DNA from: Frigoriglobus tundricola | Lineage (GTDB): Bacteria > Planctomycetota > Planctomycetia > Gemmatales > Gemmataceae | Assembly (NCBI RefSeq): GCF_013128195.2 | Contig: NZ_CP053452.2 | Location: forward strand, 3,410,001-3,474,000 | Direction: 5' to 3' | DNA: 64,000 nt | In this document: piece by piece, positions 1-64,000 of the stretch | Layout: every line of letters starts with the position of its first letter | Position numbering within the stretch: position 1 is the stretch's first letter | Position numbers and translations under genes: made by a program | The notes under the pieces: model-generated | Database searches by the model: none | Told to the model about the DNA's origin: nothing | What the model saw: only the letters and a program-made list of their open reading frames with translations

Positions 1-201
1 GACACCGAGCGGGCCGAAATCTGCGCGCTGATGGCACAGATGTCGGACCGGTGCGCCGCGTGCGAGCGGGTGAGCTTCGATCTGAGCAAGAGCAGCGATG
101 AGGAGAAACGCCGGGCGCTCGTGCTGCTCCGACGCGTGTTCGTGACGCACTTCGGTGGTCCCGCCTCTCTACCACACCCATCCGTCGAAGACACCTTCTA
201 G
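1..201 (+). CDS. C-terminal 66 residues of an unidentified protein (5' partial)
   Basis: An open frame runs from the first base to a TAG at 199-201, so the start lies outside the window. The visible part is hydrophilic and helix-prone. It carries a CAAC motif near residues 18-21 and ends in PHPSVEDTF. I do not recognise the family. The uninterrupted frame and the repeat-rich non-coding DNA that begins directly after the stop support a real 3' end, but no function can be assigned. Confidence 0.5.
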   Translation, partial: DTERAEICALMAQMSDRCAACERVSFDLSKSSDEEKRRALVLLRRVFVTHFGGPASLPHPSVEDTF

Positions 202-777
202 CGCAAGTTCTCCACTTTGCAGGGGGCTCCGCCCCCCGCACCCCCCGAAGACAAAAGCACTCCGTTGCATCGGCCTGACGAAGTGGCGTCTCAAAAGCGA
301 GCCGGTGATCAGAGCGGAAAGTGCGGGGCGCCGGCAGTGATGGCCGGTGCCGAAAGGCACGGTGCGGCCGTTCGCTCCGCTTCGGCCCCAAAGTTCATTA
401 TAGCTCGCATTCGCTCGCTGACATGAACTTTGGGGGCCTCCGCTGCGCTCACCACGTGGGGCCAAAACTCGACGCATCGCACGGCCTTGCGGCCGGCTCT
501 TGGACGGGGTGGGGTTCGGGGTTGGCGAGAAGGGTGGTGTGGAGTTCTTCGCCGGCAGGAGGCCGGCGCGTGTTCGCGGCCGGATGCCGCGCCAGTCGCT
601 AGGGAGACTGAGCTTTGTCTTGCAAAGCAAGCGGCACGAAAACGCTGGAAAAACAAGCATTTTCCGCTTGCGCGAGGCACCAAACCTGGTAAAATGTACA
701 CCGGTGATGAAACGATGCCGCCGCAGTGCGCCAACACTGCGGCGGCGGCCAAACCCCTGATTGACGCAGGAGCAGGC

Positions 778-1035
778 ATGAACACTTTAACAGCAGGCGC
801 CGCACGCGCCAAGACAGGCCGCGCACCGGGCCAAGCCCGGACCATTCAGCGGACCTACGAACAGCTCATTCGCGGAGCCCGGCCGCGCCGGGTGTTCTTC
901 TTCAGCACGGAACTGAGCCGCTGCCTGCCGCTGCCGAAGAGGATGGCCCTTCGGCTGGTGCGGCAAGGACATCAGGGGCTGACGGTGCGGGCGGCCGAAC
1001 ACGGCTGCGTGTTCCTTTCCTTCCTGCCCGAGTAA
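778..1035 (+). CDS. Small basic hypothetical protein (85 aa) near the centre of the palindrome
   Basis: The ATG at 778 follows CAGGAGCAGG, a plausible ribosome binding site, and the frame closes at 1033-1035. The product is rich in Arg and Ala, with an N-terminal TIQRTYEQLI segment and a hydrophobic VFFFSTELS patch. It has no clear membrane helix or known domain. It is the only start-plus-binding-site ORF in the 1.4 kb between the first gene and thyA, and it lies across the symmetry centre of the surrounding inverted repeats. It may be a small cargo gene or a chance ORF in GC-rich DNA. Confidence 0.35.
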   Translation: MNTLTAGAARAKTGRAPGQARTIQRTYEQLIRGARPRRVFFFSTELSRCLPLPKRMALRLVRQGHQGLTVRAAEHGCVFLSFLPE

Positions 1036-1317
1036 CCACACCAGAACCAGCACAGCGGCTCGGCCGGCAGGACGCCGGCCCTGCTGCCGGCACGACGACA
1101 GCCCGGAGCGAGGGGACACGGCTTGCCGGACCCCCGCAGCGGCCTGGGACGCCAAGGCCGCGGCATCCGGCCGCGAAGACACGCCGGCCTCCTGCCGGCG
1201 GACCCGCAACCGGTACCGCGCCAGAGCCCACAGCACCCCCACCGCCTTTCTCTTCTCTTCCCACACCCCTCTCAACACTGAGCGAGCGCAGCGCAGGCCC
1301 CCCGAAGGCGAACAAAC

Positions 1318-1405
1318 CGGCTGTCAAGGGCCGGGCCGGCTTTGCGGCCCGGAGCGAGGCTTTGCGGCCCGGAGCGAGGCTTTGCGAGCGGTCCCTTGAC
1401 AGCCG
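1318..1405. repeat. Two 20-base tandem repeats inside a 13-base inverted repeat
   Basis: Units 1341-1360 and 1361-1380 are identical and are followed by a partial third copy. They are enclosed by perfect 13-base arms, CGGCTGTCAAGGG at 1318-1330 and its complement at 1393-1405. The arrangement gives a stem with a repeat-filled loop of about 62 bases. The remaining sequence up to 1666 holds only the outer palindrome arm and the thyA leader. Confidence 0.7.
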
Positions 1406-1666
1406 AGTTAGTTTGGAGCCGAGGGGGCCGAAGCGGAGCGAGCCACCGCAACGTGACCGGAGAGCGTATGCGCCCGGATCAGCGACGGAGACGGCACTTC
1501 GTCAGGCCGATGCAAGTGAAATGCCTTCTGTCTTCGGGGGTGCGGGGGGCGGAGCCCCATGCAGAGCGAATGCAACACTGCGAGCCTTGCCGCGACGAAA
1601 CGACCACTGTAGAAGTGGGACGATAGTGACGACTCAGGGCGTAAGATTCCTTACTGGGAGGCACCG

Positions 1667-2503
1667 ATGAAACAGTATCTTGATCTACTACGCGCCATCC
1701 GCATCAATGGCGTTTGGAAAGAGCAGCGAGCCGTCCGGGCAGACGGAAGCCGCCTCAAATGCCAGAGCCTTTTCGGCGCACAGTGTCGGTACGACCTGAA
1801 AGATGGTTTCCCGCTCGTCACGACAAAGCGGATGCCGTTCCGCGCCGTCGCGGTCGAACTGCTCTGGTTTCTGACTGGTTCAACTAACAACAATGCCCTT
1901 AAAGCTCAAGGCGTCTCGATCTGGGACGAATGGGCCGATCCCGAAACGGGTGACCTCGGACCGATCTACGGAAAGCAGTGGCGTCGGTGGGAAGGCCCGA
2001 ACGGAGAAATGGTTGACCAGATCAGCAACCTCCTCCGGGACATCCGCGCCGTAGTCGCCGATCCCTGGCACTCCGCGGGGCGCCGCTTAATCGTGTCCGC
2101 GTGGAATCCCGTTGATATCCCGAAGGTGAAAGGGCCGTCAGCCTGCCACACGCTTGCTCAGTTTAACGTGACAGACAGCCGGCTCTCGTGTCAGTTGTAC
2201 CAGCGTTCGGCGGACGTATTTCTTGGCGTTCCGTTTAACATCGCGTGCTACGCACTCTTGACGCACTTGCTCGCCAAAGTGACCGGGTTGCAACCAGGGG
2301 AGTTCATCCACACATTCGGCGATGTTCACATCTACGAAAACCACGTCCAACAAGTGGACGAACAGCTCACCCGCGAACCGCGCCTTCTTCCTCGCCTGGA
2401 ACTCGCCGATGAGATTGTTTCGATTGACGGAATCCGGGTTGACCAGATCCGGCTTCACGGTTACGAACCGCACCCCGTTCTCAAGGGAGAAGTCGCCGTC
2501 TAA
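1667..2503 (+). CDS. thyA: Thymidylate synthase
   Basis: This cytoplasmic enzyme converts dUMP to dTMP using methylene-tetrahydrofolate, leaving dihydrofolate. The product is 278 residues, normal for the ThyA family. It shows the N-terminal FPLVTTKRMPFRAVAVELLW block, the active-site Cys160 in PSACHTLAQF, the phosphate-binding QRSADVFLGVPFN stretch and the C-terminal HTFGDVHIYENHVQQ block. GGGAGG lies just upstream of the ATG. folA follows after 13 bases, so the pair probably forms an operon in which FolA recycles the dihydrofolate made by ThyA. GC is lower than in the flanking genes, which hints at transfer with the SIR2/ThiC-like genes downstream. Confidence 0.96.
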   Translation: MKQYLDLLRAIRINGVWKEQRAVRADGSRLKCQSLFGAQCRYDLKDGFPLVTTKRMPFRAVAVELLWFLTGSTNNNALKAQGVSIWDEWADPETGDLGPIYGKQWRRWEGPNGEMVDQISNLLRDIRAVVADPWHSAGRRLIVSAWNPVDIPKVKGPSACHTLAQFNVTDSRLSCQLYQRSADVFLGVPFNIACYALLTHLLAKVTGLQPGEFIHTFGDVHIYENHVQQVDEQLTREPRLLPRLELADEIVSIDGIRVDQIRLHGYEPHPVLKGEVAV

Positions 2504-2516
2504 TGGGAGAGCAAGA

Positions 2517-3083
2517 ATGCTGATTTCGCTCATCGCCGCGATGGACCGAAGCGGCGTGATCGGCAACGAAACCGGTCTTCCCTGGCACCTTCCCAAAGAC
2601 CTCCGTCGGTTCCGCAACCTGACGCGCGGGAAGGCGATTATTCTCGGGCGCAAGACGCTGGAACTGATCGGCCACCCGCTCCCGGAGCGAGCGAACGTTG
2701 TTCTGACGAGGAACTACAATTACACCACCCCAGGCGCACTCGTCGCACACGATGTCGTAGAAGCACTCAGGCTCGCTGAGCAAGAGTCCGTCCGCTTCGG
2801 GGCGTCGGAAATCATGGTGATTGGCGGCGGCGAGGTGTACCACCAACTCCTCCCACGTGCCGACCGGATGTACCTGACCGTGGTCGGCGGAGAACCTTTT
2901 ACAGGAACCGCCAAGTTCCCGCTTTCGCTCCTCCGAGAGTTACCCTTTGCGGTCACCGAACACGCCACCTTTGCGACTGATGAAAAAAATCGCCACCCTC
3001 ATGACTTCCTGATCTTGGACCGTGTGTCCGTGGAGTCGCGCCCGCTCTCGCGCCCTCTCGATTCGCTTCTCGATGTTGCATGA
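2517..3083 (+). CDS. folA: Dihydrofolate reductase
   Basis: This NADPH-dependent enzyme reduces dihydrofolate to tetrahydrofolate. The start at 2517 is chosen because GGGAGA lies just upstream and the protein then begins with the canonical MLISLIAAMDRSGVIGNE. The frame is open further 5', but that extension overlaps thyA. Visible family motifs are LPWHLPKDLRRF, the cofactor-binding GRKTLELIG, and MVIGGGEVYHQLL. At 188 residues it is slightly longer than E. coli FolA, with a Ser/Arg-rich tail after DFLILDR. It sits 13 bases behind thyA in the usual thyA-folA order. Confidence 0.95.
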   Translation: MLISLIAAMDRSGVIGNETGLPWHLPKDLRRFRNLTRGKAIILGRKTLELIGHPLPERANVVLTRNYNYTTPGALVAHDVVEALRLAEQESVRFGASEIMVIGGGEVYHQLLPRADRMYLTVVGGEPFTGTAKFPLSLLRELPFAVTEHATFATDEKNRHPHDFLILDRVSVESRPLSRPLDSLLDVA

Positions 3084-3501
3084 GCTAAAGTGAAACGAAC
3101 GACCGCCACGTCCTGGGAAGCACCTCCGCGACAAGTACGGGCCTCGTTGCCCATGTCTGCTCGCTGTCTAATTTTGTCACCCACGGGTCAATTTCCGTGT
3201 TGGCCGAGACGCATCTCGTACGGGATTGGAAAGTCTTGACCCCTTTAGAGAGCGACATCGAGCGGTTGCGGGGCATGGCTGAAGACACCGAGCAAGAAGG
3301 TCCGGTTGTAGCGACTGCGCGAAGCGGGAGTATAGATACGATCGGGTAAAGTAACTTGCAGAAGGAGCAGGATTTTCGGAAACTCTCGCCAGGAGGGTGT
3401 GCCCAGGAGATTGCCTGGGCGATAGTAATTTAATTAAATCCTGCCCTGACACGAATTAACGTCAACGGGCTCTCAACACCTCAGCCGCATCGCGCCTTCG
3501 T
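3084..3501. other. Gap of 418 bases with a nested hairpin upstream of the SIR2 gene
   Basis: No convincing gene is present. GCAGGATTT at 3368-3376 pairs perfectly with AAATCCTGC at 3436-3444. Inside that pair, GCCCAGG (3401-3407) pairs with CCTGGGC (3414-3420) around a six-base loop. The nested stem ends about 57 bases before the SIR2 start and is followed by an AT-rich stretch. It could be a leader or terminator structure that separates folA from the next operon. The function is inferred only from position. Confidence 0.5.
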
Positions 3502-4893
3502 ATGACCGAAGCCGACCTCATCCGTGAGTTCGCCGCAGCACTGACGAAGGGCACGGGATGCCTCTTTGTTGGATCGGGCGTGTCCGCCGGGTCGGGCTTG
3601 CCTGACTGGAAAGGGGCATTAGCCGACTTAGTCAAAGCACGCCTTTCCATCGATCTCGATCAGGCCGACAATTATCCACTAATTGGCCAGTTTCTTGTAA
3701 ATGAATCCTACGGAAATCGTGGCCCATTGATCAAGAGCCTGAAGGATACGTTTCACCGATTGCTCCGTCAGAACAGCAACCACGCAGCTATCGCGCTGAT
3801 GAATGTCAAGGCGATTTGGACAACCAACTACGACACACTCTTAGAAGGCGCTTTCGCCGGTTCGCACATCACGATTCGCCACACCGACGATAATATTACT
3901 TGGCCTGTTCCTGCTGCCGATATTGAAATAATCAAAATGCACGGGTGTATTGACCGGTCAAATCATGACGATATTATCATAACGCTCGAAGACTACGAAG
4001 ATTACCACATTAATCGACCTGCGACCGTTCAACATTTTCAGCATGAATTGATGAACAAATCCTTCCTGTTCGTAGGCTACTCCTTCCGTGATCCAGATAT
4101 AACCAGCATAATGACAATTGCCAGGAGGCTGAAAGGAGCGGCGACACAGACACACTACATGATAATGAAGCGAGACAACCCAACGCAACAACGGACTAGC
4201 TTGTGGTACAAAGACCTGCTGAGGATCGGGATACATGTGGTGGAGGTTGATGGCTACGACAAGCTACCTCAGATCTTGACCAACATTGCGAAAAAATCGG
4301 TTGGCGACACCGTCTATTTCACGGGCTCTCACGAGGAACAGGCGGATGGTGAACGTGCGTTCTGCGAGGCAGTGGGCAAAGGAGTAGCAGAGATTTACAA
4401 GGACGCTAGAGGGCAGGTACTCGCAGCCCCCATCGTCATGGACGGGCAATCGACGGGGCGGAGCCGATCGATAATATCTGCGTTTACCAACACCATAATC
4501 CATCACCGGCTGGATATTCGTCGCCATATCGACTTCTACACCAACCCGTATGCTCTGAACCCCCACTTATCCGACGACCCGTCCTTGCTCCCTCAGCTCG
4601 AGCTTCTGCGGGCACAGTTGATGAAGAGAACTCAAGTGATCGTGGCGTTCGACGGAAAGATTGGAACAGCTGCGGAGGTGCGACTGGCCCGCAAATACAG
4701 GTGTCACATCCTACCTGTACCGCGTGTCAAGGGCGGATCGGCTTCCGAACTCCTCCGGGATACTGCCATCTTAGGTCGTCTGAATGCCTCCTCCCCTAAG
4801 TACTTGGCGAAGGCCAGAAGGCGAAAACTGACAGCTATTGACGTTGCCGAAGCCGTGCGAGCGCTGTTGGAGTCGCATGTGGAGGACTTATGA
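3502..4893 (+). CDS. SIR2-SLOG (STALD) protein, ThsA-like candidate NADase effector
   Basis: This 463-residue protein has two domains. The N-terminal SIR2 domain (about 1-265) shows GSGVSAGSGLPDW (24-36), TTNYD (107-111), KMHGCID with the expected catalytic His147, and GYSFRDPDI (192-200). The C-terminal part (about 269-420) looks like a SLOG/STALD domain, with FTGSHEE and a VIVAFDGKIGTAAEV segment followed by HILPVPRVKGGSA. The order and length resemble ThsA of Thoeris, where SLOG binds a nucleotide signal and SIR2 degrades NAD. There is no strong ribosome binding site at the ATG. The stop overlaps the next start (ATGA), so the two genes are probably translated together. No TIR gene is nearby. 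NADase activity and a defence role are inferred from the family. Confidence 0.85.
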   Translation: MTEADLIREFAAALTKGTGCLFVGSGVSAGSGLPDWKGALADLVKARLSIDLDQADNYPLIGQFLVNESYGNRGPLIKSLKDTFHRLLRQNSNHAAIALMNVKAIWTTNYDTLLEGAFAGSHITIRHTDDNITWPVPAADIEIIKMHGCIDRSNHDDIIITLEDYEDYHINRPATVQHFQHELMNKSFLFVGYSFRDPDITSIMTIARRLKGAATQTHYMIMKRDNPTQQRTSLWYKDLLRIGIHVVEVDGYDKLPQILTNIAKKSVGDTVYFTGSHEEQADGERAFCEAVGKGVAEIYKDARGQVLAAPIVMDGQSTGRSRSIISAFTNTIIHHRLDIRRHIDFYTNPYALNPHLSDDPSLLPQLELLRAQLMKRTQVIVAFDGKIGTAAEVRLARKYRCHILPVPRVKGGSASELLRDTAILGRLNASSPKYLAKARRRKLTAIDVAEAVRALLESHVEDL

Positions 4894-6008
4894 TCGCTAG
4901 GCTCAAGACGCGGCAGGGGATCGTGGAGGCTGGGCCAGGTTGCCCTACGCGGGTCATGGCCTTGATCGGAATGAATTCCGACGTGGAGCGGGAGAGTCAA
5001 GTCACGAAGATCCACCACTTAACAGCTCTCCCCCAGCATCCCGACGTCATTGCCGACTTGAGTCAACTCCGCACCGGGAATGAATTACTCTGGCCACGTG
5101 TGATCAGGGACACTCCGTGTGTCGCCGCAACGCTACCGATCTATTCTGTCCGAACAACCCACGGACGGGTTGATGCCACGGAACTTCTCGACCGCGCCGT
5201 CGAACAGATCGAGGGAGGTGTCGGCCTTATTACGATTCACCCCACACCGTGCCTCAATCTGCACACCCTGTCACTCTCGCGGACGATCCCTTGTACCTCG
5301 CGGGGTGGCAACATTGTTGCCACGGATCTGGCTTCACGTGGCTGGCGTGGGGAGAACATTTATATGCGGATTCTGCGTGACCTTCTCCCCGTCGCCAAGC
5401 GATACAGGTCAGTGATCAGCATCGGAGCGTCTTATCGATCGGGTACCATTTTCGACAGCTTCGATCAGGTGCAACAGACCGAAATCCGAATGCAAATTGA
5501 CTTGGCGAGGTTGATCGTGTCTGAAGGAGTGGATGTGATCATCGAGTCCCCCGGGCACGCACGCCCGGCGGACATTCGCCGCGTGGCCATTCCCCTCCGT
5601 ACATCCGGATTTCCCATCATGCCCCTCGGTCCGATACCCACAGAGGCCAGTGTGGGACAAGACCACATCTCCGCGGCGATCGGGGCTACGCTCCTCGGCC
5701 TTGAGGGTTGTGCCCACATCCTCGCCGCGGTCACACGCGAGGAGCACACCGGAGGAATTCCCACCCTCACCTCTACACTCGAGGCCGTTGCGGCTGCACA
5801 GGTCGCCGCCCGTATTATTGACCTCGACCGGAACGGCGACGATTCGCTCGATCGAGAGATCGCGTTGCGTCGTTCGGCCGACCGGACGTGTGTATTGGGC
5901 CAGGAAGAGGCCGGATGCTCCAGGTGTGGTTCGACATGTCCGCTTCAACACTATCCGCGACGATCTGGTCCCGACTCTCTTGCCCTTCCGCTCGTTCAGG
6001 ATCAGTAA
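4890..6008 (+). CDS. Divergent ThiC-like radical-SAM protein, translationally coupled to SIR2-SLOG
   Basis: ThiC rearranges aminoimidazole ribotide into the thiamine pyrimidine by radical SAM chemistry. The ThiC order of motifs is recognisable: TLPIY (81-85) for GTVPIY, ITIH (114-117), SRGGN (137-141), ESPGH (219-223), GQDHISAAIG (256-265), REEH (283-286) and a C-terminal cluster Cys343/Cys346/Cys350. It differs from true ThiC. It has 372 residues and lacks most of the N-terminal region. SYRSG (181-185) replaces GLRPG, HPTP replaces HAGV, and the cysteines are spaced CX2CX3C rather than CX2CX4C. The ATG overlaps the SIR2 stop by four bases. A changed product or substrate is likely. Orphan thiamine synthesis is the alternative, but no other thi gene is near. 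Confidence 0.8.
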   Translation: MIARLKTRQGIVEAGPGCPTRVMALIGMNSDVERESQVTKIHHLTALPQHPDVIADLSQLRTGNELLWPRVIRDTPCVAATLPIYSVRTTHGRVDATELLDRAVEQIEGGVGLITIHPTPCLNLHTLSLSRTIPCTSRGGNIVATDLASRGWRGENIYMRILRDLLPVAKRYRSVISIGASYRSGTIFDSFDQVQQTEIRMQIDLARLIVSEGVDVIIESPGHARPADIRRVAIPLRTSGFPIMPLGPIPTEASVGQDHISAAIGATLLGLEGCAHILAAVTREEHTGGIPTLTSTLEAVAAAQVAARIIDLDRNGDDSLDREIALRRSADRTCVLGQEEAGCSRCGSTCPLQHYPRRSGPDSLALPLVQDQ

Positions 6009-6468
6009 CTGAGGGAGAATGTCATCTAGACCAAAATATTACGGCGGCCCGAAAGATCCGCATAAGTGGAGTTGATATCCGTTTGATGCGACTTGGGCCT
6101 TGAAATCCCGGCGTGTGCGCCTCGGCACCGGCCGAAGCGTTGGGCCTCGATAACTACGGCTGCTCTCATTGGACGAAAACTGTGGCACGAGTCCCTTGTT
6201 TTCCGGCATTTCGCCCTGCGTGGCGTTTCTGCACGGGCGTCCAGAAGAGGGCCGAGAATGGGCCGGGCGGTCGTGCGGAGCGTGATCCCGGCTCTCCGGC
6301 AGCGTCCGTGTGCGCGCCGCAACGGCCGCTTTTTCCGCTGATTCGATGTGCTCAACGGTCGAGCGGTTGATTCCCGAAACGCCCAACCACACGGACTCGC
6401 GAAACCTCAATGCGGATCTTTCGTGCCGGTGTAATATTGGCCCAGATCCATACCCGAAAGCCGTTGCT
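6009..6468. other. Intergenic 460 bases, no gene recognised
   Basis: Several frames are open here on both strands, but none has a convincing start signal, recognisable motif or planctomycete-like composition. The stretch lies between the tail of the ThiC-like gene and the 3' end of a convergent gene. I see no clear terminator hairpin. Confidence 0.5.
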
Positions 6469-7110
6469 CTACTCGTTCCCCAGCAGCCCGTCGACCACCC
6501 AGCAGCCCCGAAAATGTTGTTGGCCCGATCGACAGTGGGCCAGAACGAATTGGTGGTCACAGTCTTCATCCGCCAAAGCATCGGCAAGGATCGGAAGGGC
6601 ATCGAACCGGTATTCATCGTATGCTTGGCGCGCGATTCCTACCGTTCGGTCACTTCGCCACCGCGAAAAGTCGATCGGTTCGGCGAAAGGATCTCCGACC
6701 AGATCTCGGAGGATTTCGCACTGAGCACGTCGTTCCTCCCGCCAGATGTCTGGCGGGAACATCGCTCGAACGGAACGTTCGGCCACTGCTTCTTTTGACC
6801 CTTCGCGGGCCGCCCAGTTGGCCTCTTCAACGACGAGTTCTCGGACCTTGCCAATTTGCTGCGGAAGGCGAGCTTCGAGCTCGATCGCCCGTTTCAACGT
6901 CTCACGCAACCTCTCTCGAGTCTCAAGGCCGTCCGCGTAACTTTCCGCAAGCTCGACGATCCGTTTGACATCTGGGCTGGCGAGGTGATCCCAAACCCGA
7001 CGGAAGCAGGCACACCCGAATAGCCTCAGTTTGCGGTCACTGAGACGACTACCGACGAAGTCGAGGAGGATCTCAGGGTCCACACATCTCGCCCAGTCGT
7101 CCAGATTCAT
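6469..7110 (-). CDS. Gemmataceae-type hypothetical family protein (213 aa)
   Basis: The sequence has the architecture of a family strongly expanded in Gemmata-type genomes. It opens with an N-terminal 'W...DPEILLDFV...SDRKLRLFGCACFRRVW' pattern and has a central helical region with EEANWAAREG. It then shows a REERRAQCEILRDLVGDPF block and a C-terminal LPILADALADEDC followed by HFRGCWVVDGLLG. Both ends match the usual boundaries, so the gene looks full length. The family's function is unknown to me. It is transcribed toward the ThiC-like gene. Its composition is closer to the surrounding chromosome than to the SIR2 gene. Confidence 0.8.
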   Translation of the reverse strand: MNLDDWARCVDPEILLDFVGSRLSDRKLRLFGCACFRRVWDHLASPDVKRIVELAESYADGLETRERLRETLKRAIELEARLPQQIGKVRELVVEEANWAAREGSKEAVAERSVRAMFPPDIWREERRAQCEILRDLVGDPFAEPIDFSRWRSDRTVGIARQAYDEYRFDALPILADALADEDCDHQFVLAHCRSGQQHFRGCWVVDGLLGNE

Positions 7111-7749
7111 CTTCGCCCCTTCGCTGTCGAGCCAATTTCACCAAATCCGAACCGTAGGCCGTTCGGGGCGGAATACTGTTCCCAATCGACCCGTTTCCGT
7201 CAACCCGACTTAGCGAGGCGAGCAAGCGAATTGCCGTAACTACCGAAGAACTCTGGTCCGGAGTTGCGTTTTGTCAAAACGAAATCTCCACCGATACCCC
7301 CGGCGGAGGATTGGTCGAGGCTCCGCCTGTCTACCTCTCCAATATATACCGTTACGCCCACGCGCCTCAGAGGAGATTCTGTTGGCGCGCCCACGAAACG
7401 TATGGCACGTGCCACCTTCGAGCGCGGAAGGAATACCGGTGTACGTCATCGGCGGGCCACTGAAGAAGTCGAAGACGCGTCGAGTGTGCGATCCGGAATC
7501 ACCGGTGCCACATGTGTTGCTGGCTCGACGCTTGCACCGGTGGGGAACGAGTAGGCGCGCACTGACCAACCCTCCTTTCCGCCTGATCCCTGCCGTACTC
7601 CATTCCACACACCATTCCACAGTTGGCTGTGGAAGCTCCACAAATCCAGGCATTTTCGCACAACGAATGTTGCACATCGCACAGGACGTGGGTAATCTCA
7701 AAACACTAGAAAACGTAGTCATTCGGAGCGTTTTCGGGGGTAGTTTCCG
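7111..7749. other. Intergenic 639 bases next to the tRNA fragment, no gene recognised
   Basis: Frames stay open on both strands, but none shows a domain or a good start. An integrase would be expected beside an attachment site, and no integrase motif (R..HXXR..Y) was visible here. The stretch may hold decayed mobile DNA. Confidence 0.4.
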
Positions 7750-7796
7750 TTCGCCTTCTAAGCGGGTGGTTTCGGGTTCGAGTCCCGACGGGCGTA
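7750..7796 (+). tRNA. 3' half of tRNA-Arg(TCT), a fragment and candidate attachment site
   Basis: From the anticodon arm onward the fold is intact. The anticodon stem is 7750-7754 with 7762-7766. The loop CTTCTAA carries anticodon TCT at 7757-7759. The T arm is TCGGG/CCCGA (7772-7776, 7784-7788) around TTCGAGT. The acceptor strand is CGGGCGT plus discriminator A. The matching 5' acceptor (ACGCCCG) and a D arm are absent upstream, and two of the five anticodon-stem pairs are G-T. This is the typical footprint left when an integrating element recombines in a tRNA gene. It is not a functional tRNA. Confidence 0.8.
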
Positions 7797-7906
7797 CTGG
7801 AAAACTGTAACGGCCCGGCGGATCACGTCTGGTCGATGGGCAGACAACGATGTGTGGCCCGCTGATCGCGGATCAACAGGCTCGACGCGAGTGGAGCTGT
7901 GAAGGT

Positions 7907-8248
7907 TTATCCGGCAGTCACTTCTCGGACGGGTTGGGGCCGATTCAAGAGCCAGCGGTCCGCGAGCCGGTCCAGCAACTGTTCGACCGTTGGCTTCTCG
8001 CCCAGCGCGAACAACCCCAGCAAGGCCTCGCGCAGGTACGCGAACGGGTCGACCACCAAGTGCCCGCAGGTTCCGACCACCGAGTACAGCACCGCGGCCG
8101 TAAGACCGCCCACTTCGCTCCCGATCACGCCCCAGTTGTTTCGTCCCAGTGCGATCGCCCGCAGCGTTCGCTCGCTCCGGTGGCCGAACCGCTCCCGCGC
8201 CGCCGTCCAGGGCGGCCACAAACGTGCGGCGCGTGTGTGCCGGGCCAC
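7907..8248 (-). pseudogene. IS66-family transposase, C-terminal remnant
   Basis: The reading frame keeps the IS66 C-terminal signature: NNWGVIGSEVGGLTAAVLYS, then a cysteine-containing 'GTCGHLVVDPFAYLREAL' and a terminal LLDRLADRW. The catalytic core and N-terminus are missing. A short upstream piece in another frame (about 8262-8335) reads EFKLQADALAQYEGSTVP and stops. I see no intact inverted ends. The remnant lies about 110 bases from the tRNA fragment, consistent with a site that has accumulated mobile DNA. Confidence 0.6.
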
Positions 8249-8429
8249 ACACGTGCTTCACCGGGTCGGCACCGTGGAGCCCTCGTACTGGGCCAGCGCG
8301 TCCGCCTGGAGCTTGAACTCCGCCGCGTAGACCTTGCGCCCAGCATCATCGGTGCCCACTCGTGATCAGAGTTTACACCGCTTTCCAGCTGTTCCCCATC
8401 CGCGGGGAACTTCAGCACCACCCGCCAGT

Positions 8430-9062
8430 TCAGCCCTCGTCGCTGAACACGCGGTCGAAGTCCCCGACGCCGACGCGCAGGGCGAGTTGCCGGAACTCGT
8501 CGGCGAAGTCGTCGGTCGTGTGGTGCAGGTGCTCCGCCTCGGAGATCAGCGGCAGCAGTTTGCGGCGGCGCACGCCGTGGGCCCGCAGAATTCGGCGGAA
8601 CGGCTTGAGGTCCGGGGCGTAGACGTGCAGCAGCTTGTGCTCGTCGAACTGCACCTCCATCGGCACCCGGTCGGCCATCACCGCCACGCCGGTGCAGCCG
8701 TCGTGCGTGAGCAGCTCCTCGAACTCGCAGAAGTGGCTCGCCAGCACCGGGCGGTCGATGTCGCTGCGGCGCAGGTCCGCGTGCCCGTCCGTGTCGGTGC
8801 CGTGGCTGCTCTCCAAAACGACGTGGACCATCTCGCCCAACGGTTCGAGCAGCGCCAGGAACGTGTCGAACAGGCGCTCGGCGGACACCGCCGCGGACAG
8901 CATCGGGAGCCGCAACCGGGCGCGCCGGTCGCGGTACACCTCCACGCGGTAACCCTGCCGCGGGCGGATCGGCAACCCGGAGCCCGGGCGGATGGCGTCC
9001 GTAAGGGCAAAGGAGCCGTAAGAGTTGACGGACAGGTGAGTGGCCAGACGGTCCGGATTCAC
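8430..9062 (-). CDS. Hypothetical protein (210 aa)
   Basis: GAGGTG lies about ten bases upstream of the ATG, and the frame is intact to a stop at 8430. The protein opens with MNPDRLATHLSVNSYGSFAL. Mixed alpha/beta segments follow, with conserved-looking blocks HVVLESSHGTDTDGH, LASHFCEFEELLTHDGC and an acidic/histidine-rich tail SEAEHLHHTTDDFADE. It has no signal peptide or membrane helix. I do not recognise a named domain. Composition and codon use match the planctomycete background, so it is probably a native gene that borders the mobile region. Confidence 0.65.
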   Translation of the reverse strand: MNPDRLATHLSVNSYGSFALTDAIRPGSGLPIRPRQGYRVEVYRDRRARLRLPMLSAAVSAERLFDTFLALLEPLGEMVHVVLESSHGTDTDGHADLRRSDIDRPVLASHFCEFEELLTHDGCTGVAVMADRVPMEVQFDEHKLLHVYAPDLKPFRRILRAHGVRRRKLLPLISEAEHLHHTTDDFADEFRQLALRVGVGDFDRVFSDEG

Positions 9063-9493
9063 GGGGACACCTCACGACAACGGATCAACCGGCCCAGGGG
9101 TCGCTGCGTTTCGCGTGCCGAATTTAACGCCGTAAGCGGCTGTGCCGGCCGGCGTCAAATGGCCTGTGCGGAACGATCGGTGGGTGTCGCGTCGTGGCGT
9201 GCGGCGTCTGGGTGGGAACCCTGGGCACTCGAACATAGTCCCTGTTTGTCGCCGCTGGCGTCCGTGCCGGCGGAATTATACCCCGCCGCGGGCCGCGGGC
9301 GCACGAAACTGGCGCGAAAGCAGTGTGTTCGGGTTGTCGGGCCGGTGTATGATCGGTGCATTGGACCGGCGGCGCCGGCGCGCCGGCGCCCGCCCGTCAC
9401 GCCGCCCGCGAATTGCGCCGAACCGGTTAAGCCGCGGGGGGGCGAACAGTGAAGAATGCAGCGTGCCAACTGAAGACCCGACCGGAGGGACGG
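9063..9493. other. Intergenic 431 bases between divergent genes
   Basis: This is the shared upstream region of the 210-residue protein and the transglutaminase-like gene. A TATGAT hexamer near 9350 could be a -10 element for the rightward gene, but no matching -35 is evident. A GC-rich self-complementary tract follows at about 9366-9392. Nothing coding is supported. Confidence 0.4.
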
Positions 9494-11281
9494 ATGATGC
9501 GCGGCCTCGGCCCCCTTTCGCTCGCCACACTTCTTTCATCCCTTTTCATTTTGCCCGCCACCGCCCAGCCGCCGAAACCGATCAACCCCGGCGACCCGCC
9601 CCCGATCATCATCCGGCCGAAGAAGGTCGGCGACCCGAACACGGCCCCCGACACCTTCCCGGACAAGCCGGGTTTCATTGTGATCCGGCCCAACGGCAAG
9701 GCCCCGTCGCTCGTCAACCAGCCGACCACGCCCGCGACGCCCGCACGGCCCGGCCCGACCCGGCCCGCTCAACCGGGCGCGGGCGGCGTCGCGGTTCCGC
9801 CGCCCGTGGCCAAGCCCGACGCCGACACGGTTTTCGACTACTGGTTCGTCGCCTGCGTGGACGGTCAGCGCATCGGGTACGTGCAATGGGGGGCGAAGAA
9901 GGCCAAGAAGGGGGACCGCGAACTGCTCGTCGGGGTGAAGTACCAGAACTTTACCGTGGCGCGGTTCGGTCAGGTCGTCAACCAGTGGGGCGAGGAGTCC
10001 ACGGTCGAGACGCCCGCGGGCGACGTCCTGATCACCGGGATGCGCCAGGGCATCGGTAAGGACCAGGCGCTCGTTCTCAACGGCATTGTGGACGGTAAGG
10101 TGCTCAAAATCTCCGGCGAGGGCGTTGCGAAGGGCGCGAGCGACACCCCCTGGCCGCCGGGCGTCGTCGGGTGCGTCCGCGAACCGGCGCTGTTCAAGGA
10201 GAAGCAGATTAAGGCCGGTGAGTCGTTTGAGTACCCCTCGTACATCGGCGTCGTGAACCGCGTCGTGAAGATGACGGCCACCCTGGAGGGCGAGGAGGCG
10301 CTCGCGCTGTGGGCGAAGGAGCCGGCCCGCAAGCTGCTCAAGTACACGACCAAAATGGAAGCGGTCGGTAACTTCCGGCTGCCGCCCGCGACGACCTGGG
10401 TGGACGCCGAGACGTTCGAGCCCCTGAAGATGGAGTTCGACTTCCCCGGTTTCGGCGGGCGCGTCTCGTTCCTGCGCACCACGCGGGAGGCCGCCAGCGC
10501 GGCCGTCGCGCGGCCGATCGAGCTCTTCAACGTTCAGTCGATTCGGCTGGATCGCGAGATTCCGGGAATACATCGGGCGGACACCGTCGTCTACAAGGTA
10601 TCGGCCCCGAAGGACGACGACCCGGGGAGCCTGTTCGCCACGGACCCCCGGCAAACGGTCAAGAACCTGGACGCCAAAGCGAAGACCTTTGAGTTGCACG
10701 TTGTCGCCGGCCACGGACCGGTGCGGGGCGCGGCCGCGCAGCCGGCACCGGGTAAGGAGTACACCCTCAGCAACTACTTCATCAACTGGGACAACGACGG
10801 GGTGAAGGGGCACGCCGCCGCCGCGGTGAAGGGGCTCCCGGCGGCCGCGACCGACTGGGACCGGGCCGTCGCGGTCGAGCGGTGGGTGAACCGGAACATG
10901 AAGGCGTTCGAGTTCTCGCAGGCGATGGCGACGGCCGACAACGTGGCGAAGACGCTCAGCGGCGACTGCACCGAGTACGCGATGCTCGCCGCCGCGATGT
11001 GCCGGGCGGTCGGCGTGCCGTCCCGCACCGTGCTGGGGCTGGTGTACGCCCCCGCGAAGGACGGCAAACCGTACCTCGCGTACCACATGTGGTACGAGGT
11101 GTTCGCCGACGGACAGTGGCTCCCGCTCGACGCGACCCTCGCGCTCGGCGGCGTGGGACCGGGGCACGTGAAGATCGCGGACCACAGCTGGCACGACGAG
11201 AAGACGCTCGCCCCGCTCTTTCCGGTCCTCCGCGTCCTCTCGGCGAAGCCGGCCGTGACCGTGGTCAAGGTGGAACCGTAG
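9494..11281 (+). CDS. Secreted transglutaminase-like (papain-fold) domain protein
   Basis: The start at 9494 (or 9497) follows GGAGGG and gives a signal peptide, MMRGLGPLSLATLLSSLFIL, cleaved after TAQ. A Pro-rich linker follows, then a long beta-rich region. The C-terminal transglutaminase-like domain has the expected triad: Cys492 in GDCTEYA, His531 in AYHMWYE and Asp546 in LPLDAT. Members are exported cysteine peptidases or cross-linking enzymes, and the substrate here is unknown. An alternative upstream start at 9449 would bury the signal peptide and is less likely. A 250-base gap without an obvious terminator separates it from the next gene. Confidence 0.85.
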   Translation: MMRGLGPLSLATLLSSLFILPATAQPPKPINPGDPPPIIIRPKKVGDPNTAPDTFPDKPGFIVIRPNGKAPSLVNQPTTPATPARPGPTRPAQPGAGGVAVPPPVAKPDADTVFDYWFVACVDGQRIGYVQWGAKKAKKGDRELLVGVKYQNFTVARFGQVVNQWGEESTVETPAGDVLITGMRQGIGKDQALVLNGIVDGKVLKISGEGVAKGASDTPWPPGVVGCVREPALFKEKQIKAGESFEYPSYIGVVNRVVKMTATLEGEEALALWAKEPARKLLKYTTKMEAVGNFRLPPATTWVDAETFEPLKMEFDFPGFGGRVSFLRTTREAASAAVARPIELFNVQSIRLDREIPGIHRADTVVYKVSAPKDDDPGSLFATDPRQTVKNLDAKAKTFELHVVAGHGPVRGAAAQPAPGKEYTLSNYFINWDNDGVKGHAAAAVKGLPAAATDWDRAVAVERWVNRNMKAFEFSQAMATADNVAKTLSGDCTEYAMLAAAMCRAVGVPSRTVLGLVYAPAKDGKPYLAYHMWYEVFADGQWLPLDATLALGGVGPGHVKIADHSWHDEKTLAPLFPVLRVLSAKPAVTVVKVEP

Positions 11282-11531
11282 CGGCGCGGGCAGCGTCAGA
11301 CTTCCGGAACATGGAACAACCGACGGTGCGAATGAAATTTGCGTGTGCGATAGCATCCGGGGCCACGGGCGTCTATACTCTTGGAAAGTTCGAAACCTCG
11401 CGCCCCCCGGGCGCGACAGTGTTCTGCGGAATGCGCAGGGTGCCGCGGGTTCGCGGTGCGGGCCGGCGGCGGACCACGGGACGCCGATGTGAGCCGCCGA
11501 TGACCGCGCCGGTGTCAGTCAGGGTGTCGGT

Positions 11532-13631
11532 ATGACCGACCGGGAACCGCACGCCCCGCCCGCCGTTCCGCCCGCCCCGCGGCCGGCGGCGGCGCCCGGT
11601 ACCGCGCCCGCTCTCTCCGTTCACGAAGGTAGCAACTCGCTGATGTCCGCGACGATCGCCACCCGCCCGCACCGTCCCCCGGCCGTCGACCACGGCGACC
11701 GCGGCCGGGCGTGGCTGGCCCGCCTGTTCGCCGGCGATTTCTCGTTCCCCGCCGTTCCGTTCTGCCCGCTGCCCGCCGGCGACCGCACCGCGGCCGAACA
11801 CGCCGCGGCCGCCCGCGCCGCCGGCTGCCGCGACCTGTTCGTCGTCCACGCCGACCCGGTCGCCGGGGAGCGGGTGATCGCGGACATCGCCCGCGCGACC
11901 GCCGACCGCGTCCTCGTCCTGTCGCCCAACCCGGGCGCGGCCGACCGCGTGGCCGAGCGGCTGCTCCGGTGCGGCGTCGCGGTCCTGCGGGCGCTGGCCG
12001 AAGACGAGAACCCGATCCGCCCGTCGCCGCCGGTGAGCAAGGTCACCTCCGCCGCCGTCGCCGCCGCCCGCACCAACCAGGCCCGGCAGGAGGCGGCCGC
12101 GGCGGTCGCCGCCGCCGAGCAGCGCCTCGCCGCGTTCGCCGTCGTCGCGAAGGCCGTCGCCCGCCTGGCCGAAGTGACCGACCGGCTGAGGCAGTTGGAC
12201 GCGGACGTGGCGGACCACGCGGCCCGCCGCGACCGGGCCGAGGCCGACGTCGCGGCCGAGGCCGCGGGGCGGCACGCCACCGCGTTTACGGAACTGATCG
12301 GCCTCCGAAAGAGCGACCACGATACCGCGCTCGCGGGGCTGATCGAGCGCCGATCGCGGCCCGCAAAGCGGCCGATGAGAAAGCCGCGGAGGTCGAAACC
12401 CTCAACCAGCAGTACCTCGCTCTGTCTCAAAAGAGCGGGTTCTTCGGCCGCCTGTTCGGCAAACCGAAGGTGGGCCTCGACGCCGACGACGTGAGGCGGC
12501 ACCTCCAGACCGCCGAGGCGGAACTCGCGGACCTCACGGCGGCCGCGAACGCCCGACAGGCCGAACTGGACACCCTGAGTGCGGCTCTAACGGCCGAGCG
12601 CGAGAAGCTGATCGCGGCCGAGGTCGCCGTGTGCGCGGGGCCAGCGAATCGGCCCTGGCCGCCGCCGAGGACGAGCGGGCGCGGGCCCGGGCGGAAGCCG
12701 CCGCGCTGAATTCGGTCATTTCCGCGGCCGTTCCGGGCGAGGACCACGCCGCCGCCGAACGGCAACTCGCCGCCGCACGCGAACGGGCGGCCGGGGCCGC
12801 TCAGGGCGCCGCGGCGGCCGGTGGGGCGGCCCTGACCGAGTACCGGGTCGTCGTCGAACCCCCGGTTGTCTCGGGTCCGACCCGGTCTTCGCGGCACTGC
12901 CCGACGACCCGCCGTTCGGGGTCCTCGTACTCGACCGGGCCGAGGAGCTGCCGGAAACCGAGTTCCCCGGCTCGCGCGGTTCGCCGAGCGCTGGGTGCTC
13001 GTCGGCGAGGCGCTCCCGCGCGACGAGCGCCCGGCCCCCAACGCGGCGCCGCGGGCGGGGGCGCAACGGGCGGCCCGCGGAGCCGCCGTTCGTCGCCCGG
13101 TTGGCGAAGCACCTCGACCGCGAGGCGTGGGCGACCGAAGGCGACCGGCTCGTGTGCCGGCTCGGCCCCCTCACGCCCGATCAGCGCCGCGGAATGACCC
13201 GCGAGCCGCTCGCCGACCGGCCCGAGATCGAGCTCCGCTTCGCGACCAGCGACGGAGCACCGCTCCTGGCGGAAATCGCGTTCCCGTGCGCGACCCCCGT
13301 CTCGGTCGCGAAGACGTTTCTGTTCCGCGAACTGAACGAGGTGCTCCTGCGGTCCTGTGGCGAGCCCGTCTGGGTGCACGCGGCCGACGCGATCACCGCG
13401 CGCTGGCCCGCGGCCGACGGCCCCGACGGCGTGTGGATCGATCTCGAACCGGGCGTGCGGGAGAAAGTTGCCGGCCCCGGGCCGTTCGCGTTCACCGCCG
13501 CCGTGAGCTTCGATCCCGCCGCCGGTTGGGACGCGGACACCGCCGCCGCCTGGCTGGCGAAGCACGTGCCGCCGTCGGCGAGTCGGTTCGCGGCGCTCCC
13601 GCGGGCCGCCGGCTCGCGCCCCGGCGGCTGA
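11532..13631 (+). pseudogene. SF1-helicase-like protein with long coiled coil, frameshifted
   Basis: Protein-like sequence continues from 11532 to the stop at 13631 but changes frame about five times (near 12350, 12640, 12875, 12965 and 13040). Read across the shifts, it has an N-terminal P-loop-like segment and VLVLSPNPGAADRVAERLL, which resembles SF1 helicase motif Ia. A long Ala/Glu/Arg coiled coil follows, then VLVLDRAEELPETEF (a motif II-like block) and WVLVGEALPRDERP. The Walker A position reads HADPVAGER instead of GxxGxGKT, and motif II reads DRAE, so ATP hydrolysis is doubtful even in the repaired protein. The shifts occur in C/G-rich runs and may be sequencing errors. Confidence 0.6.
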
Positions 13632-13686
13632 CCCAGTCCGTCCCGACTACAATTCCCTCCGCCCACTTCACCACCGGAGGGTCCCC

Positions 13687-14148
13687 ATGTTCCGCACCTG
13701 TACCGCCGCCGCACTCGTCGCGCTCTGCGCCGCGTTCCAGTTCTCGACCGGTCACGGCGGCTCCCCGGCCGCCGCGCCACAGGGCCGTGAATGCGCCGAC
13801 GACAAGAAGCCCGCCGGGCCGCTCATCGGCCACATGGTCTACTTCAAGCTGAAGGACAGCGCCCCGGAGGCCCGCCAGAAGCTCGTGGCCGCGTGCGAGA
13901 AGTACCTCGCCGACCACGAGGGCGTGGTGTTTTTCTCCGCGGGCGTGATCGGTGACGACTTCAAACGCGACGTGAACGACCGCGACTGGGACGTGGCACT
14001 GCACCTCGTGTTCGCGGACAAGGCCGCCCACGACACCTACGCGGTCCACAAGGAGCACCTGAAGTTCATCGACGAGAACAAGGAGAACTGGGCAAAGGTT
14101 CGGGTGTTCGACTCGGAACTAAAAGGGTACAAGGGCGCGAAGAAGTGA
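13687..14148 (+). CDS. Secreted Dabb-domain (stress-responsive alpha/beta barrel) protein
   Basis: This is a 153-residue product with a signal peptide (about 1-30) and then a single Dabb domain. The domain begins IGHMVYFKLKD, has EKYLADHEGVVFFSAG and the DWDVALHLVFADKAAHDTY block, and ends near HLKFIDENKENW. Dabb proteins form small dimeric ferredoxin-like barrels. The role of the secreted planctomycete versions is unknown. The binding site GGAGGG (13676-13681) is also the 3' arm of a 7-base stem with CCCTCC(G) at 13655-13661, so the start site could be partly masked in the mRNA. TACAAT at 13648-13653 could be a -10. Confidence 0.85.
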   Translation: MFRTCTAAALVALCAAFQFSTGHGGSPAAAPQGRECADDKKPAGPLIGHMVYFKLKDSAPEARQKLVAACEKYLADHEGVVFFSAGVIGDDFKRDVNDRDWDVALHLVFADKAAHDTYAVHKEHLKFIDENKENWAKVRVFDSELKGYKGAKK

Positions 14149-14152
14149 CTCC

Positions 14153-14185
14153 GGCGAGCGGCCGGCTCACGCCGCCCGTTCGCCC
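14153..14185. repeat. Short GC-rich palindromic element between genes
   Basis: The spacer reads as a hyphenated palindrome, GGCGAGCGG and CCGGC on the left and GCCG and CCCGTTCGCC on the right. A related GC-rich string lies inside the large TPR gene near 21128-21165. It may be a member of a dispersed planctomycete repeat and may also act as a terminator, although no T tract follows. Confidence 0.4.
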
Positions 14186-14202
14186 AACACGGAGGGGCCA
14201 AC

Positions 14203-14886
14203 GTGGCGTTCAAACTCGTGATCTGGGACTTCGACGGGACGCTGGCCGATTCCCTGCCGACGGCGGTGAGCATCTTCAACCGGCTGGCCCCGGAGATGGG
14301 CTACAAGCCGCTCGCCGACGTGGCCGCGGCCCGCGGCCTTTCGACGCGCCAGTTGCTCCGCCAACAGGGCATCTCGATGTGGCGGCTCCCGCGGCTGGTG
14401 CGGAAGTACCACGCCGCGGCGGCCGAAGAGGCCGACCGGCTCAAACTCGCCGCCGGTCTGCCCTCGGTCCTCGCGACCATTGCGGGCGCCGGGGTGCGGC
14501 TGGGGGTACTGTCGTCCAACTGCGAGGACAACATCCGCCGGTGCCTGCGGGCCAACGGCGCCGAGGGGCACTTCGCGTTCGTCATCGGCTACCCGCGCCT
14601 GTTCGGTAAGGCGAAGGCGCTGAAACGCATCCTCCGCGCCGAGCGGCTCGACCGCTCGGACGTGCTGTACATCGGCGACGAGTTGCGCGACGTGGAGGCC
14701 GCGAAGAAGGCCGGCGTGAAGGTGGCCGCGGTCGCATGGGGCTTTCAAACGGTCGATCTGCTGCGCACCGGTGAGCCGGACTACGTGGTGAGTGACCCGA
14801 CCGAGTTGTTGGAGCTGGCGGGTGCGATCCGGTCCGTTCCCCTGGTGCGAGAGGACGAGCCCGCGAACCGCGTGGTGGAGCGCTGA
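14203..14886 (+). CDS. HAD-superfamily hydrolase, phosphoglycolate-phosphatase-like
   Basis: A GTG start with GGAGGGG at 14191-14197 gives a 227-residue cytoplasmic enzyme. HAD motif I is DFDGTLADS (residues 9-17), motif II is VLSSN near 105, a lysine of motif III lies in FGKAKALKRIL, and motif IV is IGDELRDVEAAKKAG. The helical cap between motifs I and II is of the Gph/PgmB type. Members dephosphorylate small phosphorylated metabolites, so 2-phosphoglycolate is only one possible substrate. A palindromic GC-rich element (about 14153-14185) separates it from the Dabb gene. Confidence 0.85.
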   Translation: MAFKLVIWDFDGTLADSLPTAVSIFNRLAPEMGYKPLADVAAARGLSTRQLLRQQGISMWRLPRLVRKYHAAAAEEADRLKLAAGLPSVLATIAGAGVRLGVLSSNCEDNIRRCLRANGAEGHFAFVIGYPRLFGKAKALKRILRAERLDRSDVLYIGDELRDVEAAKKAGVKVAAVAWGFQTVDLLRTGEPDYVVSDPTELLELAGAIRSVPLVREDEPANRVVER

Positions 14887-14950
14887 TTACCGGAAACCGG
14901 CGCGCGCGTCTTTCTTGCGGGCGCCGGTCACCTCACTCGCCCGGGCGCCG

Positions 14951-15754
14951 TCACTTCGTTTCGAGTACCCGCTGAATCGCCAGCGCGAAGGCGCGGCCCT
15001 CGTCGCCTTGATCGTTCAACCCGAGCGCCTTGGCCCGGAGGCGGGCCACGTCGTCGCCCGCGTCGGCGTTGCGGAAGTGCAGGTACCACACGGCCCCGGC
15101 CCGCGGCGCGTCGTCGGCGAACACGTACACCGGCCGGGCCGTCCGGTCCGCCGCGACCCGGTCGAACTGCTTGGACGCATCGGCCAGGGTTTCGGGCGTC
15201 GTCTCGATGGCGACGACGGTCAGGTCGCGGGTCGAGGCCATGTCCCTGACCGCGGCCACGTCCGCGCCGGCCGCGTGCAGGTAAACGACGGTGCGGACCC
15301 GGGCCGCTTTCAGCGAGTCGAACCCGTCGAGCGTCGGTTTGCCGCCGGCGTACAGACCGTCCTTCACCTTGGTGTAACCGGACAAACCGGGGGCGGGCGC
15401 CTTCGGCGGCTCCGCGGTCGGCGATTTCACCGGCGCGCCCAGCACTCCCGACATAGCCGGCCGCGAGGACGGCCCGCCCGGCAGCGGGTCCGGGAACAGC
15501 GTTTCGGAGCCGCCGGACTTCGGAGCGACCGGGGGCGCGAGGTAGTTACTCGGCGGGGCGGGCGGCGGAACCGAGGGTCCCGGGATGGTCGGCACGTTCG
15601 GCGGCGGGAGCATGTCGGGACCGCCGCGCACCCCGGGCGGGAGCGGCCCCGGCCCGGGTCCGCAGCTGCCGTCCTTCTTGTGGCAGTGGTGCCGGCACCC
15701 GGCGAACGCGACAAGGGCCGCTACGGAGGAGAGAAGCAGTACCCGGCGTCGCAT
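14951..15754 (-). CDS. Lipoprotein with a DUF442-like phosphatase fold lacking the catalytic cysteine
   Basis: GGAGGG precedes the ATG. The N-terminus is a lipoprotein signal, MRRRVLLLSSVAALVAFAGC, lipidated at Cys20, followed by a His/Cys patch and about 90 residues of Pro-rich linker. The C-terminal domain (about 125-267) has GLYAGGKPTLDGFDSLKAA and RTVVYLHAAG, typical of the DUF442/beta-lactamase-hydrolase-like branch of tyrosine-phosphatase folds. Where these enzymes have the CX5R loop, this protein reads VFADDAPRAG, so the cysteine is replaced by Phe. It is probably a catalytically dead, surface-anchored protein. It converges on the HAD gene with a short gap. Confidence 0.7.
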   Translation of the reverse strand: MRRRVLLLSSVAALVAFAGCRHHCHKKDGSCGPGPGPLPPGVRGGPDMLPPPNVPTIPGPSVPPPAPPSNYLAPPVAPKSGGSETLFPDPLPGGPSSRPAMSGVLGAPVKSPTAEPPKAPAPGLSGYTKVKDGLYAGGKPTLDGFDSLKAARVRTVVYLHAAGADVAAVRDMASTRDLTVVAIETTPETLADASKQFDRVAADRTARPVYVFADDAPRAGAVWYLHFRNADAGDDVARLRAKALGLNDQGDEGRAFALAIQRVLETK

Positions 15755-16015
15755 GTGAGAGCCCTCCGTTCATCTGCAAAAAGCCGACTCCTGACCTCCG
15801 ATTCTACGTTGTAAATTTTGCCGACCCCATGTGACTTGAGCCGCTGGTAACCGATTCCGATTGCACCGCGTAGCGGACTTGCCGGTTGTGCGAAGTACGC
15901 GGGCATGGCGGCGTGGGCAAGATGGCGGAAGCCTGACGGTAAGGGAACCCGTGATGCGAGTTGCGCTCGCTCCGGAGGGCGACCATCGCACGCCCCTCCG
16001 GGGGCGGTCTCACGC

Positions 16016-16819
16016 CTACTGCTTCTGACGGTCGGCGACCGCCTTCTGAGCTTCGGCCTCGTAGTCGCCCATCACCCAGTTGATCGCGCCGTCGGGCACC
16101 CACCGGCTGAGCTTCACCATCAGGTGCAGCCGCCACGGGAAGTTGTACACCTTCTTGCGCGCCTTGATGGCGCGGATCATGCGCCCGGCGGCGTAGGCCG
16201 CGGTCATCAGTTGCGGCATGTGGAACGTGTTCGACGCGGTCATCGGCGTGTGGATGAAGCCGGGGCACAGGGTGGTCGTTCGCACCCCGGTGCCGCGCAA
16301 GTGGATGCGCAAGCCGTCCATGTACACGTTCACGGCGGCCTTGCTCGCGCAGTACGCCGACTCGCTCGGCAGCCCGCGGTAGGCGGCTAAACTGGACACA
16401 GCGACCAAGTGTCCGCTCTTGCGCGCCAACATTTCTGGCAGGGCCGCGGACAGCGTGTAGACGACTCCCATCAGGTTGATGCGGAACGTGTCTTCCACGT
16501 CGGCCATGTTCACCGGGTCGCGGAGCGTCGGGCGGCCGACGCCGGCGTTCGCGATCACGAGATCGACCGGTCCCAACTCGCCCCGGGCGCGTGCGAACGC
16601 GGCTTCCACCTGCTCGCGGTGGCCGACGTCGGCAAGGATCGGGACCGCGGTCCCGCCCGCGGCGGCGATTTGCGCGGCGAGATTGCGGAGCGGTGCCTCG
16701 CGTCGCGCGACGAGTGCGACCTTGCACCCCTCGCCCGCGAGTTGCTTCGCGAGTTCCCAACCGATGCCGCTCGACGCGCCGGTTACGAGCGCCACCTGCC
16801 CCGCGAGAGAACGTGCCAT
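16016..16819 (-). CDS. Short-chain dehydrogenase/reductase (SDR)
   Basis: This is a 267-residue classical SDR. It has the Rossmann motif TGASSGIG (14-21), the NAG motif in VIANAGVG, the catalytic Ser in VAVSSLAAY and the YCASK active site, followed by CPGFIHTPM. The classical family uses NAD(P)H to interconvert alcohols and ketones, and the substrate cannot be read from the sequence. The tail after about 220 (NFPWRLHLMVKLSRWVPDG) resembles SDRs that act on lipophilic substrates and may contact the membrane. The gap 15755-16015 upstream of the lipoprotein gene contains no ORF that I trust. Confidence 0.9.
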   Translation of the reverse strand: MARSLAGQVALVTGASSGIGWELAKQLAGEGCKVALVARREAPLRNLAAQIAAAGGTAVPILADVGHREQVEAAFARARGELGPVDLVIANAGVGRPTLRDPVNMADVEDTFRINLMGVVYTLSAALPEMLARKSGHLVAVSSLAAYRGLPSESAYCASKAAVNVYMDGLRIHLRGTGVRTTTLCPGFIHTPMTASNTFHMPQLMTAAYAAGRMIRAIKARKKVYNFPWRLHLMVKLSRWVPDGAINWVMGDYEAEAQKAVADRQKQ

Positions 16820-17265
16820 AGTAAGTCCCCGGACGCGGCACGGGCAAATAACCGCCCGCCGCGACCGATGTTATAGGTACCGCAGCGGGCACAGCGGTTG
16901 GGTACGATGAAAGGACTGTGCCGCGATGCTCGCTACGGATATTCTTCGGGCCGGCAAGGGTTGGCTCGAAAAATGTGTTGTATAATTCACGTGACTCGCT
17001 ATAGGCGGGTCACCACGTGGCGAAGTCCTGCTCCGGACCACCCCACCCCATCGGGGGCGGGCGGACAGGGGCGATCGCCGCGTGTCGCCGGATCGCCGAG
17101 GCCGGGCCGACCGCCGCGCCGTTAACGAACGTTGCGGACCTTTCCCACGTCGGCCGCCCGCACCTCCCCGACCCGACACTCCTTGTGTCGTTCCACGGGT
17201 CTTCAACTTCCCACCGCACAACGCGGTCGCGCACCCCGTGCGCGCCTTGAGCCACCTGGTGAACC
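16820..17265. promoter_or_regulatory. 446-base divergent intergenic region with a perfect TATAAT
   Basis: TATAAT lies at 16981-16986, on the strand of the downstream gene, within an AT-richer island (about 16960-17000) in otherwise GC-rich DNA. The -35 side is weak: TTGGCT is 14 bases upstream, shorter than usual. It would give a leader of about 270 bases for the gene at 17266. No other gene is supported here. Confidence 0.35.
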
Positions 17266-17823
17266 ATGTCCGCTACCGATCTGATTCTGGCCGCCACGCT
17301 GTTGACCGCGCCCGTCGGCACGCCCGAGCAGACCCCACCGGAGGACCGCTGGCCCGCCGTCCGCGACGCCGTTCACAAAACGGCCGTGGCGTGGGAGATC
17401 ATGGACGCGCGGGAGACGCGGTACGTGCTGTCCGCCCGCGACGACTTCGAGGTCGATCTGAATTTGCTCCGCAAGCGCTACTGCGATCTCGTCGACGCGC
17501 CGAAACTGGTCGCGTGCTATCGCCTGCCGGACCGCCGCACGGTGAACGAACTGATCAAATTCAACCGCGCGTACCGCAAGCACCTCGAAGAGCGCCAGAT
17601 GTGGGAACCCGACCGCGCCGACCTGTTCCACGCGGCGATTCAGGAGACCGACCGGCTGTACCGCGAGTGGGACGCCGTGCGCGACGCGCAGTGCGATTTC
17701 TATTACGTGACCGTCCGCCGGGCCGCGCTGAAGAAGTTGCGCGACTCGATCGGCGAGCCCGCCTTCACCGCCGGTCGCATGCCGTCGTACGTTCCCGAGT
17801 GGCACTTCGCGGCCGCCCGCTGA
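17266..17823 (+). CDS. Hypothetical protein, probably exported (185 aa)
   Basis: GGTG just before the ATG is a weak binding site. The first 20 residues (MSATDLILAATLLTAPVGTP) look like a short signal peptide. The rest is charged and helical: EIMDARETRYVLSARDDFEVDL, LNLLRKRYCDLVDAPKL, RRTVNELIKFNRAYRKHLEE. I know no named domain with this pattern. Two cysteines (in RKRYCDL and DAQCDFYY) might form a disulfide after export. It is followed by 540 bases without a gene. Confidence 0.65.
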   Translation: MSATDLILAATLLTAPVGTPEQTPPEDRWPAVRDAVHKTAVAWEIMDARETRYVLSARDDFEVDLNLLRKRYCDLVDAPKLVACYRLPDRRTVNELIKFNRAYRKHLEERQMWEPDRADLFHAAIQETDRLYREWDAVRDAQCDFYYVTVRRAALKKLRDSIGEPAFTAGRMPSYVPEWHFAAAR

Positions 17824-18240
17824 TCTGCCGGAGGTGGGGCGGCACGAGTTGCCCCCCACTAACCATATTCGGACGGGGCCGCGGACCGCGTCCCTTCGTG
17901 ACGAGCCGATCGCTCGCTCCCCCCACCCTTTCCAATCGCGCTTTCATACTTTGCCGGCGGGCGTAAAGCTTACCGGTAAGACTTGCAATTCTTTCCGGTG
18001 GCTTGCAACAGTTGCACGGGTCTTTGCACCAGCGGCGCGAACGGGTTCCGAACGCCGGTACGTCTTTTCTCCTGGAATTTCCAGCACTCGCGTGCGTCGC
18101 CGGGGGGCCAGCAACCGGTTTGGCACGGGGGCTGCTTTGCTTATTTTCGTCCAAACGGTTCTCCCCCAGAACCCGCAACGGGGTCGGGCGACTTCCCCCA
18201 AGTACCCGCCTCGGCATTTGGTCCAGCCTCTTTCCCCCCT

Positions 18241-18284
18241 GAGCGAGCCGCCCGATCCCCCATCGGGCGGCTCGCTCGCGTTTT
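18241..18284 (+). terminator. Intrinsic terminator candidate
   Basis: Perfect 16-base arms (18241-18256 and 18262-18277) flank a CCCCC loop and are followed by GCGTTTT. The only upstream gene on this strand ends about 420 bases earlier. Confidence 0.6.
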
Positions 18285-18325
18285 ACGGGGGACACTTCCG
18301 GCCCCCTTTCGCTTGGGGGACTCTG

Positions 18326-18331
18326 TATAAT
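18326..18331 (+). promoter_or_regulatory. Candidate -10 element (TATAAT)
   Basis: A perfect TATAAT preceded by TG lies 34 bases before the ATG at 18365, just downstream of the terminator-like hairpin. No good -35 is visible at 17 bases. Confidence 0.4.
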
Positions 18332-18364
18332 CACGGCAACCTCGCCGACAGGGAGCCGCCAGAA

Positions 18365-18793
18365 ATGACCGCGCCCGTGTATGTAATGCCCCCCGCGCTG
18401 ACGATCCACGGTCACCCGGAACCGCCCTCGGCGGAAGTGGCCGACCTGTTGCGCCAACTGGTCGCGCTGCAACAGGAGCAGGTGGCGCTCCTGAAGGCCC
18501 ACCAGGCGAGCCAGGACGGCACCGCCCGGTGGCGGTCGTTCCTGGCGCGGTGGGAGGCCGAGTTCCCCGGGATCGGGGCCGCGTGCAAGCAGGCGCTCCC
18601 CGCGCTGGAACGTGCCTACCTGACGCTCGTCCGCGAACTGACCGACAAGATCAACGCGGACCCGGACGCGCTGACCGACGAGTTCCTGCTGTCCGAGTTC
18701 CTGGACCGGTACGGAATGCGGCTCGGGCAGGTGGGGAACCTGATGAGCCAACTCGCCCCGCTCGCCGACGCCGCTCCGCCCGAGAAGGGGTGA
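18365..18793 (+). CDS. Hypothetical helical protein (142 aa)
   Basis: The start is at the ATG preceded by GGGAGCC. Upstream codons in the same frame cross the terminator and promoter elements, so they are excluded. The protein has an N-terminal extended segment, then a heptad-like coiled-coil stretch (VADLLRQLVALQQEQVALL), WEAEFPGIGAACKQALPALE, and two further helices. It is soluble, with no known domain. It ends about 150 bases before the large TPR gene. Whether they are co-transcribed is uncertain. Confidence 0.65.
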   Translation: MTAPVYVMPPALTIHGHPEPPSAEVADLLRQLVALQQEQVALLKAHQASQDGTARWRSFLARWEAEFPGIGAACKQALPALERAYLTLVRELTDKINADPDALTDEFLLSEFLDRYGMRLGQVGNLMSQLAPLADAAPPEKG

Positions 18794-18943
18794 AGCTTTT
18801 TGGGGCTCCCAATGTGAGCGCCGGGGCGCACCGTCCGCCGCGCCGGCCGGGTTCTCGCGACCGGCCGGGCCGCCTCGACTCGCTCTCATTTTCCGGGCCG
18901 CCGAGCCCCTCGACCTCTTTGAATCATCCCGGACTGTTGTTGC

Positions 18944-21900
18944 ATGGACATCGCACCCGCCGCTCTGACCCGCGTTCGCGACCTGTACACCCAGGGGCAC
19001 TACCGACAGGCGCACGAAACCGCAGCCGCCCTCGGGCCGCTGCGCGAGTGGGGCGGCACGGCCGCGCGCCTGATCGGGGGCCGACTGGCGATCCAACTGG
19101 CCGCGCCGAAGCTCGGTCGGCGGATGCACCTGGCGGCGTACCGCGCGACCCCCGCGCACCCGGAAGCCGTTTACTACCACGCCCGCTACCGAATGGAACG
19201 GTTCGGGCCGCTCTCCACGTGGCGGTTCATGCGCGCCCACCCGGACTGGTCGGACGCCCCGCCCGATCTGCACGCCGACTGGGTGGCGCTGGCCGGGTTC
19301 ATTGCCGCCCGGGTGCGCGATTTCGACCGCGCCGAGCGCCTGCTGAACCGCGCCGAGGCGATGACCCCGGACCGCCCGTGGCCGTGCATCGAGCGGGCCA
19401 GCGTGTACGAGTTCGCCGACCGCCCCGAGGACGCGCTGGCGGCCGCCCGGCGGTCACTGGAACTGCACCCGTGGTTCCGGCCCGGGGTGCAGTCGGTGGC
19501 GCACCTCTTGTTGCGCCAGGGCCGCGACCGGCAGGCCCTCGACTTCCTGGTCGAAGCCGATTCTCACCTGGAGAGCGGTCTGGTGGCGGCGCAACTGTTC
19601 GCGCTCCAGACCGACCTCGGCCACTACGCGGACGCGCGCCGGACCCTCGAACGCTATACGGACCTGTCGCCGCTGATCGAACCGGAGGTGGCCAAATGGC
19701 TGGCCGCGCGCCGGGCCGACTCCGCGTACTTCCTCGGCGATTACGCCGCCGCGGCGCGCCACGCCCGCGAGGTGAGGGACAAGTTCTACGACCGGTTCGC
19801 GGAGCGGTTGGAGAACCGCACCCCCCAGCCCCCTTCCCCAAGAGGGGAGTTTGAAAGCCCCTCTCCCGGCCCGCGAGAAGCGCCGCTGACAGGGCCGGGG
19901 AGCAAGGGGGGAGGGATTGGGGAGGGGGCGTCGGCCCCATCTTCCCTCTCGGAACCGGCTCGGGCCGTCATCAAACTCGACTACCCGCCGCCACCGGCGG
20001 CGGTCACCGTGTACGAGTTGCTCGCACGGTACTGGAAGCACCCGCTGCCCGATGCGGGGGACGACCGGCCGCCGGCCGACGGGTTGCCCGACGCGGCCGA
20101 ACGGCACCGCGCCGAGGCCGCCGGCTGGGCGGCGCGCGAGTTCACGCTTTCACTGGACGCCGCCGTGGCCCTGATCGGTCGCGGCGTGCCGTTCGTTCTC
20201 ACATTGGTGGAGGCCGGGTTCTCGCAACCGCGGCTGTGCGTCGGGGCCGACCCGGTGCGCGGGTCCGTGTCCGTCATCGACGGCCTCGACCGCCGGGCCG
20301 TGGACGCGCCGGCCGGGTCGCTCATCGAGCGGTTCGCGCCGTTCGGCCCGCGGTGCCTCGCCCTCGTCCCCGCCGCCGAAGCCCACCGCCTGGACGGCCT
20401 CCCGGACCTCACCGACGGGGCCGCGCGCGAGGCCCTCTACGCGGTACAAAAGCCGCTGCTCGCCCACGACCGCGGGACGGCCGACGCCGCGCTCCGCGTG
20501 ATGCGGGACCGGTTCGCGGACCACCCGCTGGCGCCGTTCGCGGCGCTGGCGCTGGCCCGCTTCGACGCGAACCCGGTGCCTGCTGGCGGTCTACGACGCG
20601 CTGCTCGCGAAGTTCCCCCACGAAGCGACGTGGGTGCTGGCGAAGGCCAACGTGCTGCGCGAGCTGAACCGGGGGCCCGAGCGGCAGGCGCTGCTCGGAG
20701 CCGAGGGCGCGGCGGTGGACGCCGAACCGATGGTGGCCCAGACGCTCGCGCAGGCGCTCCTGCCGCTGCCGGACCGCCAGCAGGAGGCCACGCGCCTGCT
20801 GCGCCGGTCGGTCCGCAACCGGCCGACGGCCGCGGCCGGGTACTACCTGCTCGCGACCCAGTGGTGGGAGGACCGGCGCTTCGACGAGGCGACCGAGTTG
20901 TACCGGTTCGCCTGCGCTCTGGAAGAGCGGGAGGACCAGTTCGCCGACGCGTACTTCCGTGCGCGCGCGCGACCGCGCAGGTGCCGGAGGCGCTGCGCCT
21001 GCTCCAGCAGCGCGCCGGCCGCGCCGCGGTGCCCGTGCCCGCCGCGACCCGCGCGCTCCACCACGCGCTGCTGGACCGCGACGAACCGCAACAGGCGGCC
21101 GCCGCTCTGGACCAGGCGATCAACAAATTGACCCCGGCGAGCGGGGGCGTCAGCCCCCCCGAGGCAACAAGACACGAGGCCGCGCAGGCGCTCGGCGAGT
21201 TGCTCATGTTCCGCGCCGAGTGCCACGCGTCGGCCGGACGGTTCGCGGCCGCCGAGGCCGATCTCACGGCGGCGAAGCCGCTCGTGCCGGCGGTCGCGTG
21301 GCACAAGGGGGCGGCCCGCGTCGCCCGCATCAAGCCGGACCTCGCGACGGCCGGCGCGCATTACCTTGAGGCGATCAAACTCGAACCGCTGGCGATGGAC
21401 TCGCACCGCACGCTCGCGGCGCTGCTGGCCGACACCGATGGGCGGGCCGCGGCCCGCACGCACCTCGCCCAGGCGTGCCAGCGGTACCCGCACCACTACC
21501 CGCTCATGAAGCTCCGCGCGGAGTTCCTCTCAGGCGACCCGGAGGCGGACGCCGACCGCGCGCTCCTGGACATGCTCGCGGAGAACCCGGACGACGCGTG
21601 GGCGCTCCGGCAGCGGGCGCTGGTTCTGGCCGATCGCAAGGACGACGCCGCGGCGCGGGCGGCCCTCGACCGCGCCGGCGCGATCGAGCCGGGGCACGCC
21701 TGGTACTACTCGGTCGCCGCGCAGGTCCACAAGCGGGCCGACCGCACCGCGGACGCCTTCGCCGCGCTCCGCACCGCCCTCCGGCAGAACATCGACCAGG
21801 AGGCGCTGATCGCGGAACTCGTGCAGCTCAGCCGCGGCCGCCGGGAGAAGCGCGAGGCGCTCGAGTTCGTCGCGGCCGAGCTGCACCGGCAGCCGCACAC

Positions 21901-24900
21901 CGGCGAGGGGCTGGTCGCCTACGTGGGGGCCGCGCACCACGTGTTCCAGGCGCACGGCGACCCGGAGGACCACACCGAACTGCTCGAAACGCTCGAGCGG
22001 GTCCTCGACGACCGCCCGGACCTGTGGCAGGCGTGGTCGGTGGCGGTGCAGCAGCTCGCCGGGCTCGGGCGGCTCGACGAGGCCCGCTCCCTGGCCCGCG
22101 ACGCGGCCGAGCGGTTCCCCCTGCTCGGCAAGCTGTGGCTGGACCTCGCGCAGGTGTGCCACGCGGCGGGCGACGCCGAGGGCCGCCTCGACGCGCGCGC
22201 CAGGCGGTCGCGGTGTCGCCCGGCTGGTCGCTGGCCGCGCGCGAGCTGGCCGAGGCGCTCGACGACGCCGACCAGCGCGAGGACGCGGTCGCCGTTCTCG
22301 AACGGGCCATCGCCCGCAACCCCTCGGACGCGCTGGCCCACGGCTTCCTGGCCGAGCGGCTGTGGGAGCTGGGGCGGTCGCGGGAGGCGCTCGACCGGGC
22401 GAAGACCGCGGTCCGGCTCGAACCGGGGTACGAGTGGGCGTGGCACGCCGTGCAGATGTGGGCCGAGCGGCTGGACGCCCCGGACGAGCCGGCCGACCTG
22501 ACCCGCGAACTGGCCCGCGACCGGGCCGGCGACCCGCGCGTGTGGCTCCGCCTCGCCCGGATGCTGCACCACCCGCGCCACAACGAGGAGGTGCTGACCG
22601 CGCTCGACCGCGCGCTGGCCCTCGAACCGAAGAACGTGGAGGCGCACGACCTGAAGGCCGAGCGGCTCGCGGAGATGGGCCGGTTCGAGGCCGCGCTCGA
22701 GGCCGCGCAGCCGCCGCAGTACGTCGGCGAGCTGCCCATCATTCTCCAGGGCCGCGAGGCGTGGGTGCAGGCCCGGCGGGGCAACTACCAGGCGGCGATC
22801 GAGCGCATGCGGGCGCTCGTGTCCGTCGACCCGTCCTACGTGTGGGGCTGGCACCAGCTGGCCGACTGGTACAACGAGACCGGCAAGCCGCAGCAGTACC
22901 GCGAGGCCGCGGCCGAACTGGTGCACCTGCAGCCGCACCACCCGACCGGGTGGACGATGCGCGGCGAGGCCAAGCTCCAGACCGGCGACCGCGAGGGCGG
23001 CAAGGCCGACCTGCGCGAGGCGCTGAAGATCAGCCCGAGCTACTCCCCGGCCGCCGCGATCCTGTTCGACGCCCACCTGGCGGACGAGGAGTACCGCGAC
23101 GCGCGGCAGGCGCTGGCCGTGCTCCTGGAGCACGCGGGCGGCCCCGAGGTCGCGGTCAAGCAGATCCAGTTCGCGTGCCGGGTGGACGACCCGGACACCG
23201 CGGTCCGGGCCCTGGCCGAAGTGTGCGAGGGGCCGGGCACGTCCGCGTTCCCGATCCAGGCGGCCCTGGCCGAGATGCGGGCGGCCGGCTGGGAGGAGCG
23301 CGCGGCGCGGGTGCTGCGCGAGGCGTGGGAGGGCGGCGGCCCGTTCCACCCGTGGGCGCCGCTATTTCTGGATCGAATCGGTCGACGGCCGCGACGCCGA
23401 GCCGAACGAGCGGCTGCGCGCCGTCGAGGCCGTCATCAAGGCGTACCCGAAGTTCGTACCGGGGCACGACAGCAAGGCCGAGCAACTGGCGCTGGCCGGC
23501 CGGTTCGAGGACGCGCTGGCCGCGTGCCGGCCCGGCGAAACGGGCGACCCGGCGCCGGTGGAACTCCGCAGCCGGGCGGCGTGGGTGGAGGCCAAGCGCG
23601 GGGACCGCGCGCGGGCCATCGCCCTCATGCGCCAGCTGGTGACCGAGCACCCCCAGTTCGTGACCGGCTGGCGCCAGCTGGCCGCGTGGTACGACACCAC
23701 CGGCCGGCACCGCGAGTGCCTCGACGCGGCCGAGCACTTCGTCGCGCTCGAGCCGGGCCACCCGCTCGCGTACGTGTACCGCGGCGAGGCCCGGCGGGGC
23801 GTGGCCGACCGGCGCGGCGCCCTGGCCGACTTCCAGAAGGCGTTCGACCTGGACCCGACGTTCGAGGCGGCCGGCATCAACCTGATCACCGAGCAGCTCG
23901 CGACCGGGGACGTGTCCGGCGCCGCGCTCACGCTCGCCGCGCTCCAGGAGCACGCGAGCGGACCGCTGGTGGCGCTGCGGGCGGTCCAGGTGGCGTGCCG
24001 GCAGACCGATTTCGAGACCGCGATGGCCCGGTTCCGCCTGCTCGCGGCGGACCCGGAAGCGAGCCGCGACACGCTCCGCGAGGCGATGCACGCGCTGGAC
24101 GCCGAGGGCTGGGCGGCCCGGCTGAACGACGAACTCAAGGGGCTGGCGTTCGCCCCCGACGCGGGGCCGGACCTGGCCGCGCTGTGGGCCGACCGCGCGG
24201 TCGCGGACGGGTCGGCGGAGGCGGTCTCCGACCGCGTGCCGGAGCTGCTCGCGCAGAACCCCGCGGCCGGGCGCGAGGTCGTCCTCGCGTACCTGTGGGC
24301 GCTGGCGGAGAGCGGCAAACCGGTGCAGGCGGTCGTTCAGAAGCACAGCGACCTGCTCCGGGCCGACGACGCGGCGTGGGCCCGGACCGGGGCGGCGCTG
24401 GTACTGGCCGGGCACCACGCGCTGGCGTCGGCGTGGCTGGCCGAGTGGCGCGACCGGGGCCGGGTGGACCCGTGGATGCTGCGCCCCCTGGTGGTCGCGT
24501 ACCGCACCCTGGACCAGGACGAGCGGGCGGTGGAGGTGTGCCGGGCCGCCGTCCGGCTCGGCGGCCCAGAGGAGGTGCTGGCGGACTTCCGCGCGTGGCT
24601 CGCGCTGGACCTGGCGCTGAGCGGCCAGGCGGCCGAAGCGGAGGCGCACGGGGCGAAGATCGACACCGTGACCGCGCCCGACGGCACGCGGCTGGTCCTC
24701 GCGATGGCGGAGGCCGTCGTGATGGTCCGCCGGGCCGGGCCGGGGGCAAGTCGGGCGCGTTCAAGGAGGCCAAGGAGCACCTGAAGGCGGCCGCGGCGGC
24801 GTGCGCCCCGAAGGACGTGCCGGCCGGGGGGCGCGGGCGTACCGGCGGGTGGTGGCGTGCGTGGCGGGCGAGGCCGGGACGCTGGCCGCCCGCCTGTGGG

Positions 24901-24935
24901 CCGTCTGGCAGCGCGTCGCCCCGTGGGTGAAGTGA
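18944..24935 (+). pseudogene. Giant TPR-repeat protein (about 2000 aa), interrupted by about six frameshifts
   Basis: Helical repeat sequence of the tetratricopeptide type runs from the ATG at 18944 to a stop at 24933-24935. Typical units are RAEAMTPDRPWPCIERASVY and LAAARRSLELHPWFRPG near the N-terminus and RRGNYQAAIERMRALVSVDP in the middle. The frame changes near 20576, 20965, 22197, 23361, 24743 and 24835, mostly at GCGCGC or poly-G tracts, while coding character persists on both sides. A region at about residues 390-510 (TLSLDAAVALIGRGVPFVLT) is not TPR. It resembles a papain-like/peptidase C39-type fold, weakly. TPR proteins act as scaffolds. The gene may be intact in the cell and miscalled here. 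Confidence 0.7.
19808..19945. repeat. C/G-tract palindromic repeat embedded in the TPR gene
   Basis: Poly-C and poly-G blocks (for example CCCCTCTCCCGGCC facing GGCCGGGGAGCAAGGGGGG) form a loose inverted repeat. It is translated in frame as a low-complexity Pro/Gly/Ser segment of about 45 residues between TPR helices. The pattern resembles dispersed palindromic elements that insert into coding genes without breaking the frame. Confidence 0.45.
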
Positions 24936-25000
24936 TTGTGACGTTCTGCGGGGGGCCCGTTAAACTGAACGCGGACCGGCCGCTCGAACGGGGGCCGATT

Positions 25001-25372
25001 GTGAACGAAACGCGAACCGACGATGTGGCGGCGCCGTCCGCGCCCGCCGCCGGCACCGCTCTCAGTTCGGCCGACCGGACCGTCCGCTCCCGCGTGCCGC
25101 CGCCGCACGCCGTCGAGGCCGCGGCGACCTACCTCGCGGAACTGGACGACCTGCTCGCCCACCTCCTAGCGCACCCGAACGAGCGCTGGGTCGCGTACCG
25201 CGGCCGCGAGCGACTGGGCTTCGGTACGAGTCAGCGCATGCTGTACCTGGAGTGCGTCCAACGGTTCCCCGATCAGCAGGTCTGCGTCTACGGCATCGAC
25301 GCGTGTGCCAAGTGCCCGGACGACACAGAAATACTCTCGCCGCCACCAACGGAATGGGTTGAGGTACTGTGA
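25001..25372 (+). CDS. Hypothetical protein (123 aa)
   Basis: The GTG at 25001 is preceded by a GGGGG run and is preferred to start codons that overlap the TPR gene. Upstream, TTGTGA and TTAAAC about 18 bases apart (about 24936-24970) could be a promoter. The protein has an Ala-rich N-terminus and a helix LDDLLAHLLAHPNERWVAYRG. Its C-terminus has a CVYGIDACAKCPDD motif, whose two cysteines are spaced CAKC. The block 'RWVAYRGRERLGFGTSQRML' suggests a small conserved planctomycete family of unknown role. It is followed after 19 bases by the gene split by the IS element. Confidence 0.55.
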   Translation: MNETRTDDVAAPSAPAAGTALSSADRTVRSRVPPPHAVEAAATYLAELDDLLAHLLAHPNERWVAYRGRERLGFGTSQRMLYLECVQRFPDQQVCVYGIDACAKCPDDTEILSPPPTEWVEVL

Positions 25373-25424
25373 CCACGGGTTAAAACGTTTCATGGGTGAG
25401 TGCAACTACTACCTAAAGGCCCGT

Positions 25425-26476
25425 GGCTCATGAGGCCGTCGGGGTGGACAGGGGCAGGCCCAGTAGTGTGCGGACCATGCCCGCAACGCCGACCTTGTTG
25501 TATGCCCATTGGAAGACGGCAACGTACTGGTGGAGGTAGTGCTTGCTGATCCCGCGGAACGGTCGCAGGAACGTGCGGAGGGCCGCCCACAGGCCCTCGA
25601 GCGTGTTATCGTGGACCTCGCGGATCCCGTCCCCGTCGTCATCCCGAGCCCACTCCCGTTGGCCCGGGGTGTGGTTCACCGTGGCATGCCCGCGGCCCTC
25701 CGCGGACAGCCGCGCGTACCCCGACCACTCATCCGTGTATACGGTCGCGCCATCATCGGCATGTTCGGTCACGACCGCGATCAGGGTCTCCTGGTCCGTT
25801 CGTTCGACGACCTCCAGGACGATGGCCCCGGTGTCCCGGCTCACCACCCCGACCACCGGCGGGCGGTCGTTGGCGAAGTTCCCGTGCCCGCGCCGCTTGT
25901 TGGCCCGGCGTCGGGGCGGGTCGTCCGGGTTCGGGTGCCGGACCCCTTTTTTCCCCCGCATTCTGGAACATCTCGTCCGCTTCGGTCTCCGAGCCGGGGA
26001 TCGCGCCGACCTGCGTGGCGGCTCCCGCGGCGCGTTCCTGGAACCGGTGCCGCAGATCCAGCAGGTGCATCCGATCGCACCCCAGTTCTCGCGCCAGTTG
26101 AGCGGTCGGGGTTCCTTGCGCGAACCCGCGGAAGATCAGAACCCACTGGGCCGGGGGCCGACGGGTGCCGTGGAGCGGGGTTCCGGTGTACGCATTGAAC
26201 ACCCGACCGCAATGGGTGCATCGGTAGTCCAGGACCGGTGCCCGATGCCGGGCCTGAACCCCCATCCCATCGGACCGGTGGCACCGCGGGCACGACAGAC
26301 CGTCGGGGTGCAGCAAATCGACCAGATACCGGTAGCACGCGCCTGGGTCCATCAGGTCCACGATCGGGAAGTCCATCTCCCGGCCTCCAAAACCACGGCT
26401 ACCCAACACCGGCGTACTCTAACGCTCGACCGGGGAATGGGAAAAGACCAGTTCCACCCCGACGGCCTCATGAGCC
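25425..26476 (-). mobile_element. IS1595-family insertion sequence (about 1.05 kb)
   Basis: Terminal inverted repeats are near-perfect over about 24 bases (25425-25448 and 26453-26476, beginning GGCTCATGAGGCC). The element is flanked on both sides by AAGGCCCGT (25416-25424 and 26477-26485). IS1595 elements usually duplicate 8 bases, so the exact edge is ambiguous by one base. The transposase fills nearly the whole element and its stop lies at the edge of the left repeat. The preserved direct repeats point to a recent insertion. Confidence 0.9.
25428..26376 (-). pseudogene. IS1595-family transposase, two frames split at a homopolymer run
   Basis: The start at 26376 follows GGAGG. The N-terminal frame has the zinc-ribbon (LSCPRCH and YRCTHCG) and a helix-turn-helix-like QLARELGCDRMHLL, then EADEMFQNAGEK. 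The C-terminal frame continues with KGVRHPNPDD, TDEWSGYARL and HDNTLEGLWAALRTFLRPF, the family's DDE/N-type catalytic blocks. The junction is the run C4T6C5 on the plus strand (25943-25957), where a single base skip (+1) joins the frames. The slippage would be +1, not the -1 seen in IS1/IS3-type programmed shifts. A mutation or a homopolymer miscall is therefore more likely than regulated frameshifting. Confidence 0.85.
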
Positions 26477-27025
26477 AAGGCCCGTTTCGCCACCGACGAG
26501 GAGGCCCGCGCCGCGTTGCCGCGGCTGACGGCGCTGCTCGTCGAAGGAGAACAAGCTTACCAATTCTGGCAGGCCGCTCGAACGCACCGGGCCCGGCAAC
26601 CGGGGCAACGCGAAACGGAGCAGGCGCGCCAACAAGCGGTGACGCAGTTCTGGGCCGAGTTCTGTACACGGTTCCCGCTCGTGTGCGATTACCTTGGCGC
26701 GTTGAAGGGAGCCGAAGACTGGAACAACGGCCTTGCCGGGCAATTGGGCATGCTCGTAGATCCGATCCGCGAGTGCCAGTGGCTCCCGAGTGCTACACTC
26801 GTCTGCATTGGCGCCCAACTGTACTTGCAGTTGAACGGAATCTGGCACGCGAGCGAGATGGGGCGCCTCGAAGCGTTCTGTGAAGGCGCACTCGGTGCGT
26901 CCGCGGCCGCCAGTGTATCCGAAGAGGACTTCGATCGAGACGAAGAGAACGGAGCGGATTTCGATCCCTTCGAGTTGTTCGATGTCTGACACCCGCGCTG
27001 CACCGAAGCAGCGCGAAGCACATCT

Positions 27026-27415
27026 GTGGGCACAATCTCGATGGTGATCGCCGAAACGGATTCGCGGTTCGAGGTGCGGCCGTCCGGGGTGCCCGGCGCG
27101 GGGGCGGGCCTGTTCGCGCGCGTCGATCTGCCGGCCGGGGCCGAACTGGAAGTCGTGGGCGTTCTCGTCGAGCGCGACTCGCCGCCCGATTTCTGCTCGC
27201 ACTTCGCCGACTGTCACAAGTTCCGGGTCGGGGAGAAGTGGCTCCTTGTGCCGCTCGGGTTCGGCGGGATGGTGAACCACTCCGACGCGCCGAACACGAC
27301 GCACCACGTCCGGGGCGACCGCGTGTTCCTTCGGACGCTCCGCCCGGTCGCGGCGGGTGAAGAACTGTTCCTCTGCTACGCGCCCGCCGCCCGCACCCGC
27401 ATGGGTTTGATCTGA
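27026..27415 (+). CDS. SET-domain protein (about 129 aa)
   Basis: This compact protein is almost entirely a SET domain. It has VPGAGAGLFARVDLPAGAEL at the start, the GFGGMVNHSDAPNT block (the NHS/C motif that binds S-adenosylmethionine) and EELFLCYAP at the end. SET proteins methylate lysines on proteins. Bacterial stand-alone SET proteins have largely unknown targets. Both GTG 27026 and ATG 27041 are possible starts and neither has a strong binding site. It ends five bases before the convergent acyltransferase stop. Confidence 0.85.
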   Translation: MGTISMVIAETDSRFEVRPSGVPGAGAGLFARVDLPAGAELEVVGVLVERDSPPDFCSHFADCHKFRVGEKWLLVPLGFGGMVNHSDAPNTTHHVRGDRVFLRTLRPVAAGEELFLCYAPAARTRMGLI

Positions 27416-27420
27416 CCCGC

Positions 27421-28407
27421 TCACGCGGCCCGCGGCTTCGCCTTCTTCGCCGCCGGCTGGTGCTTCCAGCGGCGGTGCAGCCAGAAGTACTGCTCCGGGT
27501 GCTGGCGGATCAGGCGCTCGAGCCCCGCGGTGTACCGCGCCGTGATCGCCCTCACCGCGTTCGGGTCGTTGGCGTACTCCCGCGGGTCGATCACGTCGGC
27601 CACCTTCACGGCGTAAAACATCGCGGCCAGCGGGCTGTGCGGGTCGTAGTCCGGGCGCTGCGGGTAGTCCGCGCGGCGCACCCGCGGGGTGCCGGTCACC
27701 AGGATCACCGCGTCGAACTCCATTGCCATCAGCGCGATCGCCTTGTGCGTACTCGCCGGGCGGCCGAAGAAGTCCACGAACACGCCGCGCTCGCCGGCGT
27801 CCTGGTCGGCGAGCGTCGCCACCTTCCCGCCCGCTCTCATCGCCGCGGTGAGCCGGTCGAAGTCGTCCTTCTTGGCGATGATCGTTTGCCCGGTGTACTG
27901 CCGGAACTGGAGGACAAACCGCTCGATGTACGGGTTGTCCAGCACCCGCGCGATGGCATAGGTACGGAACCCGAAGAGCCCCAGCGCGCACCCGATCATC
28001 TCCCAGTTGCCGAAGTGCGCGGTGACGGCGAGCACCGGCCGCTCGTCGAGCATCAGGGGGAGCATCCGGTCGCACTCCGGGAGGGCGAGGTGCTTGCGCC
28101 AGTTGCCGATGTGCAACTTGCGCGGCAGCCACAGCAACTCGACGATGACCCGGATCAGGTGGCGGAACATGCCCCGGACGATGCGGTCGGCGGCGCCGGG
28201 GTCGGCCGCGAGTTCGGGGAACGCGGCCCGCACGTTCTCCAGTGCGACCCGCCGCCGGCTCCTGACGAACGTGTACACGAACCACGCGACGCCGTCGGCG
28301 ACCGCGTACGCGACGCGCGGCGTCGCCATCTGCGCGACCGCGAGGAGCGCCCGCACGGCGAGGTAGGCCGCGTAATCGGCGGTGCGGTTGCGGGGTTTCT
28401 TCGCCAT
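27421..28407 (-). CDS. LpxL/HtrB-type lysophospholipid (lipid A) acyltransferase
   Basis: This family moves an acyl chain from acyl-ACP onto a lipid A precursor or related glycerolipid at the inner membrane. The start at 28407 is chosen for the GGAGGG upstream, and it gives about 328 residues. The catalytic HX4E motif is HFGNWE (131-136), and an N-terminal hydrophobic helix (about 10-50) is followed by VALENVRAAFPEL, typical of LpxL. KVATLADQDAGERGVFVDFFG and the C-terminal HPEQYFWLHRRWK block also match the family. Planctomycetes do make lipid A-type lipids, but the exact acceptor is inferred. Confidence 0.9.
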   Translation of the reverse strand: MAKKPRNRTADYAAYLAVRALLAVAQMATPRVAYAVADGVAWFVYTFVRSRRRVALENVRAAFPELAADPGAADRIVRGMFRHLIRVIVELLWLPRKLHIGNWRKHLALPECDRMLPLMLDERPVLAVTAHFGNWEMIGCALGLFGFRTYAIARVLDNPYIERFVLQFRQYTGQTIIAKKDDFDRLTAAMRAGGKVATLADQDAGERGVFVDFFGRPASTHKAIALMAMEFDAVILVTGTPRVRRADYPQRPDYDPHSPLAAMFYAVKVADVIDPREYANDPNAVRAITARYTAGLERLIRQHPEQYFWLHRRWKHQPAAKKAKPRAA

Positions 28408-28495
28408 CCGGGTCGCCCTCCACTGGCGGACCGGCGGATGGTATCGCAAACCGGCGGGGCGGTACAATGGCAGCCACCCCGCGGAGGAACCAACA

Positions 28496-28750
28496 ATGGT
28501 CGGGCTTTACGTGAACGGCACGAAGGTCGGCACGCTCGCCGACGCCGAACGGCTCATCCCCGAACTGATCGGACAATCGAAGACGGTGGAACTGCGCGAC
28601 GAGCCGACCGGTCGGCGCATCGGCACGTTCACTCCGGACGTTCTGTGCCCGTGGGAACCGGGCCTGACCCGTGAGGAGATCCAGCGGCGGATCGACGAAC
28701 CCGGTGGCATGACGCTCGCGGAGTTCCGCAAGGGGTTGGGTAAGGCATGA
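28496..28750 (+). CDS. Antitoxin-like small protein, first gene of a pair (84 aa)
   Basis: The start follows GGAGGA. The product opens with MVGLYVNGTKVGTLADAERL, has a strand-rich centre ending RRIGTFTPD, and ends with an acidic/helical EEIQRRIDEPGGMTLAEFRKG segment like antitoxin tails. A paralogue with the same layout is at 31315-31587. The stop overlaps the next ATG by four bases. I infer an antitoxin role from the gene order, size and overlap. It is not a known antitoxin family that I can name. Confidence 0.65.
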   Translation: MVGLYVNGTKVGTLADAERLIPELIGQSKTVELRDEPTGRRIGTFTPDVLCPWEPGLTREEIQRRIDEPGGMTLAEFRKGLGKA

Positions 28751-29010
28751 ATTCCACCGTCACCTGGACCCGCGCAGCCTTGCGGCAATTTCTCGATTTG
28801 TGGACGACCGCGACCGACCCCGACGCGGTCGACGCCGCGGCACTCAGAATCGACCAGACGCTTTCGGCCGACGCCCACCAACAGGGTGAGAGTCGAACGG
28901 ATCCGGTCCGTATCCTGTTCGACTCGCCTCTTGCAGTCCTATTCGTTGCCGACGTCGATGTTGCGGTCGCATACGTCGTGTCGGTCGGTTGGTCCGGTGC
29001 GACCGCATGA
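28747..29010 (+). CDS. RelE/ParE-like small protein, second gene of the pair (87 aa)
   Basis: The ATG overlaps the upstream stop (ATGA). The pattern resembles ParE/RelE toxins: N-terminal VTWTRAALRQFLDLW, a helix DAVDAAALRIDQTLSADAH, GESRTDPVRILFDSPLAVLF and a final strand VAYVVSVGW. ParE/RelE proteins block gyrase or cleave ribosome-bound mRNA. Catalytic residues are not conserved enough to choose between these. The paralogous gene at 31058-31318 has the same spacing relative to its partner. Confidence 0.65.
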   Translation: MNSTVTWTRAALRQFLDLWTTATDPDAVDAAALRIDQTLSADAHQQGESRTDPVRILFDSPLAVLFVADVDVAVAYVVSVGWSGATA

Positions 29011-29035
29011 GCGTCCGCGCTTCAACTCGAGCGGG

Positions 29036-29839
29036 CTACGCGCCGCCCTCGCCAGCCGGCCCGTCGGCCATGAGTTCGGAAAGAACCTGCGCCGGGTTGC
29101 TCAGGAACCCGCGGGTGAGCCTGTAGTGCTCGGTCTCCGTGTACGGCACCGCCCGGACGCCGTCGGCGCCGAACACGTACAGCAGCGCGTCCGGGTAGGC
29201 CATGATGATGGGAGAGTGGGTGGCGATGACGAACTGCGAGCCGCGCTTGCAGAAGTCGTGCAGGACGGCCAGGAACTCGATTTGCCGCCGCGGCGAGAGC
29301 GCCGCCTCGGGTTCGTCCATCAGGTACAGTCCGTTCCCGCCGAACCGGTTCTTGAACAGTGCGAAGAACGATTCCCCGTGGGACTGCTCGTGGAGCGACT
29401 GCCTGCCGTACGAGTCGATGAGCGGCGGCGTGTAGACCCTGGGATCTCGCTCCCGGTCCAGGCGCTCGATCTCGGTCGCCACGTTGAAGTAGCTCTCGGC
29501 ACGTAGAAAGTAGCTGTCCCCCGGCGTACCGAAGGTCTTGGCGAGCCGCAGGCAGCCGTCGAGGGCCGAATGAGAGGCGCGGGTCGCGAAATGGAAGTTC
29601 CGGCTGCCGCCCTCGGGATTCAAATCGTAGAGGACGGCGAGCGCTTCCAGTAGGGTCGACTTCCCCGCGCCGTTCTCCCCGACGAAGAACGTCACCTTCG
29701 GGTGAAACGCCAGCGTGTCGAGGTTCCGGACGGCCGGCAGGTTGAACGGATAGCGGTCCGGCGTGGTGACCCGCTCGCGGAGCAACTGCACGCGAAGGAT
29801 GTACGGGCCGGGGGTCGATTTCGCCTTCTTGCGCGCCAT
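29036..29839 (-). CDS. AAA/ABC-type ATPase with an OLD-like fold (267 aa)
   Basis: This soluble ATPase of the AAA_15/AAA_21 (SMC/OLD-like) group has Walker A GENGAGKST (54-62), a signature-like SHGES (153-157), Walker B LYLMDEPEAA (171-180) and an H-loop THSP (207-210). There is no Toprim nuclease domain, so it is a stand-alone ATPase rather than an OLD nuclease. Such proteins are often chromosomal with unknown roles, and some are defence components. Here it sits alone between the first toxin-antitoxin-like pair and the Gfo/Idh/MocA gene, so no pathway can be inferred from context. Confidence 0.85.
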   Translation of the reverse strand: MARKKAKSTPGPYILRVQLLRERVTTPDRYPFNLPAVRNLDTLAFHPKVTFFVGENGAGKSTLLEALAVLYDLNPEGGSRNFHFATRASHSALDGCLRLAKTFGTPGDSYFLRAESYFNVATEIERLDRERDPRVYTPPLIDSYGRQSLHEQSHGESFFALFKNRFGGNGLYLMDEPEAALSPRRQIEFLAVLHDFCKRGSQFVIATHSPIIMAYPDALLYVFGADGVRAVPYTETEHYRLTRGFLSNPAQVLSELMADGPAGEGGA

Positions 29840-29908
29840 TCGCCGTCCCTGGTCTGTGTTCGTGCCAACGGCCCTGGCTGATGAAAGAGCCTACCGAGGG
29901 TCTGGTCG

Positions 29909-31015
29909 TTATTTTAGCTCAACCGTTCGGCCGGTGCGGGCGCTCTCGTAGATCGCGCAAATCACATCGACGGCGCGTTTTCCCTCGCGGCCGTCCACCC
30001 TGGGCGCGCGGTTTTCATGCACCGCCGCCACGAAGTCCGCGAGTTGCCGCCGGTGCCCCTCGTGGCTGATCGCTTTCGGGTCGGCCGCCCCGCCCGTCTT
30101 CGTGGGGGGAACCTCCCGCAGGTTCCCCCCAAGCCCCGCTCCCGTTGAGCCCACCTTCGCCGCGAAGCGCTCCTTCACCTGCGCGTCGTCCGGGGTCGCG
30201 GGCTCGAAGTCCCACCGCAGCACGTCGTCCTGCTCGATCACCGCCGAGCCGCGGTCGCCGTGGACGGCGATCGTCTTCGGGTAGCCGGGGTGAACACTCG
30301 TCGTCGCCTGGATCACCCCGAGCGCGCCGCTCTTGAAGCGGATCACCGCGACCGCCGTGTCTTCCACCTCGATGCGCTCGTGGGCCAGAGTCGCGGTGAA
30401 CCCGCTGACGTGGGTGGCGTCGCCCATCATCCAGAGCAGCAGATCGACGTTGTGGATGGCCTGGTTCATGAGCGCGCCGCCGCCGTCGAGCGCCTGCGTG
30501 CCCTTCCACCCGCCCTCATCGTAGTACTTCTGCGTGCGCCACCACTTGCAGGTGGTTTCGCCCAGGGTGAGCCGGCCGAACTTCCCGGCCTCCACGGCGG
30601 CCTTGAGGGCGTTGTTCGCGTCGCCGAAGCGGGACGGGAAAATGGTGCAGAGCTTCACGCCCGCGCGGTCGCAGGCGTCGATGATGGCCTGGCACCGCGG
30701 GCCGGTGATTTCGAGCGGCTTCTCGACGACGACGTGCTTACCGGCCGCCGCGGCGACGAGCGCCGGCTCGCGGTGCGCCCCGCTGGGCGTGGTGATGATG
30801 ACCGCACCGACGCCGGGCGCCCGCACGGCGTCCTCAACGGAGTGAAACACCGGGCACGGCGGCAGTTGCGTGTCTTTCAGTAGGTGGGACGCGCTCTCCG
30901 CTGTGCGGCTGACGAGGGCCGCGACCCGCGCACCGGGGATCTCCTGGATCGCTTTGGCGTGGAACCGCGCGATCATCCCGCAGCCGACGAGTGCGAATCC
31001 GAGGGGTTCGGGCAT
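29909..31015 (-). CDS. Gfo/Idh/MocA family oxidoreductase
   Basis: This is an NAD(P)-dependent sugar or polyol dehydrogenase of 368 residues, preceded by GGAGG. The N-terminal Rossmann domain has ALVGCGMIARFHAKAI (8-23), a VIITTPSGAH block and the EKP motif in VVVEKPLEI. The C-terminal alpha/beta domain carries the active-site-type region GGGALMNQAIHNVDLLLWMM. Planctomycetes encode many copies and the substrate is unknown. A perfect 11-base hairpin (30104-30130) lies inside the coding region and encodes an extra Gly-rich loop (NLREVPPTKTGG) near residue 300. Confidence 0.92.
   Translation of the reverse strand: MPEPLGFALVGCGMIARFHAKAIQEIPGARVAALVSRTAESASHLLKDTQLPPCPVFHSVEDAVRAPGVGAVIITTPSGAHREPALVAAAAGKHVVVEKPLEITGPRCQAIIDACDRAGVKLCTIFPSRFGDANNALKAAVEAGKFGRLTLGETTCKWWRTQKYYDEGGWKGTQALDGGGALMNQAIHNVDLLLWMMGDATHVSGFTATLAHERIEVEDTAVAVIRFKSGALGVIQATTSVHPGYPKTIAVHGDRGSAVIEQDDVLRWDFEPATPDDAQVKERFAAKVGSTGAGLGGNLREVPPTKTGGAADPKAISHEGHRRQLADFVAAVHENRAPRVDGREGKRAVDVICAIYESARTGRTVELK
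30104..30130. repeat. Perfect hairpin inside the Gfo/Idh/MocA gene
   Basis: GGGGGGAACCT (30104-30114) and AGGTTCCCCCC (30120-30130) flank a five-base loop. It is translated in frame. The GGGGGG/CCCCCC ends suggest a dispersed palindromic element rather than protein-driven sequence. Confidence 0.6.
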
Positions 31016-31057
31016 GGCGCCTCCCGTGAGTGGATGTGCGGGAGATTGTAGCGGCGA

Positions 31058-31318
31058 TCAGTGACGCCGGGCGGGGCCGCCGGAGAGAACCTGAACGGTT
31101 ATTGACACGTCGTTGATTTGGTACCAAATACCGATGACGTCTGCGTACCAAATCCGATCTGCTCCGAACCGCGATTCGCCCATCGCAAACGGGTACCGTC
31201 GCAGAATCGAGTCCATCCAGACGGCATACCGGTCGGCGTCTGCGGGATTCGTGAGGGTGGCCGCGATGCGGCCGAGTGCGAGGGTGGTCGCGAACGCCCA
31301 GACAGCGGCACACGTCAT
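31058..31318 (-). CDS. RelE/ParE-like small protein, second gene of another pair (86 aa)
   Basis: The ATG overlaps the upstream stop (ATGA on the minus strand). The layout matches the protein at 28747-29010: an N-terminal W, a helix region (ALGRIAATLTNPADADRYAVW), MDSILRRYPFAMGESRFGAD, then IWYADVIGIWYQINDVSITV. The 'GESR' followed by a short charged stretch and a final beta pair is shared by both. I infer a toxin-like role. Direct activity is not shown by the sequence. Confidence 0.65.
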   Translation of the reverse strand: MTCAAVWAFATTLALGRIAATLTNPADADRYAVWMDSILRRYPFAMGESRFGADRIWYADVIGIWYQINDVSITVQVLSGGPARRH

Positions 31319-31587
31319 GCCCGCCCCAGCCGCTCGCGGGCCTCTTCGATGGAGAACCCTGGCTCACTCGCCCTCCGATCGAGTTCTTTCCGTGTAATTG
31401 ACGGATCCCACGGCACGAGCGGATCGGGGGGGGGCAACACCGGCGGCTTCGGGGTGAACGTGCCGACGAGTTCACCGGCATCGTCCCGGAACTCAATGGA
31501 TTGGTCGCGACAGAAGAATTCAGCGATCAGTTTTTCGGCGTCGGCCAACGTTCCCACTGGCTGACCGGCCACAAAGAGCCTGGCCGT
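31315..31587 (-). CDS. Antitoxin-like small protein of the second pair, possible ACG start (90 aa)
   Basis: The body is a clear paralogue of 28496-28750: LFVAGQPVGTLADAEKLI, SIEFRDDAGELVGTFTPK, a Pro-rich spacer, and the tail RKELDRRASEPGFSIEEARE. At the position aligned with the ATG of its sister, eight bases after GGAGG, this copy has ACG (31585-31587), and no ATG/GTG/TTG is well placed. TATAAT at 31610-31615 could be its -10. The gene may start at ACG, have a mutated start, or use an upstream start on a short remnant frame. Coding character at 31588-31750 suggests the remains of another small gene (PVELRNDDGKVVARI). Confidence 0.55.
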   Translation of the reverse strand, partial: TARLFVAGQPVGTLADAEKLIAEFFCRDQSIEFRDDAGELVGTFTPKPPVLPPPDPLVPWDPSITRKELDRRASEPGFSIEEARERLGRA

Positions 31588-31609
31588 TCGCTTGCCCTCC
31601 TCGGCTCGA

Positions 31610-31615
31610 ATTATA
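31610..31615 (-). promoter_or_regulatory. Candidate -10 (TATAAT) of the second toxin-antitoxin-like pair
   Basis: A perfect TATAAT on the minus strand lies 22 bases before the proposed ACG start, so the transcript would be nearly leaderless. The -35 is not clear. Confidence 0.35.
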
Positions 31616-31967
31616 CTGCACGGTAACCAAAGCACACGAGGCCACGACCTTGATTCTCGCGACCACCTTTCCATCGTCGTTGCGCAGTTCGACCGGTCCG
31701 CCTTCGGCCGACGGCTCCGTGAACCGCTTTGCTGCATCCGCAGGCCGATCCATCTGTCCGTGCCACACGCACATCCTGCCTCAACACCCGACGACCCGCG
31801 CGGTCGCGCTGTGTACGACGCGTACCGGTCGAAGTGATAAACGGGAAGGCCGCGGGTACGGCGGCAACTCTTTAGCCCAAAAACTCGAACGCTTTGAGGC
31901 CGCGCCGGCCGACGGGTCGAAGAGACGCACAGCGAAAGGCAGCATCACCACCCGAGAGCCAGACACC

Positions 31968-32486
31968 ATGAAAGTGCTCGCTTGGTTCGTGGCGGCAAGC
32001 GCCCTCCTAGTCGCGGGAAGTACACACGCGCAAGACAAGAAGAGCGATCCGAAGCTGACGGTCGAGAACCTCGAACAGGGCTTCGGTCTCAAGATGAAAT
32101 CGGTCGCCTACAACGCCCCCAAGCCGCCGCCCAAGACGCGGACTCTGGTCAGCGGAGACAAGCCGGCCGACAAAACGGACATCGTCATCACCTTCGAGTT
32201 CACGAAGGGCGTGACCGACGTGCGGCAGTTGTTGTGGCTCCATGAATCGTTCGCGCCGTCGGCCGGCGTCCCGTTCGCGTTCAACCAACTGCCGCTGATT
32301 TTCCACTTCTTCGACGAAGACAACGTGTGCATCGAAAAAGCGGTCATCTCCTCAATCGAAGGCGACCTGTCCGGCATCAAAGGCGAGGCGTTCCGGATCA
32401 TCCTCTCCGGCCCGACAGAAGTGTTCAAGCGGGCGAAGCGGATCGAGGCCCGGTATTATCTCCCGCCGCCGAAGTTGGACCCGTAG
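31968..32486 (+). CDS. Secreted hypothetical protein (172 aa)
   Basis: The signal peptide MKVLAWFVAASALLVAGSTHA is followed by a charged linker and a beta-rich domain: DIVITFEFTKGVTDVRQL, FAFNQLPLIFHFFDED, ISSIEGDLSGIKGEAFRII. The pattern suggests a small periplasmic beta-sandwich, but I do not recognise a family. It has no cysteine-rich motif or lipobox. The start is the ATG at 31968 with only a weak binding site. It ends 140 bases before the acetyltransferase on the same strand. Confidence 0.65.
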   Translation: MKVLAWFVAASALLVAGSTHAQDKKSDPKLTVENLEQGFGLKMKSVAYNAPKPPPKTRTLVSGDKPADKTDIVITFEFTKGVTDVRQLLWLHESFAPSAGVPFAFNQLPLIFHFFDEDNVCIEKAVISSIEGDLSGIKGEAFRIILSGPTEVFKRAKRIEARYYLPPPKLDP

Positions 32487-32626
32487 GCGAGCGAGCGTTC
32501 GTGCCACCAGCCGGGCCGCGCGGAGTACCTCCGGGCGGCCCGTTTTCGTATGAAAACCCACGTTCGTATGGGCATCTCCCCCAACGGCGCTGGCCCGCGC
32601 CGTTCAAGGTCTCGGAGGCGGCCGGT

Positions 32627-33157
32627 ATGCCGGAGATCCGAATCGCTCGACTCGCCGCATCTCAGCCCGTGCGCGAGGCGCTGAGTGCGATCCTCGTTGA
32701 GGCGGTCGCGAACGGCGGATCGGTGAGCTTCATGCACCCGCTGCCGGTAGCGGAGGCCGACGCGTTCTGGGACCGTTCGCTGGCCGCCGCCGCGCGGGGC
32801 GAGCGGATCGTTCTGGGCGCGTTCGACGGCGACACGCTCGTCGGGACCGTGACGCTGATACTCGACCTCCCGCCCAACCAGCCGCACCGGGCCGAGGTCG
32901 CCAAGATGATGACCCGCGTGAGCCACCGGGGCCGCGGGACCGCGAAGGCACTATTGCGGGCGGCCGAGCGGCTGGCGCTCGACCACGGGCGGACGCTCCT
33001 GGTCCTCGACACCGCGACCGACGGCAGCGCCTCCGCGCTGTACGAATCGGTGGGGTACGAACGGGCCGGCGTGATCCCGGACTACGCGCTGAAGCCCCAC
33101 GGCGGGCTGACGGGAACCATCTTCTACTGGAAGCGCCTCGGGAACCCGCCCGCGTAG
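32627..33157 (+). CDS. GNAT-family N-acetyltransferase (176 aa)
   Basis: GGAGG precedes the ATG. The acetyl-CoA-binding motif A is visible as VSHRGRGTAKALLRAAERLA, after strands LVGTVTLILDLPPNQPHRAEVAKMM. Motif B, with YESVGYERAGVIPDYALKPHG, follows, a layout typical of small-molecule acetyltransferases. The acceptor cannot be inferred. Related enzymes acetylate amines or antibiotics, and a resistance role would need experimental evidence. It is intact and of normal length. Confidence 0.9.
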   Translation: MPEIRIARLAASQPVREALSAILVEAVANGGSVSFMHPLPVAEADAFWDRSLAAAARGERIVLGAFDGDTLVGTVTLILDLPPNQPHRAEVAKMMTRVSHRGRGTAKALLRAAERLALDHGRTLLVLDTATDGSASALYESVGYERAGVIPDYALKPHGGLTGTIFYWKRLGNPPA

Positions 33158-33201
33158 CGCGACTGATCGCGGGCTCCCAGGCTCGTCAATCGGAGAGCGG
33201 T

Positions 33202-33489
33202 CTATTCCTTCAATTCGCGGAGCCGTTTGGCTTCGGCGAAGTCCTTGTCTGCCTTGTCGAACTCGCCCTTCTGAAACCACGCGTTCCCGCGGCCGAGGAA
33301 GCCACTCGCGCTTTTGGGGTCGAGCCGGATGACCTCGTCGTAGTCCTTGATCGCCTTATCGAACTCGCCCTTCTCCTGCCACACAAGGCCGCGGCTGTTG
33401 AACTCAGCGACGGTTTTCGGCTCCTCAGCCGTTATTGGTGAGAACGCCCACGCGACCATCGCTAACGCGTAACACAACCGTCGATACAT
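33202..33489 (-). CDS. Secreted two-repeat TPR protein (95 aa)
   Basis: A signal peptide (MYRRLCYALAMVAWAFSPITA) precedes two near-identical TPR-like units, FNSRGLVWQEKGEFDKAIKD and FLGRGNAWFQKGEFDKADKD. It is a minimal periplasmic adaptor. TPR pairs of this size usually mediate one protein contact. ATG 33489 is preferred to the GTG at 33492 because it lies after AGGT. A short region (33493-33720) to the hisI start holds no credible gene. Confidence 0.75.
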   Translation of the reverse strand: MYRRLCYALAMVAWAFSPITAEEPKTVAEFNSRGLVWQEKGEFDKAIKDYDEVIRLDPKSASGFLGRGNAWFQKGEFDKADKDFAEAKRLRELKE

Positions 33490-33720
33490 CACCTGATACC
33501 TTTTTTCTTAACTAACTCGCGATTCTAAAATTTTTGGATCGGTAAGAAAAAGGCGAATCCGAATCTCCCCGGGCGACGCGCCTGCGCGCGCCCTTCTTCG
33601 CGCTCTTGGTAACCGGAAGCCACTCGTTACACTGACACATGCTCGGAACCTCTCACGAGTGAGGCGCCGGAACGAGCCCCATTTTCCAAGACGTTCGAGA
33701 ACAGGTGAAGGAATCGGGCC

Positions 33721-34092
33721 ATGCTGGATTTCGAGAAGGCGGGCGGCCTCGTTGCTGCCGTCGCCCAGGACGCCGACACCGGCGAGGTGCTGATGCTCGC
33801 GTGGATGAACCGCGAGGCGTTCGAGGAGACCGTGCGCACCGGCCGGGCGGTGTACTTCAGCCGCAGCCGCAACAAGCTGTGGCGCAAGGGCGAGGAGAGC
33901 GGGAACGTCCAGGAGGTGAAGGGCGTCTTCATCGACTGCGACGCCGACACCGTGCTGCTCAAGGTGAAGCAGATCGGCGGGGCCGCGTGCCACGAGGGCT
34001 ACAAGAGCTGCTTCTTCCGCCGGCTCGACGACGGCGAACTGAAAGTCATCGCCGAGCGCATCTTCGACCCGAAGGCCGTGTACAAGAAGTGA
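33721..34092 (+). CDS. hisI: Phosphoribosyl-AMP cyclohydrolase
   Basis: This is the third step of histidine biosynthesis, opening the purine ring of PR-AMP. The 123-residue enzyme has the family core [34 protein letters not shown] and the metal-binding [20 protein letters not shown] with the C-terminal CFFR. The usual fused HisE domain is absent, so hisE must be elsewhere. The neighbours are unrelated to histidine synthesis. GGTGAAGGA serves as a moderate binding site. Confidence 0.95.
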
Positions 34093-34211
34093 AAGTGAGC
34101 CCGCCGGCGCCCGGGGTGCGCTCGGGGGACTTGGCGACGGGAGCGCGCTTCGCGTGCCCTCGCCTTCCGACTTGAGACTTTACGACCTGGGACCGGAACC
34201 GGAGACACGCC

Positions 34212-37200
34212 ATGTACCGCCTCGCGCTTGTGTCGCTCCTCGCGCTTCCGCCCGCCGCGTCGGCGCAGCCGGTCACGCACCAGGTCAAACTGAACGGTCA
34301 CACCTTCACACTGCCCCAGGGCTTTACAATTGAGGTCGCGGCCGGCGCGGACCTGGCGCCGCGGCCCATCGTCGCCGCGTTCGACGACCAGGGCCGGTTG
34401 TACGTGTGCGACTCCAGCGGCTCCAACGCGCGGGTCACGGAGCAGGTGAAGAACAAGCCGCACCGCATTCTGCGCCTCGAATCGACCAAAGGTGACGGCC
34501 GGTTCGACAAGCAAACGGTGTTCGTGAAGAACGTGATGTTCCCCGAAGGGGCGATGTGGCTCAACGGCTCGCTGTACGTCGGCGCCCCGCCGCACATCTG
34601 GAAGTTTACGGACACCGATGACGACGGCGTTGCGGACAAGGAGGAGGTCTGGTTCGACGGCAAAACGCTCACCGGCTGCGCCAACGACCTCCACGGCCCG
34701 TACCGCGGCCCGGACGGGTGGATCTACTGGTGCAAAGGCGCGTTCGCCAAACAGGAATACACCGTCAACGGCAAGAAGTTCGCCACGCGGGCGGCGCACA
34801 TCTTCCGCGCGCGACCGGACGGCACCGGCGTCGAACCGGTGATGACCGGCGGCATGGACAACCCCGTCGATGTGGTGTTCACGCCCGGCGGCGACATCAT
34901 CTTCGATACCACGTTCTTCCAGCACCCCGGCGGCGGGAAGCGGGACGGCCTCGTCCACGCCGTATACGGCGCCGTCTACGGCAAGGACCACGACCCGGTT
35001 TATGAGCACCCGTGGACGAGCCCGACGCTGATGCCGCCGATGACGCACATGGGGCCGGCGGCCCCGGCCGGATTGCACCGCTACGAAAGCGATCAGTTCG
35101 GCAAGGAGTACGTCAACAACATCTTCTGCTGTCAGTTCAACTTGCGGAAGGTGAGCCGGCACGTCCTCGTGCCGAAGGGTTCGACTTACGAGACGCGGGA
35201 CTCGGACTTCGTCGTTTCGGACAACATCGACTTCCACCCCACCGATGTGATCGAGGACGCGGACGGCTCGCTGCTGATCGTCGACACCGGCGGCTGGTAC
35301 AAGCTCTGCTGCCCGACCTCGCAGCTCGTGAAGCCGGACGTGACCGGTGCCATCTACCGCGTGAAGAAGGCCGGCGCGCACAAGGTGGACGATCCGCGCG
35401 GGCTGAAGGTCGATTGGGTCAAGGCGGACCTCGCCGATCTGGCCGATCGGCTCGACGACCCCCGTCCGGTCGTCCGCACCCGTGCGACCGACGCGATTCT
35501 CGCGCGGGGAGAGGCCGGGATCAAGACGCTCGCGGGGATCATCTTTGTGAGCCACTGGAGCGACAGCGCTTACGTTCGGGCCGTGGCCGCGCTCACGGGG
35601 GTGAACCACCCTCTTGCACGCCAGGCGGCGCGCCAGTGCCTGGGGCCGCTCGTGCAGGGCGACCTCGCGCTCGCCGGCATTCACGCCGCAGGAACGTGGC
35701 GCGACAAAGAAGCGGTCGACGATCTCGTGTCGGTCCTGCGCCGTGAGGGACTGCCGCGCGAGAAGCGTGCCGCGGCCGCCGCCCTTGGACGCATCGGGGA
35801 CGCGAAGGCGGTCCCCGCGCTCCTCGCCGCGCTCGCGGCCGATAGCAACGACCGCACACTCGACCACGCGCTGACCTACGCGCTGATCGAGATCGGCGAC
35901 GCGACGCAAACCGCGCAGGGGTTGAAGTCGCCCGCACCGCGCGTGCGCCGCGCGTGCCTCGCGGCGCTCGAGAACATCCCCGACAGCGGCCTCGGCACGA
36001 GGGCCGTCTTCGCCGAACTCGACGTCAACGATCCGGCCCTGCGCGAGACCGCGTGGTGGATCGCCGGCCGGCACCCGCAGTGGGGCGACCAACTCGCGGG
36101 GTATTTCAAGGAAAAGTTCCAGCACCTCGAGAAGCTGACGCCGGCCGAGCAGGACGAACTCGTGAGCCGGGCGGTGCCGTTTCTCAAAGCGAACGCGGTC
36201 CGGGCGACGGCCGGTGACGCACTCGCCGCCGAGGCGAGTGCTTCCGCCCAGCGCGCGCTGCTCCGCGGCCTCGCGAAAAGCGGCCTGAAGGCGTTCCCGG
36301 CCGAGTGGAAGGCCGGTGTGCGGCGCGCGCTCGGTTCGCGGAGCGACGAGGTCGTCCGGGACGCGATCCTCGTGCTCCGGGCCGCGCCGCCGAACGCCGC
36401 CGACTTCCATGACCTTTCCGAGGGCGCGGCGAAGGACCGCGCGCGACAGACCCTCCCGACGCCAAAGGAACTCGTGTACGCACTGGCCGCAGTCGGGCCG
36501 GTCGGGACGGCGCTCCCGCCCGAGCCGGCCGCGCTCGTCATCGCGGACCTGCACCGGGACCAGCCCGGCGCCGTGCGGTCCGCCGCCGCGGACCGGCTCG
36601 CGCGGGCCGCGCTCGCGAACGAATCGCTCGTGGCACTGACCGCGGCGCTGAAGACCCTGCACCCGCTCGAGTTGCCGAAGCTGATCGGCGTGTTTGCCAA
36701 ATCCACCGATGAAGCGGTCGGTCTGGCCCTCGTCGCGGCGCTGCGGGACCCGGCGGTGCGGCCGGCGGTTCGTGCCGAAGCGGTGAAACCGATATTGGAC
36801 AAGTACCCGCAGGCGGTGAAGGACGGAGCCGAGAAGCTCTACGCCGAACTCGCCGCAGCGCGTAAGGGGGAGACGGCGCGGCTGGAGAAACTGCTCGCGG
36901 ACATGAAGCCGGGCGACGTCCGCCGCGGGCAGCTCGTGTTCAACAGCGCGAAAACGAACTGCATCGCGTGCCACAAGGTCGGGTACGTCGGCGGGTCGGC
37001 GGGTCCGGACCTCACCCGCATCGGCGGCATTCGGACCGAGCGCGACCTGTTGGAATCCGTCCTGTTTCCGAGCGCGAGTTTCGTGCGGAGCTACGAACCG
37101 TACCGGGTAGTTACGAACAACGATCGCGTTCTCAACGGCGTTTTGAAGAAGGACGCACCGGACGAAATCGTGATCGTGGTGGCGGCGGACAAGGAAGAAC

Positions 37201-37328
37201 GCGTCGCCCGCTCCGACATCGAGAGCATCGCTCCGAGTACCGTCTCGCTGATGCCCGCGGGAATGGAGCAGCAACTCACTGCGCAGGACCTGGCGGACCT
37301 GATCGCGTTCCTGAAGGCGTGCAAGTAA
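34212..37328 (+). CDS. Secreted dehydrogenase-like beta-propeller + HEAT repeats + cytochrome c protein (1038 aa)
   Basis: This is a planctomycete-type multidomain protein. The signal peptide (MYRLALVSLLALPPAASA) is followed by a beta-propeller of the membrane-bound-dehydrogenase type (about 30-380; FDDQGRLYVCDSSG, PEGAMWLNGSLYVGAPPHIW). HEAT-like helical repeats come next (about 400-880; GRIGDAKAVPALLAALAADS). The C-terminal domain has the heme motif CIACH with the distal region RIGGIRTERDLLESVLFPSA. The order matches the TIGR02604/TIGR02603 architecture thought to act in extracellular polysaccharide or glycol oxidation. The exact substrate is unknown. No frameshift was found despite its length. 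Confidence 0.88.
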   Translation: MYRLALVSLLALPPAASAQPVTHQVKLNGHTFTLPQGFTIEVAAGADLAPRPIVAAFDDQGRLYVCDSSGSNARVTEQVKNKPHRILRLESTKGDGRFDKQTVFVKNVMFPEGAMWLNGSLYVGAPPHIWKFTDTDDDGVADKEEVWFDGKTLTGCANDLHGPYRGPDGWIYWCKGAFAKQEYTVNGKKFATRAAHIFRARPDGTGVEPVMTGGMDNPVDVVFTPGGDIIFDTTFFQHPGGGKRDGLVHAVYGAVYGKDHDPVYEHPWTSPTLMPPMTHMGPAAPAGLHRYESDQFGKEYVNNIFCCQFNLRKVSRHVLVPKGSTYETRDSDFVVSDNIDFHPTDVIEDADGSLLIVDTGGWYKLCCPTSQLVKPDVTGAIYRVKKAGAHKVDDPRGLKVDWVKADLADLADRLDDPRPVVRTRATDAILARGEAGIKTLAGIIFVSHWSDSAYVRAVAALTGVNHPLARQAARQCLGPLVQGDLALAGIHAAGTWRDKEAVDDLVSVLRREGLPREKRAAAAALGRIGDAKAVPALLAALAADSNDRTLDHALTYALIEIGDATQTAQGLKSPAPRVRRACLAALENIPDSGLGTRAVFAELDVNDPALRETAWWIAGRHPQWGDQLAGYFKEKFQHLEKLTPAEQDELVSRAVPFLKANAVRATAGDALAAEASASAQRALLRGLAKSGLKAFPAEWKAGVRRALGSRSDEVVRDAILVLRAAPPNAADFHDLSEGAAKDRARQTLPTPKELVYALAAVGPVGTALPPEPAALVIADLHRDQPGAVRSAAADRLARAALANESLVALTAALKTLHPLELPKLIGVFAKSTDEAVGLALVAALRDPAVRPAVRAEAVKPILDKYPQAVKDGAEKLYAELAAARKGETARLEKLLADMKPGDVRRGQLVFNSAKTNCIACHKVGYVGGSAGPDLTRIGGIRTERDLLESVLFPSASFVRSYEPYRVVTNNDRVLNGVLKKDAPDEIVIVVAADKEERVARSDIESIAPSTVSLMPAGMEQQLTAQDLADLIAFLKACK

Positions 37329-37670
37329 AACCTGAAGGTGGCAAGACAATTTCGCCGGATGCTTGCCTGGTCAAATAGCTTGTGTTGCGGTGCCGACGCC
37401 CGCCCCACAGCAGTGCGATCGGCCCGTTCGGCCGCACCCGGTTTCACGGACCCGGCCGGGTCCAGCAAGGAACCCGATCCCGAATCACGGATCAGGTGTC
37501 CGCCGGTCGCTGCGTGCAAACCCGTTGCGTCTGGCGCGGCGGCGGTCTGAACGTAAGTTCGCACCACGGTTCGACTTCTCACGGCTTCATCATTTCTTCG
37601 TTTGACAGAATTCAGGATGCCGCTAATTCTAAGAGGGCTGAGACCTCCTCGATTCTTCCGTTGTGGCCCA
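37329..37670. other. Intergenic 342 bases, no gene recognised
   Basis: The stretch is moderately AT-richer near 37560-37640 and may contain the promoter of the PhnD-like gene. No ORF with a credible start or domain was seen. I see no obvious terminator hairpin. Confidence 0.4.
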
Positions 37671-38777
37671 ATGAGTGAGACAGTACCGGCGTGGGGCCGC
37701 TCCGAGTCCGAACAGCAGCCGCAGCGGAAAAGCAGTTGGGCGTACACGCTCGCGGTGGTCGTGCTGCTGGTGGTCGGGGCGACCGGTTACTTCCTGTACG
37801 TGGAGTCCCAGAACCCACCCCCGCCGCCGGTCGATGAACTCGCGGGCCTGAGAGAATACCTCGCGCACCTGTCGGGGCACCAGAAACTGGCCGACGGGTA
37901 CGTCGATACCGATCCGCAGGACCTGGTCGCGGACACGCCGAAAGATCCGGCGAAATGGGTCACGGTAAACGGCGCCCTGATGTTCTCGGTGGTCGCCACC
38001 GATGACCCGGTTCTGGCGGCCGAGCAGTGGCGCCCGCTGATGGCCGCGCTGGGCGCGGCGACGGGCAAGAACGTGAAATACGCCGACGACGTGCGAACGG
38101 TCGAGGACCAGTTGGCCGCGGTGCGGGACGGGCGGTTGCACGTGACGGCGTTCAACACCGGCGCGGTCCCCGGGGCCGTCAACACCGCCGGGTTCGTGCC
38201 GCTGTTCGCGCCGGCCGACGCCCGGGGCCGGTTCGGCTACGAGATGGAGATCCTCGTCCGCGCGGATTCGCCGATCAAGACCCCGGCGGACCTGAAGGGC
38301 AAGACGGTCGGGTTTGTGGCGCTGTCGTCGAACTCGGGCGCCAAGGCGCCCCTTGTGGCCCTCAAGGACGAGTTCCGCCTGCTGCCCGGCCGCGACTACC
38401 GGTACGCGATGACCGGCGACCACGTGCGGTCCGTGAAGGAACTGGTTGCCGGCCGGCACGACGCGGTGTGTGTGGCGAACGACCTGGTGCGCCGGGCCGA
38501 GGCCGCCGGTGAGGTGGACAAGACCCGGTACCGGTCGATCTACACCTCGCGGTCGTTCCCGCCGCTGTGCTTCGGGGTGCCGCACCAACTGGCCCCGGAC
38601 CTCCGGGCGAAGGTGACGGCGGCGTTCGCGGCGTTCAAGTTCGACCCCGCGACGCCTGTGGGTAAACGGTACACGGTTCAGGGGAAGACCGGGTTCGCGC
38701 CGGTCAACTACGAGAAGGACTGGGAATTCGTCCGCAAGATCGACGAGGCCCTCTCGCACTTGCTGGACGCAAAGTAG
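37671..38777 (+). CDS. Membrane-anchored PhnD-like phosphate/phosphonate binding protein
   Basis: ATG 37671 is preferred to 37602 because the longer form has an unlikely N-terminus. A single membrane helix at about 24-43 (YTLAVVVLLVVGATGYFLYV) anchors a periplasmic type 2 binding domain. That domain carries QWRPLMAALGAATGKNVKYA, AFNTGAVPGAVNTAGFVPL and DLKGKTVGFVALSSNSGAKA, which are typical of PhnD/SBP family 12. ABC permease and ATPase genes are not adjacent. This suggests an orphan sensor or binding protein rather than a dedicated transporter component. Confidence 0.8.
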   Translation: MSETVPAWGRSESEQQPQRKSSWAYTLAVVVLLVVGATGYFLYVESQNPPPPPVDELAGLREYLAHLSGHQKLADGYVDTDPQDLVADTPKDPAKWVTVNGALMFSVVATDDPVLAAEQWRPLMAALGAATGKNVKYADDVRTVEDQLAAVRDGRLHVTAFNTGAVPGAVNTAGFVPLFAPADARGRFGYEMEILVRADSPIKTPADLKGKTVGFVALSSNSGAKAPLVALKDEFRLLPGRDYRYAMTGDHVRSVKELVAGRHDAVCVANDLVRRAEAAGEVDKTRYRSIYTSRSFPPLCFGVPHQLAPDLRAKVTAAFAAFKFDPATPVGKRYTVQGKTGFAPVNYEKDWEFVRKIDEALSHLLDAK

Positions 38778-38863
38778 GCGGAGTTCGCAGCCAAGCCGTC
38801 GGGCGCCCGTTGTGGCGCCCGGCCCCCGACGGGGAAACGTGATCGAGCCGATCGGCCGATTCC

Positions 38864-38900
38864 TTCCCGCGGGCCTGTGCCACAGGTCCGCGTGCGGGAA
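38864..38900. promoter_or_regulatory. Strong hairpin in the leader of the DUF1559 gene
   Basis: TTCCCGC (38864-38870) pairs with GCGGGAA (38894-38900), and the inner CCTGTG/CACAGG pair extends it to a 37-base stem-loop. It may be a terminator of the PhnD-like gene or part of the pilin-like mRNA leader. No T tract follows. Confidence 0.4.
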
Positions 38901-38952
38901 CTGACCAGATGCCCGGTTTTGTCACTCTTTCTTTCACCCAAGGGGATTTGCC

Positions 38953-39921
38953 ATGCGCTCCCACCCGCGCTCGCGGTCCGCGTTCACGCTGATCGAACTG
39001 CTGGTCGTCATCGCCATCATCGCCATTCTCATCGGGCTCCTGCTGCCGGCGGTCCAGAAGGTCCGTGAAGCCGCGTCCCGCATGAAGTGCTCCAACAACC
39101 TCAAACAGCTCGGGCTCGCTGCTTTCAGCTACGAAGGCGCGATGAGCAAGTTCCCGCCGGGCGTCAACCTCCCGTACACCACCGCCGTGGCCAGCGGCCA
39201 ATCGGCCGGACCGGTGTTCCCCGGCCAGTACATGAGCCTGTTCGAGGCGCTCCTGCCGTACATCGAACAGCAGAACCTGTACAACCAGTTGAACTTCACG
39301 ACGGGCCAGTACGGCAACGCCCTGGGACAGACCAGCCCGGCTGCGACGATCGTCCAGACGTACCTGTGTCCCTCCGACACGGCTCCGAAGCAAACGACCT
39401 ACACGAACGGCGGCAAGACCTACTACTTCGGCGCCAATACGTACGGCGGTAACCCGGGTGTCGTTGGCTTCTATACCACCTCGATGGACCAGACGGGCAT
39501 CTTCTTTATCAACAGTTCGGTCACGATCACGGGGATCACCGACGGGACGAGTAACACGTTCATGTTCGGCGAGCGCAACCGCCTCGACCCCACCTACGAC
39601 CGCATCTACGGCGGCGGTACGGCCGGCGCGTTCGGCCAGCGCAGCGGCTGGGCGTGGAGCAACAATCTGCCCGGCTTCGACTACCTCTTCGGTGCCGTTC
39701 AGACGATCAACTGGGTGATGCCGACCAACCTGACCAGCGACCCCGGCTACGTGAACGAGGACCAGCGGTTCTCGGTTTACGGTTCCCAGCACACCAACGG
39801 GGCCAACTTCTGCTTCGCGGACGGTTCGGTCCGGTACCTGACCAACAGCGTCCCGGTGCTCATCCTCCAGGAACTCTCCACCCGGGCCAACGGCGAGGTC
39901 ATCGACGCCAGCCAGTACTGA
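38953..39921 (+). CDS. DUF1559 prepilin-type protein
   Basis: This is a planctomycete hallmark family. AGGGGA precedes the ATG. The N-terminus is a type IV pilin/pseudopilin signal with AFTLIELLVVIAIIAILIG. The body contains KCSNNLKQLGLA and the C-terminal HXnDG-type block (HTNGANFCFADGSVRYLTN). Prepilin peptidase would cut before the hydrophobic stretch and place the protein in a pilus or the envelope. The function is unknown. Such genes occur in many copies, commonly followed by a small lipoprotein gene, as here. Confidence 0.92.
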   Translation: MRSHPRSRSAFTLIELLVVIAIIAILIGLLLPAVQKVREAASRMKCSNNLKQLGLAAFSYEGAMSKFPPGVNLPYTTAVASGQSAGPVFPGQYMSLFEALLPYIEQQNLYNQLNFTTGQYGNALGQTSPAATIVQTYLCPSDTAPKQTTYTNGGKTYYFGANTYGGNPGVVGFYTTSMDQTGIFFINSSVTITGITDGTSNTFMFGERNRLDPTYDRIYGGGTAGAFGQRSGWAWSNNLPGFDYLFGAVQTINWVMPTNLTSDPGYVNEDQRFSVYGSQHTNGANFCFADGSVRYLTNSVPVLILQELSTRANGEVIDASQY

Positions 39922-39993
39922 GCGCCGTTCCCCCGCGCACCTGGCGCCGGCCGGGTGCGCTGTCCCTATTTTCCCTCACAGGTCGCACATCAC

Positions 39994-40461
39994 ATGTTAC
40001 GTCTCCGGAGCGCGGTGCGCGGGGTGGCCCGGTTGAGTCTGGGTGTCGTCCTCGTCCTGGGGGGGTGCTCCCACTCAGCGAGTTACACACAGAACGAATC
40101 GGTCGAAGGGACGGTCACCCTGGACGGCGTCCCGGTCGCGAACGCCGTGGTCCAGTTCGTGCCCGACATCGACCCGAAGGTACAGGCCCCGAGTTCGAGC
40201 GGGTACACCGACGAGAAGGGGCACTTCAAGCTGACGTGCGACAACACGAAGCCGGGAGCCGTCGTCGGGAAGCACAACGTGGTCGTGTTACCCGGGCGCA
40301 GCGGCGGCGGGGCGGACGACGAGGAGGCGAAGGCCGCCCCGCGGGCCAAGGTCGCTCCCGTCCCGAACGTTTACTCGCTCGCGTCCACAACCCCGCTGAA
40401 GATCGAAGTCACGGTCGAGAATCACTCCTACGATCTGGCGCTGACAAAGCGGGGGCAATAA
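39994..40461 (+). CDS. Lipoprotein with a carboxypeptidase-regulatory-like domain (155 aa)
   Basis: The ATG at 39994 gives a lipobox, LGVVLVLGGC, lipidated at about residue 25. The remainder is a beta-sandwich of the carboxypeptidase-regulatory-like/transthyretin type: VEGTVTLDGVPVANAVVQF, GYTDEKGHFKLTCDNTKPGA, VGKHNVVVLPG. It follows the DUF1559 gene by 72 bases, the standard planctomycete cassette order, and is probably co-transcribed. A terminator candidate lies right after the stop. Confidence 0.85.
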   Translation: MLRLRSAVRGVARLSLGVVLVLGGCSHSASYTQNESVEGTVTLDGVPVANAVVQFVPDIDPKVQAPSSSGYTDEKGHFKLTCDNTKPGAVVGKHNVVVLPGRSGGGADDEEAKAAPRAKVAPVPNVYSLASTTPLKIEVTVENHSYDLALTKRGQ

Positions 40462-40875
40462 GCACGGGGTCGTGGGTTGTGGGCCGGCGGTCCACAACCC
40501 ATATTTTCAGCAAACTCCCACCCTTCTCGTCAGATCCGGGCCCCCTCCGAAGGTCAACTCGGTTTTCTGCCTCTGAATTTGGACGGCACGAGTTCGGAAG
40601 TTTGCGGCGCCTCGGGCGGTCTGCCGTGGGTAAGTGTTCCCCTTCGGAATCAATCCGATTACAGTCGTTTCACGTTCGCGGTTTGTTGCCCGTGCGCGTA
40701 CGGGTCAGTTCCAAACCAGGCGCTGTGAACCGCAGGAATGCGAAACGAGAGAGTGCGTGTGCCCCACCAGGGGGCATGGCGCGGCCCGTTGCCCACCCAT
40801 TTCGGTAGTCCGTTCCCCGCGCCAGCCGGTAACATAACAGTCGCGAGCAGCGAGACGTCTCGAGGGACGGTATCA
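40462..40875. other. Intergenic 414 bases with a terminator
   Basis: Apart from the terminator at 40474-40507, the interval contains no credible gene. One frame is open on each strand, but no start or domain is visible. Confidence 0.5.
40474..40507 (+). terminator. Intrinsic terminator after the lipoprotein gene
   Basis: Perfect arms GGGTTGTGG (40474-40482) and CCACAACCC (40492-40500) are followed by ATATTTT. The hairpin starts 12 bases after the stop codon. Confidence 0.75.
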
Positions 40876-42172
40876 ATGGCGATCGAGTTCGTGTGCCCCG
40901 CCTGCGGCGGTACGCTTCGGGTCGGTGATGAGACCGCCGGCCGGGTGATCCGGTGCGGCGGGTGCATGACCGCTCTGCGGGTGCCCGCCGCGGACGCCGA
41001 CACCGGTCCGGCCGTGCCGCCGAATCCCTACGACAACGGGCGCCAGTACCCGCCGTCCGACCCGGCCCCGGCGCGCGGGCGGCCGGTGCCCGCCGCGGCG
41101 AACACCGCCTCGCTCCCGGACGCCCCGCCCGCGCGGCCGGTCGCGCCGCCCCGGCGGGCGCCCCGACCCGGACGACGACCGCGCGCGGGAACGCCGGTCC
41201 CGCCGCCGCCCGCCCCCGCCCCCCGCTGGTAGGGGCGTGTTCTTCTGGCTGGTGGTGGTCGGCGCGGTTCTGCTCGTGGGCGTCGTCGGCTGCTGTGGTG
41301 GTCTGTTTCTCATCATGCCGGACACCAAGTGGCAGACGCACGAGTCCAAGGAGGGCGGCTTCAAGGTGGAACTGCCCAGTAAGCCGCACCCGGACGTGGC
41401 GCGCGCGGCCGATTTGCAGTTGGAGAAGGGGACGAAGGCCGAAGGGACGATCCTGCTCAAGCGCGGGGGGGTGCGGTTCGTGGTCATCTACCGCGACATC
41501 GGATCGGCCAAGCAGCGGCGCAAAACGGACGAACAGGAACTCAACGACCGGATCGATCGGCTCCAGCGAGTGTTGGAGGCGGAGCAGATCAGTAGTAACC
41601 CGATCACCGTCAACGGCTTCCCCGGGCGCGAGGTCACCCTCCAGACGCGGAAGTACGGGTGGCACGCGGTGCGGGTCATCGTGGCCGATACGCGGCTGTA
41701 CATCCTCTTCGCCGGCGGCGGCGTGGCGCTCCCCGGCGACCCCATGGTCTACCGGTTCCTCAACTCGTTCGAAATCACCGAGCCGGAACTCCTGCAAGAG
41801 GGCAAACGGCGCGAGCAACAGGCGAAACTCGCGCCCGACGCGCCCAAGCCGGGCGGAGACGAGAAAGCGAACCCCTGGAAAGGGAGGGATGACACCGAGG
41901 TCGCCGATGTGGCGCCCGGCCGTGCGGCCGAGGAGGCTCAGAAGGCCCAGGCCGCGGCGAAAAATCTCCGCGGCGCGGCCGCGGAAGTCGCCGCCTTCGC
42001 CCTCACGCGTGCGGCCGAGGAGGCCCAGGCCGCACGCGACGCGGCCCCTGTCGCGCCGCCGGTTGAAGTGGCGCCGCACCCGCGCCCGGTCGGTGACTCC
42101 TCTTCGCCTTCGGCTGTTGCGCCAGCCGCAGCGGTCGAAGTGGCGCCGCACCCGCGCCCGGTTCGGAATTGA
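40876..42172 (+). pseudogene. Zinc-ribbon membrane protein, one frameshift in a Pro/Gly-coding tract
   Basis: The N-terminal frame (40876-about 41200) begins MAIEFVCPACGGTLRVGDET with the zinc-ribbon pairs CPAC and CGGC, then a Pro/Ala-rich linker. The second frame (from about 41200) continues with a membrane helix (FFWLVVVGAVLLVGVVGCC) and a periplasmic domain. The join lies in a run coding for Arg/Pro, where a one-base indel would restore a single protein of about 430 residues. The C-terminus carries two copies of VEVAPHPRPV. The zinc-ribbon-plus-helix layout is common in planctomycetes. The role is unknown, possibly envelope-associated. The break may be a sequencing error. Confidence 0.6.
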
Positions 42173-42314
42173 TACCGCCTTGTTCGGCCCGTCGGTGCGG
42201 GTACTTCTTATGTAGCCGGTCGGTGCTCCGCGCGCCGTGGGGCTGCGGCCTCACAGCGGCCGGCCACAGTCAGAAATCACGACGATCCCGTATCAGTCCG
42301 GGACGTCCCCTTCC

Positions 42315-43646
42315 TCAGCTCACCAGTTCCGCGATCGGCTCGCCGTCGTCGAGGAGCTGGATCGGGCGGCCGGTGAAGTCGGGCACCTTCTGCTTCCAGT
42401 CGATGCCGAGCGCGTGGTACACCGTGCCCAACACGTTCTGGGCGGTCACCGCCCGCGTCTTCGGGCGCTCGCCGCGGCTGTCCGTCTGGCCCACCACCTG
42501 GCCCGCCCGGACCGCGCCCGCGAACAGTGCGAAACCGGTCTCCGGCCAGTGGTCGCGGCCGTTCTGCGAGATCTTCGGCGTGCGGCCGAACTCGCCCCAC
42601 ACCAGCACGAGCACCTCTTTATCGAGCCCGCGCTCGTGCAGGTCGGTGACGAGCGCGTGGATGCCGCGGTCGAGCAGCGGGAGCATCGTCTTCATGCCGC
42701 TGAAGATCGTGCCGCCGGCGCCGCTCACCACGTTCCCGTGGTGGTCCCACAGGCCGGCGCGGAGCGTCACCACCGGCACCCCGGCCTCGACCAACCGCCG
42801 GGCCAAGAGGAACTGGTGCCCGTCCCACTGCGAGTCCGGCTTGGTGCCGACGTAGACGTACTTCTCGTACCGGTTCTCGCCGTACTTCGCCCGCACCTTG
42901 ACCGGCTCTTTCGTCAGATCGAACGCCTCGCGGGCCTTCGGGGACGTGATGATGTCCAGCGCCCGCGCCGTGTAGGCGTCCATGTCGGCGCCCTCGCGCC
43001 GCGCGTCCGCGGTGCGGCGCATGGTGTCGAACGCTTTGAGCAGATCGCGGCGGTCGTCGAGCTTCGCCGGGGAAACGTCGCGGTGCAGGCTCAGGGTCCG
43101 CACGCCCTCGGTGCCGGCGAGCTGGAGGGGCCGGTGCGTGGCGCCGAGGTACTGGGGGCTCTCGTAGCTCGTGGTGGTGGTGCCGTACTCCAGGCTCACG
43201 TACCCCGGCAGCCTCGGGTCGCCGCCGCGGAACTTGCTCACCACCGCGCCGAACGACGGCCGGTGCTGCGCCTTCGGGAAACCGGTGTACACCTCTTCCA
43301 GCTCGTGCTGCATCGGTTCCACGAACTGCACCGTGCGGACCAGCGCGAGCTTGTCGGCGATCTTCGCCTGGAGCGGCATGTGCTCGCAGACGTCGAAGCC
43401 GGGCAGGTTCGTCCGGATCGGGTTGAACTCGCCGCGGTAGCCGGCCGGGGCGTCCGGCTTCATGTCGTACGTTTCCAGGTGCGACGGGCCGCCGGCGAGA
43501 CAGATCATGATGACCGCCCGCGGGGTCCGGGCCGGTTCCCCCTGTGCGGCGCGCAAGCGCAGCAGGTCCGGCAGCGTCAGGCCCCCGAACCCGAGCGCGC
43601 CGGCCCGGAGGAAGTCGCGGCGTGTGCGGTCCCGGAGTGTGAGCAC
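42315..43646 (-). CDS. DUF1501 domain protein, Tat-exported (443 aa)
   Basis: This is a sulfatase-fold-related planctomycete family. A GTG start with GAGGGA and a Tat signal (RRDFLRAGALGFGGLTL) open the protein. The core has MICLAGGPSHLETYDMKPDA, RTVQFVEPMQHELEE, WDHHGNVVSGAGG and VLVWGEFGRTPKISQNGRDH, the typical motifs of the family. DUF1501 proteins are often encoded next to DUF1553/cytochrome proteins, but no such partner is next to this copy. Function is not established, and an exported hydrolase is likely. Confidence 0.9.
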   Translation of the reverse strand: MLTLRDRTRRDFLRAGALGFGGLTLPDLLRLRAAQGEPARTPRAVIMICLAGGPSHLETYDMKPDAPAGYRGEFNPIRTNLPGFDVCEHMPLQAKIADKLALVRTVQFVEPMQHELEEVYTGFPKAQHRPSFGAVVSKFRGGDPRLPGYVSLEYGTTTTSYESPQYLGATHRPLQLAGTEGVRTLSLHRDVSPAKLDDRRDLLKAFDTMRRTADARREGADMDAYTARALDIITSPKAREAFDLTKEPVKVRAKYGENRYEKYVYVGTKPDSQWDGHQFLLARRLVEAGVPVVTLRAGLWDHHGNVVSGAGGTIFSGMKTMLPLLDRGIHALVTDLHERGLDKEVLVLVWGEFGRTPKISQNGRDHWPETGFALFAGAVRAGQVVGQTDSRGERPKTRAVTAQNVLGTVYHALGIDWKQKVPDFTGRPIQLLDDGEPIAELVS

Positions 43647-43759
43647 GTCGATCCCTCGTCGCGTGGAGAGCGGTTCCGGGCGGGGCGGGCGTAGATGAAA
43701 TTATCGTGCAAAACCCATGTGAGAGTGTAGCACGAACCGCGGTCGGCGCACAGTTCGGG

Positions 43760-44512
43760 TCACCCCAGTAACGGTCGGAGCGGCACCGGGAACCCCGCCC
43801 ATGCGGACTGGTAGGTTTCTTCCAGCGGGGCGGCGACGTGCGCTTGGGGCGTGAGGAACACCGGCATGTCGGCCAACCGGTCGCCGACCGCGAGCGGCTC
43901 CACGAACGCCGAGAAGGTGTTCCCGCCGACGGCGGCGTAAGCGGCGAGCGTGAGCGGCTTGTCCGCCGGCGGATCGAACCGTTTACCGGTGAGCGCGCGC
44001 CAAACGGCGTCGTGGAGCCCTTTCGGATCGCGGGGCGTCGGCGGGAACGGGTCGATGAGCAGCACATGCACACCCGCGCGGAGCAGTTCGACGCTCTTGT
44101 CGCGCAGGTCGGCGAACTCCGCCTTCGACGCCTTGTTACTCGGTGACACGATCTCGATGACGGCGACCAATCGCCGGTTCCGGACGTGTCGGACCGCGAC
44201 GCGCCTCCGGCCGGCGGGCTTTCGCTTCTTGCCGTGTTCGGTACTGGCGACCCGCGTCACCGGCGGGGCCAGAGTGGCAACGCCGCCGTGCTCGTTCGTG
44301 GGCTCGTCCTCGACCGCGGGTGCGCCATCCGGAGTGGGTAGCGTGAGTGTCAACACGTCGGGAACATACGGCGGGGTCGTGTGTTCCGCCATCGCGAAGT
44401 AGCCGTCTGGCAAGCGCCCCGTGTTCAGCGCCTGGCGGATTGCGGCGATCCACGCGAAGTGGAAATCGTGGTAGTCGTTCGGATCGACCCGTGTCCAGTC
44501 GTGCATCGGCAT
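43760..44512 (-). CDS. DUF4058 family protein (250 aa)
   Basis: GAGGAGG lies eight bases before the ATG. The protein begins MPMHDWTRVDPNDYHDFHF and has a central VAVIEIVSPSNKASKAEFADL block, which looks like the EXK-type core of the PD-(D/E)XK fold, and a DPFPPTP segment. DUF4058 is a cyanobacterial/planctomycete family related to Uma2-type nucleases in fold, but catalysis has not been shown here. It is soluble. It lies in a convergent/divergent block between DUF1501 and the PPC-domain gene without an obvious partner. Confidence 0.85.
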   Translation of the reverse strand: MPMHDWTRVDPNDYHDFHFAWIAAIRQALNTGRLPDGYFAMAEHTTPPYVPDVLTLTLPTPDGAPAVEDEPTNEHGGVATLAPPVTRVASTEHGKKRKPAGRRRVAVRHVRNRRLVAVIEIVSPSNKASKAEFADLRDKSVELLRAGVHVLLIDPFPPTPRDPKGLHDAVWRALTGKRFDPPADKPLTLAAYAAVGGNTFSAFVEPLAVGDRLADMPVFLTPQAHVAAPLEETYQSAWAGFPVPLRPLLG

Positions 44513-44776
44513 CTTCGGTTCCTCCTCGCCGTGATTCTACCACGAGCAACCGGTTCCCCGGCCGTTGGCCGGGGCTGAGGAATCCCGGTCATTCAGACCG
44601 GACGGTAGGGACGACGTGCCGCCAGTCGTGTCGGGCGAGATTCTCGGTGCCTCCTGGAGTGACACCAGCCGGGCCATTCTCGGGTGGCCGACGGTCTCCG
44701 ACAGTCGGTGGTCGCACCCCAGGTGCCGCGATCCGGTTCTCGGGTGGGTTCCGGCGTTCCGTCGCCGTCGGACTCG

Positions 44777-46852
44777 TCATTTCCCTTTCTTGGGCTGTTC
44801 CTTCTTCGGCAGCTCTTTTTTGGGTTCTTCCTTCTTGGGTTCGACCACGTCGATCGTCACGGGCGGCGGGATGAAGGCGTAGTCCTTGCCGCCCACCTTT
44901 GTTGTCACGCGGAACAGGAGCGGCGTGGCGCCGGCAGGAGTGGGCGGTTGCACCGTGAGCCCGATTTCGCCCTTCGTTTGCCCCTTGGGAATCGGTTTGA
45001 TCGCCGGAACGATCGTCGGCGGAAGGTACAGCGGAGCGAGGACGATATCGGCGTCGGCGCCGTCACCGCGGGTCGCGTCCACCACGATCTTGCCGGCCTT
45101 GCCCTTTTCGATCGTCGCCGGCTCGGGAGTGAATTTGATCGTGAACGGCAACTTCTCCACCACCCCGAGCGCGCACTGGTTGAACATCTCGACCGGCGGG
45201 TTCGTCATACCGGCGAGGTTCGCTTTCACCGCGTCGGTCATCGTGCCGTACCGCGTGACGGTGGCGCCGTCAATACTCGCCGTCGCCTTCACCCGGAACG
45301 CGTACCCGCCGGTCTTCGTGCCGTCCTTCACGGCCAGGGGCACGAACGCGATCTGTTGGTTCGGCGGAAGGGCGCTCTTGCCGCTCAGCGCCGAATCGCC
45401 ATCGATCGTCAGTTCCACCGACCCCGCGAAGCCGTTCAGCCGGCTGACGGTCGCGAAGACGCCCGTGCTGCCGCCGGCGGCGGCTTCGCCGCGATCGAAC
45501 GCCAACGCCACGGTGAAGTCGGGGCCGACCGGCACCACGGACAGGTGGTACACCTCGTTCGGCCCCGACAGGAAGTTCTGGTGTTCGCACGCGATCACGT
45601 ACTCGCCGTCGGCGGCCGGGGTGAACTCGAAGCGGTTGGCCGGCGCGGCCGGGTTGTTCGCCGCGACCTGCCCGCCCTTCGCGTCCAGCACGCGAACGAG
45701 AACCTCGGCCGGCGAGTTCACCTCGAACGTCAGCACGGAGATCGCGAGCTTTTGCCCCTTCTTGCCCGTGATGGCGAAGTGATCGACGTCCTTGGCTTTA
45801 TCGAACTTCGCGGACACGCCGCCCGGCACCGGGAGCTTGTTCGCCTTCGCCGGTTCGTCGTTCGGTTCCTGCTCGGTGGCCTGCGGGTAGTCGGTCAGCA
45901 GCACCGGTAGCGGCCACCCGCCGGCGGGCGGCGCGACGTAGAACGCGGCCAGACCCGAATCGCTGGGAGCCGTCACGCTCACCGGATCGATGGCATCCGG
46001 CCCGGCGAAGCCGACGGTCACGGGCTTGCCGCGCTGGGCGGCGAGCGGATACGCGGTCGTCGCGCCGGGGAACTCGCCGATCCGCAACCGGTACGCGAAG
46101 TCCCCGCCGCCGCGGTGCGTGGTGTCGCGCACTTCCACGAGGATTTCGCCCGGCTCCTTGAACGTGTGCGTGAGCCGGCAGTCGCCCTGGAGGCCGGGCG
46201 TGTCGTCCGCGTAGAGGTCGATCAGTTCGCGCTTCGTCTTGGCGTCGTGCAGCACCACGATGGGGTCGAGCGGCGAGCCGATCCGGCGGGCCAGCACCTC
46301 GAAGGTGAGCTTCTGGTTCGCGTTCACTTTCACCTTGAAGAACTCGGACGTTTCGGCCGTGATAATACCGCTCACGGACACTGGTACGGTCACCGCCTGG
46401 GCGGCGTCCTTGGTGCGGTTCGCCGCGGTGGACGCGGCGAGCGGCAGCGCATCGACGACGAACGGCCGGGCGTTCGAGATGCCGTTCTTGGTGGCCACGC
46501 GGACCGTGTACAGGCCGATCGGGCACTTCGGATCGACGGTGACTTTTACCCGCAGTTTACCTGGCTCGGTGCCGTTCTTGTTGTCGGTGGGGATGGTCAC
46601 TTTTGCGGGGCACCCGAGCAGCAGGCCGGTGGGGTCCGTGAGGTTGCCGCCGGTGAACGTGAGTTCGACCTCCTCGCCGACCTTCGCACCGAAGCTGGCC
46701 GGCGTGTTGATCGTCGGCGCCTGTGGCGCGGCGACGATGGCGGGCGCCTTCGGCTGCGCGACCGCTTCGCGGCTGGTACTCGTGAGCAGCACGGCACCGA
46801 GACCGAATCCGAACCCCAAAAACGTGATCGCCCAGGTGGGACGGCGTGACAT
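44777..46852 (-). CDS. Exported PPC-domain protein (about 691 aa)
   Basis: ATG 46852 follows CGAGG and gives the signal segment SRRPTWAITFLGFGFGLGAV. The body is a chain of beta domains. Repeated PPC-like units contain ADDTPGLQGDCRLTHTFKEP and EYVIACEHQNFLSGPNEVYH, and a domain near the end has PLLFRVTTKVGGKDYAFIPP. The C-terminus is a low-complexity Lys/Glu/Pro tail (KKEEPKKELPKKEQPKK). Planctomycete relatives are secreted, possibly cell-surface proteins. No catalytic residues were identified. Confidence 0.8.
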   Translation of the reverse strand: MSRRPTWAITFLGFGFGLGAVLLTSTSREAVAQPKAPAIVAAPQAPTINTPASFGAKVGEEVELTFTGGNLTDPTGLLLGCPAKVTIPTDNKNGTEPGKLRVKVTVDPKCPIGLYTVRVATKNGISNARPFVVDALPLAASTAANRTKDAAQAVTVPVSVSGIITAETSEFFKVKVNANQKLTFEVLARRIGSPLDPIVVLHDAKTKRELIDLYADDTPGLQGDCRLTHTFKEPGEILVEVRDTTHRGGGDFAYRLRIGEFPGATTAYPLAAQRGKPVTVGFAGPDAIDPVSVTAPSDSGLAAFYVAPPAGGWPLPVLLTDYPQATEQEPNDEPAKANKLPVPGGVSAKFDKAKDVDHFAITGKKGQKLAISVLTFEVNSPAEVLVRVLDAKGGQVAANNPAAPANRFEFTPAADGEYVIACEHQNFLSGPNEVYHLSVVPVGPDFTVALAFDRGEAAAGGSTGVFATVSRLNGFAGSVELTIDGDSALSGKSALPPNQQIAFVPLAVKDGTKTGGYAFRVKATASIDGATVTRYGTMTDAVKANLAGMTNPPVEMFNQCALGVVEKLPFTIKFTPEPATIEKGKAGKIVVDATRGDGADADIVLAPLYLPPTIVPAIKPIPKGQTKGEIGLTVQPPTPAGATPLLFRVTTKVGGKDYAFIPPPVTIDVVEPKKEEPKKELPKKEQPKKGK

Positions 46853-47165
46853 GCGCAAACCTCGGGGGAGGAGAGTACAGGCGGGATGTGCCCGATGATA
46901 CCGCCCGCGGGCGGCGGTGGCGAGAGGTTGCCCGCGCGGAACACACGGAAAAGCGGGCGCCCCGTCGCGCCGAACGAACGCGCGTCCTCCGGCGATTTTC
47001 AGCCCCCAGGGCTGGGTTCCTCAGCCCCGGGCAACGCCCGGGGAACGCCGTTCCCGTCGCCCCGCTTCCCGAATCATCGGCCCCGCACTCCGCCTTGCAA
47101 TTCTTGCAACCTCTGCGTATCTCCCCGCGCGTCTTGCCTGCGCTCCGCGCGGAGGGTCTGCACCA

Positions 47166-49508
47166 ATGTCCGCACGCCTCGCCGCCCTTGTTCTTTCCGC
47201 CGTTGCGCTCCCCGCGGCCGGGTGTACGTACAACCCGGCGGCGTTCCCGTTCATCGTGCCCCCCGGTCCGATCCAGCAGACGCACGCCAAGCCCCGCGGT
47301 TTCGGCTACTTCCGCGACTACGACCCCAAAGCGACCCGCATCGAAGTGAAGCCCAACGGGCAGGCCAACGCGCCCCTCGGCTCACAGATCGTCCTCGTCG
47401 CCAGCGTTCTCGACAAGGAAGGCCGGCCGCGCCGCGACCGCCGCGTCGAGTGGATGATCGAGGGGCCGGGGAACATCATCGAGGCCGACGAGTCCGGCCT
47501 CTACGCCGGCCGCGGGTACAAGGTCGATAACAAGTACGCCGTTACCTACACGTCGTACATCCCGAAGAAGATGACCCGCGGCAACGACGACCCGAAGGAC
47601 GATGTCGCCATCGAGCCCGGTCAGACGTTCGTCGTCATCAGCTCCGCGATTCCCGGCGAAACGGTCGTCACGGCCTACGCCCCCGAGGTCTACAACTGGG
47701 ACAACGGCCGCGTCGTCACGAAAGTCGTGTGGGGCGACGGCCGGTTCTCGTTCCCCGCCCCGACCACCGTCCGCATCGGCGGCGAGACGACGCTCACCAC
47801 CACCGTGACCCCGTCCGCCACCGAACCGCAGAGCGCGTTCCGGGTCCGGTACCGCGTCATCGACGGCCCGGCCGCGGTGCTGGTGTCGAAGAGCGCCGCC
47901 GGCACGGGAACGAGCCTCGCCGGCAGCGGCGCCACCGAGACCGAAGCGGCCACGGACGAGAACGGCGCGGCGGCCGTGCGGCTCGTCGAGAGCGACCCGA
48001 AACCGGGTCGCACGCGGATCGCGGTCGAGGTACTGAAGGCGCCCGACACCGGCACCGGACCGGGCACGGTCGTCGGTCGGCGCGACGTGACGGTGGAATG
48101 GGCGAAGGCCGAACTCAAACTGAGAGTCAACGCGCCGCAGGCGGCGAGCCCCAATGGTCCCTTCCCCGTTACAGTGGCGCTGGACAACACGACCGGCGTG
48201 GAGAGCAAGGACGCGCGGGTCCGGGTCACGCTCTCGGACGGCGCGGTACTGGGCAGCAGCGAACCGCCGCCGATCAAGCAGGACGAAAAGGGCGCACTGA
48301 TTTTCGACCTCCCGCCGGTGAGCGGGAAGGGCAAACAGGCGGTGACGCTCCAGGTGCAGCCGAAGAAGCTCGGGAGCGTGACCATTATGGCCGAAGCCGT
48401 GACCGGCGACGGGATGCAGGCGAACACCAGCGCCGTCACCCGTATCGAACAGGGCAAACTGCAACTGCACCTCGAAGCGCCGTCGGTCGGGCTCGCGGGC
48501 GAACGCATCCCGGTGCGGATTGCGGTCACCAACGGCAGCACGACACCGGCCGAGAACGTGACGGTGTGGGCGGCCTTCGACGCCGGGCTCACTTCTGCGT
48601 CCGGCGCCAACCCGGTCGAAATCGCGGGCGGCACCATTGCCCCCGGGCACACACAAACCTTCGATCTCCCGCTCGCGGCCAAGGCGACCGGCCGCTACGG
48701 AGTGCGCGCCTCCGCGACCGGCGACGGCAATTTGAGCGCGAAGGCCGATCCGATCGCGGTGGACGTCCGCCGGGCCGAACTCGCGGTCGCTCTGAACGGG
48801 CCGAAAATCGCGTACATCGGCCAGGGCGCGGACTGGACGCTCACGGTCGCCAACCGCGGCGAAGCCACGCTGTCCAATGTCGCCGCTCGCGTTACGGTTC
48901 CGGCCGAACTGAACGTCACCACTGCGGACGGCGGTTCGATCAGCGCCGGGTTGGTGGAGTGGAAGCTCGGGGACCTGAGAGCGGGCGAGCAGAAATCGTT
49001 CAAATTCTCGGGTGAGACGAGCAAGTTTGCGGCGCAAGCGGTCGTTTCGGCGGCCGTCAGCGGCGACGTGGTGAACAACGGCGCGAACGTCGGTGCGCCG
49101 GTCGAGGGCAAGGCCGAAACCGCACTCGCGGTGATCGGCACTCCCGCGCTCGCGCTCGAACTCGCTACCCCACCGGGGCTCGTGGAAGTCGGCAAGCGCG
49201 TCAGCTACCAGATCCGGGTGAAGAACCAGGGGACGGTGTCGGCACAGAAGATCGATGTCACGGCCTTCGCCCCGCCCGAACTCAAGGCCGTCCGCGGGAG
49301 CGGCGGTACGGCCGACGCCCGTATCGATGGAACCGGCCGCATCACGTTCCCGACGGTCGATGAGCTTCAACCGGGGCAAACGCTCACGCTCACGGTCGAG
49401 GTGGACACGGCGCAGGCTGGCGACGCACGGTTCAAGGTGGAAGTCGCGGCCGCGCACATCAAGAACACACTGAAAGAGGAGCAATCGACACGCATCACGG
49501 GGAAGTAA
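47166..49508 (+). CDS. Surface lipoprotein with DUF11/CARDB-type repeats (780 aa)
   Basis: GGAGGG precedes the ATG, and the signal MSARLAALVLSAVALPAAGC has a lipobox. An N-terminal unknown region (PRGFGYFRDYDPKATRIEV, VVISSAIPGETVVTAYAPE) is followed by bacterial-Ig/DUF11-like units. Examples are AWTVTVTPSAT-type strands, VRIAVTNGSTTPAENVTVWA, WTLTVANRGEATLSNVAARV and VSYQIRVKNQGTVSAQKIDV. Such repeats form rod-like surface proteins. The N-terminal region is not recognised. The gene is intact. It lies opposite the PPC gene across a 300-base divergent region. Confidence 0.85.
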   Translation: MSARLAALVLSAVALPAAGCTYNPAAFPFIVPPGPIQQTHAKPRGFGYFRDYDPKATRIEVKPNGQANAPLGSQIVLVASVLDKEGRPRRDRRVEWMIEGPGNIIEADESGLYAGRGYKVDNKYAVTYTSYIPKKMTRGNDDPKDDVAIEPGQTFVVISSAIPGETVVTAYAPEVYNWDNGRVVTKVVWGDGRFSFPAPTTVRIGGETTLTTTVTPSATEPQSAFRVRYRVIDGPAAVLVSKSAAGTGTSLAGSGATETEAATDENGAAAVRLVESDPKPGRTRIAVEVLKAPDTGTGPGTVVGRRDVTVEWAKAELKLRVNAPQAASPNGPFPVTVALDNTTGVESKDARVRVTLSDGAVLGSSEPPPIKQDEKGALIFDLPPVSGKGKQAVTLQVQPKKLGSVTIMAEAVTGDGMQANTSAVTRIEQGKLQLHLEAPSVGLAGERIPVRIAVTNGSTTPAENVTVWAAFDAGLTSASGANPVEIAGGTIAPGHTQTFDLPLAAKATGRYGVRASATGDGNLSAKADPIAVDVRRAELAVALNGPKIAYIGQGADWTLTVANRGEATLSNVAARVTVPAELNVTTADGGSISAGLVEWKLGDLRAGEQKSFKFSGETSKFAAQAVVSAAVSGDVVNNGANVGAPVEGKAETALAVIGTPALALELATPPGLVEVGKRVSYQIRVKNQGTVSAQKIDVTAFAPPELKAVRGSGGTADARIDGTGRITFPTVDELQPGQTLTLTVEVDTAQAGDARFKVEVAAAHIKNTLKEEQSTRITGK

Positions 49509-49767
49509 CCGATCCCGATGAACGGCTCCGGTGCGTGGAAGTGCCTTCCACACACTCCCCTCACATGTGCGAATGCACCATTTTGCAGGATTGCACAGCG
49601 CCTGTATTGGAATCGATCGATCTACCCCATCGCCTCTGGTCCCGAAACGGGATTTCGCAGCAGGATAAAGATTTTCATATCGCGTAAGTCATTACGTATC
49701 ATCACTTTGGGATCTATCAACACAAAAGCCCGCCGGCTTTGGCACCGTGCGTGCTTTTCACTTCTAT

Positions 49768-49791
49768 CGAGCCGGTATGCGAGTCCCGGCT
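49768..49791 (+). ncRNA. Hairpin 1 with loop TATGCGAGTC
   Basis: GAGCCGG (49768-49774) pairs with CCGGCTC (49785-49791), and the loop is TATGCGAGTC. The second hairpin has the same loop on a different stem, which suggests that the loop, not the stem, is conserved. It may be part of a structured RNA or an mRNA leader. Confidence 0.45.
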
Positions 49792-49819
49792 CAAAAGACG
49801 AATGTCACACCAAACAACG

Positions 49820-49880
49820 GGCCTGGGAATAGCAGGGGGTATGCGAGTCCCCCCTGCCGAATCCCAGGCCCCACTTCTTT
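49820..49880 (+). ncRNA. Hairpin 2 with the same loop and a pyrimidine-rich tail
   Basis: The outer stem is GGCCTGGGA/TCCCAGGCC (49820-49828, 49862-49870) and the inner stem is CAGGGGG/CCCCCTG (49833-49839, 49850-49856), separated by a small internal loop. The apical loop is TATGCGAGTC. The tail CCACTTCTTTTCTT is pyrimidine-rich, so it may double as a terminator for the lipoprotein gene. Confidence 0.5.
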
Positions 49881-49999
49881 TCTTACTCTTCGCACCGAAC
49901 AGCCCAGCCGATTCAATTCAACCAATTCGTCCGTAACCTCTCCTTCCGGCACAGGCGCTGCGGTAACATGGACGCGCCCCCTCAAATTGAGGTTTCACC

Positions 50000-50590
50000 A
50001 TGTTTCGCACACTTGCCGTTCTGGGAACACTCGTCGCGTTCACCGCAACTGCCACGGCTCAACCGGGAACAACTCGTAACTGGCCCTACGTCCCGGGAGC
50101 CCCGCTTCCGGCGGCATCAGTCCCGCAGGGGAGTCAGGGGACTACCGTTTACTTCCCGGTCGCGCTACCAACGGGTTGGGGCATTGGCTGGGGTTATCAG
50201 ACGTACAACCCGTGGACCGGCTTCAGCTACGCGTTCGGCGGCATCGTTCCGACCAACCCGACGCCCCCCGAGACGCCCGCCCCGACGGCCGAGAGTCCGC
50301 GTCGTCCGGAGGCGGCAGTCGTTCTGTCGAACGAGTTCCCCGCCACCCTGGCCCTTCAGTTCCCGGCCGCGGCCGAGGTGTGGTTGGACGGCAAGAAAGT
50401 GTCCGGCGACGCGGCCACCGAGCGTGTTCTCAAGTCGCCCGTGCTGCGCCCGGATCAGACGTATGCGTTCAACGTCAAAGCCCGCTGGACGACTGGCGAC
50501 AAAACCTACGAGGCGACCCGCGTGGTGAAGCTCGGGTCGGGCGACCGCAGCCGACTGCTCATCGTCTCGGGGGATGAAGTGCGGAAATAA
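50000..50590 (+). CDS. Secreted TIGR03000-type protein (196 aa)
   Basis: GAGG precedes the ATG. The signal peptide MFRTLAVLGTLVAFTATATA is followed by an aromatic/Gly-rich region and the conserved domain (about 110-195). That domain has FPATLALQFPAAAEVWLDGK, the short linker, VLKSPVLRPDQTYAFNVKAR and a final RSRLLIVSGDEV. TIGR03000 is a small planctomycete domain of unknown function, often in secreted proteins. It is followed by a tandem paralogue, so a duplicated operon is likely. Confidence 0.85.
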   Translation: MFRTLAVLGTLVAFTATATAQPGTTRNWPYVPGAPLPAASVPQGSQGTTVYFPVALPTGWGIGWGYQTYNPWTGFSYAFGGIVPTNPTPPETPAPTAESPRRPEAAVVLSNEFPATLALQFPAAAEVWLDGKKVSGDAATERVLKSPVLRPDQTYAFNVKARWTTGDKTYEATRVVKLGSGDRSRLLIVSGDEVRK

Positions 50591-50649
50591 GCCCACCGCG
50601 CCGCGGTACAACTCATTGGGGGCCGCGACGGCCCTCGCGGAGAATCACC

Positions 50650-51342
50650 ATGTCACGCTTCTTTGTGCCCGCACTGACCGTGGTGGCATTTGCCACTTTC
50701 GCCCCGACCGCCCTGGCCCAACACGGCGGGCGCGGGGGGCAGATGGGCGGCGGCTCCTCGCAGAGAACGTTGCCGCTTTCGCCCGGCGTCTTTCCCGGCA
50801 GTTCCATCGGACCGGGAACGCAATTCCTGCCCCAACAGACGCCGCGATTCGTGCCCAACAACGGGATCGCGGGAGGCGGGACGACGCAATACCTCCGGCC
50901 GAACGCGGGGTTCGGCGCCGGGAGCTCGCGCTTCGGGCTCGTCAACGGGGTCGGTTTCGGTTTCGGCTACGGGTACGGCGGATATGGATACGGCTACGGG
51001 TACAACGGTTACGGGTACGGAAACGGTGATTACGGCTACAGTTACGGTTACGCTCCGGTCTATTACCACCGCCGCCACTGGTTTGGTGGTTGGTACCAAC
51101 CGAACATCATCCTGGGGAACGAGTTTCCGGCCACGCTAACGGTTCAGCTCCCTTCGGGCGAAGTCCCCAAGGAATATTCGCTGACGTCGCCGGTTCTGAA
51201 GCCGGAAGAGCGGTACACGTTCGCGGTCAACGTCCGCTGGACGAGCGGCGGAAAGACCTATGAGGCCAAACGGGACGTGACGCTCGGCGCCGGCGACCGC
51301 AGCCGGTTGCTCATCGTTTCCGGGACCGAGGTGAAGGAGTGA
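50650..51342 (+). CDS. Secreted Gly/Tyr-rich TIGR03000-type paralogue (230 aa)
   Basis: GGAG precedes the ATG, and a signal peptide (MSRFFVPALTVVAFATFAPT) is followed by a region of Gly-Tyr repeats (about 98-135, many YG and GYG units). The C-terminal domain matches the upstream paralogue (FPATLTVQLPSGEVPKEYSL, RYTFAVNVRWTSGGKTYEAK) but lacks the AAEVWLDGKK segment, a deletion of about 12 residues. Gly-Tyr repeats suggest an extracellular or adhesive surface role. It is about 60 bases behind its paralogue. Confidence 0.8.
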   Translation: MSRFFVPALTVVAFATFAPTALAQHGGRGGQMGGGSSQRTLPLSPGVFPGSSIGPGTQFLPQQTPRFVPNNGIAGGGTTQYLRPNAGFGAGSSRFGLVNGVGFGFGYGYGGYGYGYGYNGYGYGNGDYGYSYGYAPVYYHRRHWFGGWYQPNIILGNEFPATLTVQLPSGEVPKEYSLTSPVLKPEERYTFAVNVRWTSGGKTYEAKRDVTLGAGDRSRLLIVSGTEVKE

Positions 51343-51430
51343 AACCGGTGCGGGAGCGCGAACCGGGTCCGCTCGCACCGCCCCCGCAGAGTCACGCGCT
51401 CGTTTTCACTTCACGGCGTACACTGGAATT

Positions 51431-52966
51431 ATGCCGATACTTCTGGTGTTCGCGCTCGTTGCCGCGTGCCTGCCGATCGACTGGCCCGTGCCGCCGTTTG
51501 CGCCGGAGCGTGAAACCGCCGCGGCGCTCACCGGCGGGAGCGTTGCGCTCGTTCTGGCCCTGGCGTTCGGCCTCCGCACGTGGGTCGTCGTCACGCTCCG
51601 GCGCGACCCCGACCGCCGGATCGAGGTCGCGCAGGCGTACGGCCGGTGCCGGCGCCTGCTGTTTTTCGTGAACATCGGCGCGGTGGCGGCGTGCGTCCTG
51701 AGTTTCGGCTGGGGCTGGCTGGTCAGGTCTCAACTCCAGGTCCAGTGGAACGGCGAGAGCCAGCTCGCCCCGTTCGCCGAGTTCGCCGTTCCGCTCCCGT
51801 ATTTCGTCGTGCTGGTCGGCTGCTGGGTCATTTACTACGACGCCGAACGGGCGCTCTATCACGCCCTGCACGTCGGCCGGCGGGTGTTCTGGCCGCGGCA
51901 CGCGTACCTGCTCCACAACGCGCGACAGTTCCTCCTGATGGTGCTCCTGCCGGTGGGGCTCGTCGTCACGCAGCAGACGCTCACCCGGTTCGCGCCGGAA
52001 ACGACGCGGACCGACCTCTACCGGGCCGCGTCGCTGGCGGTCGTGCCGGCCATGTTGCTGTTCATGCCGCTGCTCTTGAAGCCGCTGCTGGGGCTCCAGA
52101 CGATGCCGCCCGGGGCGACCCGCGCCCACCTGGAGGCGCTGGCCCAGCGCCTCAACTTCCGCTGTACCGATTTCCTCCTGTGGCCCACGCACGGGGCCGC
52201 GGTGAACGCGCTGATCGCGGGCCTGATGCCCCGGGTGCGGTACGTCGTGTTCACCGACCGCATCCTCGAAGACCTGCCGCAGGACGAGTTGGACGCCGTG
52301 CTGGGCCACGAAATCGGCCACGCGAAGCACGGCCACCTCTGGTTCTACGCGGCGTTCCTGGCCCTCAGCCTGTCGGTCCTCGCGGCCCTGGGGCTCCTGG
52401 TCGATCAACAGCTCCGGGCGTCCGACGCCCTCAAGCGGCCCGAGTACGAGGCGTGGCTCAAGGAGAACGAGACGTGGCTGGCGCTGCCGCCGGTGGTGCT
52501 GGTGGCGTGCTACCTGTTCGTGGTGTTCGGGGCGCTGTCGCGGCGGTGCGAGCGGCAAGCGGACGTGTTCGGGTGCAAGTCGGTGTCGTGCGGCAACCCG
52601 ACCTGCACCGGGCACGACGCCGCCACGGTTTTTCCCCCGGGCGGTAACGCCCTGTGCCCGACCGGCATCCGAACCTTTGCCCGGGCCCTGGAACGGGTCG
52701 GCGAGGTGCCCCCGCCGGCGGCGCCGGAACCGTGGACGCTCCGCCGCGTGGTCCGCGAGGCGCGCGTGTGGGCGCGGCACTGGCTCCACGGCCCCGTCCC
52801 GCACCGGGTCGCGTTCCTGCTGAGCCTGATCGAGCGACCGGCGGCCGAACCGCGGTTCCAGCGGCGGGTGTTCACGTTCAAGTGCGGGCTGATGTTAATC
52901 CTGACCCTGGCGCTCGTCGCGTTGGGTGAGACCGTTGGTTGGAGAGACCTGCTCGACGTGATGTGA
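51431..52966 (+). CDS. M48-family membrane metallopeptidase (511 aa)
   Basis: This zinc peptidase of the HtpX/CAAX-prenyl-protease type has several membrane helices in the first 260 residues. The catalytic motif HEIGH lies at 293-297 with a third ligand in RRCERQADVFG, a typical Glu-containing motif. A later cysteine-rich insert, CKSVSCGNPTCTGHD, is unusual. Such enzymes handle membrane protein quality control or prenylated peptides. The N-terminus is a weak start (ATG with only TACACT upstream). It begins about 90 bases after the Gly/Tyr-rich gene. Confidence 0.88.
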   Translation: MPILLVFALVAACLPIDWPVPPFAPERETAAALTGGSVALVLALAFGLRTWVVVTLRRDPDRRIEVAQAYGRCRRLLFFVNIGAVAACVLSFGWGWLVRSQLQVQWNGESQLAPFAEFAVPLPYFVVLVGCWVIYYDAERALYHALHVGRRVFWPRHAYLLHNARQFLLMVLLPVGLVVTQQTLTRFAPETTRTDLYRAASLAVVPAMLLFMPLLLKPLLGLQTMPPGATRAHLEALAQRLNFRCTDFLLWPTHGAAVNALIAGLMPRVRYVVFTDRILEDLPQDELDAVLGHEIGHAKHGHLWFYAAFLALSLSVLAALGLLVDQQLRASDALKRPEYEAWLKENETWLALPPVVLVACYLFVVFGALSRRCERQADVFGCKSVSCGNPTCTGHDAATVFPPGGNALCPTGIRTFARALERVGEVPPPAAPEPWTLRRVVREARVWARHWLHGPVPHRVAFLLSLIERPAAEPRFQRRVFTFKCGLMLILTLALVALGETVGWRDLLDVM

Positions 52967-53132
52967 GCGAGAGGCGGAAGAGCCCAACTGAGGCCACCTC
53001 ACCGGTTCACCACAACGTGCTCCCGTCGGAGGCCATCCCCCCGCCCCGGCCCGCGTGTGACGGGCTTCGGCTTCCCGTGGCCCGTTGCGGCGAGTACCAT
53101 AGGACCCGTTCAATCGACCCGGAGGACGATCG

Positions 53133-54968
53133 ATGAGCGAAGCCCCGCTGCCGGCGGACGCTCCCGCCGCGCACACATCCGCCCCGCCGGTTCCGCCGAA
53201 GGCCCGCTTCCGCTGGCCGCTCGCGATCGTTCTGGCGCTCGGCTGCGGTACGGCGCTCGTCGCCTGTTCCGCCGTTTGGGACCGCACGCGCCCGGCGGCC
53301 GAGCCCGGGGCGCAAGCCAAAGGGACGCCGGCGCCCGAGCGACCGGGAAAAACCGAGCCGGTCGCGTTCCGCCAAGCCGATGACAAGAAGGACGAGAAAG
53401 AGAAGAAGAAGACCCCCGCGCCCGAGCTGGACGGCGGGATCGCGTGGCTCAACACCGCCGGCCCGCTGTCGCTCAAGAAGGACCTCAAGGGCAAGGTCGT
53501 CATCCTCGACTTCTGGACGCTGTGCTGTATCAACTGCATCCACATCATGCCGGACCTGGCTAAACTGGAAAAGAAGTACCCGAACGAACTCGTGGTGATC
53601 GGCGTCCACTCGGCCAAGTTCGAGAACGAGAAGGTGACGGCCAGCATCCGGAAGGCCGTCCTGCGCTACCAGATCGAACACCCGGTCGTGAACGACGCGA
53701 ACCACGCCATCTGGGACAAATACGAGATCGAAGCGTGGCCCACGATGGTGGTCATCGACCCCGAGGGCAACCTCGTCGGGGGCATTTCCGGGGAGGGGAA
53801 CTACGAGCTGCTCGACGTGGTCGTCGGCAAGCTGGTGGAGGAGCACAAGAAGAAGAAGACGCTGGACGAGAAGCCGATCCGGTTCGACCTCGCGAAGTAC
53901 CGCGAGAGCGGCGACACGCCGCTGTTCTTCCCCGGTAAGGTGGTCGCGGACGAAAAGGGCGGGCGCCTGTTCATCGCCGACAGCACGCACCACCGGATCG
54001 TGGTGACGGACCTCCAGGGCAACCGGATCGCCGTCGCCGGCACCGGCACGCCCGGCAAGACCGACGGCGCGTTCGACAAGGCCCAGTTCGACGACCCGCA
54101 GGGGCTGGCCGTTCGCGGCGACACGCTGTTCGTGGCCGACCGCAAGAACCACCTGATCCGCGAGATCGACCTGAAGGCGCGGACGGTCGCGACGGTCGCC
54201 GGCACCGGCGAACAGGACCACGAGGCGGACAGCCGGCGGCTCACGACCCCCGTGCCCGCCAAGGAGATCGGCCTCAACAGCCCGTGGGACGTCCTCCTCG
54301 ACGGGAACGCGTTGTACATCGCGATGGCCGGGCACCACCAGATCTGGCGGCTCGACCTCCAGGCGAAGAAGATCGAGCCCTATGCGGGCAACGGCCGCGA
54401 GACGCTCACCGACGGCCTGTTGCGCGGCTCGTCGTTCGCGCAGCCGAGCGCGCTGACGACCGACGGCAAGGACCTGTTCGTCGCGGACAGCGAGACCAGC
54501 TCGTTGCGGCAGTTGCCGCTTACGGCGACCCCCGAAGCCCGGGTGAAGACCCTTGTGGGACGCGACCTGTTCGCCTTCGGCGACGTGGACGGTCCGGGAC
54601 AGGTGGCCAACGACCCGCTCGGGACGAAGCGCGAGGCCCGCCTGCAGCACGCCCTGGGCGTCGTTCACGTGGACGGTAAGCTGTACGTTGCCGACACTTA
54701 CAACAGCAAGATCAAGGTCTTCGACCTGAAGACCGGGGAACTCGCGACGCTGGTGAGCGGTCGCCCGTTCGGCCCGTTCGGCCCGTCGGTCCTCAACGAG
54801 CCGGGCGGCATCAGTTACGCGAACGGCAAGCTGTACGTCGCGGACACCAACGCCCACCGCATTCGGGTGATCGACCGCGCGACCCTGGCCGTGACCACGC
54901 TGACCCTTAAGGGCGTCGAACCGCCGGTGGTGCCGAAGGACGCGAAGGCGGAGCGGAAGCCAAAGTAG
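53133..54968 (+). CDS. Thioredoxin-like + NHL-repeat protein, membrane-anchored (611 aa)
   Basis: GGAGGA precedes the ATG. The order is an N-terminal helix (WPLAIVLALGCGTALVAC) and a charged linker. The thioredoxin domain has FWTLCCINCIH, with the catalytic Cys132-Ile-Asn-Cys135, and VIDPEGNLVGGISG. Six or so NHL blades follow (LFIADSTHHRIVVTDLQGNR, LFVADRKNHLIREIDL, LYVADTYNSKIKVFDL). It resembles NHLRC2-type proteins and is probably a periplasmic thiol-redox scaffold. It begins a cluster with DsbD-N and DsbD, so a role in disulfide or cytochrome c redox is likely. Confidence 0.85.
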   Translation: MSEAPLPADAPAAHTSAPPVPPKARFRWPLAIVLALGCGTALVACSAVWDRTRPAAEPGAQAKGTPAPERPGKTEPVAFRQADDKKDEKEKKKTPAPELDGGIAWLNTAGPLSLKKDLKGKVVILDFWTLCCINCIHIMPDLAKLEKKYPNELVVIGVHSAKFENEKVTASIRKAVLRYQIEHPVVNDANHAIWDKYEIEAWPTMVVIDPEGNLVGGISGEGNYELLDVVVGKLVEEHKKKKTLDEKPIRFDLAKYRESGDTPLFFPGKVVADEKGGRLFIADSTHHRIVVTDLQGNRIAVAGTGTPGKTDGAFDKAQFDDPQGLAVRGDTLFVADRKNHLIREIDLKARTVATVAGTGEQDHEADSRRLTTPVPAKEIGLNSPWDVLLDGNALYIAMAGHHQIWRLDLQAKKIEPYAGNGRETLTDGLLRGSSFAQPSALTTDGKDLFVADSETSSLRQLPLTATPEARVKTLVGRDLFAFGDVDGPGQVANDPLGTKREARLQHALGVVHVDGKLYVADTYNSKIKVFDLKTGELATLVSGRPFGPFGPSVLNEPGGISYANGKLYVADTNAHRIRVIDRATLAVTTLTLKGVEPPVVPKDAKAERKPK

Positions 54969-55034
54969 GCGAGTCGCGTCCTTGATATTCGATGAAGGCG
55001 GCGGGCGTTACTCGCGGAGCGAGTGACCTACTTT
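54962..55034 (+). promoter_or_regulatory. Compound hairpin between the thioredoxin-NHL and DsbD-N-like genes
   Basis: AAAGTAGG (54962-54969, overlapping the stop) pairs with CCTACTTT (55027-55034). An inner palindrome GTTACTCGC, GGA loop, GCGAGTGAC lies at about 55008-55028. It could be an mRNA-processing or attenuation element within the operon. Confidence 0.4.
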
Positions 55035-55056
55035 CAAGAACCCCCCGGAGCTTCCC

Positions 55057-55641
55057 ATGACCCGCGTGTGCGTGGCGATGTTCGCGATGGCGGTAGCGGC
55101 GCTCCTGGCGACCGTACCCGGCACCGCGACCGCCCAGAAGTGGTACGACAAGGCCGTGAAGAAGGTCGAGGGCCGGTTCACGCCGGCCGAGGCCAAGCCG
55201 GGCCAGACGGTCACCTTCACGCTCACCGTCGAACTGAACGACGGCTACCACACGTACCCGACCACTCAGCCGGACAAGCTGGCGGCCAGCATGACGAACC
55301 TGATCAAGTTCCCGGCCGCGGGCACGGTCGTCTTCGTCGGCGACACGCTCGATCCGAAGGACTTCGCGACGAAGGAAGAGCCGGAACTCGGCATCAAGGA
55401 CCTGCGGTACAACACCGGCACGGTGGTGTACACGCGCAAGGCGGTGGTGTCGCCGAAGGCGGCGGCGGGTGCGGCGACGGTCAAGCTCACGACGTTCAGC
55501 CTGAGCGTCTGCGACAAGACGAACTGCTTCCCGGCGAAAAATGTCCCCGTGGAGGCCGCGCTGAAGGTTCTCGACGGCCCGCCCGTCGCGGTCGAAAAGG
55601 CCTACGCCGACGAAGTCGCGAAAGCGCTGGGCGGCAAGTAG
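55057..55641 (+). CDS. Exported DsbD N-terminal-domain-like protein (194 aa)
   Basis: GGAG precedes the ATG. The signal peptide MTRVCVAMFAMAVAALLATV is followed by a beta-sandwich of the DsbD alpha-domain type: FTPAEAKPGQTVTFTLTVEL and a CDKTNCFPAKNVPVE motif. Its two cysteines (C...C, CDKTNC) are positioned like the redox-active pair of DsbD-N. It lies between the thioredoxin-NHL protein and DsbD, so it probably relays electrons in the periplasm. It is a single-domain duplicate of the N-terminal part of the downstream DsbD. Confidence 0.85.
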   Translation: MTRVCVAMFAMAVAALLATVPGTATAQKWYDKAVKKVEGRFTPAEAKPGQTVTFTLTVELNDGYHTYPTTQPDKLAASMTNLIKFPAAGTVVFVGDTLDPKDFATKEEPELGIKDLRYNTGTVVYTRKAVVSPKAAAGAATVKLTTFSLSVCDKTNCFPAKNVPVEAALKVLDGPPVAVEKAYADEVAKALGGK

Positions 55642-55724
55642 GCCCGCATGTAAGGGCCGGTCTCACCCCGCTGTATGCTCCCTCAACGGGGCAGACCGGC
55701 ATGTCGCTCCTTGGTCGATAGAGC

Positions 55725-55757
55725 AAGCCCACGGCCCCCGTGGGCTTTGTTCTTATT
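55725..55757 (+). terminator. Intrinsic terminator between the DsbD-N-like gene and dsbD
   Basis: Perfect arms AAGCCCACGG (55725-55734) and CCGTGGGCTT (55738-55747) with loop CCC are followed by TGTTCTTATT. It may stop or attenuate transcription into dsbD, whose ATG is 18 bases further on. Confidence 0.8.
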
Positions 55758-55774
55758 CCGTCCCGTGGTGCCCC

Positions 55775-57985
55775 ATGATGTCACGCTCCGCCCTCGTGCT
55801 GGTCGCGTTCGCACTGTGCGGCCTCTCCGCGCCGGTCTCCGCGCAACCGCTCGGTGACCCGTTCCCCAAAGACGGGTTCGCACCGCCCGCCGGCAAGCTC
55901 CCGGCGAAGTTCGCGAAGCTCGCGGACGTGAGCGTGAGTGTGACCCCGGCGAAGGTCAAGGCGGGCGAAACGGTTACCGTCAGGCTGACCGTCGCGCCGA
56001 AGGCCGGTGGCTACACCTACCCGGCCGCCCCCGAGGACGCAAAGCAGACCTCCCGGAACGAGATCGAACTGCCCGCGCCGGGTGACCTCATTTTCATCGA
56101 CCCGGTGACCGACCCGGCCCTGAAATGGGAGACGAAACCGCGGGACGCGGACGCGCCGAACGGCCCGAAGGACCAGTACACCCACCAGGCCGTGACGTGG
56201 GCGTTCAAAGCCGTGGTCTCGCCAAAAGCGAAGAGCGGCGCGAAATCAATACCCCTCGACGGCGTCCGGCTCCAGGTGTGTGACGCGAAGAACTGCTACA
56301 TCGTGGGTGGGGAGAAGCTCCCCCCGGTCGAGTTCCGTGTGGAAGAAGGCACATCGGACAAGGTGAACCCCGACGACCTCAAGCGGGCACAGGCGATAGT
56401 AAACGGCCCGCCGCCGGCGAACGCCGGCCCCGGGCAGGTCGAACCGCCGCCGGCGAGCGGATCGCCGGTCAAGACCGAGTCACGCAAAACGGCCAAATCG
56501 ACGGAGGCCTACGCCGACGAGTTGAAAACCCTTGGGACCGCCATCGTTCCGGCCGACGAGGCCGGAACGAAACAGACCGGCCTGTGGGGGTTCATCGCGA
56601 CGGCCGCGCTGTGGGGGCTGATCTCGCTCGTCACCCCGTGCGTGTTCCCGATGATCCCGATCACGGTCAGCATCTTCCTCAAGCAGGCGCACGGTTCGCT
56701 CCGCGAACGGCTCAAGCTCGCGGGCGTCTACAGCCTCACCATCATCTCGGTCCTCGGCGTGTCGGCGTTCGCGCTCCTGAAGTTCATGGCCGTCCTCAGC
56801 ACGGACCCCGTCACCAACATCCTGCTCGGTGTGCTGTTCCTGGTGCTGGCCTTGAGCCTGTTCGGCATGTTCGAACTCGGGCTCCCGAACGTGCTCCAGA
56901 AGCGGTTACAGGCGAAACAGTCGCAGGGGGGGGTGGTCGGGACGATTTTCGGCGCGCTGGCGTTCACGGTCATCAGTTTCACGTGCGTGGCCCCGTTCCT
57001 CGGCGGGTTCGCGGGCATCTCGGCCGGGAGCGATGGGAGCGGCGGCGACATCGTGCTGCCGACCGCCCGGGAGATCGCCGGCGGGCTGGCGTTCGCCACC
57101 GCGTTCGCGGCCCCGTTCTTCGTGCTGGCGCTCGTGCCGGGGCTGATGAAGGCGCTGCCGCGGTCCGGCGGGTGGCTCGACAACGTGAAAGTGGTGATGG
57201 GGTTCCTCGAACTGGCCGCGGCGCTGAAGTTCCTCCGCACGGCCGAACTGCGTCTGTTGCCGGCGACGCAGTATTTCACTTACGACCTGGTCCTCAGCGG
57301 ATGGGTCGCGATCAGCGGCGCGTGTGGGCTGTACCTGCTGAACGTGTTCCGGTTGCCGCACGACGAAGAGCGACCGAACATCGGCGTGCCGCGGCTCCTG
57401 TTCGCGCTGCTGTTCATCGGTCTGGCGCTGTACCTCGCGCCCGCGCTCCTGAAGGGTGCCGACGGCAAAGGGCAGCGCCCGGCCGGTGCGGTGTATGCCT
57501 GGGTCGAGGCGTTTCTTCTGCCGGAAGACGCTCCGGTCCTCGGTGCGAAGCAAGAAGACGTCTGGCGCACGGACCTGAAGGACGCGCTGGACGCGGCCCG
57601 CAAGAGCGGTCGGCCGGTGTTTCTGGACTTCACGGGCGTGACCTGCACGAACTGCAAGATCAACGAGCGCGACGTGTTCCCCCAGTCCGCGATCCGAGAG
57701 GATCTTCAGCAGTTCGAGAAGGTGAAACTCTACACCGACGAAGTCCCGGCCGCCCTTTACGGGACCGATCCCGGTAGGCAGGTCCGGAAGGCCGAGGCGA
57801 AGGCGAACGGAGAGTTCCAGAACAGCGTGTTCAAGGACATCGCGCTGCCGATGTATGTGGTACTCGTGCCGCAGCCGGACGGTGCGGTGAAAGTCCTCGG
57901 CTTGACCGAAGGGAAGATCAACGACACGGGCGATTTCTCCAAATTCCTAAAGGACTCGCTGGAAAAGGCGAAGTCGAAGAAGTGA
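55775..57985 (+). CDS. dsbD: Protein-disulfide reductase DsbD (736 aa)
   Basis: DsbD moves electrons from cytoplasmic thioredoxin to periplasmic thiols. All three parts are present. A signal peptide leads to an N-terminal domain with CDAKNCYIV. The membrane domain (about 270-570) has the redox cysteines in TPCVFPMIPI and TCVAPFLGG. The C-terminal thioredoxin domain has TCTNCK (Cys624/Cys627). Length is normal (E. coli DsbD is about 560; planctomycete forms are longer because of linkers). Either of two adjacent ATGs (55775, 55778) may start it. It forms a functional group with the two upstream redox genes. Confidence 0.93.
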   Translation: MMSRSALVLVAFALCGLSAPVSAQPLGDPFPKDGFAPPAGKLPAKFAKLADVSVSVTPAKVKAGETVTVRLTVAPKAGGYTYPAAPEDAKQTSRNEIELPAPGDLIFIDPVTDPALKWETKPRDADAPNGPKDQYTHQAVTWAFKAVVSPKAKSGAKSIPLDGVRLQVCDAKNCYIVGGEKLPPVEFRVEEGTSDKVNPDDLKRAQAIVNGPPPANAGPGQVEPPPASGSPVKTESRKTAKSTEAYADELKTLGTAIVPADEAGTKQTGLWGFIATAALWGLISLVTPCVFPMIPITVSIFLKQAHGSLRERLKLAGVYSLTIISVLGVSAFALLKFMAVLSTDPVTNILLGVLFLVLALSLFGMFELGLPNVLQKRLQAKQSQGGVVGTIFGALAFTVISFTCVAPFLGGFAGISAGSDGSGGDIVLPTAREIAGGLAFATAFAAPFFVLALVPGLMKALPRSGGWLDNVKVVMGFLELAAALKFLRTAELRLLPATQYFTYDLVLSGWVAISGACGLYLLNVFRLPHDEERPNIGVPRLLFALLFIGLALYLAPALLKGADGKGQRPAGAVYAWVEAFLLPEDAPVLGAKQEDVWRTDLKDALDAARKSGRPVFLDFTGVTCTNCKINERDVFPQSAIREDLQQFEKVKLYTDEVPAALYGTDPGRQVRKAEAKANGEFQNSVFKDIALPMYVVLVPQPDGAVKVLGLTEGKINDTGDFSKFLKDSLEKAKSKK

Positions 57986-58144
57986 CGGACCTACGGCGCT
58001 TGCGGGCTGCCCGCGGGCCGGGTAAAAACTTCTTTCGTTAGTTGTGTGGGTCGTTCAGCTCGTCGCTCTGCGACAGGACGATGTTGCGTCGTCCGAGCTT
58101 TTGCCAGCACACCCCACGCGGGGTAGGCTGTTCCAGCACCGCTA

Positions 58145-58231
58145 CCCGACCGGTAGACACCGTCGGTTTCACGGTCTGGAGCAACCCCGCTGTTCGTGGT
58201 TCCGTGAAACCGACGGTGTCCACCGGTCGGG
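58145..58231. repeat. 30-base-arm palindrome with a 27-base loop
   Basis: Arms 58145-58174 and 58202-58231 are complementary over 30 bases with one G-T pair, and flanking GCACCG/CGGTGC extends the pairing. The length is unusual for a simple terminator and fits a MITE-like or extragenic palindromic element. Confidence 0.75.
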
Positions 58232-58290
58232 CGGTGCCGTGAGCCTTCCGCGCCCCAGGTTGAAGAAGTAAACCGAGTCGCTTCGGTGAC

Positions 58291-58319
58291 GGAGCCCGCG
58301 AGCATGGCTCGCGGGCTCC
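58291..58319. terminator. 12-base-pair hairpin downstream of the receiver gene
   Basis: GGAGCCCGCGAG (58291-58302) and CTCGCGGGCTCC (58308-58319) flank loop CATGG. The minus-strand receiver gene ends six bases before it, so it is placed as a terminator, but there is no T tract on that strand. Confidence 0.45.
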
Positions 58320-58324
58320 GTGCT

Positions 58325-58747
58325 TTAGGCCGGGGGGATCGGGGCGGTCCGCTCGCGCAGCACGCGGTCCACCAGGTGGACGAGTTGTTGCGGGTCCACG
58401 GGCTTGGTGAGGAAGTCGTAGGCGCCCAGGCGCATCGCCTCCACGGCTTCGCGCACGCCGCCGTGCCCGGTGACGATCACGACCGCGCACGGCAACTGGC
58501 GCTCCCGGATCTCGCGCAGCAGGCGCATGCCGCTGGCCTTCGGCATCCGCAGGTCGGTGAGAACCAGTGAGTACGGGCGCTCCGACAGCATCTCCAGTGC
58601 CCGCACGCCGTCCTCGGCGGCGTCCACCTCCGCTTGCTCCACACCGACTTGTAAAAGGTCTTTGAGTGTCTGCCGCGAGTCCGCGAGGTCCTCGACGACG
58701 AGGACGCGACGGGCCGCCGACGGGGCTAGAGCTTGTTCTGCGATCAT
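58325..58747 (-). CDS. Stand-alone response regulator receiver protein (140 aa)
   Basis: A CheY-type receiver domain fills the protein: acidic pair VEDLADSR, the phospho-acceptor Asp65 in VLTDLRMPK, the switch Thr93 in IVTGHGG and Lys115 in FLTKPVD. There is no DNA-binding domain, so it acts through another protein or a phosphorelay. The start at 58747 is chosen for a preceding GGAG, and an earlier ATG at 58774 lacks a binding site. No histidine kinase lies next to it. Confidence 0.9.
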   Translation of the reverse strand: MIAEQALAPSAARRVLVVEDLADSRQTLKDLLQVGVEQAEVDAAEDGVRALEMLSERPYSLVLTDLRMPKASGMRLLREIRERQLPCAVVIVTGHGGVREAVEAMRLGAYDFLTKPVDPQQLVHLVDRVLRERTAPIPPA

Positions 58748-58866
58748 CGCACGCTCCGGTGTCGTTCCTGACATTGAGGCCGGGCGTTAGTGTAGCCGGC
58801 GGACCGGCCGGCATGAACAGCTTATTTCAAGAATGTTTCCGCCGCGTCACGTGACCGTTCGCTCGA

Positions 58867-59823
58867 TCACCCGCCCTGGCTCGCCCACGCTTTGAGCACG
58901 CGTTCGATCGCGTCCGGTGCGTCCGCGGGGACCGGCACGAGTGCGGGCAGGTGGCGGAACCACGTCAACTGGCGTTTCGCGAACTGGCGCGTGTGCGTGC
59001 GGATCAGGTCCGCCGTTTCGGCCCGGTCCCGCCCGGCTTCCAGGTGCTCGAGCAGTTCGCGGTAACCGAGCGCCTGGCGGGCCTCGCGGCTGAGCGGGTG
59101 CGGCAGCTCGCGCAACCGGCGCACCTCGTCGAGCCAGCCGGCGTCGAGCATCGCGGACACGCGGCGGTTGATGCGGTCGTAGAGGGCGTCGCGCGGGAGC
59201 TCCAGCACCACCGCGGGGACGCGCGCCGGCGGCGGGGGCGGCCGCCGGCGACTCCGCGAACGCGGGCGTGTCCCACGTCTGCTGCCAGTCCGAGATCGGC
59301 TTACCGGTGAGCGCGTGAACCTCGAGCGCCCGCACCACGCGCGCACGTCGTTCGGGTGCAGCCGGGCCGCGGTCTTCGGATCGACGGCGGCCAGCCGGGC
59401 GTGCAGCGCGGCGTTGCCGATCCGCGCGGCTTCGGCCTCCAGCGCGGTGCGGACCGCTCCGTCCCCGGGCGGGCCGTCGAAGAGTCCGTGCAACAGCGCC
59501 TTGAGGTAGAACGGGGTGCCGCCCACGAAAATGGGCCGCTTCCCGCGTGCGACCGCGTCCGTGCACGCGGCTTCCGCGCGCGCGAGCCACCACGCGACGG
59601 TGAGCGACTCCCACGGGTCGAGGACGTCGATCAGGTGGTGCGGCACCCGCGCGCGCTCGGCCGCGGTGGGCTTCGCAGTGCCGATGTCCATGCCGCGGTA
59701 GACGGTCATGGAGTCGAGCGCGACGATCTCGCCGCCGATGCGTTCGGCGAGGTCGAGTGCGAGGGCCGTTTTACCGCACGCCGTCGGACCGGTCAGGACG
59801 AGGGCACGTTCGAGGGCAGACAT
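58867..59823 (-). CDS. miaA: tRNA dimethylallyltransferase with an internal frame disturbance
   Basis: MiaA adds a dimethylallyl group to A37 of tRNAs reading UNN codons. P-loop GPTACGKT (12-19), DSMTVYRGMDIGTAKPT, PHHLIDVLDP and VGGTPFYLKALLHGLFDGP match the family, and the C-terminus VRRLRELPHPLSREARQALG is correct. Between about 59235 and 59340 the frame encodes nonsense (AWCGRSRFTRSP...). The correct stretch VRALEVHALTGKPISDWQQ lies in another frame, so two compensating one-base indels are present, one near a GCGCGCG and one near a CCCCC run. The real protein is probably intact. Confidence 0.88.
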   Translation of the reverse strand: MSALERALVLTGPTACGKTALALDLAERIGGEIVALDSMTVYRGMDIGTAKPTAAERARVPHHLIDVLDPWESLTVAWWLARAEAACTDAVARGKRPIFVGGTPFYLKALLHGLFDGPPGDGAVRTALEAEAARIGNAALHARLAAVDPKTAARLHPNDVRAWCGRSRFTRSPVSRSRTGSRRGTRPRSRSRRRPPPPPARVPAVVLELPRDALYDRINRRVSAMLDAGWLDEVRRLRELPHPLSREARQALGYRELLEHLEAGRDRAETADLIRTHTRQFAKRQLTWFRHLPALVPVPADAPDAIERVLKAWASQGG

Positions 59824-59856
59824 GCGGCGCATTGTATCGCGACCGCGCCCCGAGAC

Positions 59857-62165
59857 TCACCGCTCCTTTTCGAGCATGACCACCCGGAACCCGATCCGGC
59901 TCAGGCCGCGCTCCGGCGGGCTCGCGCTGCGGGCGGCCGACCGGCACTCCGTCGCGAACGACTGCCAGCACCCGCCGCGGGTCACTCGCGAACTCCCGCT
60001 CTCGGGGCCGGTCGGATCGTCCACCGGCGTGTTGGCGTAATACTTGTCGTCGAACCAGTCGTGGACCCACTCTTCGACGTTCCCGTGCATGTCGTACAGG
60101 CCCCAGACGTTCGGCCGGTACTGGCCGACCGGCTGGGTGCCCCCGCTCACCGTCGTGTTGTGTTTCTCTCGCCCGGTCGTGAAGTTCGCCACGTCCGTGG
60201 TCAGCCGGGGGCCGCACCAGAACGCCGTCCGCGTCCCGGCGCGGCACGCGTACTCCCACTCGGCCTCCGTCGGCAGCACGTACCGGCGCGCCGCGGTCAC
60301 CTCCGCCGGGAGCGCGCTGAGCTGCGCGCAGAACTGTTCGGCTTCGAACCAGCTCACCGACTCGACCGGGTGCGACGGGCCGCCCTTGCGATCCTTGTTA
60401 AAGTACGACGGGTTCCGCCCCGTCACCCGCTCGAACTCGGCCTGCGTGACCTGAAACACTGACATGAAGAACGGGCGGTTGATGCGGACGAAGTGCTGCG
60501 GCAGTTCGTCCCCCACGAAGCGGTGGTCGTCGTCCTGGTGGGCCCCCATCATGAACACCCCGGCCGGGATGCGCGCGAACGTCATGCCGATCGAGTTGAG
60601 CGCCATCCCGGCGCTGCGCCCGCGCCCGAGCGCGACGTTCGCCGGCAGGCTGGTGGTGACCGGCCCCGGCGGCCGCGTGTAGCGCCCGGACACCGGTCCG
60701 GAGTCCCCGCTACCCGGTGCCCGCGAATCGAATATGGACACCCCGCTCAGGGCGCTGCTCGTCGGGCCGTTGAGCGCGCTCCCCACCGAACTGAGCGGGT
60801 CGTCCGGAGCCGGCTTCGCGCGCACCGTCTTTTCTTTGGGCGTGATCCCCGAGGCCGGCGCGGCCGCGGGGCCGCGGCCGGGGCCGACGCGCGGGCCGTG
60901 CTCTGGAGGGACGGAGTGGTGGGCAACGTGCTCAACCGCTGGGCGAGGGCGCCGGCATCGGCCGGGCGGTCCGCTGCTGTCGGCGCCAGGCACGCCGCGA
61001 GCAGTTCCACGTGGGCCTCCGGTACCCCGTCCGCGGTCAGCTCGTTCGCCCAGTCCGGCGCGCGGGCCGGGTCGGCGGCCGGGTCCTGGCGGAGCAGCTG
61101 GTACCAGATCAGCCCGATCGCGTACACGTCGTCGCGCGGATCGGCCGGGTGACCGGCCGCGACCTGCGGGGCGAGGTACAGCCGGGTGTGGGCGCCGCGG
61201 AGCGCCTGGGGCGTCTCCCGCGCGACCTCCGCCCGGGCGTTCAGTGCCGCCGCGACCTGGCCCCAGCCGAAGTCGGTCACCCAGAGAGCGAACCGCGCCC
61301 CTTCGGCCGGCATCAGGATCACGTTCGACGGCTTCAGGTTGCGGTGCACGACCTGCCGCGCGTGGGCCTTGCCCACCACGTCGGCGAGGCGCCGGGCGAG
61401 CCCGGCCGCCGGGTCCGGCATGGCCCGCCCCCACCGCCACTTCCAGTCGAACATCACGCCGGCCAGGTCGTACCCCGGCGCGTACCCGGCCTCGATGCAC
61501 ACCCGGTTCGGGTCGGGGTACACGGTCCGGAGGGGGACGATCCCGGACTGGCCGGTGAGGGAGAACACGCGGGTGAACAGCGGCTCGCTATCGAACACGC
61601 GGCGGATCGCGGACGGGTCGGTGACGAACTTCAGCGCGGCCGGCTCCGCCCCGGTCGTGCTCCGCGCGCCCCACACCTCGGTCCCGTCGCCCATCCCGCA
61701 GTACCGGGTCAATTCCCATTCCGGCACGCCGGGTACGGGACCCGGGCGGAACCGCGGGGTCCCGGTCGGCAGGAACCGCAGCAGTTCGGCCGGGTCCTCG
61801 AACGCCATCCCGGCCGGCACCACGCGCCCCGCCGGGTTGCTCGGACGGCGGAGCACGTGGCGAATCAGGGCCGGCCAGTGTTCGAGGTACCGGCGGACGG
61901 CACCGCGGCAGTCCGCGTGCGCGTCGGGGATCGCGCCCACGGTCCGCTCGAGCATCTCGGTGTACGCCGCCTGTTCGGCGTTCGCCAGCTCTTGCAGCCC
62001 GGCGCGAATGTCCGCGGCCGAAAGATCGGCCCCCGAGAGTTCGAGGGTGGCCCGCGCGACGGCCCCCAAAACGGCCCCGAACGGCGCGGCGCCGGTCAAC
62101 GCGGCCCGACCGGTCTCGCACAGTGCTTGCTCCAAATCCTGCAGCAAAGAAAGGGAGTGTGCCAT
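59857..62165 (-). pseudogene. Pseudokinase fused to a SUMF1/FGE-type domain, one frameshift in a GC tract
   Basis: Start 62165 follows GAGG. The N-terminal kinase-like half has EVWGARSTTGAEPAALKFV, VVHRNLKPSNVIL with Asn replacing the catalytic Asp, and TDFGWG in place of DFG, so it is probably catalytically impaired. The C-terminal half has FVMMGA-type and TEAEWEYACRAGTRTAF, YDMHGNVEEWVHDWF and RGGCWQSFATECR, a SUMF1 (formylglycine-generating-enzyme) domain of the EgtB/PvdO superfamily. The halves are in different frames that meet near 60870 in a GC-rich tract. The intended protein is about 770 residues. The family is known in planctomycetes, with unknown function. Confidence 0.75.
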
Positions 62166-62491
62166 TGGGCGGCCTCGATCCGAGGTGTGGCGGAGGACTG
62201 GATTCCTCACCCCTAATTGTAAATTGCCCGTCCGGACGACAAAAGGACTGGTCGCCCAGCCGCCGAAAGCTTCACACACTCTTTGCATTTGCCGCGAGTC
62301 AACGAAATGAGGCGCGAGACGGCCGAACGGCCGCGTTCAGCTGGGAGATGCGCAAACGAAGGGTGGTGGTCCGGAGTGCGGTCCGCTCGCGGAGCGAGCG
62401 GCGCGCGGAGCATCGGAACAACCCCGTCACATCCGCCCGGGCGTCGCGACCGCTCGCGGAGCGAGCGGACCACACTCCGGGCGAAAGCCAC
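62166..62491. repeat. 326-base spacer with a repeated hyphenated palindrome
   Basis: A 19-base hyphenated palindrome, CCGCTCGCGGAGCGAGCGG, occurs at 62383-62401 and 62450-62468. Outer arms (CCGGAGTGCGGTCC and its partner GGACCACACTCCGG, about 62371-62384 and 62467-62480) form a longer inverted repeat around them. It may act as a terminator for the upstream kinase gene. No ORF is supported. Confidence 0.6.
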
Positions 62492-64000
62492 TTACTCCTG
62501 TTCGGGTTCGGGCTTGCGGCGGAGGACCTTCGCCAACCCGTACCCCAGGCCGACCGCGGACAGCACACCGAACGCGCCGGCCGCGAGCATCATCCAGTCG
62601 CGGCGGTCCGGCGGCCAGACCGGCCGGTCCATCGGTGCGGTGGGGAGCGGGGGCCGCACGGCGCGCGCCGCGGGCGCCGGGTCCGTCACCAGTTCGACGT
62701 CCACTTCGTTCTCAACGGGGAGCGGAAGCGGGGGCGCCTGCGGGGGGAGCGCGGGGACCGTTCCCGATTTCGGCGGAGCGGTCCGCGGCAGTGAGGGCCA
62801 CGGCGCGGTCTCGATCTGCCGGCCCGGCGGCGGCGCGGCCGGCGGCTGCGGTGCGGGCAGCGCGATCTTCGCCAGCTCCGGGTGCGATTCGCTCTCCAAC
62901 CAGTCCCGGTACGCGGGCACGAGATTCGCGGCGACGGGTGTGGCGCCCGTGGTCGCGAACGGCGCGAGCGCCGCGGCCGCTTCCGCCGGCGTCCGGTACC
63001 GGTCGTCGGCCCGTTTGGCGAGGAACCGGTCCAGAACCGCCTGGAACGCGGCCGGGACATCGGTCCCGGTCGCGGCCGCGACCGGGACCGGCCGCTGGGT
63101 CGCGTGCTTGAGCATCTGCGCCATGATGTTCGTTTCGTTGAACGGCGGGCGCCCGGTGAGACAATGGTAGAGCACGCACCCGATGCTGTAGATGTCCGCC
63201 CGGATGTCGGCGGTGCGGGCGTCCTTGGCCTGCTCGGGGGCGAGATAGTCGGGGGTGCCCAGAACGGACCCTTCCTGCGTGAGTTGCGTGTCGATTTGCG
63301 CTTCCGACACGTCCTCGTCGAACAGCTCCCGGCCCAGACCGATGTCGAGGATCTTGACCGTGGCCTCCCAGGTGGTGTCCGGTTTCCCCTTGGCCGGTTC
63401 CGGGGTGAGCATCATGTTGGACGGCTTCACGTCGCGGTGGACCATGCGCTTTTCGTACAGGTGCTGGAGCCCGTCGAGCGCCTGCCGCATGAGCCGCGCC
63501 GCCTCGCCCAGCGGCAACCGGGTGCGGCGCTCCAGCACCTCGTTGAGGGTCTCCCCCTCCAAATACTCCATCACGATATAGTTGATGCTGCCGCTCTCAC
63601 CGACCTGGTACGCGCGGACCACGTTCGGGTGATCGAACTGGGTGAGTAACCGGGCCTCGCGCTGGAACCGGCCGAGGATGTGCGAGTTCCGGGCCTTCGA
63701 CGCCGGCAGGATCTTCAGCGCCACCATCTGACCGGAGGTGTGAGCGGCCTTGTACACGCCGCCCATCTGCCCCTTACCGATCTGGTCGAGGATCTTGTAC
63801 TCGCCCAGGAAAAAGCCGTCCGCACGGCCCCGCTGCACGAGCGCCGCCTGGTACTCCGTGAGCGCCCGGCGGGTGACGAGGAACCGGCGGAACGAGTCCA
63901 CGCGCTCGTCGCCGCCCGGTCGCTCCTCGCGCCACTTCCCGTACAGCGATTCCACCTCGTCGGCCGGCAACAACCGGCTCTTGACCAGGAGCGTGCAGTA
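62492..64000 (-). CDS. Serine/threonine protein kinase with C-terminal membrane helix (5' partial)
   Basis: The frame runs through the window edge, so the first codons are missing. A TTG at 63973 is the earliest possible start inside the window, but upstream codons (TLLVKSRLLPADEVES) also look coding. Kinase motifs are GKGQMGGVYKA, VALKIL with the Lys, HRDVKPSNMM with an intact catalytic Asp, DIGLG in place of DFG and GTPDYLAPEQ. A Pro-rich linker (about 370-470) leads to a membrane helix (WMMLAAGAFGVLSAVGLGYG) and a basic tail. It is a PknB-type, membrane-anchored kinase as common in planctomycetes, with an unusual DIG magnesium-binding motif. Confidence 0.9.
   Translation of the reverse strand, partial: YCTLLVKSRLLPADEVESLYGKWREERPGGDERVDSFRRFLVTRRALTEYQAALVQRGRADGFFLGEYKILDQIGKGQMGGVYKAAHTSGQMVALKILPASKARNSHILGRFQREARLLTQFDHPNVVRAYQVGESGSINYIVMEYLEGETLNEVLERRTRLPLGEAARLMRQALDGLQHLYEKRMVHRDVKPSNMMLTPEPAKGKPDTTWEATVKILDIGLGRELFDEDVSEAQIDTQLTQEGSVLGTPDYLAPEQAKDARTADIRADIYSIGCVLYHCLTGRPPFNETNIMAQMLKHATQRPVPVAAATGTDVPAAFQAVLDRFLAKRADDRYRTPAEAAAALAPFATTGATPVAANLVPAYRDWLESESHPELAKIALPAPQPPAAPPPGRQIETAPWPSLPRTAPPKSGTVPALPPQAPPLPLPVENEVDVELVTDPAPAARAVRPPLPTAPMDRPVWPPDRRDWMMLAAGAFGVLSAVGLGYGLAKVLRRKPEPEQE

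What the first reader, a model, noticed from the sequence alone, without database searches (positions are those of the whole stretch)
49768..49870. Two neighbouring hairpins with the same 10-base loop and different stems
TATGCGAGTC is the loop of GAGCCGG/CCGGCTC and of CAGGGGG/CCCCCTG. Different stems with the same loop is the pattern expected of a functional RNA loop. The region is upstream of the TIGR03000-type genes, so it may act on their mRNA.
Basis: seen in the sequence. Interest (0 to 1): 0.52.

Follow-up and report, generated by a model that had tools for sequence, protein, structure and literature searches.

The report
Sigma54-driven small RNA with repeated loops
The two matching hairpins are the body of what looks like an undescribed small regulatory RNA gene, found across one order of planctomycete bacteria, apparently switched on by the alternative sigma factor sigma54 and acting through a seven-base loop sequence repeated in each hairpin.

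Summary
Both hairpins exist; hairpin 2 is longer than described (18 pairs around a 3x4 internal loop). They form a predicted ~115-nt RNA gene (about 49766-49881, + strand). Covariance models hit it in 65 of 95 Gemmataceae genomes and 6 of the 7 other genomes of the order. A draw of 392 genomes of the phylum added only four weak, unconvincing hits. Covariation is strong (23 of 24 pairs change on both sides): stems change, GCGAGUC stays in the loops. All 73 accepted loci carry a GG-N10-GC sigma54-type promoter just upstream, although the models contained no promoter; two further model hits lacked it and were dropped. Tandem enhancer-like dyads lie about 165-195 bp upstream in most loci. No neighbouring gene is shared by more than 10 of 50 loci, so it is not a leader of the TIGR03000 genes. 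No Rfam family matches. Hfq was found in 0 of 95 genomes. Best reading: an enhancer-activated sigma54 small RNA acting in trans through repeated GCGAGUC loops. Whether they bind a protein (slightly preferred) or mRNA is open. Expression was not testable.

The parts
49581..49597 (+). Distal enhancer-like dyad (UAS 1), TTTTGCAGGATTGCACA, about 185 bp upstream of the predicted start
   Evidence: Motif fitted over 50 upstream regions. A matrix trained on 16 same-genus loci finds a site scoring 9 or more in 33 of 51 other loci against 37 of 4158 random windows (the starting consensus had been chosen after viewing all loci). The tandem pattern occurs once in the genome, here.
49603..49619 (+). Proximal enhancer-like dyad (UAS 2), TGTATTGGAATCGATCG, 22 bp from UAS 1
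   Evidence: Of 27 loci with two good sites, 18 have them 22 or 23 bp apart.
49739..49756 (+). Sigma54-type -24/-12 promoter, TTGGCACCGTGCGTGCTT (GG 49741-49742, GC 49753-49754)
   Evidence: GG-N10-GC in 73 of 73 accepted loci. Score of 14 or more in 72 of 73, against 123 of 9624 random windows. RpoN is encoded in this genome.
49766..49881 (+). Predicted small RNA; start taken as -12 C plus 12 nt, end as the U-rich tail
   Evidence: Covariance model match 49765-49881. Both ends are inferred, not mapped.
49769..49792 (+). Hairpin 1: stem GAGCCGG/CCGGCTC, loop TATGCGAGTC (49776-49785)
   Evidence: 6 of its 7 pairs change on both sides in the family.
49793..49818 (+). Linker, mostly single-stranded; CACACC here, CACTCC or CACCTCC in many relatives
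   Evidence: Alignments and loci; function inferred only.
49819..49871 (+). Hairpin 2: outer stem of 10 pairs, internal loop ATA/CGAA, inner stem of 8 pairs, loop TATGCGAGTC (49840-49849)
   Evidence: All 17 modelled pairs of its two helices show changes on both sides.
49872..49881 (+). Conserved 3' tail CACTTCTTTT, probably the end of transcription
   Evidence: CACTTCTTT in 32 of 67 loci, and a CA(C/T)(C/T)TC-type tail in 59 of 67. Terminator function inferred; the pattern scan did not call it and cannot, since it allows loops of 3-8 only.

Best explanation
This is a gene, single copy in nearly all genomes that have it, for a ~115-nt trans-acting small RNA of the order that holds Gemmataceae. 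A sigma54 RNA polymerase bound at TTGGCAC-N5-GTGC is activated by an unidentified enhancer-binding protein bound to tandem dyads about 165-195 bp upstream. Transcription starts 2-4 nt before hairpin 1 and ends after hairpin 2. The RNA presents the same GCGAGUC in two loops (three in a few species). Stems are interchangeable scaffolding; the repeated loop is the contact site. Shown by sequence: structure, loop invariance, promoter element, enhancer-like sites, distribution, changing neighbours. Inferred: that it is transcribed, that an enhancer-binding protein controls it in response to a signal, and what the loops contact. My choice is that the paired loops titrate a conserved RNA-binding protein when the sigma54 signal turns on (about 0.5), rather than pair with mRNAs (about 0.4).
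For: Structure: z -6.1; 98.2% of cells paired, 23 of 24 pairs with double changes, 0 of 500 shuffles as high, slid controls collapse (alignment fitted to the structure); on an unfitted MAFFT alignment of 17, 12 of 24 pairs. Loops: 113 of 117 hairpin cores are GCGAGTC; 70 of 73 loci hold at least two GCGAG(T/C). Promoter: 73 of 73 accepted loci GG-N10-GC; 72 of 73 score 14 or more against 1.3% of control windows. Of 58 distinct places fetched as hits of the promoter-blind models, 56 have it; leaving out three already seen with their promoter through, 53 of 55. Enhancer-like dyads: 33 of 51 against 37 of 4158. RpoN in this genome. Protein contact preferred because the loop word is invariant across the order and a 10-nt perfect complement is not consistently enriched.
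Against: No transcript data. No enhancer-binding protein, protein partner or target identified. RpoN was found in 87 of 95 family genomes whether or not they have the RNA, and was not found in 4 of the 66 with an RNA hit (G020, G023, G035, G115, all drafts). A weak sigma70-like promoter match also lies upstream (49674-49702, 9 of 12). The tail has CAC before the U tract. 29 of 95 family genomes have no hit, including G001 and G004 of the same genus (96 and 100% complete). Enhancer-like sites are missing or weak in part of the loci (18 of 51 below threshold). The upstream DUF11-repeat gene stays adjacent in 9 of 50 loci in two genera. Loop counts partly follow from how members were found.
Confidence: 0.62

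Rival explanations
1. Antisense small RNA with redundant seeds: the GCGAGUC loops, helped by the CU-rich linker and tail, pair with mRNAs and block translation, as LhrC of Listeria does with its repeated CU-rich sites in two loops and the linker.
For: Architecture and size like LhrC (111-114 nt, one motif in two loops and the linker, Hfq dispensable; passages of PMC4132741). Linker and tail are pyrimidine-rich and could pair with Shine-Dalgarno sequences. In one of four genomes (G014) the complement GGGACTCGCA is more frequent than its reversed control, 29 against 14.
Against: In the other three genomes it is not clearly so: 20 against 34, 19 against 22, 24 against 20, two per genome being the RNA itself. 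The full loop complement GACTCGCATA occurs 0 times in this genome. Sites shared between genomes lie inside reading frames, mostly in codons for a W-D-S-H protein motif; none of the 15 rows near possible starts is shared between genomes. Shorter or imperfect seeds were not testable.
Confidence: 0.33
2. Cis-acting leader or attenuator of the downstream TIGR03000-type genes.
For: It lies about 120 nt upstream of the gene at 50000 on the same strand; in several same-genus loci a related gene also follows.
Against: Matches to those genes occur in 8 of the other 49 loci, all same genus, yet structure and promoter persist elsewhere; the RNA ends in a strong hairpin with a U-rich tail before the gene.
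Confidence: 0.04
3. Bidirectional terminator, mobile-element end or REP-like repeat without a regulatory RNA.
For: Strong inverted repeats in an intergenic region; both strands fold well.
Against: Single copy in nearly all genomes with a hit; conserved promoter element and enhancer-like dyads at fixed distance on one side.
Confidence: 0.03

Closest known systems
LhrC sRNA family (Listeria)
   Same: 111-114 nt, stem-loop A plus a terminator loop, one motif repeated in both loops and the linker, Hfq not needed (PMC4132741, passages seen)
   Different: LhrC motif is CU-rich (UCCC) and the gene has five copies in Listeria; here GCGAGUC, usually single copy, sigma54-type promoter
CrcZ/CrcY (Pseudomonas)
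   Same: Small RNAs transcribed from RpoN-dependent promoters under CbrAB (PMC8657755 passages); CrcZ acts as a decoy (PMC4063720 abstract)
   Different: CrcZ titrates Hfq; Hfq was found in 0 of 95 Gemmataceae genomes
Qrr sRNAs (Vibrio)
   Same: Sigma54-driven small RNA class (recalled; only a reference title seen)
   Different: Qrr RNAs are Hfq-dependent antisense RNAs (recalled); no Rfam family matches here
CsrB/RsmZ sponges
   Same: One short word repeated in several hairpin loops with variable stems (recalled)
   Different: Their loops carry GGA for CsrA (recalled); none of the 19 loop types listed contains GGA

Membership tests
Sigma54-dependent promoter | GG and GC elements 10 nt apart, TTGGCAY-N5-TTGCWT | tested here: met
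   73 of 73 accepted loci; control
Sigma54-dependent promoter | RpoN encoded in the genome | tested here: met
   One Sigma54_DBD match in G000, E 7e-60; not found in 4 of 66 genomes with an RNA hit, all drafts
Sigma54-dependent promoter | Enhancer sites for an activator about 80-200 bp upstream (distance recalled) | tested here: met
   Tandem dyads at about -164 and -186 here; 33 of 51 other loci against 37 of 4158 windows. Sequence only; no binding shown
Sigma54-dependent promoter | Transcription lost without rpoN or the activator | not testable with these tools
   No expression data
Structured trans-acting sRNA | Covarying structure conserved apart from neighbouring genes | tested here: met
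   no neighbour shared by more than 10 of 50 loci
Structured trans-acting sRNA | Discrete transcript with intrinsic terminator | tested here: inconclusive
   Hairpin 2 plus CACTTCTTTT tail, but the scan cannot call a 10-nt loop; ends not mapped
CsrB/RsmZ sponge | GGA motifs in loops (recalled) | tested here: not met
   No GGA in any of 19 loop types
CrcZ-type Hfq decoy | Hfq present | tested here: not met
   0 of 95 genomes; 5 of 14 control genomes ring, E. coli included
LhrC family | UCCC motif repeated in loops | tested here: not met
   Loop core is GCGAGUC; UCCC arises only by running into the stem
Any Rfam 15 family | Match at gathering score | tested here: not met
   On window 48500-51000 only two chance matches far below gathering score; none over the element in 17 related loci

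The most novel reading that the evidence does not exclude
The GCGAGUC hairpin is the recognition site of an undescribed global RNA-binding protein in planctomycetes without a detectable Hfq, and this RNA is its sigma54-controlled sponge: a post-transcriptional control system independent of Hfq and of CsrA-type GGA recognition, with its own dedicated enhancer-binding activator.
Probability: 0.3. Interest if true: 0.82.

Novelty: new variant of a known kind. Interest (0 to 1): 0.6.

Why it matters
I found no paper on a trans-acting small RNA of Gemmata or its relatives (listings; openly licensed PMC papers only; long lists seen in part). This RNA is spread across an order, usually single copy, and carries its own regulatory signature. 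It gives a handle on post-transcriptional control in a group where Hfq was not found, and makes two questions testable: which protein or mRNA reads GCGAGUC, and which enhancer-binding protein and signal switch the gene on.

Tried and rejected
Rfam: two sub-threshold chance matches on the minus strand; in 17 related loci only a group II intron and an Acido-Lenti-1 RNA, away from the element. Mimicry of a tRNA T-arm was considered because one weak phylum hit is a tRNA by eye (L265); rejected because the bases before GCGA vary. GNRA tetraloop (GCGA): RNAfold draws it in some members, but the flanking pairs are not kept.

Targets by perfect complement: GGGACTCGCA not consistently enriched. All 84 non-self contexts, plus two self ones, were examined; shared sites are coding, mainly W-D-S-H codons. 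The tandem enhancer pattern was searched in this genome with 22-bp spacing only. The activator was not identified.

Dropped rows. R1 was built from 17 of 20 sequences; G011, G018 (three hairpins) and L148 were left out. One search gave 54 matches; 4 opposite-strand matches of hairpin 2 were dropped by a tighter cut-off. Of 35 R1 hits fetched, two were dropped: G114:C913 (no GCGAGT core; no promoter by eye) and G069 (partial, later recovered whole by R2 with promoter). Of 18 places fetched after R2, G000:C1:1141954 (E 0.08) lacks the promoter. G100 (E 0.06) has the promoter but one core; G059 and G060 also show one core. The four phylum hits were not accepted: at the hit, promoter scores are 7 (L264), 11 (L266) and 6 (L267), with no second core nearby; L265 was not scored. 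An unrelated core in L267 scored 14.

Full report
What is there. The two hairpins are real. Hairpin 1 is 49769-49792. Hairpin 2 is 49819-49871: an outer stem of 10 pairs, a 3x4 internal loop and an inner stem of 8 pairs. Both end in the loop TATGCGAGTC. The predicted transcript folds at z -6.1 against shuffles. GGTATGCGAGTCC occurs only at these two places in the 9.86-Mb genome.

Relatives. A search with 441 bases of the region found the element in other same-genus genomes at 74-89% identity. A covariance model from 17 transcripts (R1, promoter excluded) hit 50 of 95 family genomes at E 0.1 or better. A second model from 50 matches (R2) hit 66 of 95. Over the order, R2 hit 71 of 102 at E 0.05 or better: 65 of the 95 in this family and 6 of the other 7. 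In a draw of 392 genomes of the phylum, this genome and four weak hits rang (E 0.004 to 0.04); none of the four convinces. E-values of these models are rough. True members among the 120 stretches are three: a Gemmataceae MAG (RYN_437), a Fimbriiglobus MAG (Prado160) and a MAG labelled Bacteroidales.

Structure. On 49 distinct sequences 98.2% of cells pair; 23 of 24 pairs show changes on both sides (shuffled mean 13.0); sliding the partners by 1-3 columns drops pairing to 36-56%. That alignment was fitted to the structure. On the unfitted MAFFT alignment of 17 sequences, 12 of 24 pairs change on both sides; there the number of further pair types was not above shuffles (161 of 500 as high). Stems drift, loops do not: 113 of 117 hairpin cores read GCGAGTC over 67 loci (cores were looked for by GCGAG with a stem of at least 5 pairs). 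Loops are mostly 9-10 nt, with GCGAGUC against the 3' arm and usually two or three free bases on the 5' side. Four genomes show three such hairpins (G011, G018, G023, G019). In 4609 random windows none held two such hairpins.

Promoter. Directly upstream lies TTGGCACCGTGCGTGCTT, a sigma54-type -24/-12 element. All 73 accepted loci (72 genomes) have GG-N10-GC there, scores 13 to 18. In 9624 random windows of the same loci, 123 scored 14 or more and 5 scored 16 or more. For the first 17 loci the promoter was used to delimit the element, so they are not independent. Of 58 distinct places fetched as hits of the promoter-blind models, 56 have it; three of these had already been seen with promoter, leaving 53 of 55. 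Counting 12 nt from the -12 C puts the start near 49766, two to four bases before hairpin 1. RpoN matches once here and in 87 of 95 family genomes. Set, it is also found in 25 of 29 genomes without the RNA and missing in 4 of 66 with it, all drafts, so presence does not discriminate. A weak sigma70-like match lies at 49674-49702 (1 found, 0.3 expected).

Enhancer. Motif fitting gave a dyad, TGTTGCRAAATCGNACA, commonly as two sites near -173 and -196 (here about -164 and -186). A matrix from 16 same-genus loci found a site of score 9 or more in 33 of 51 other loci, against 37 of 4158 random windows; the starting consensus was chosen after viewing all loci. Of 27 loci with two good sites, 18 are 22-23 bp apart. 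G043 of the sister family carries TGTTGCAAAATGCAACA, a dyad with perfect six-base arms. The tandem pattern (22-bp spacing, up to 2 mismatches) occurs once in this genome, here. The activator is unknown.

Surroundings. Downstream are two genes with TIGR03000-like domains below the curated cut-off, upstream a DUF11-repeat protein. TIGR03000-gene matches occur in 8 other loci, all same genus. The DUF11-repeat gene lies right upstream in 9 of 50 loci including this one, six of this genus and three of another (G112, G115, G116). No neighbour is shared by more than 10 of 50 loci (fetched stretches are 3.8-17 kb and ORFs were called mechanically). The RNA is therefore not a leader of the TIGR03000 genes.

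How it works. A promoter with its own enhancer-like sites, a start at a hairpin, a repeated loop word and a hairpin/U-rich end describe a signal-responsive small RNA acting in trans. Repeated identical loops are known in protein sponges (CsrB/RsmZ, recalled) and in antisense RNAs with redundant seeds (LhrC, PMC4132741, passages seen). Hfq was found in 0 of 95 family genomes, with 5 of 14 control genomes ringing. The complement GGGACTCGCA occurs 20, 19, 24 and 29 times in four genomes against 34, 22, 20 and 14 for the reversed pattern: clearly raised only in G014. Its occurrences shared between genomes are coding. I lean to a protein contact, about 0.5 against 0.4 for mRNA pairing. A sigma54 regulon paper reports CsrA in Planctomycetia with sigma54 promoters (PMC12316311, passages), but the loops here have no GGA.

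Known or new. No Rfam 15 family matches. Weinberg 2010 (PMC2864571, passages) lists a Rhodopirellula-1 motif without an Rfam number, in Proteobacteria and Planctomycetes; I could not test it directly, but its reported range differs. The 2025 sigma54 regulon study (PMC12316311) has no occurrence of 'sRNA', 'small RNA' or 'Gemmata' in its main text. The one paper (PMC11896706, passages) reports no Gemmata small RNA in the passages shown. Literature searches.

Limits. No expression data, no target, no partner, no activator. Transcript ends are inferred.

Noticed in passing
95 Gemmataceae genomes: No Hfq (PF17209) at E 0.001 or better in any genome, while 5 of 14 control genomes ring; yet an order-wide small RNA exists.
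   Followed up: partly
L225 and L226 (G116): One genome carries two copies of the RNA gene on different contigs, each with its own promoter and enhancer-like dyads.
   Followed up: partly
L056, G005:C116:27613-27655: A truncated extra copy of only the 3' half of hairpin 2 and tail (89% identical over 45 query bases), no promoter seen by eye.
   Followed up: no
L018 / L189 (G012), downstream of the RNA: What looks like a partial duplication of the hairpin 2 3' arm and tail just downstream of the gene (seen in the listing).
   Followed up: no
L229:3523-3568: Acido-Lenti-1 RNA (RF01687) at 45.5 bits in a Gemmataceae genome; the 2010 table lists it for Acidobacteria and Lentisphaerae.
   Followed up: no
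   Followed up: no
L264 (phylum genome G450), 1503-1530: A lone perfect hairpin AAAGGGCCGGATGCGAGTCCGGCCCTTT outside the order, with no promoter and no second core nearby.
   Followed up: partly
L376 and L377 (G041, G040): Hairpin 1 holds overlapping tandem cores GCGAGTCGCGAGTC, the second running into the stem.
   Followed up: no
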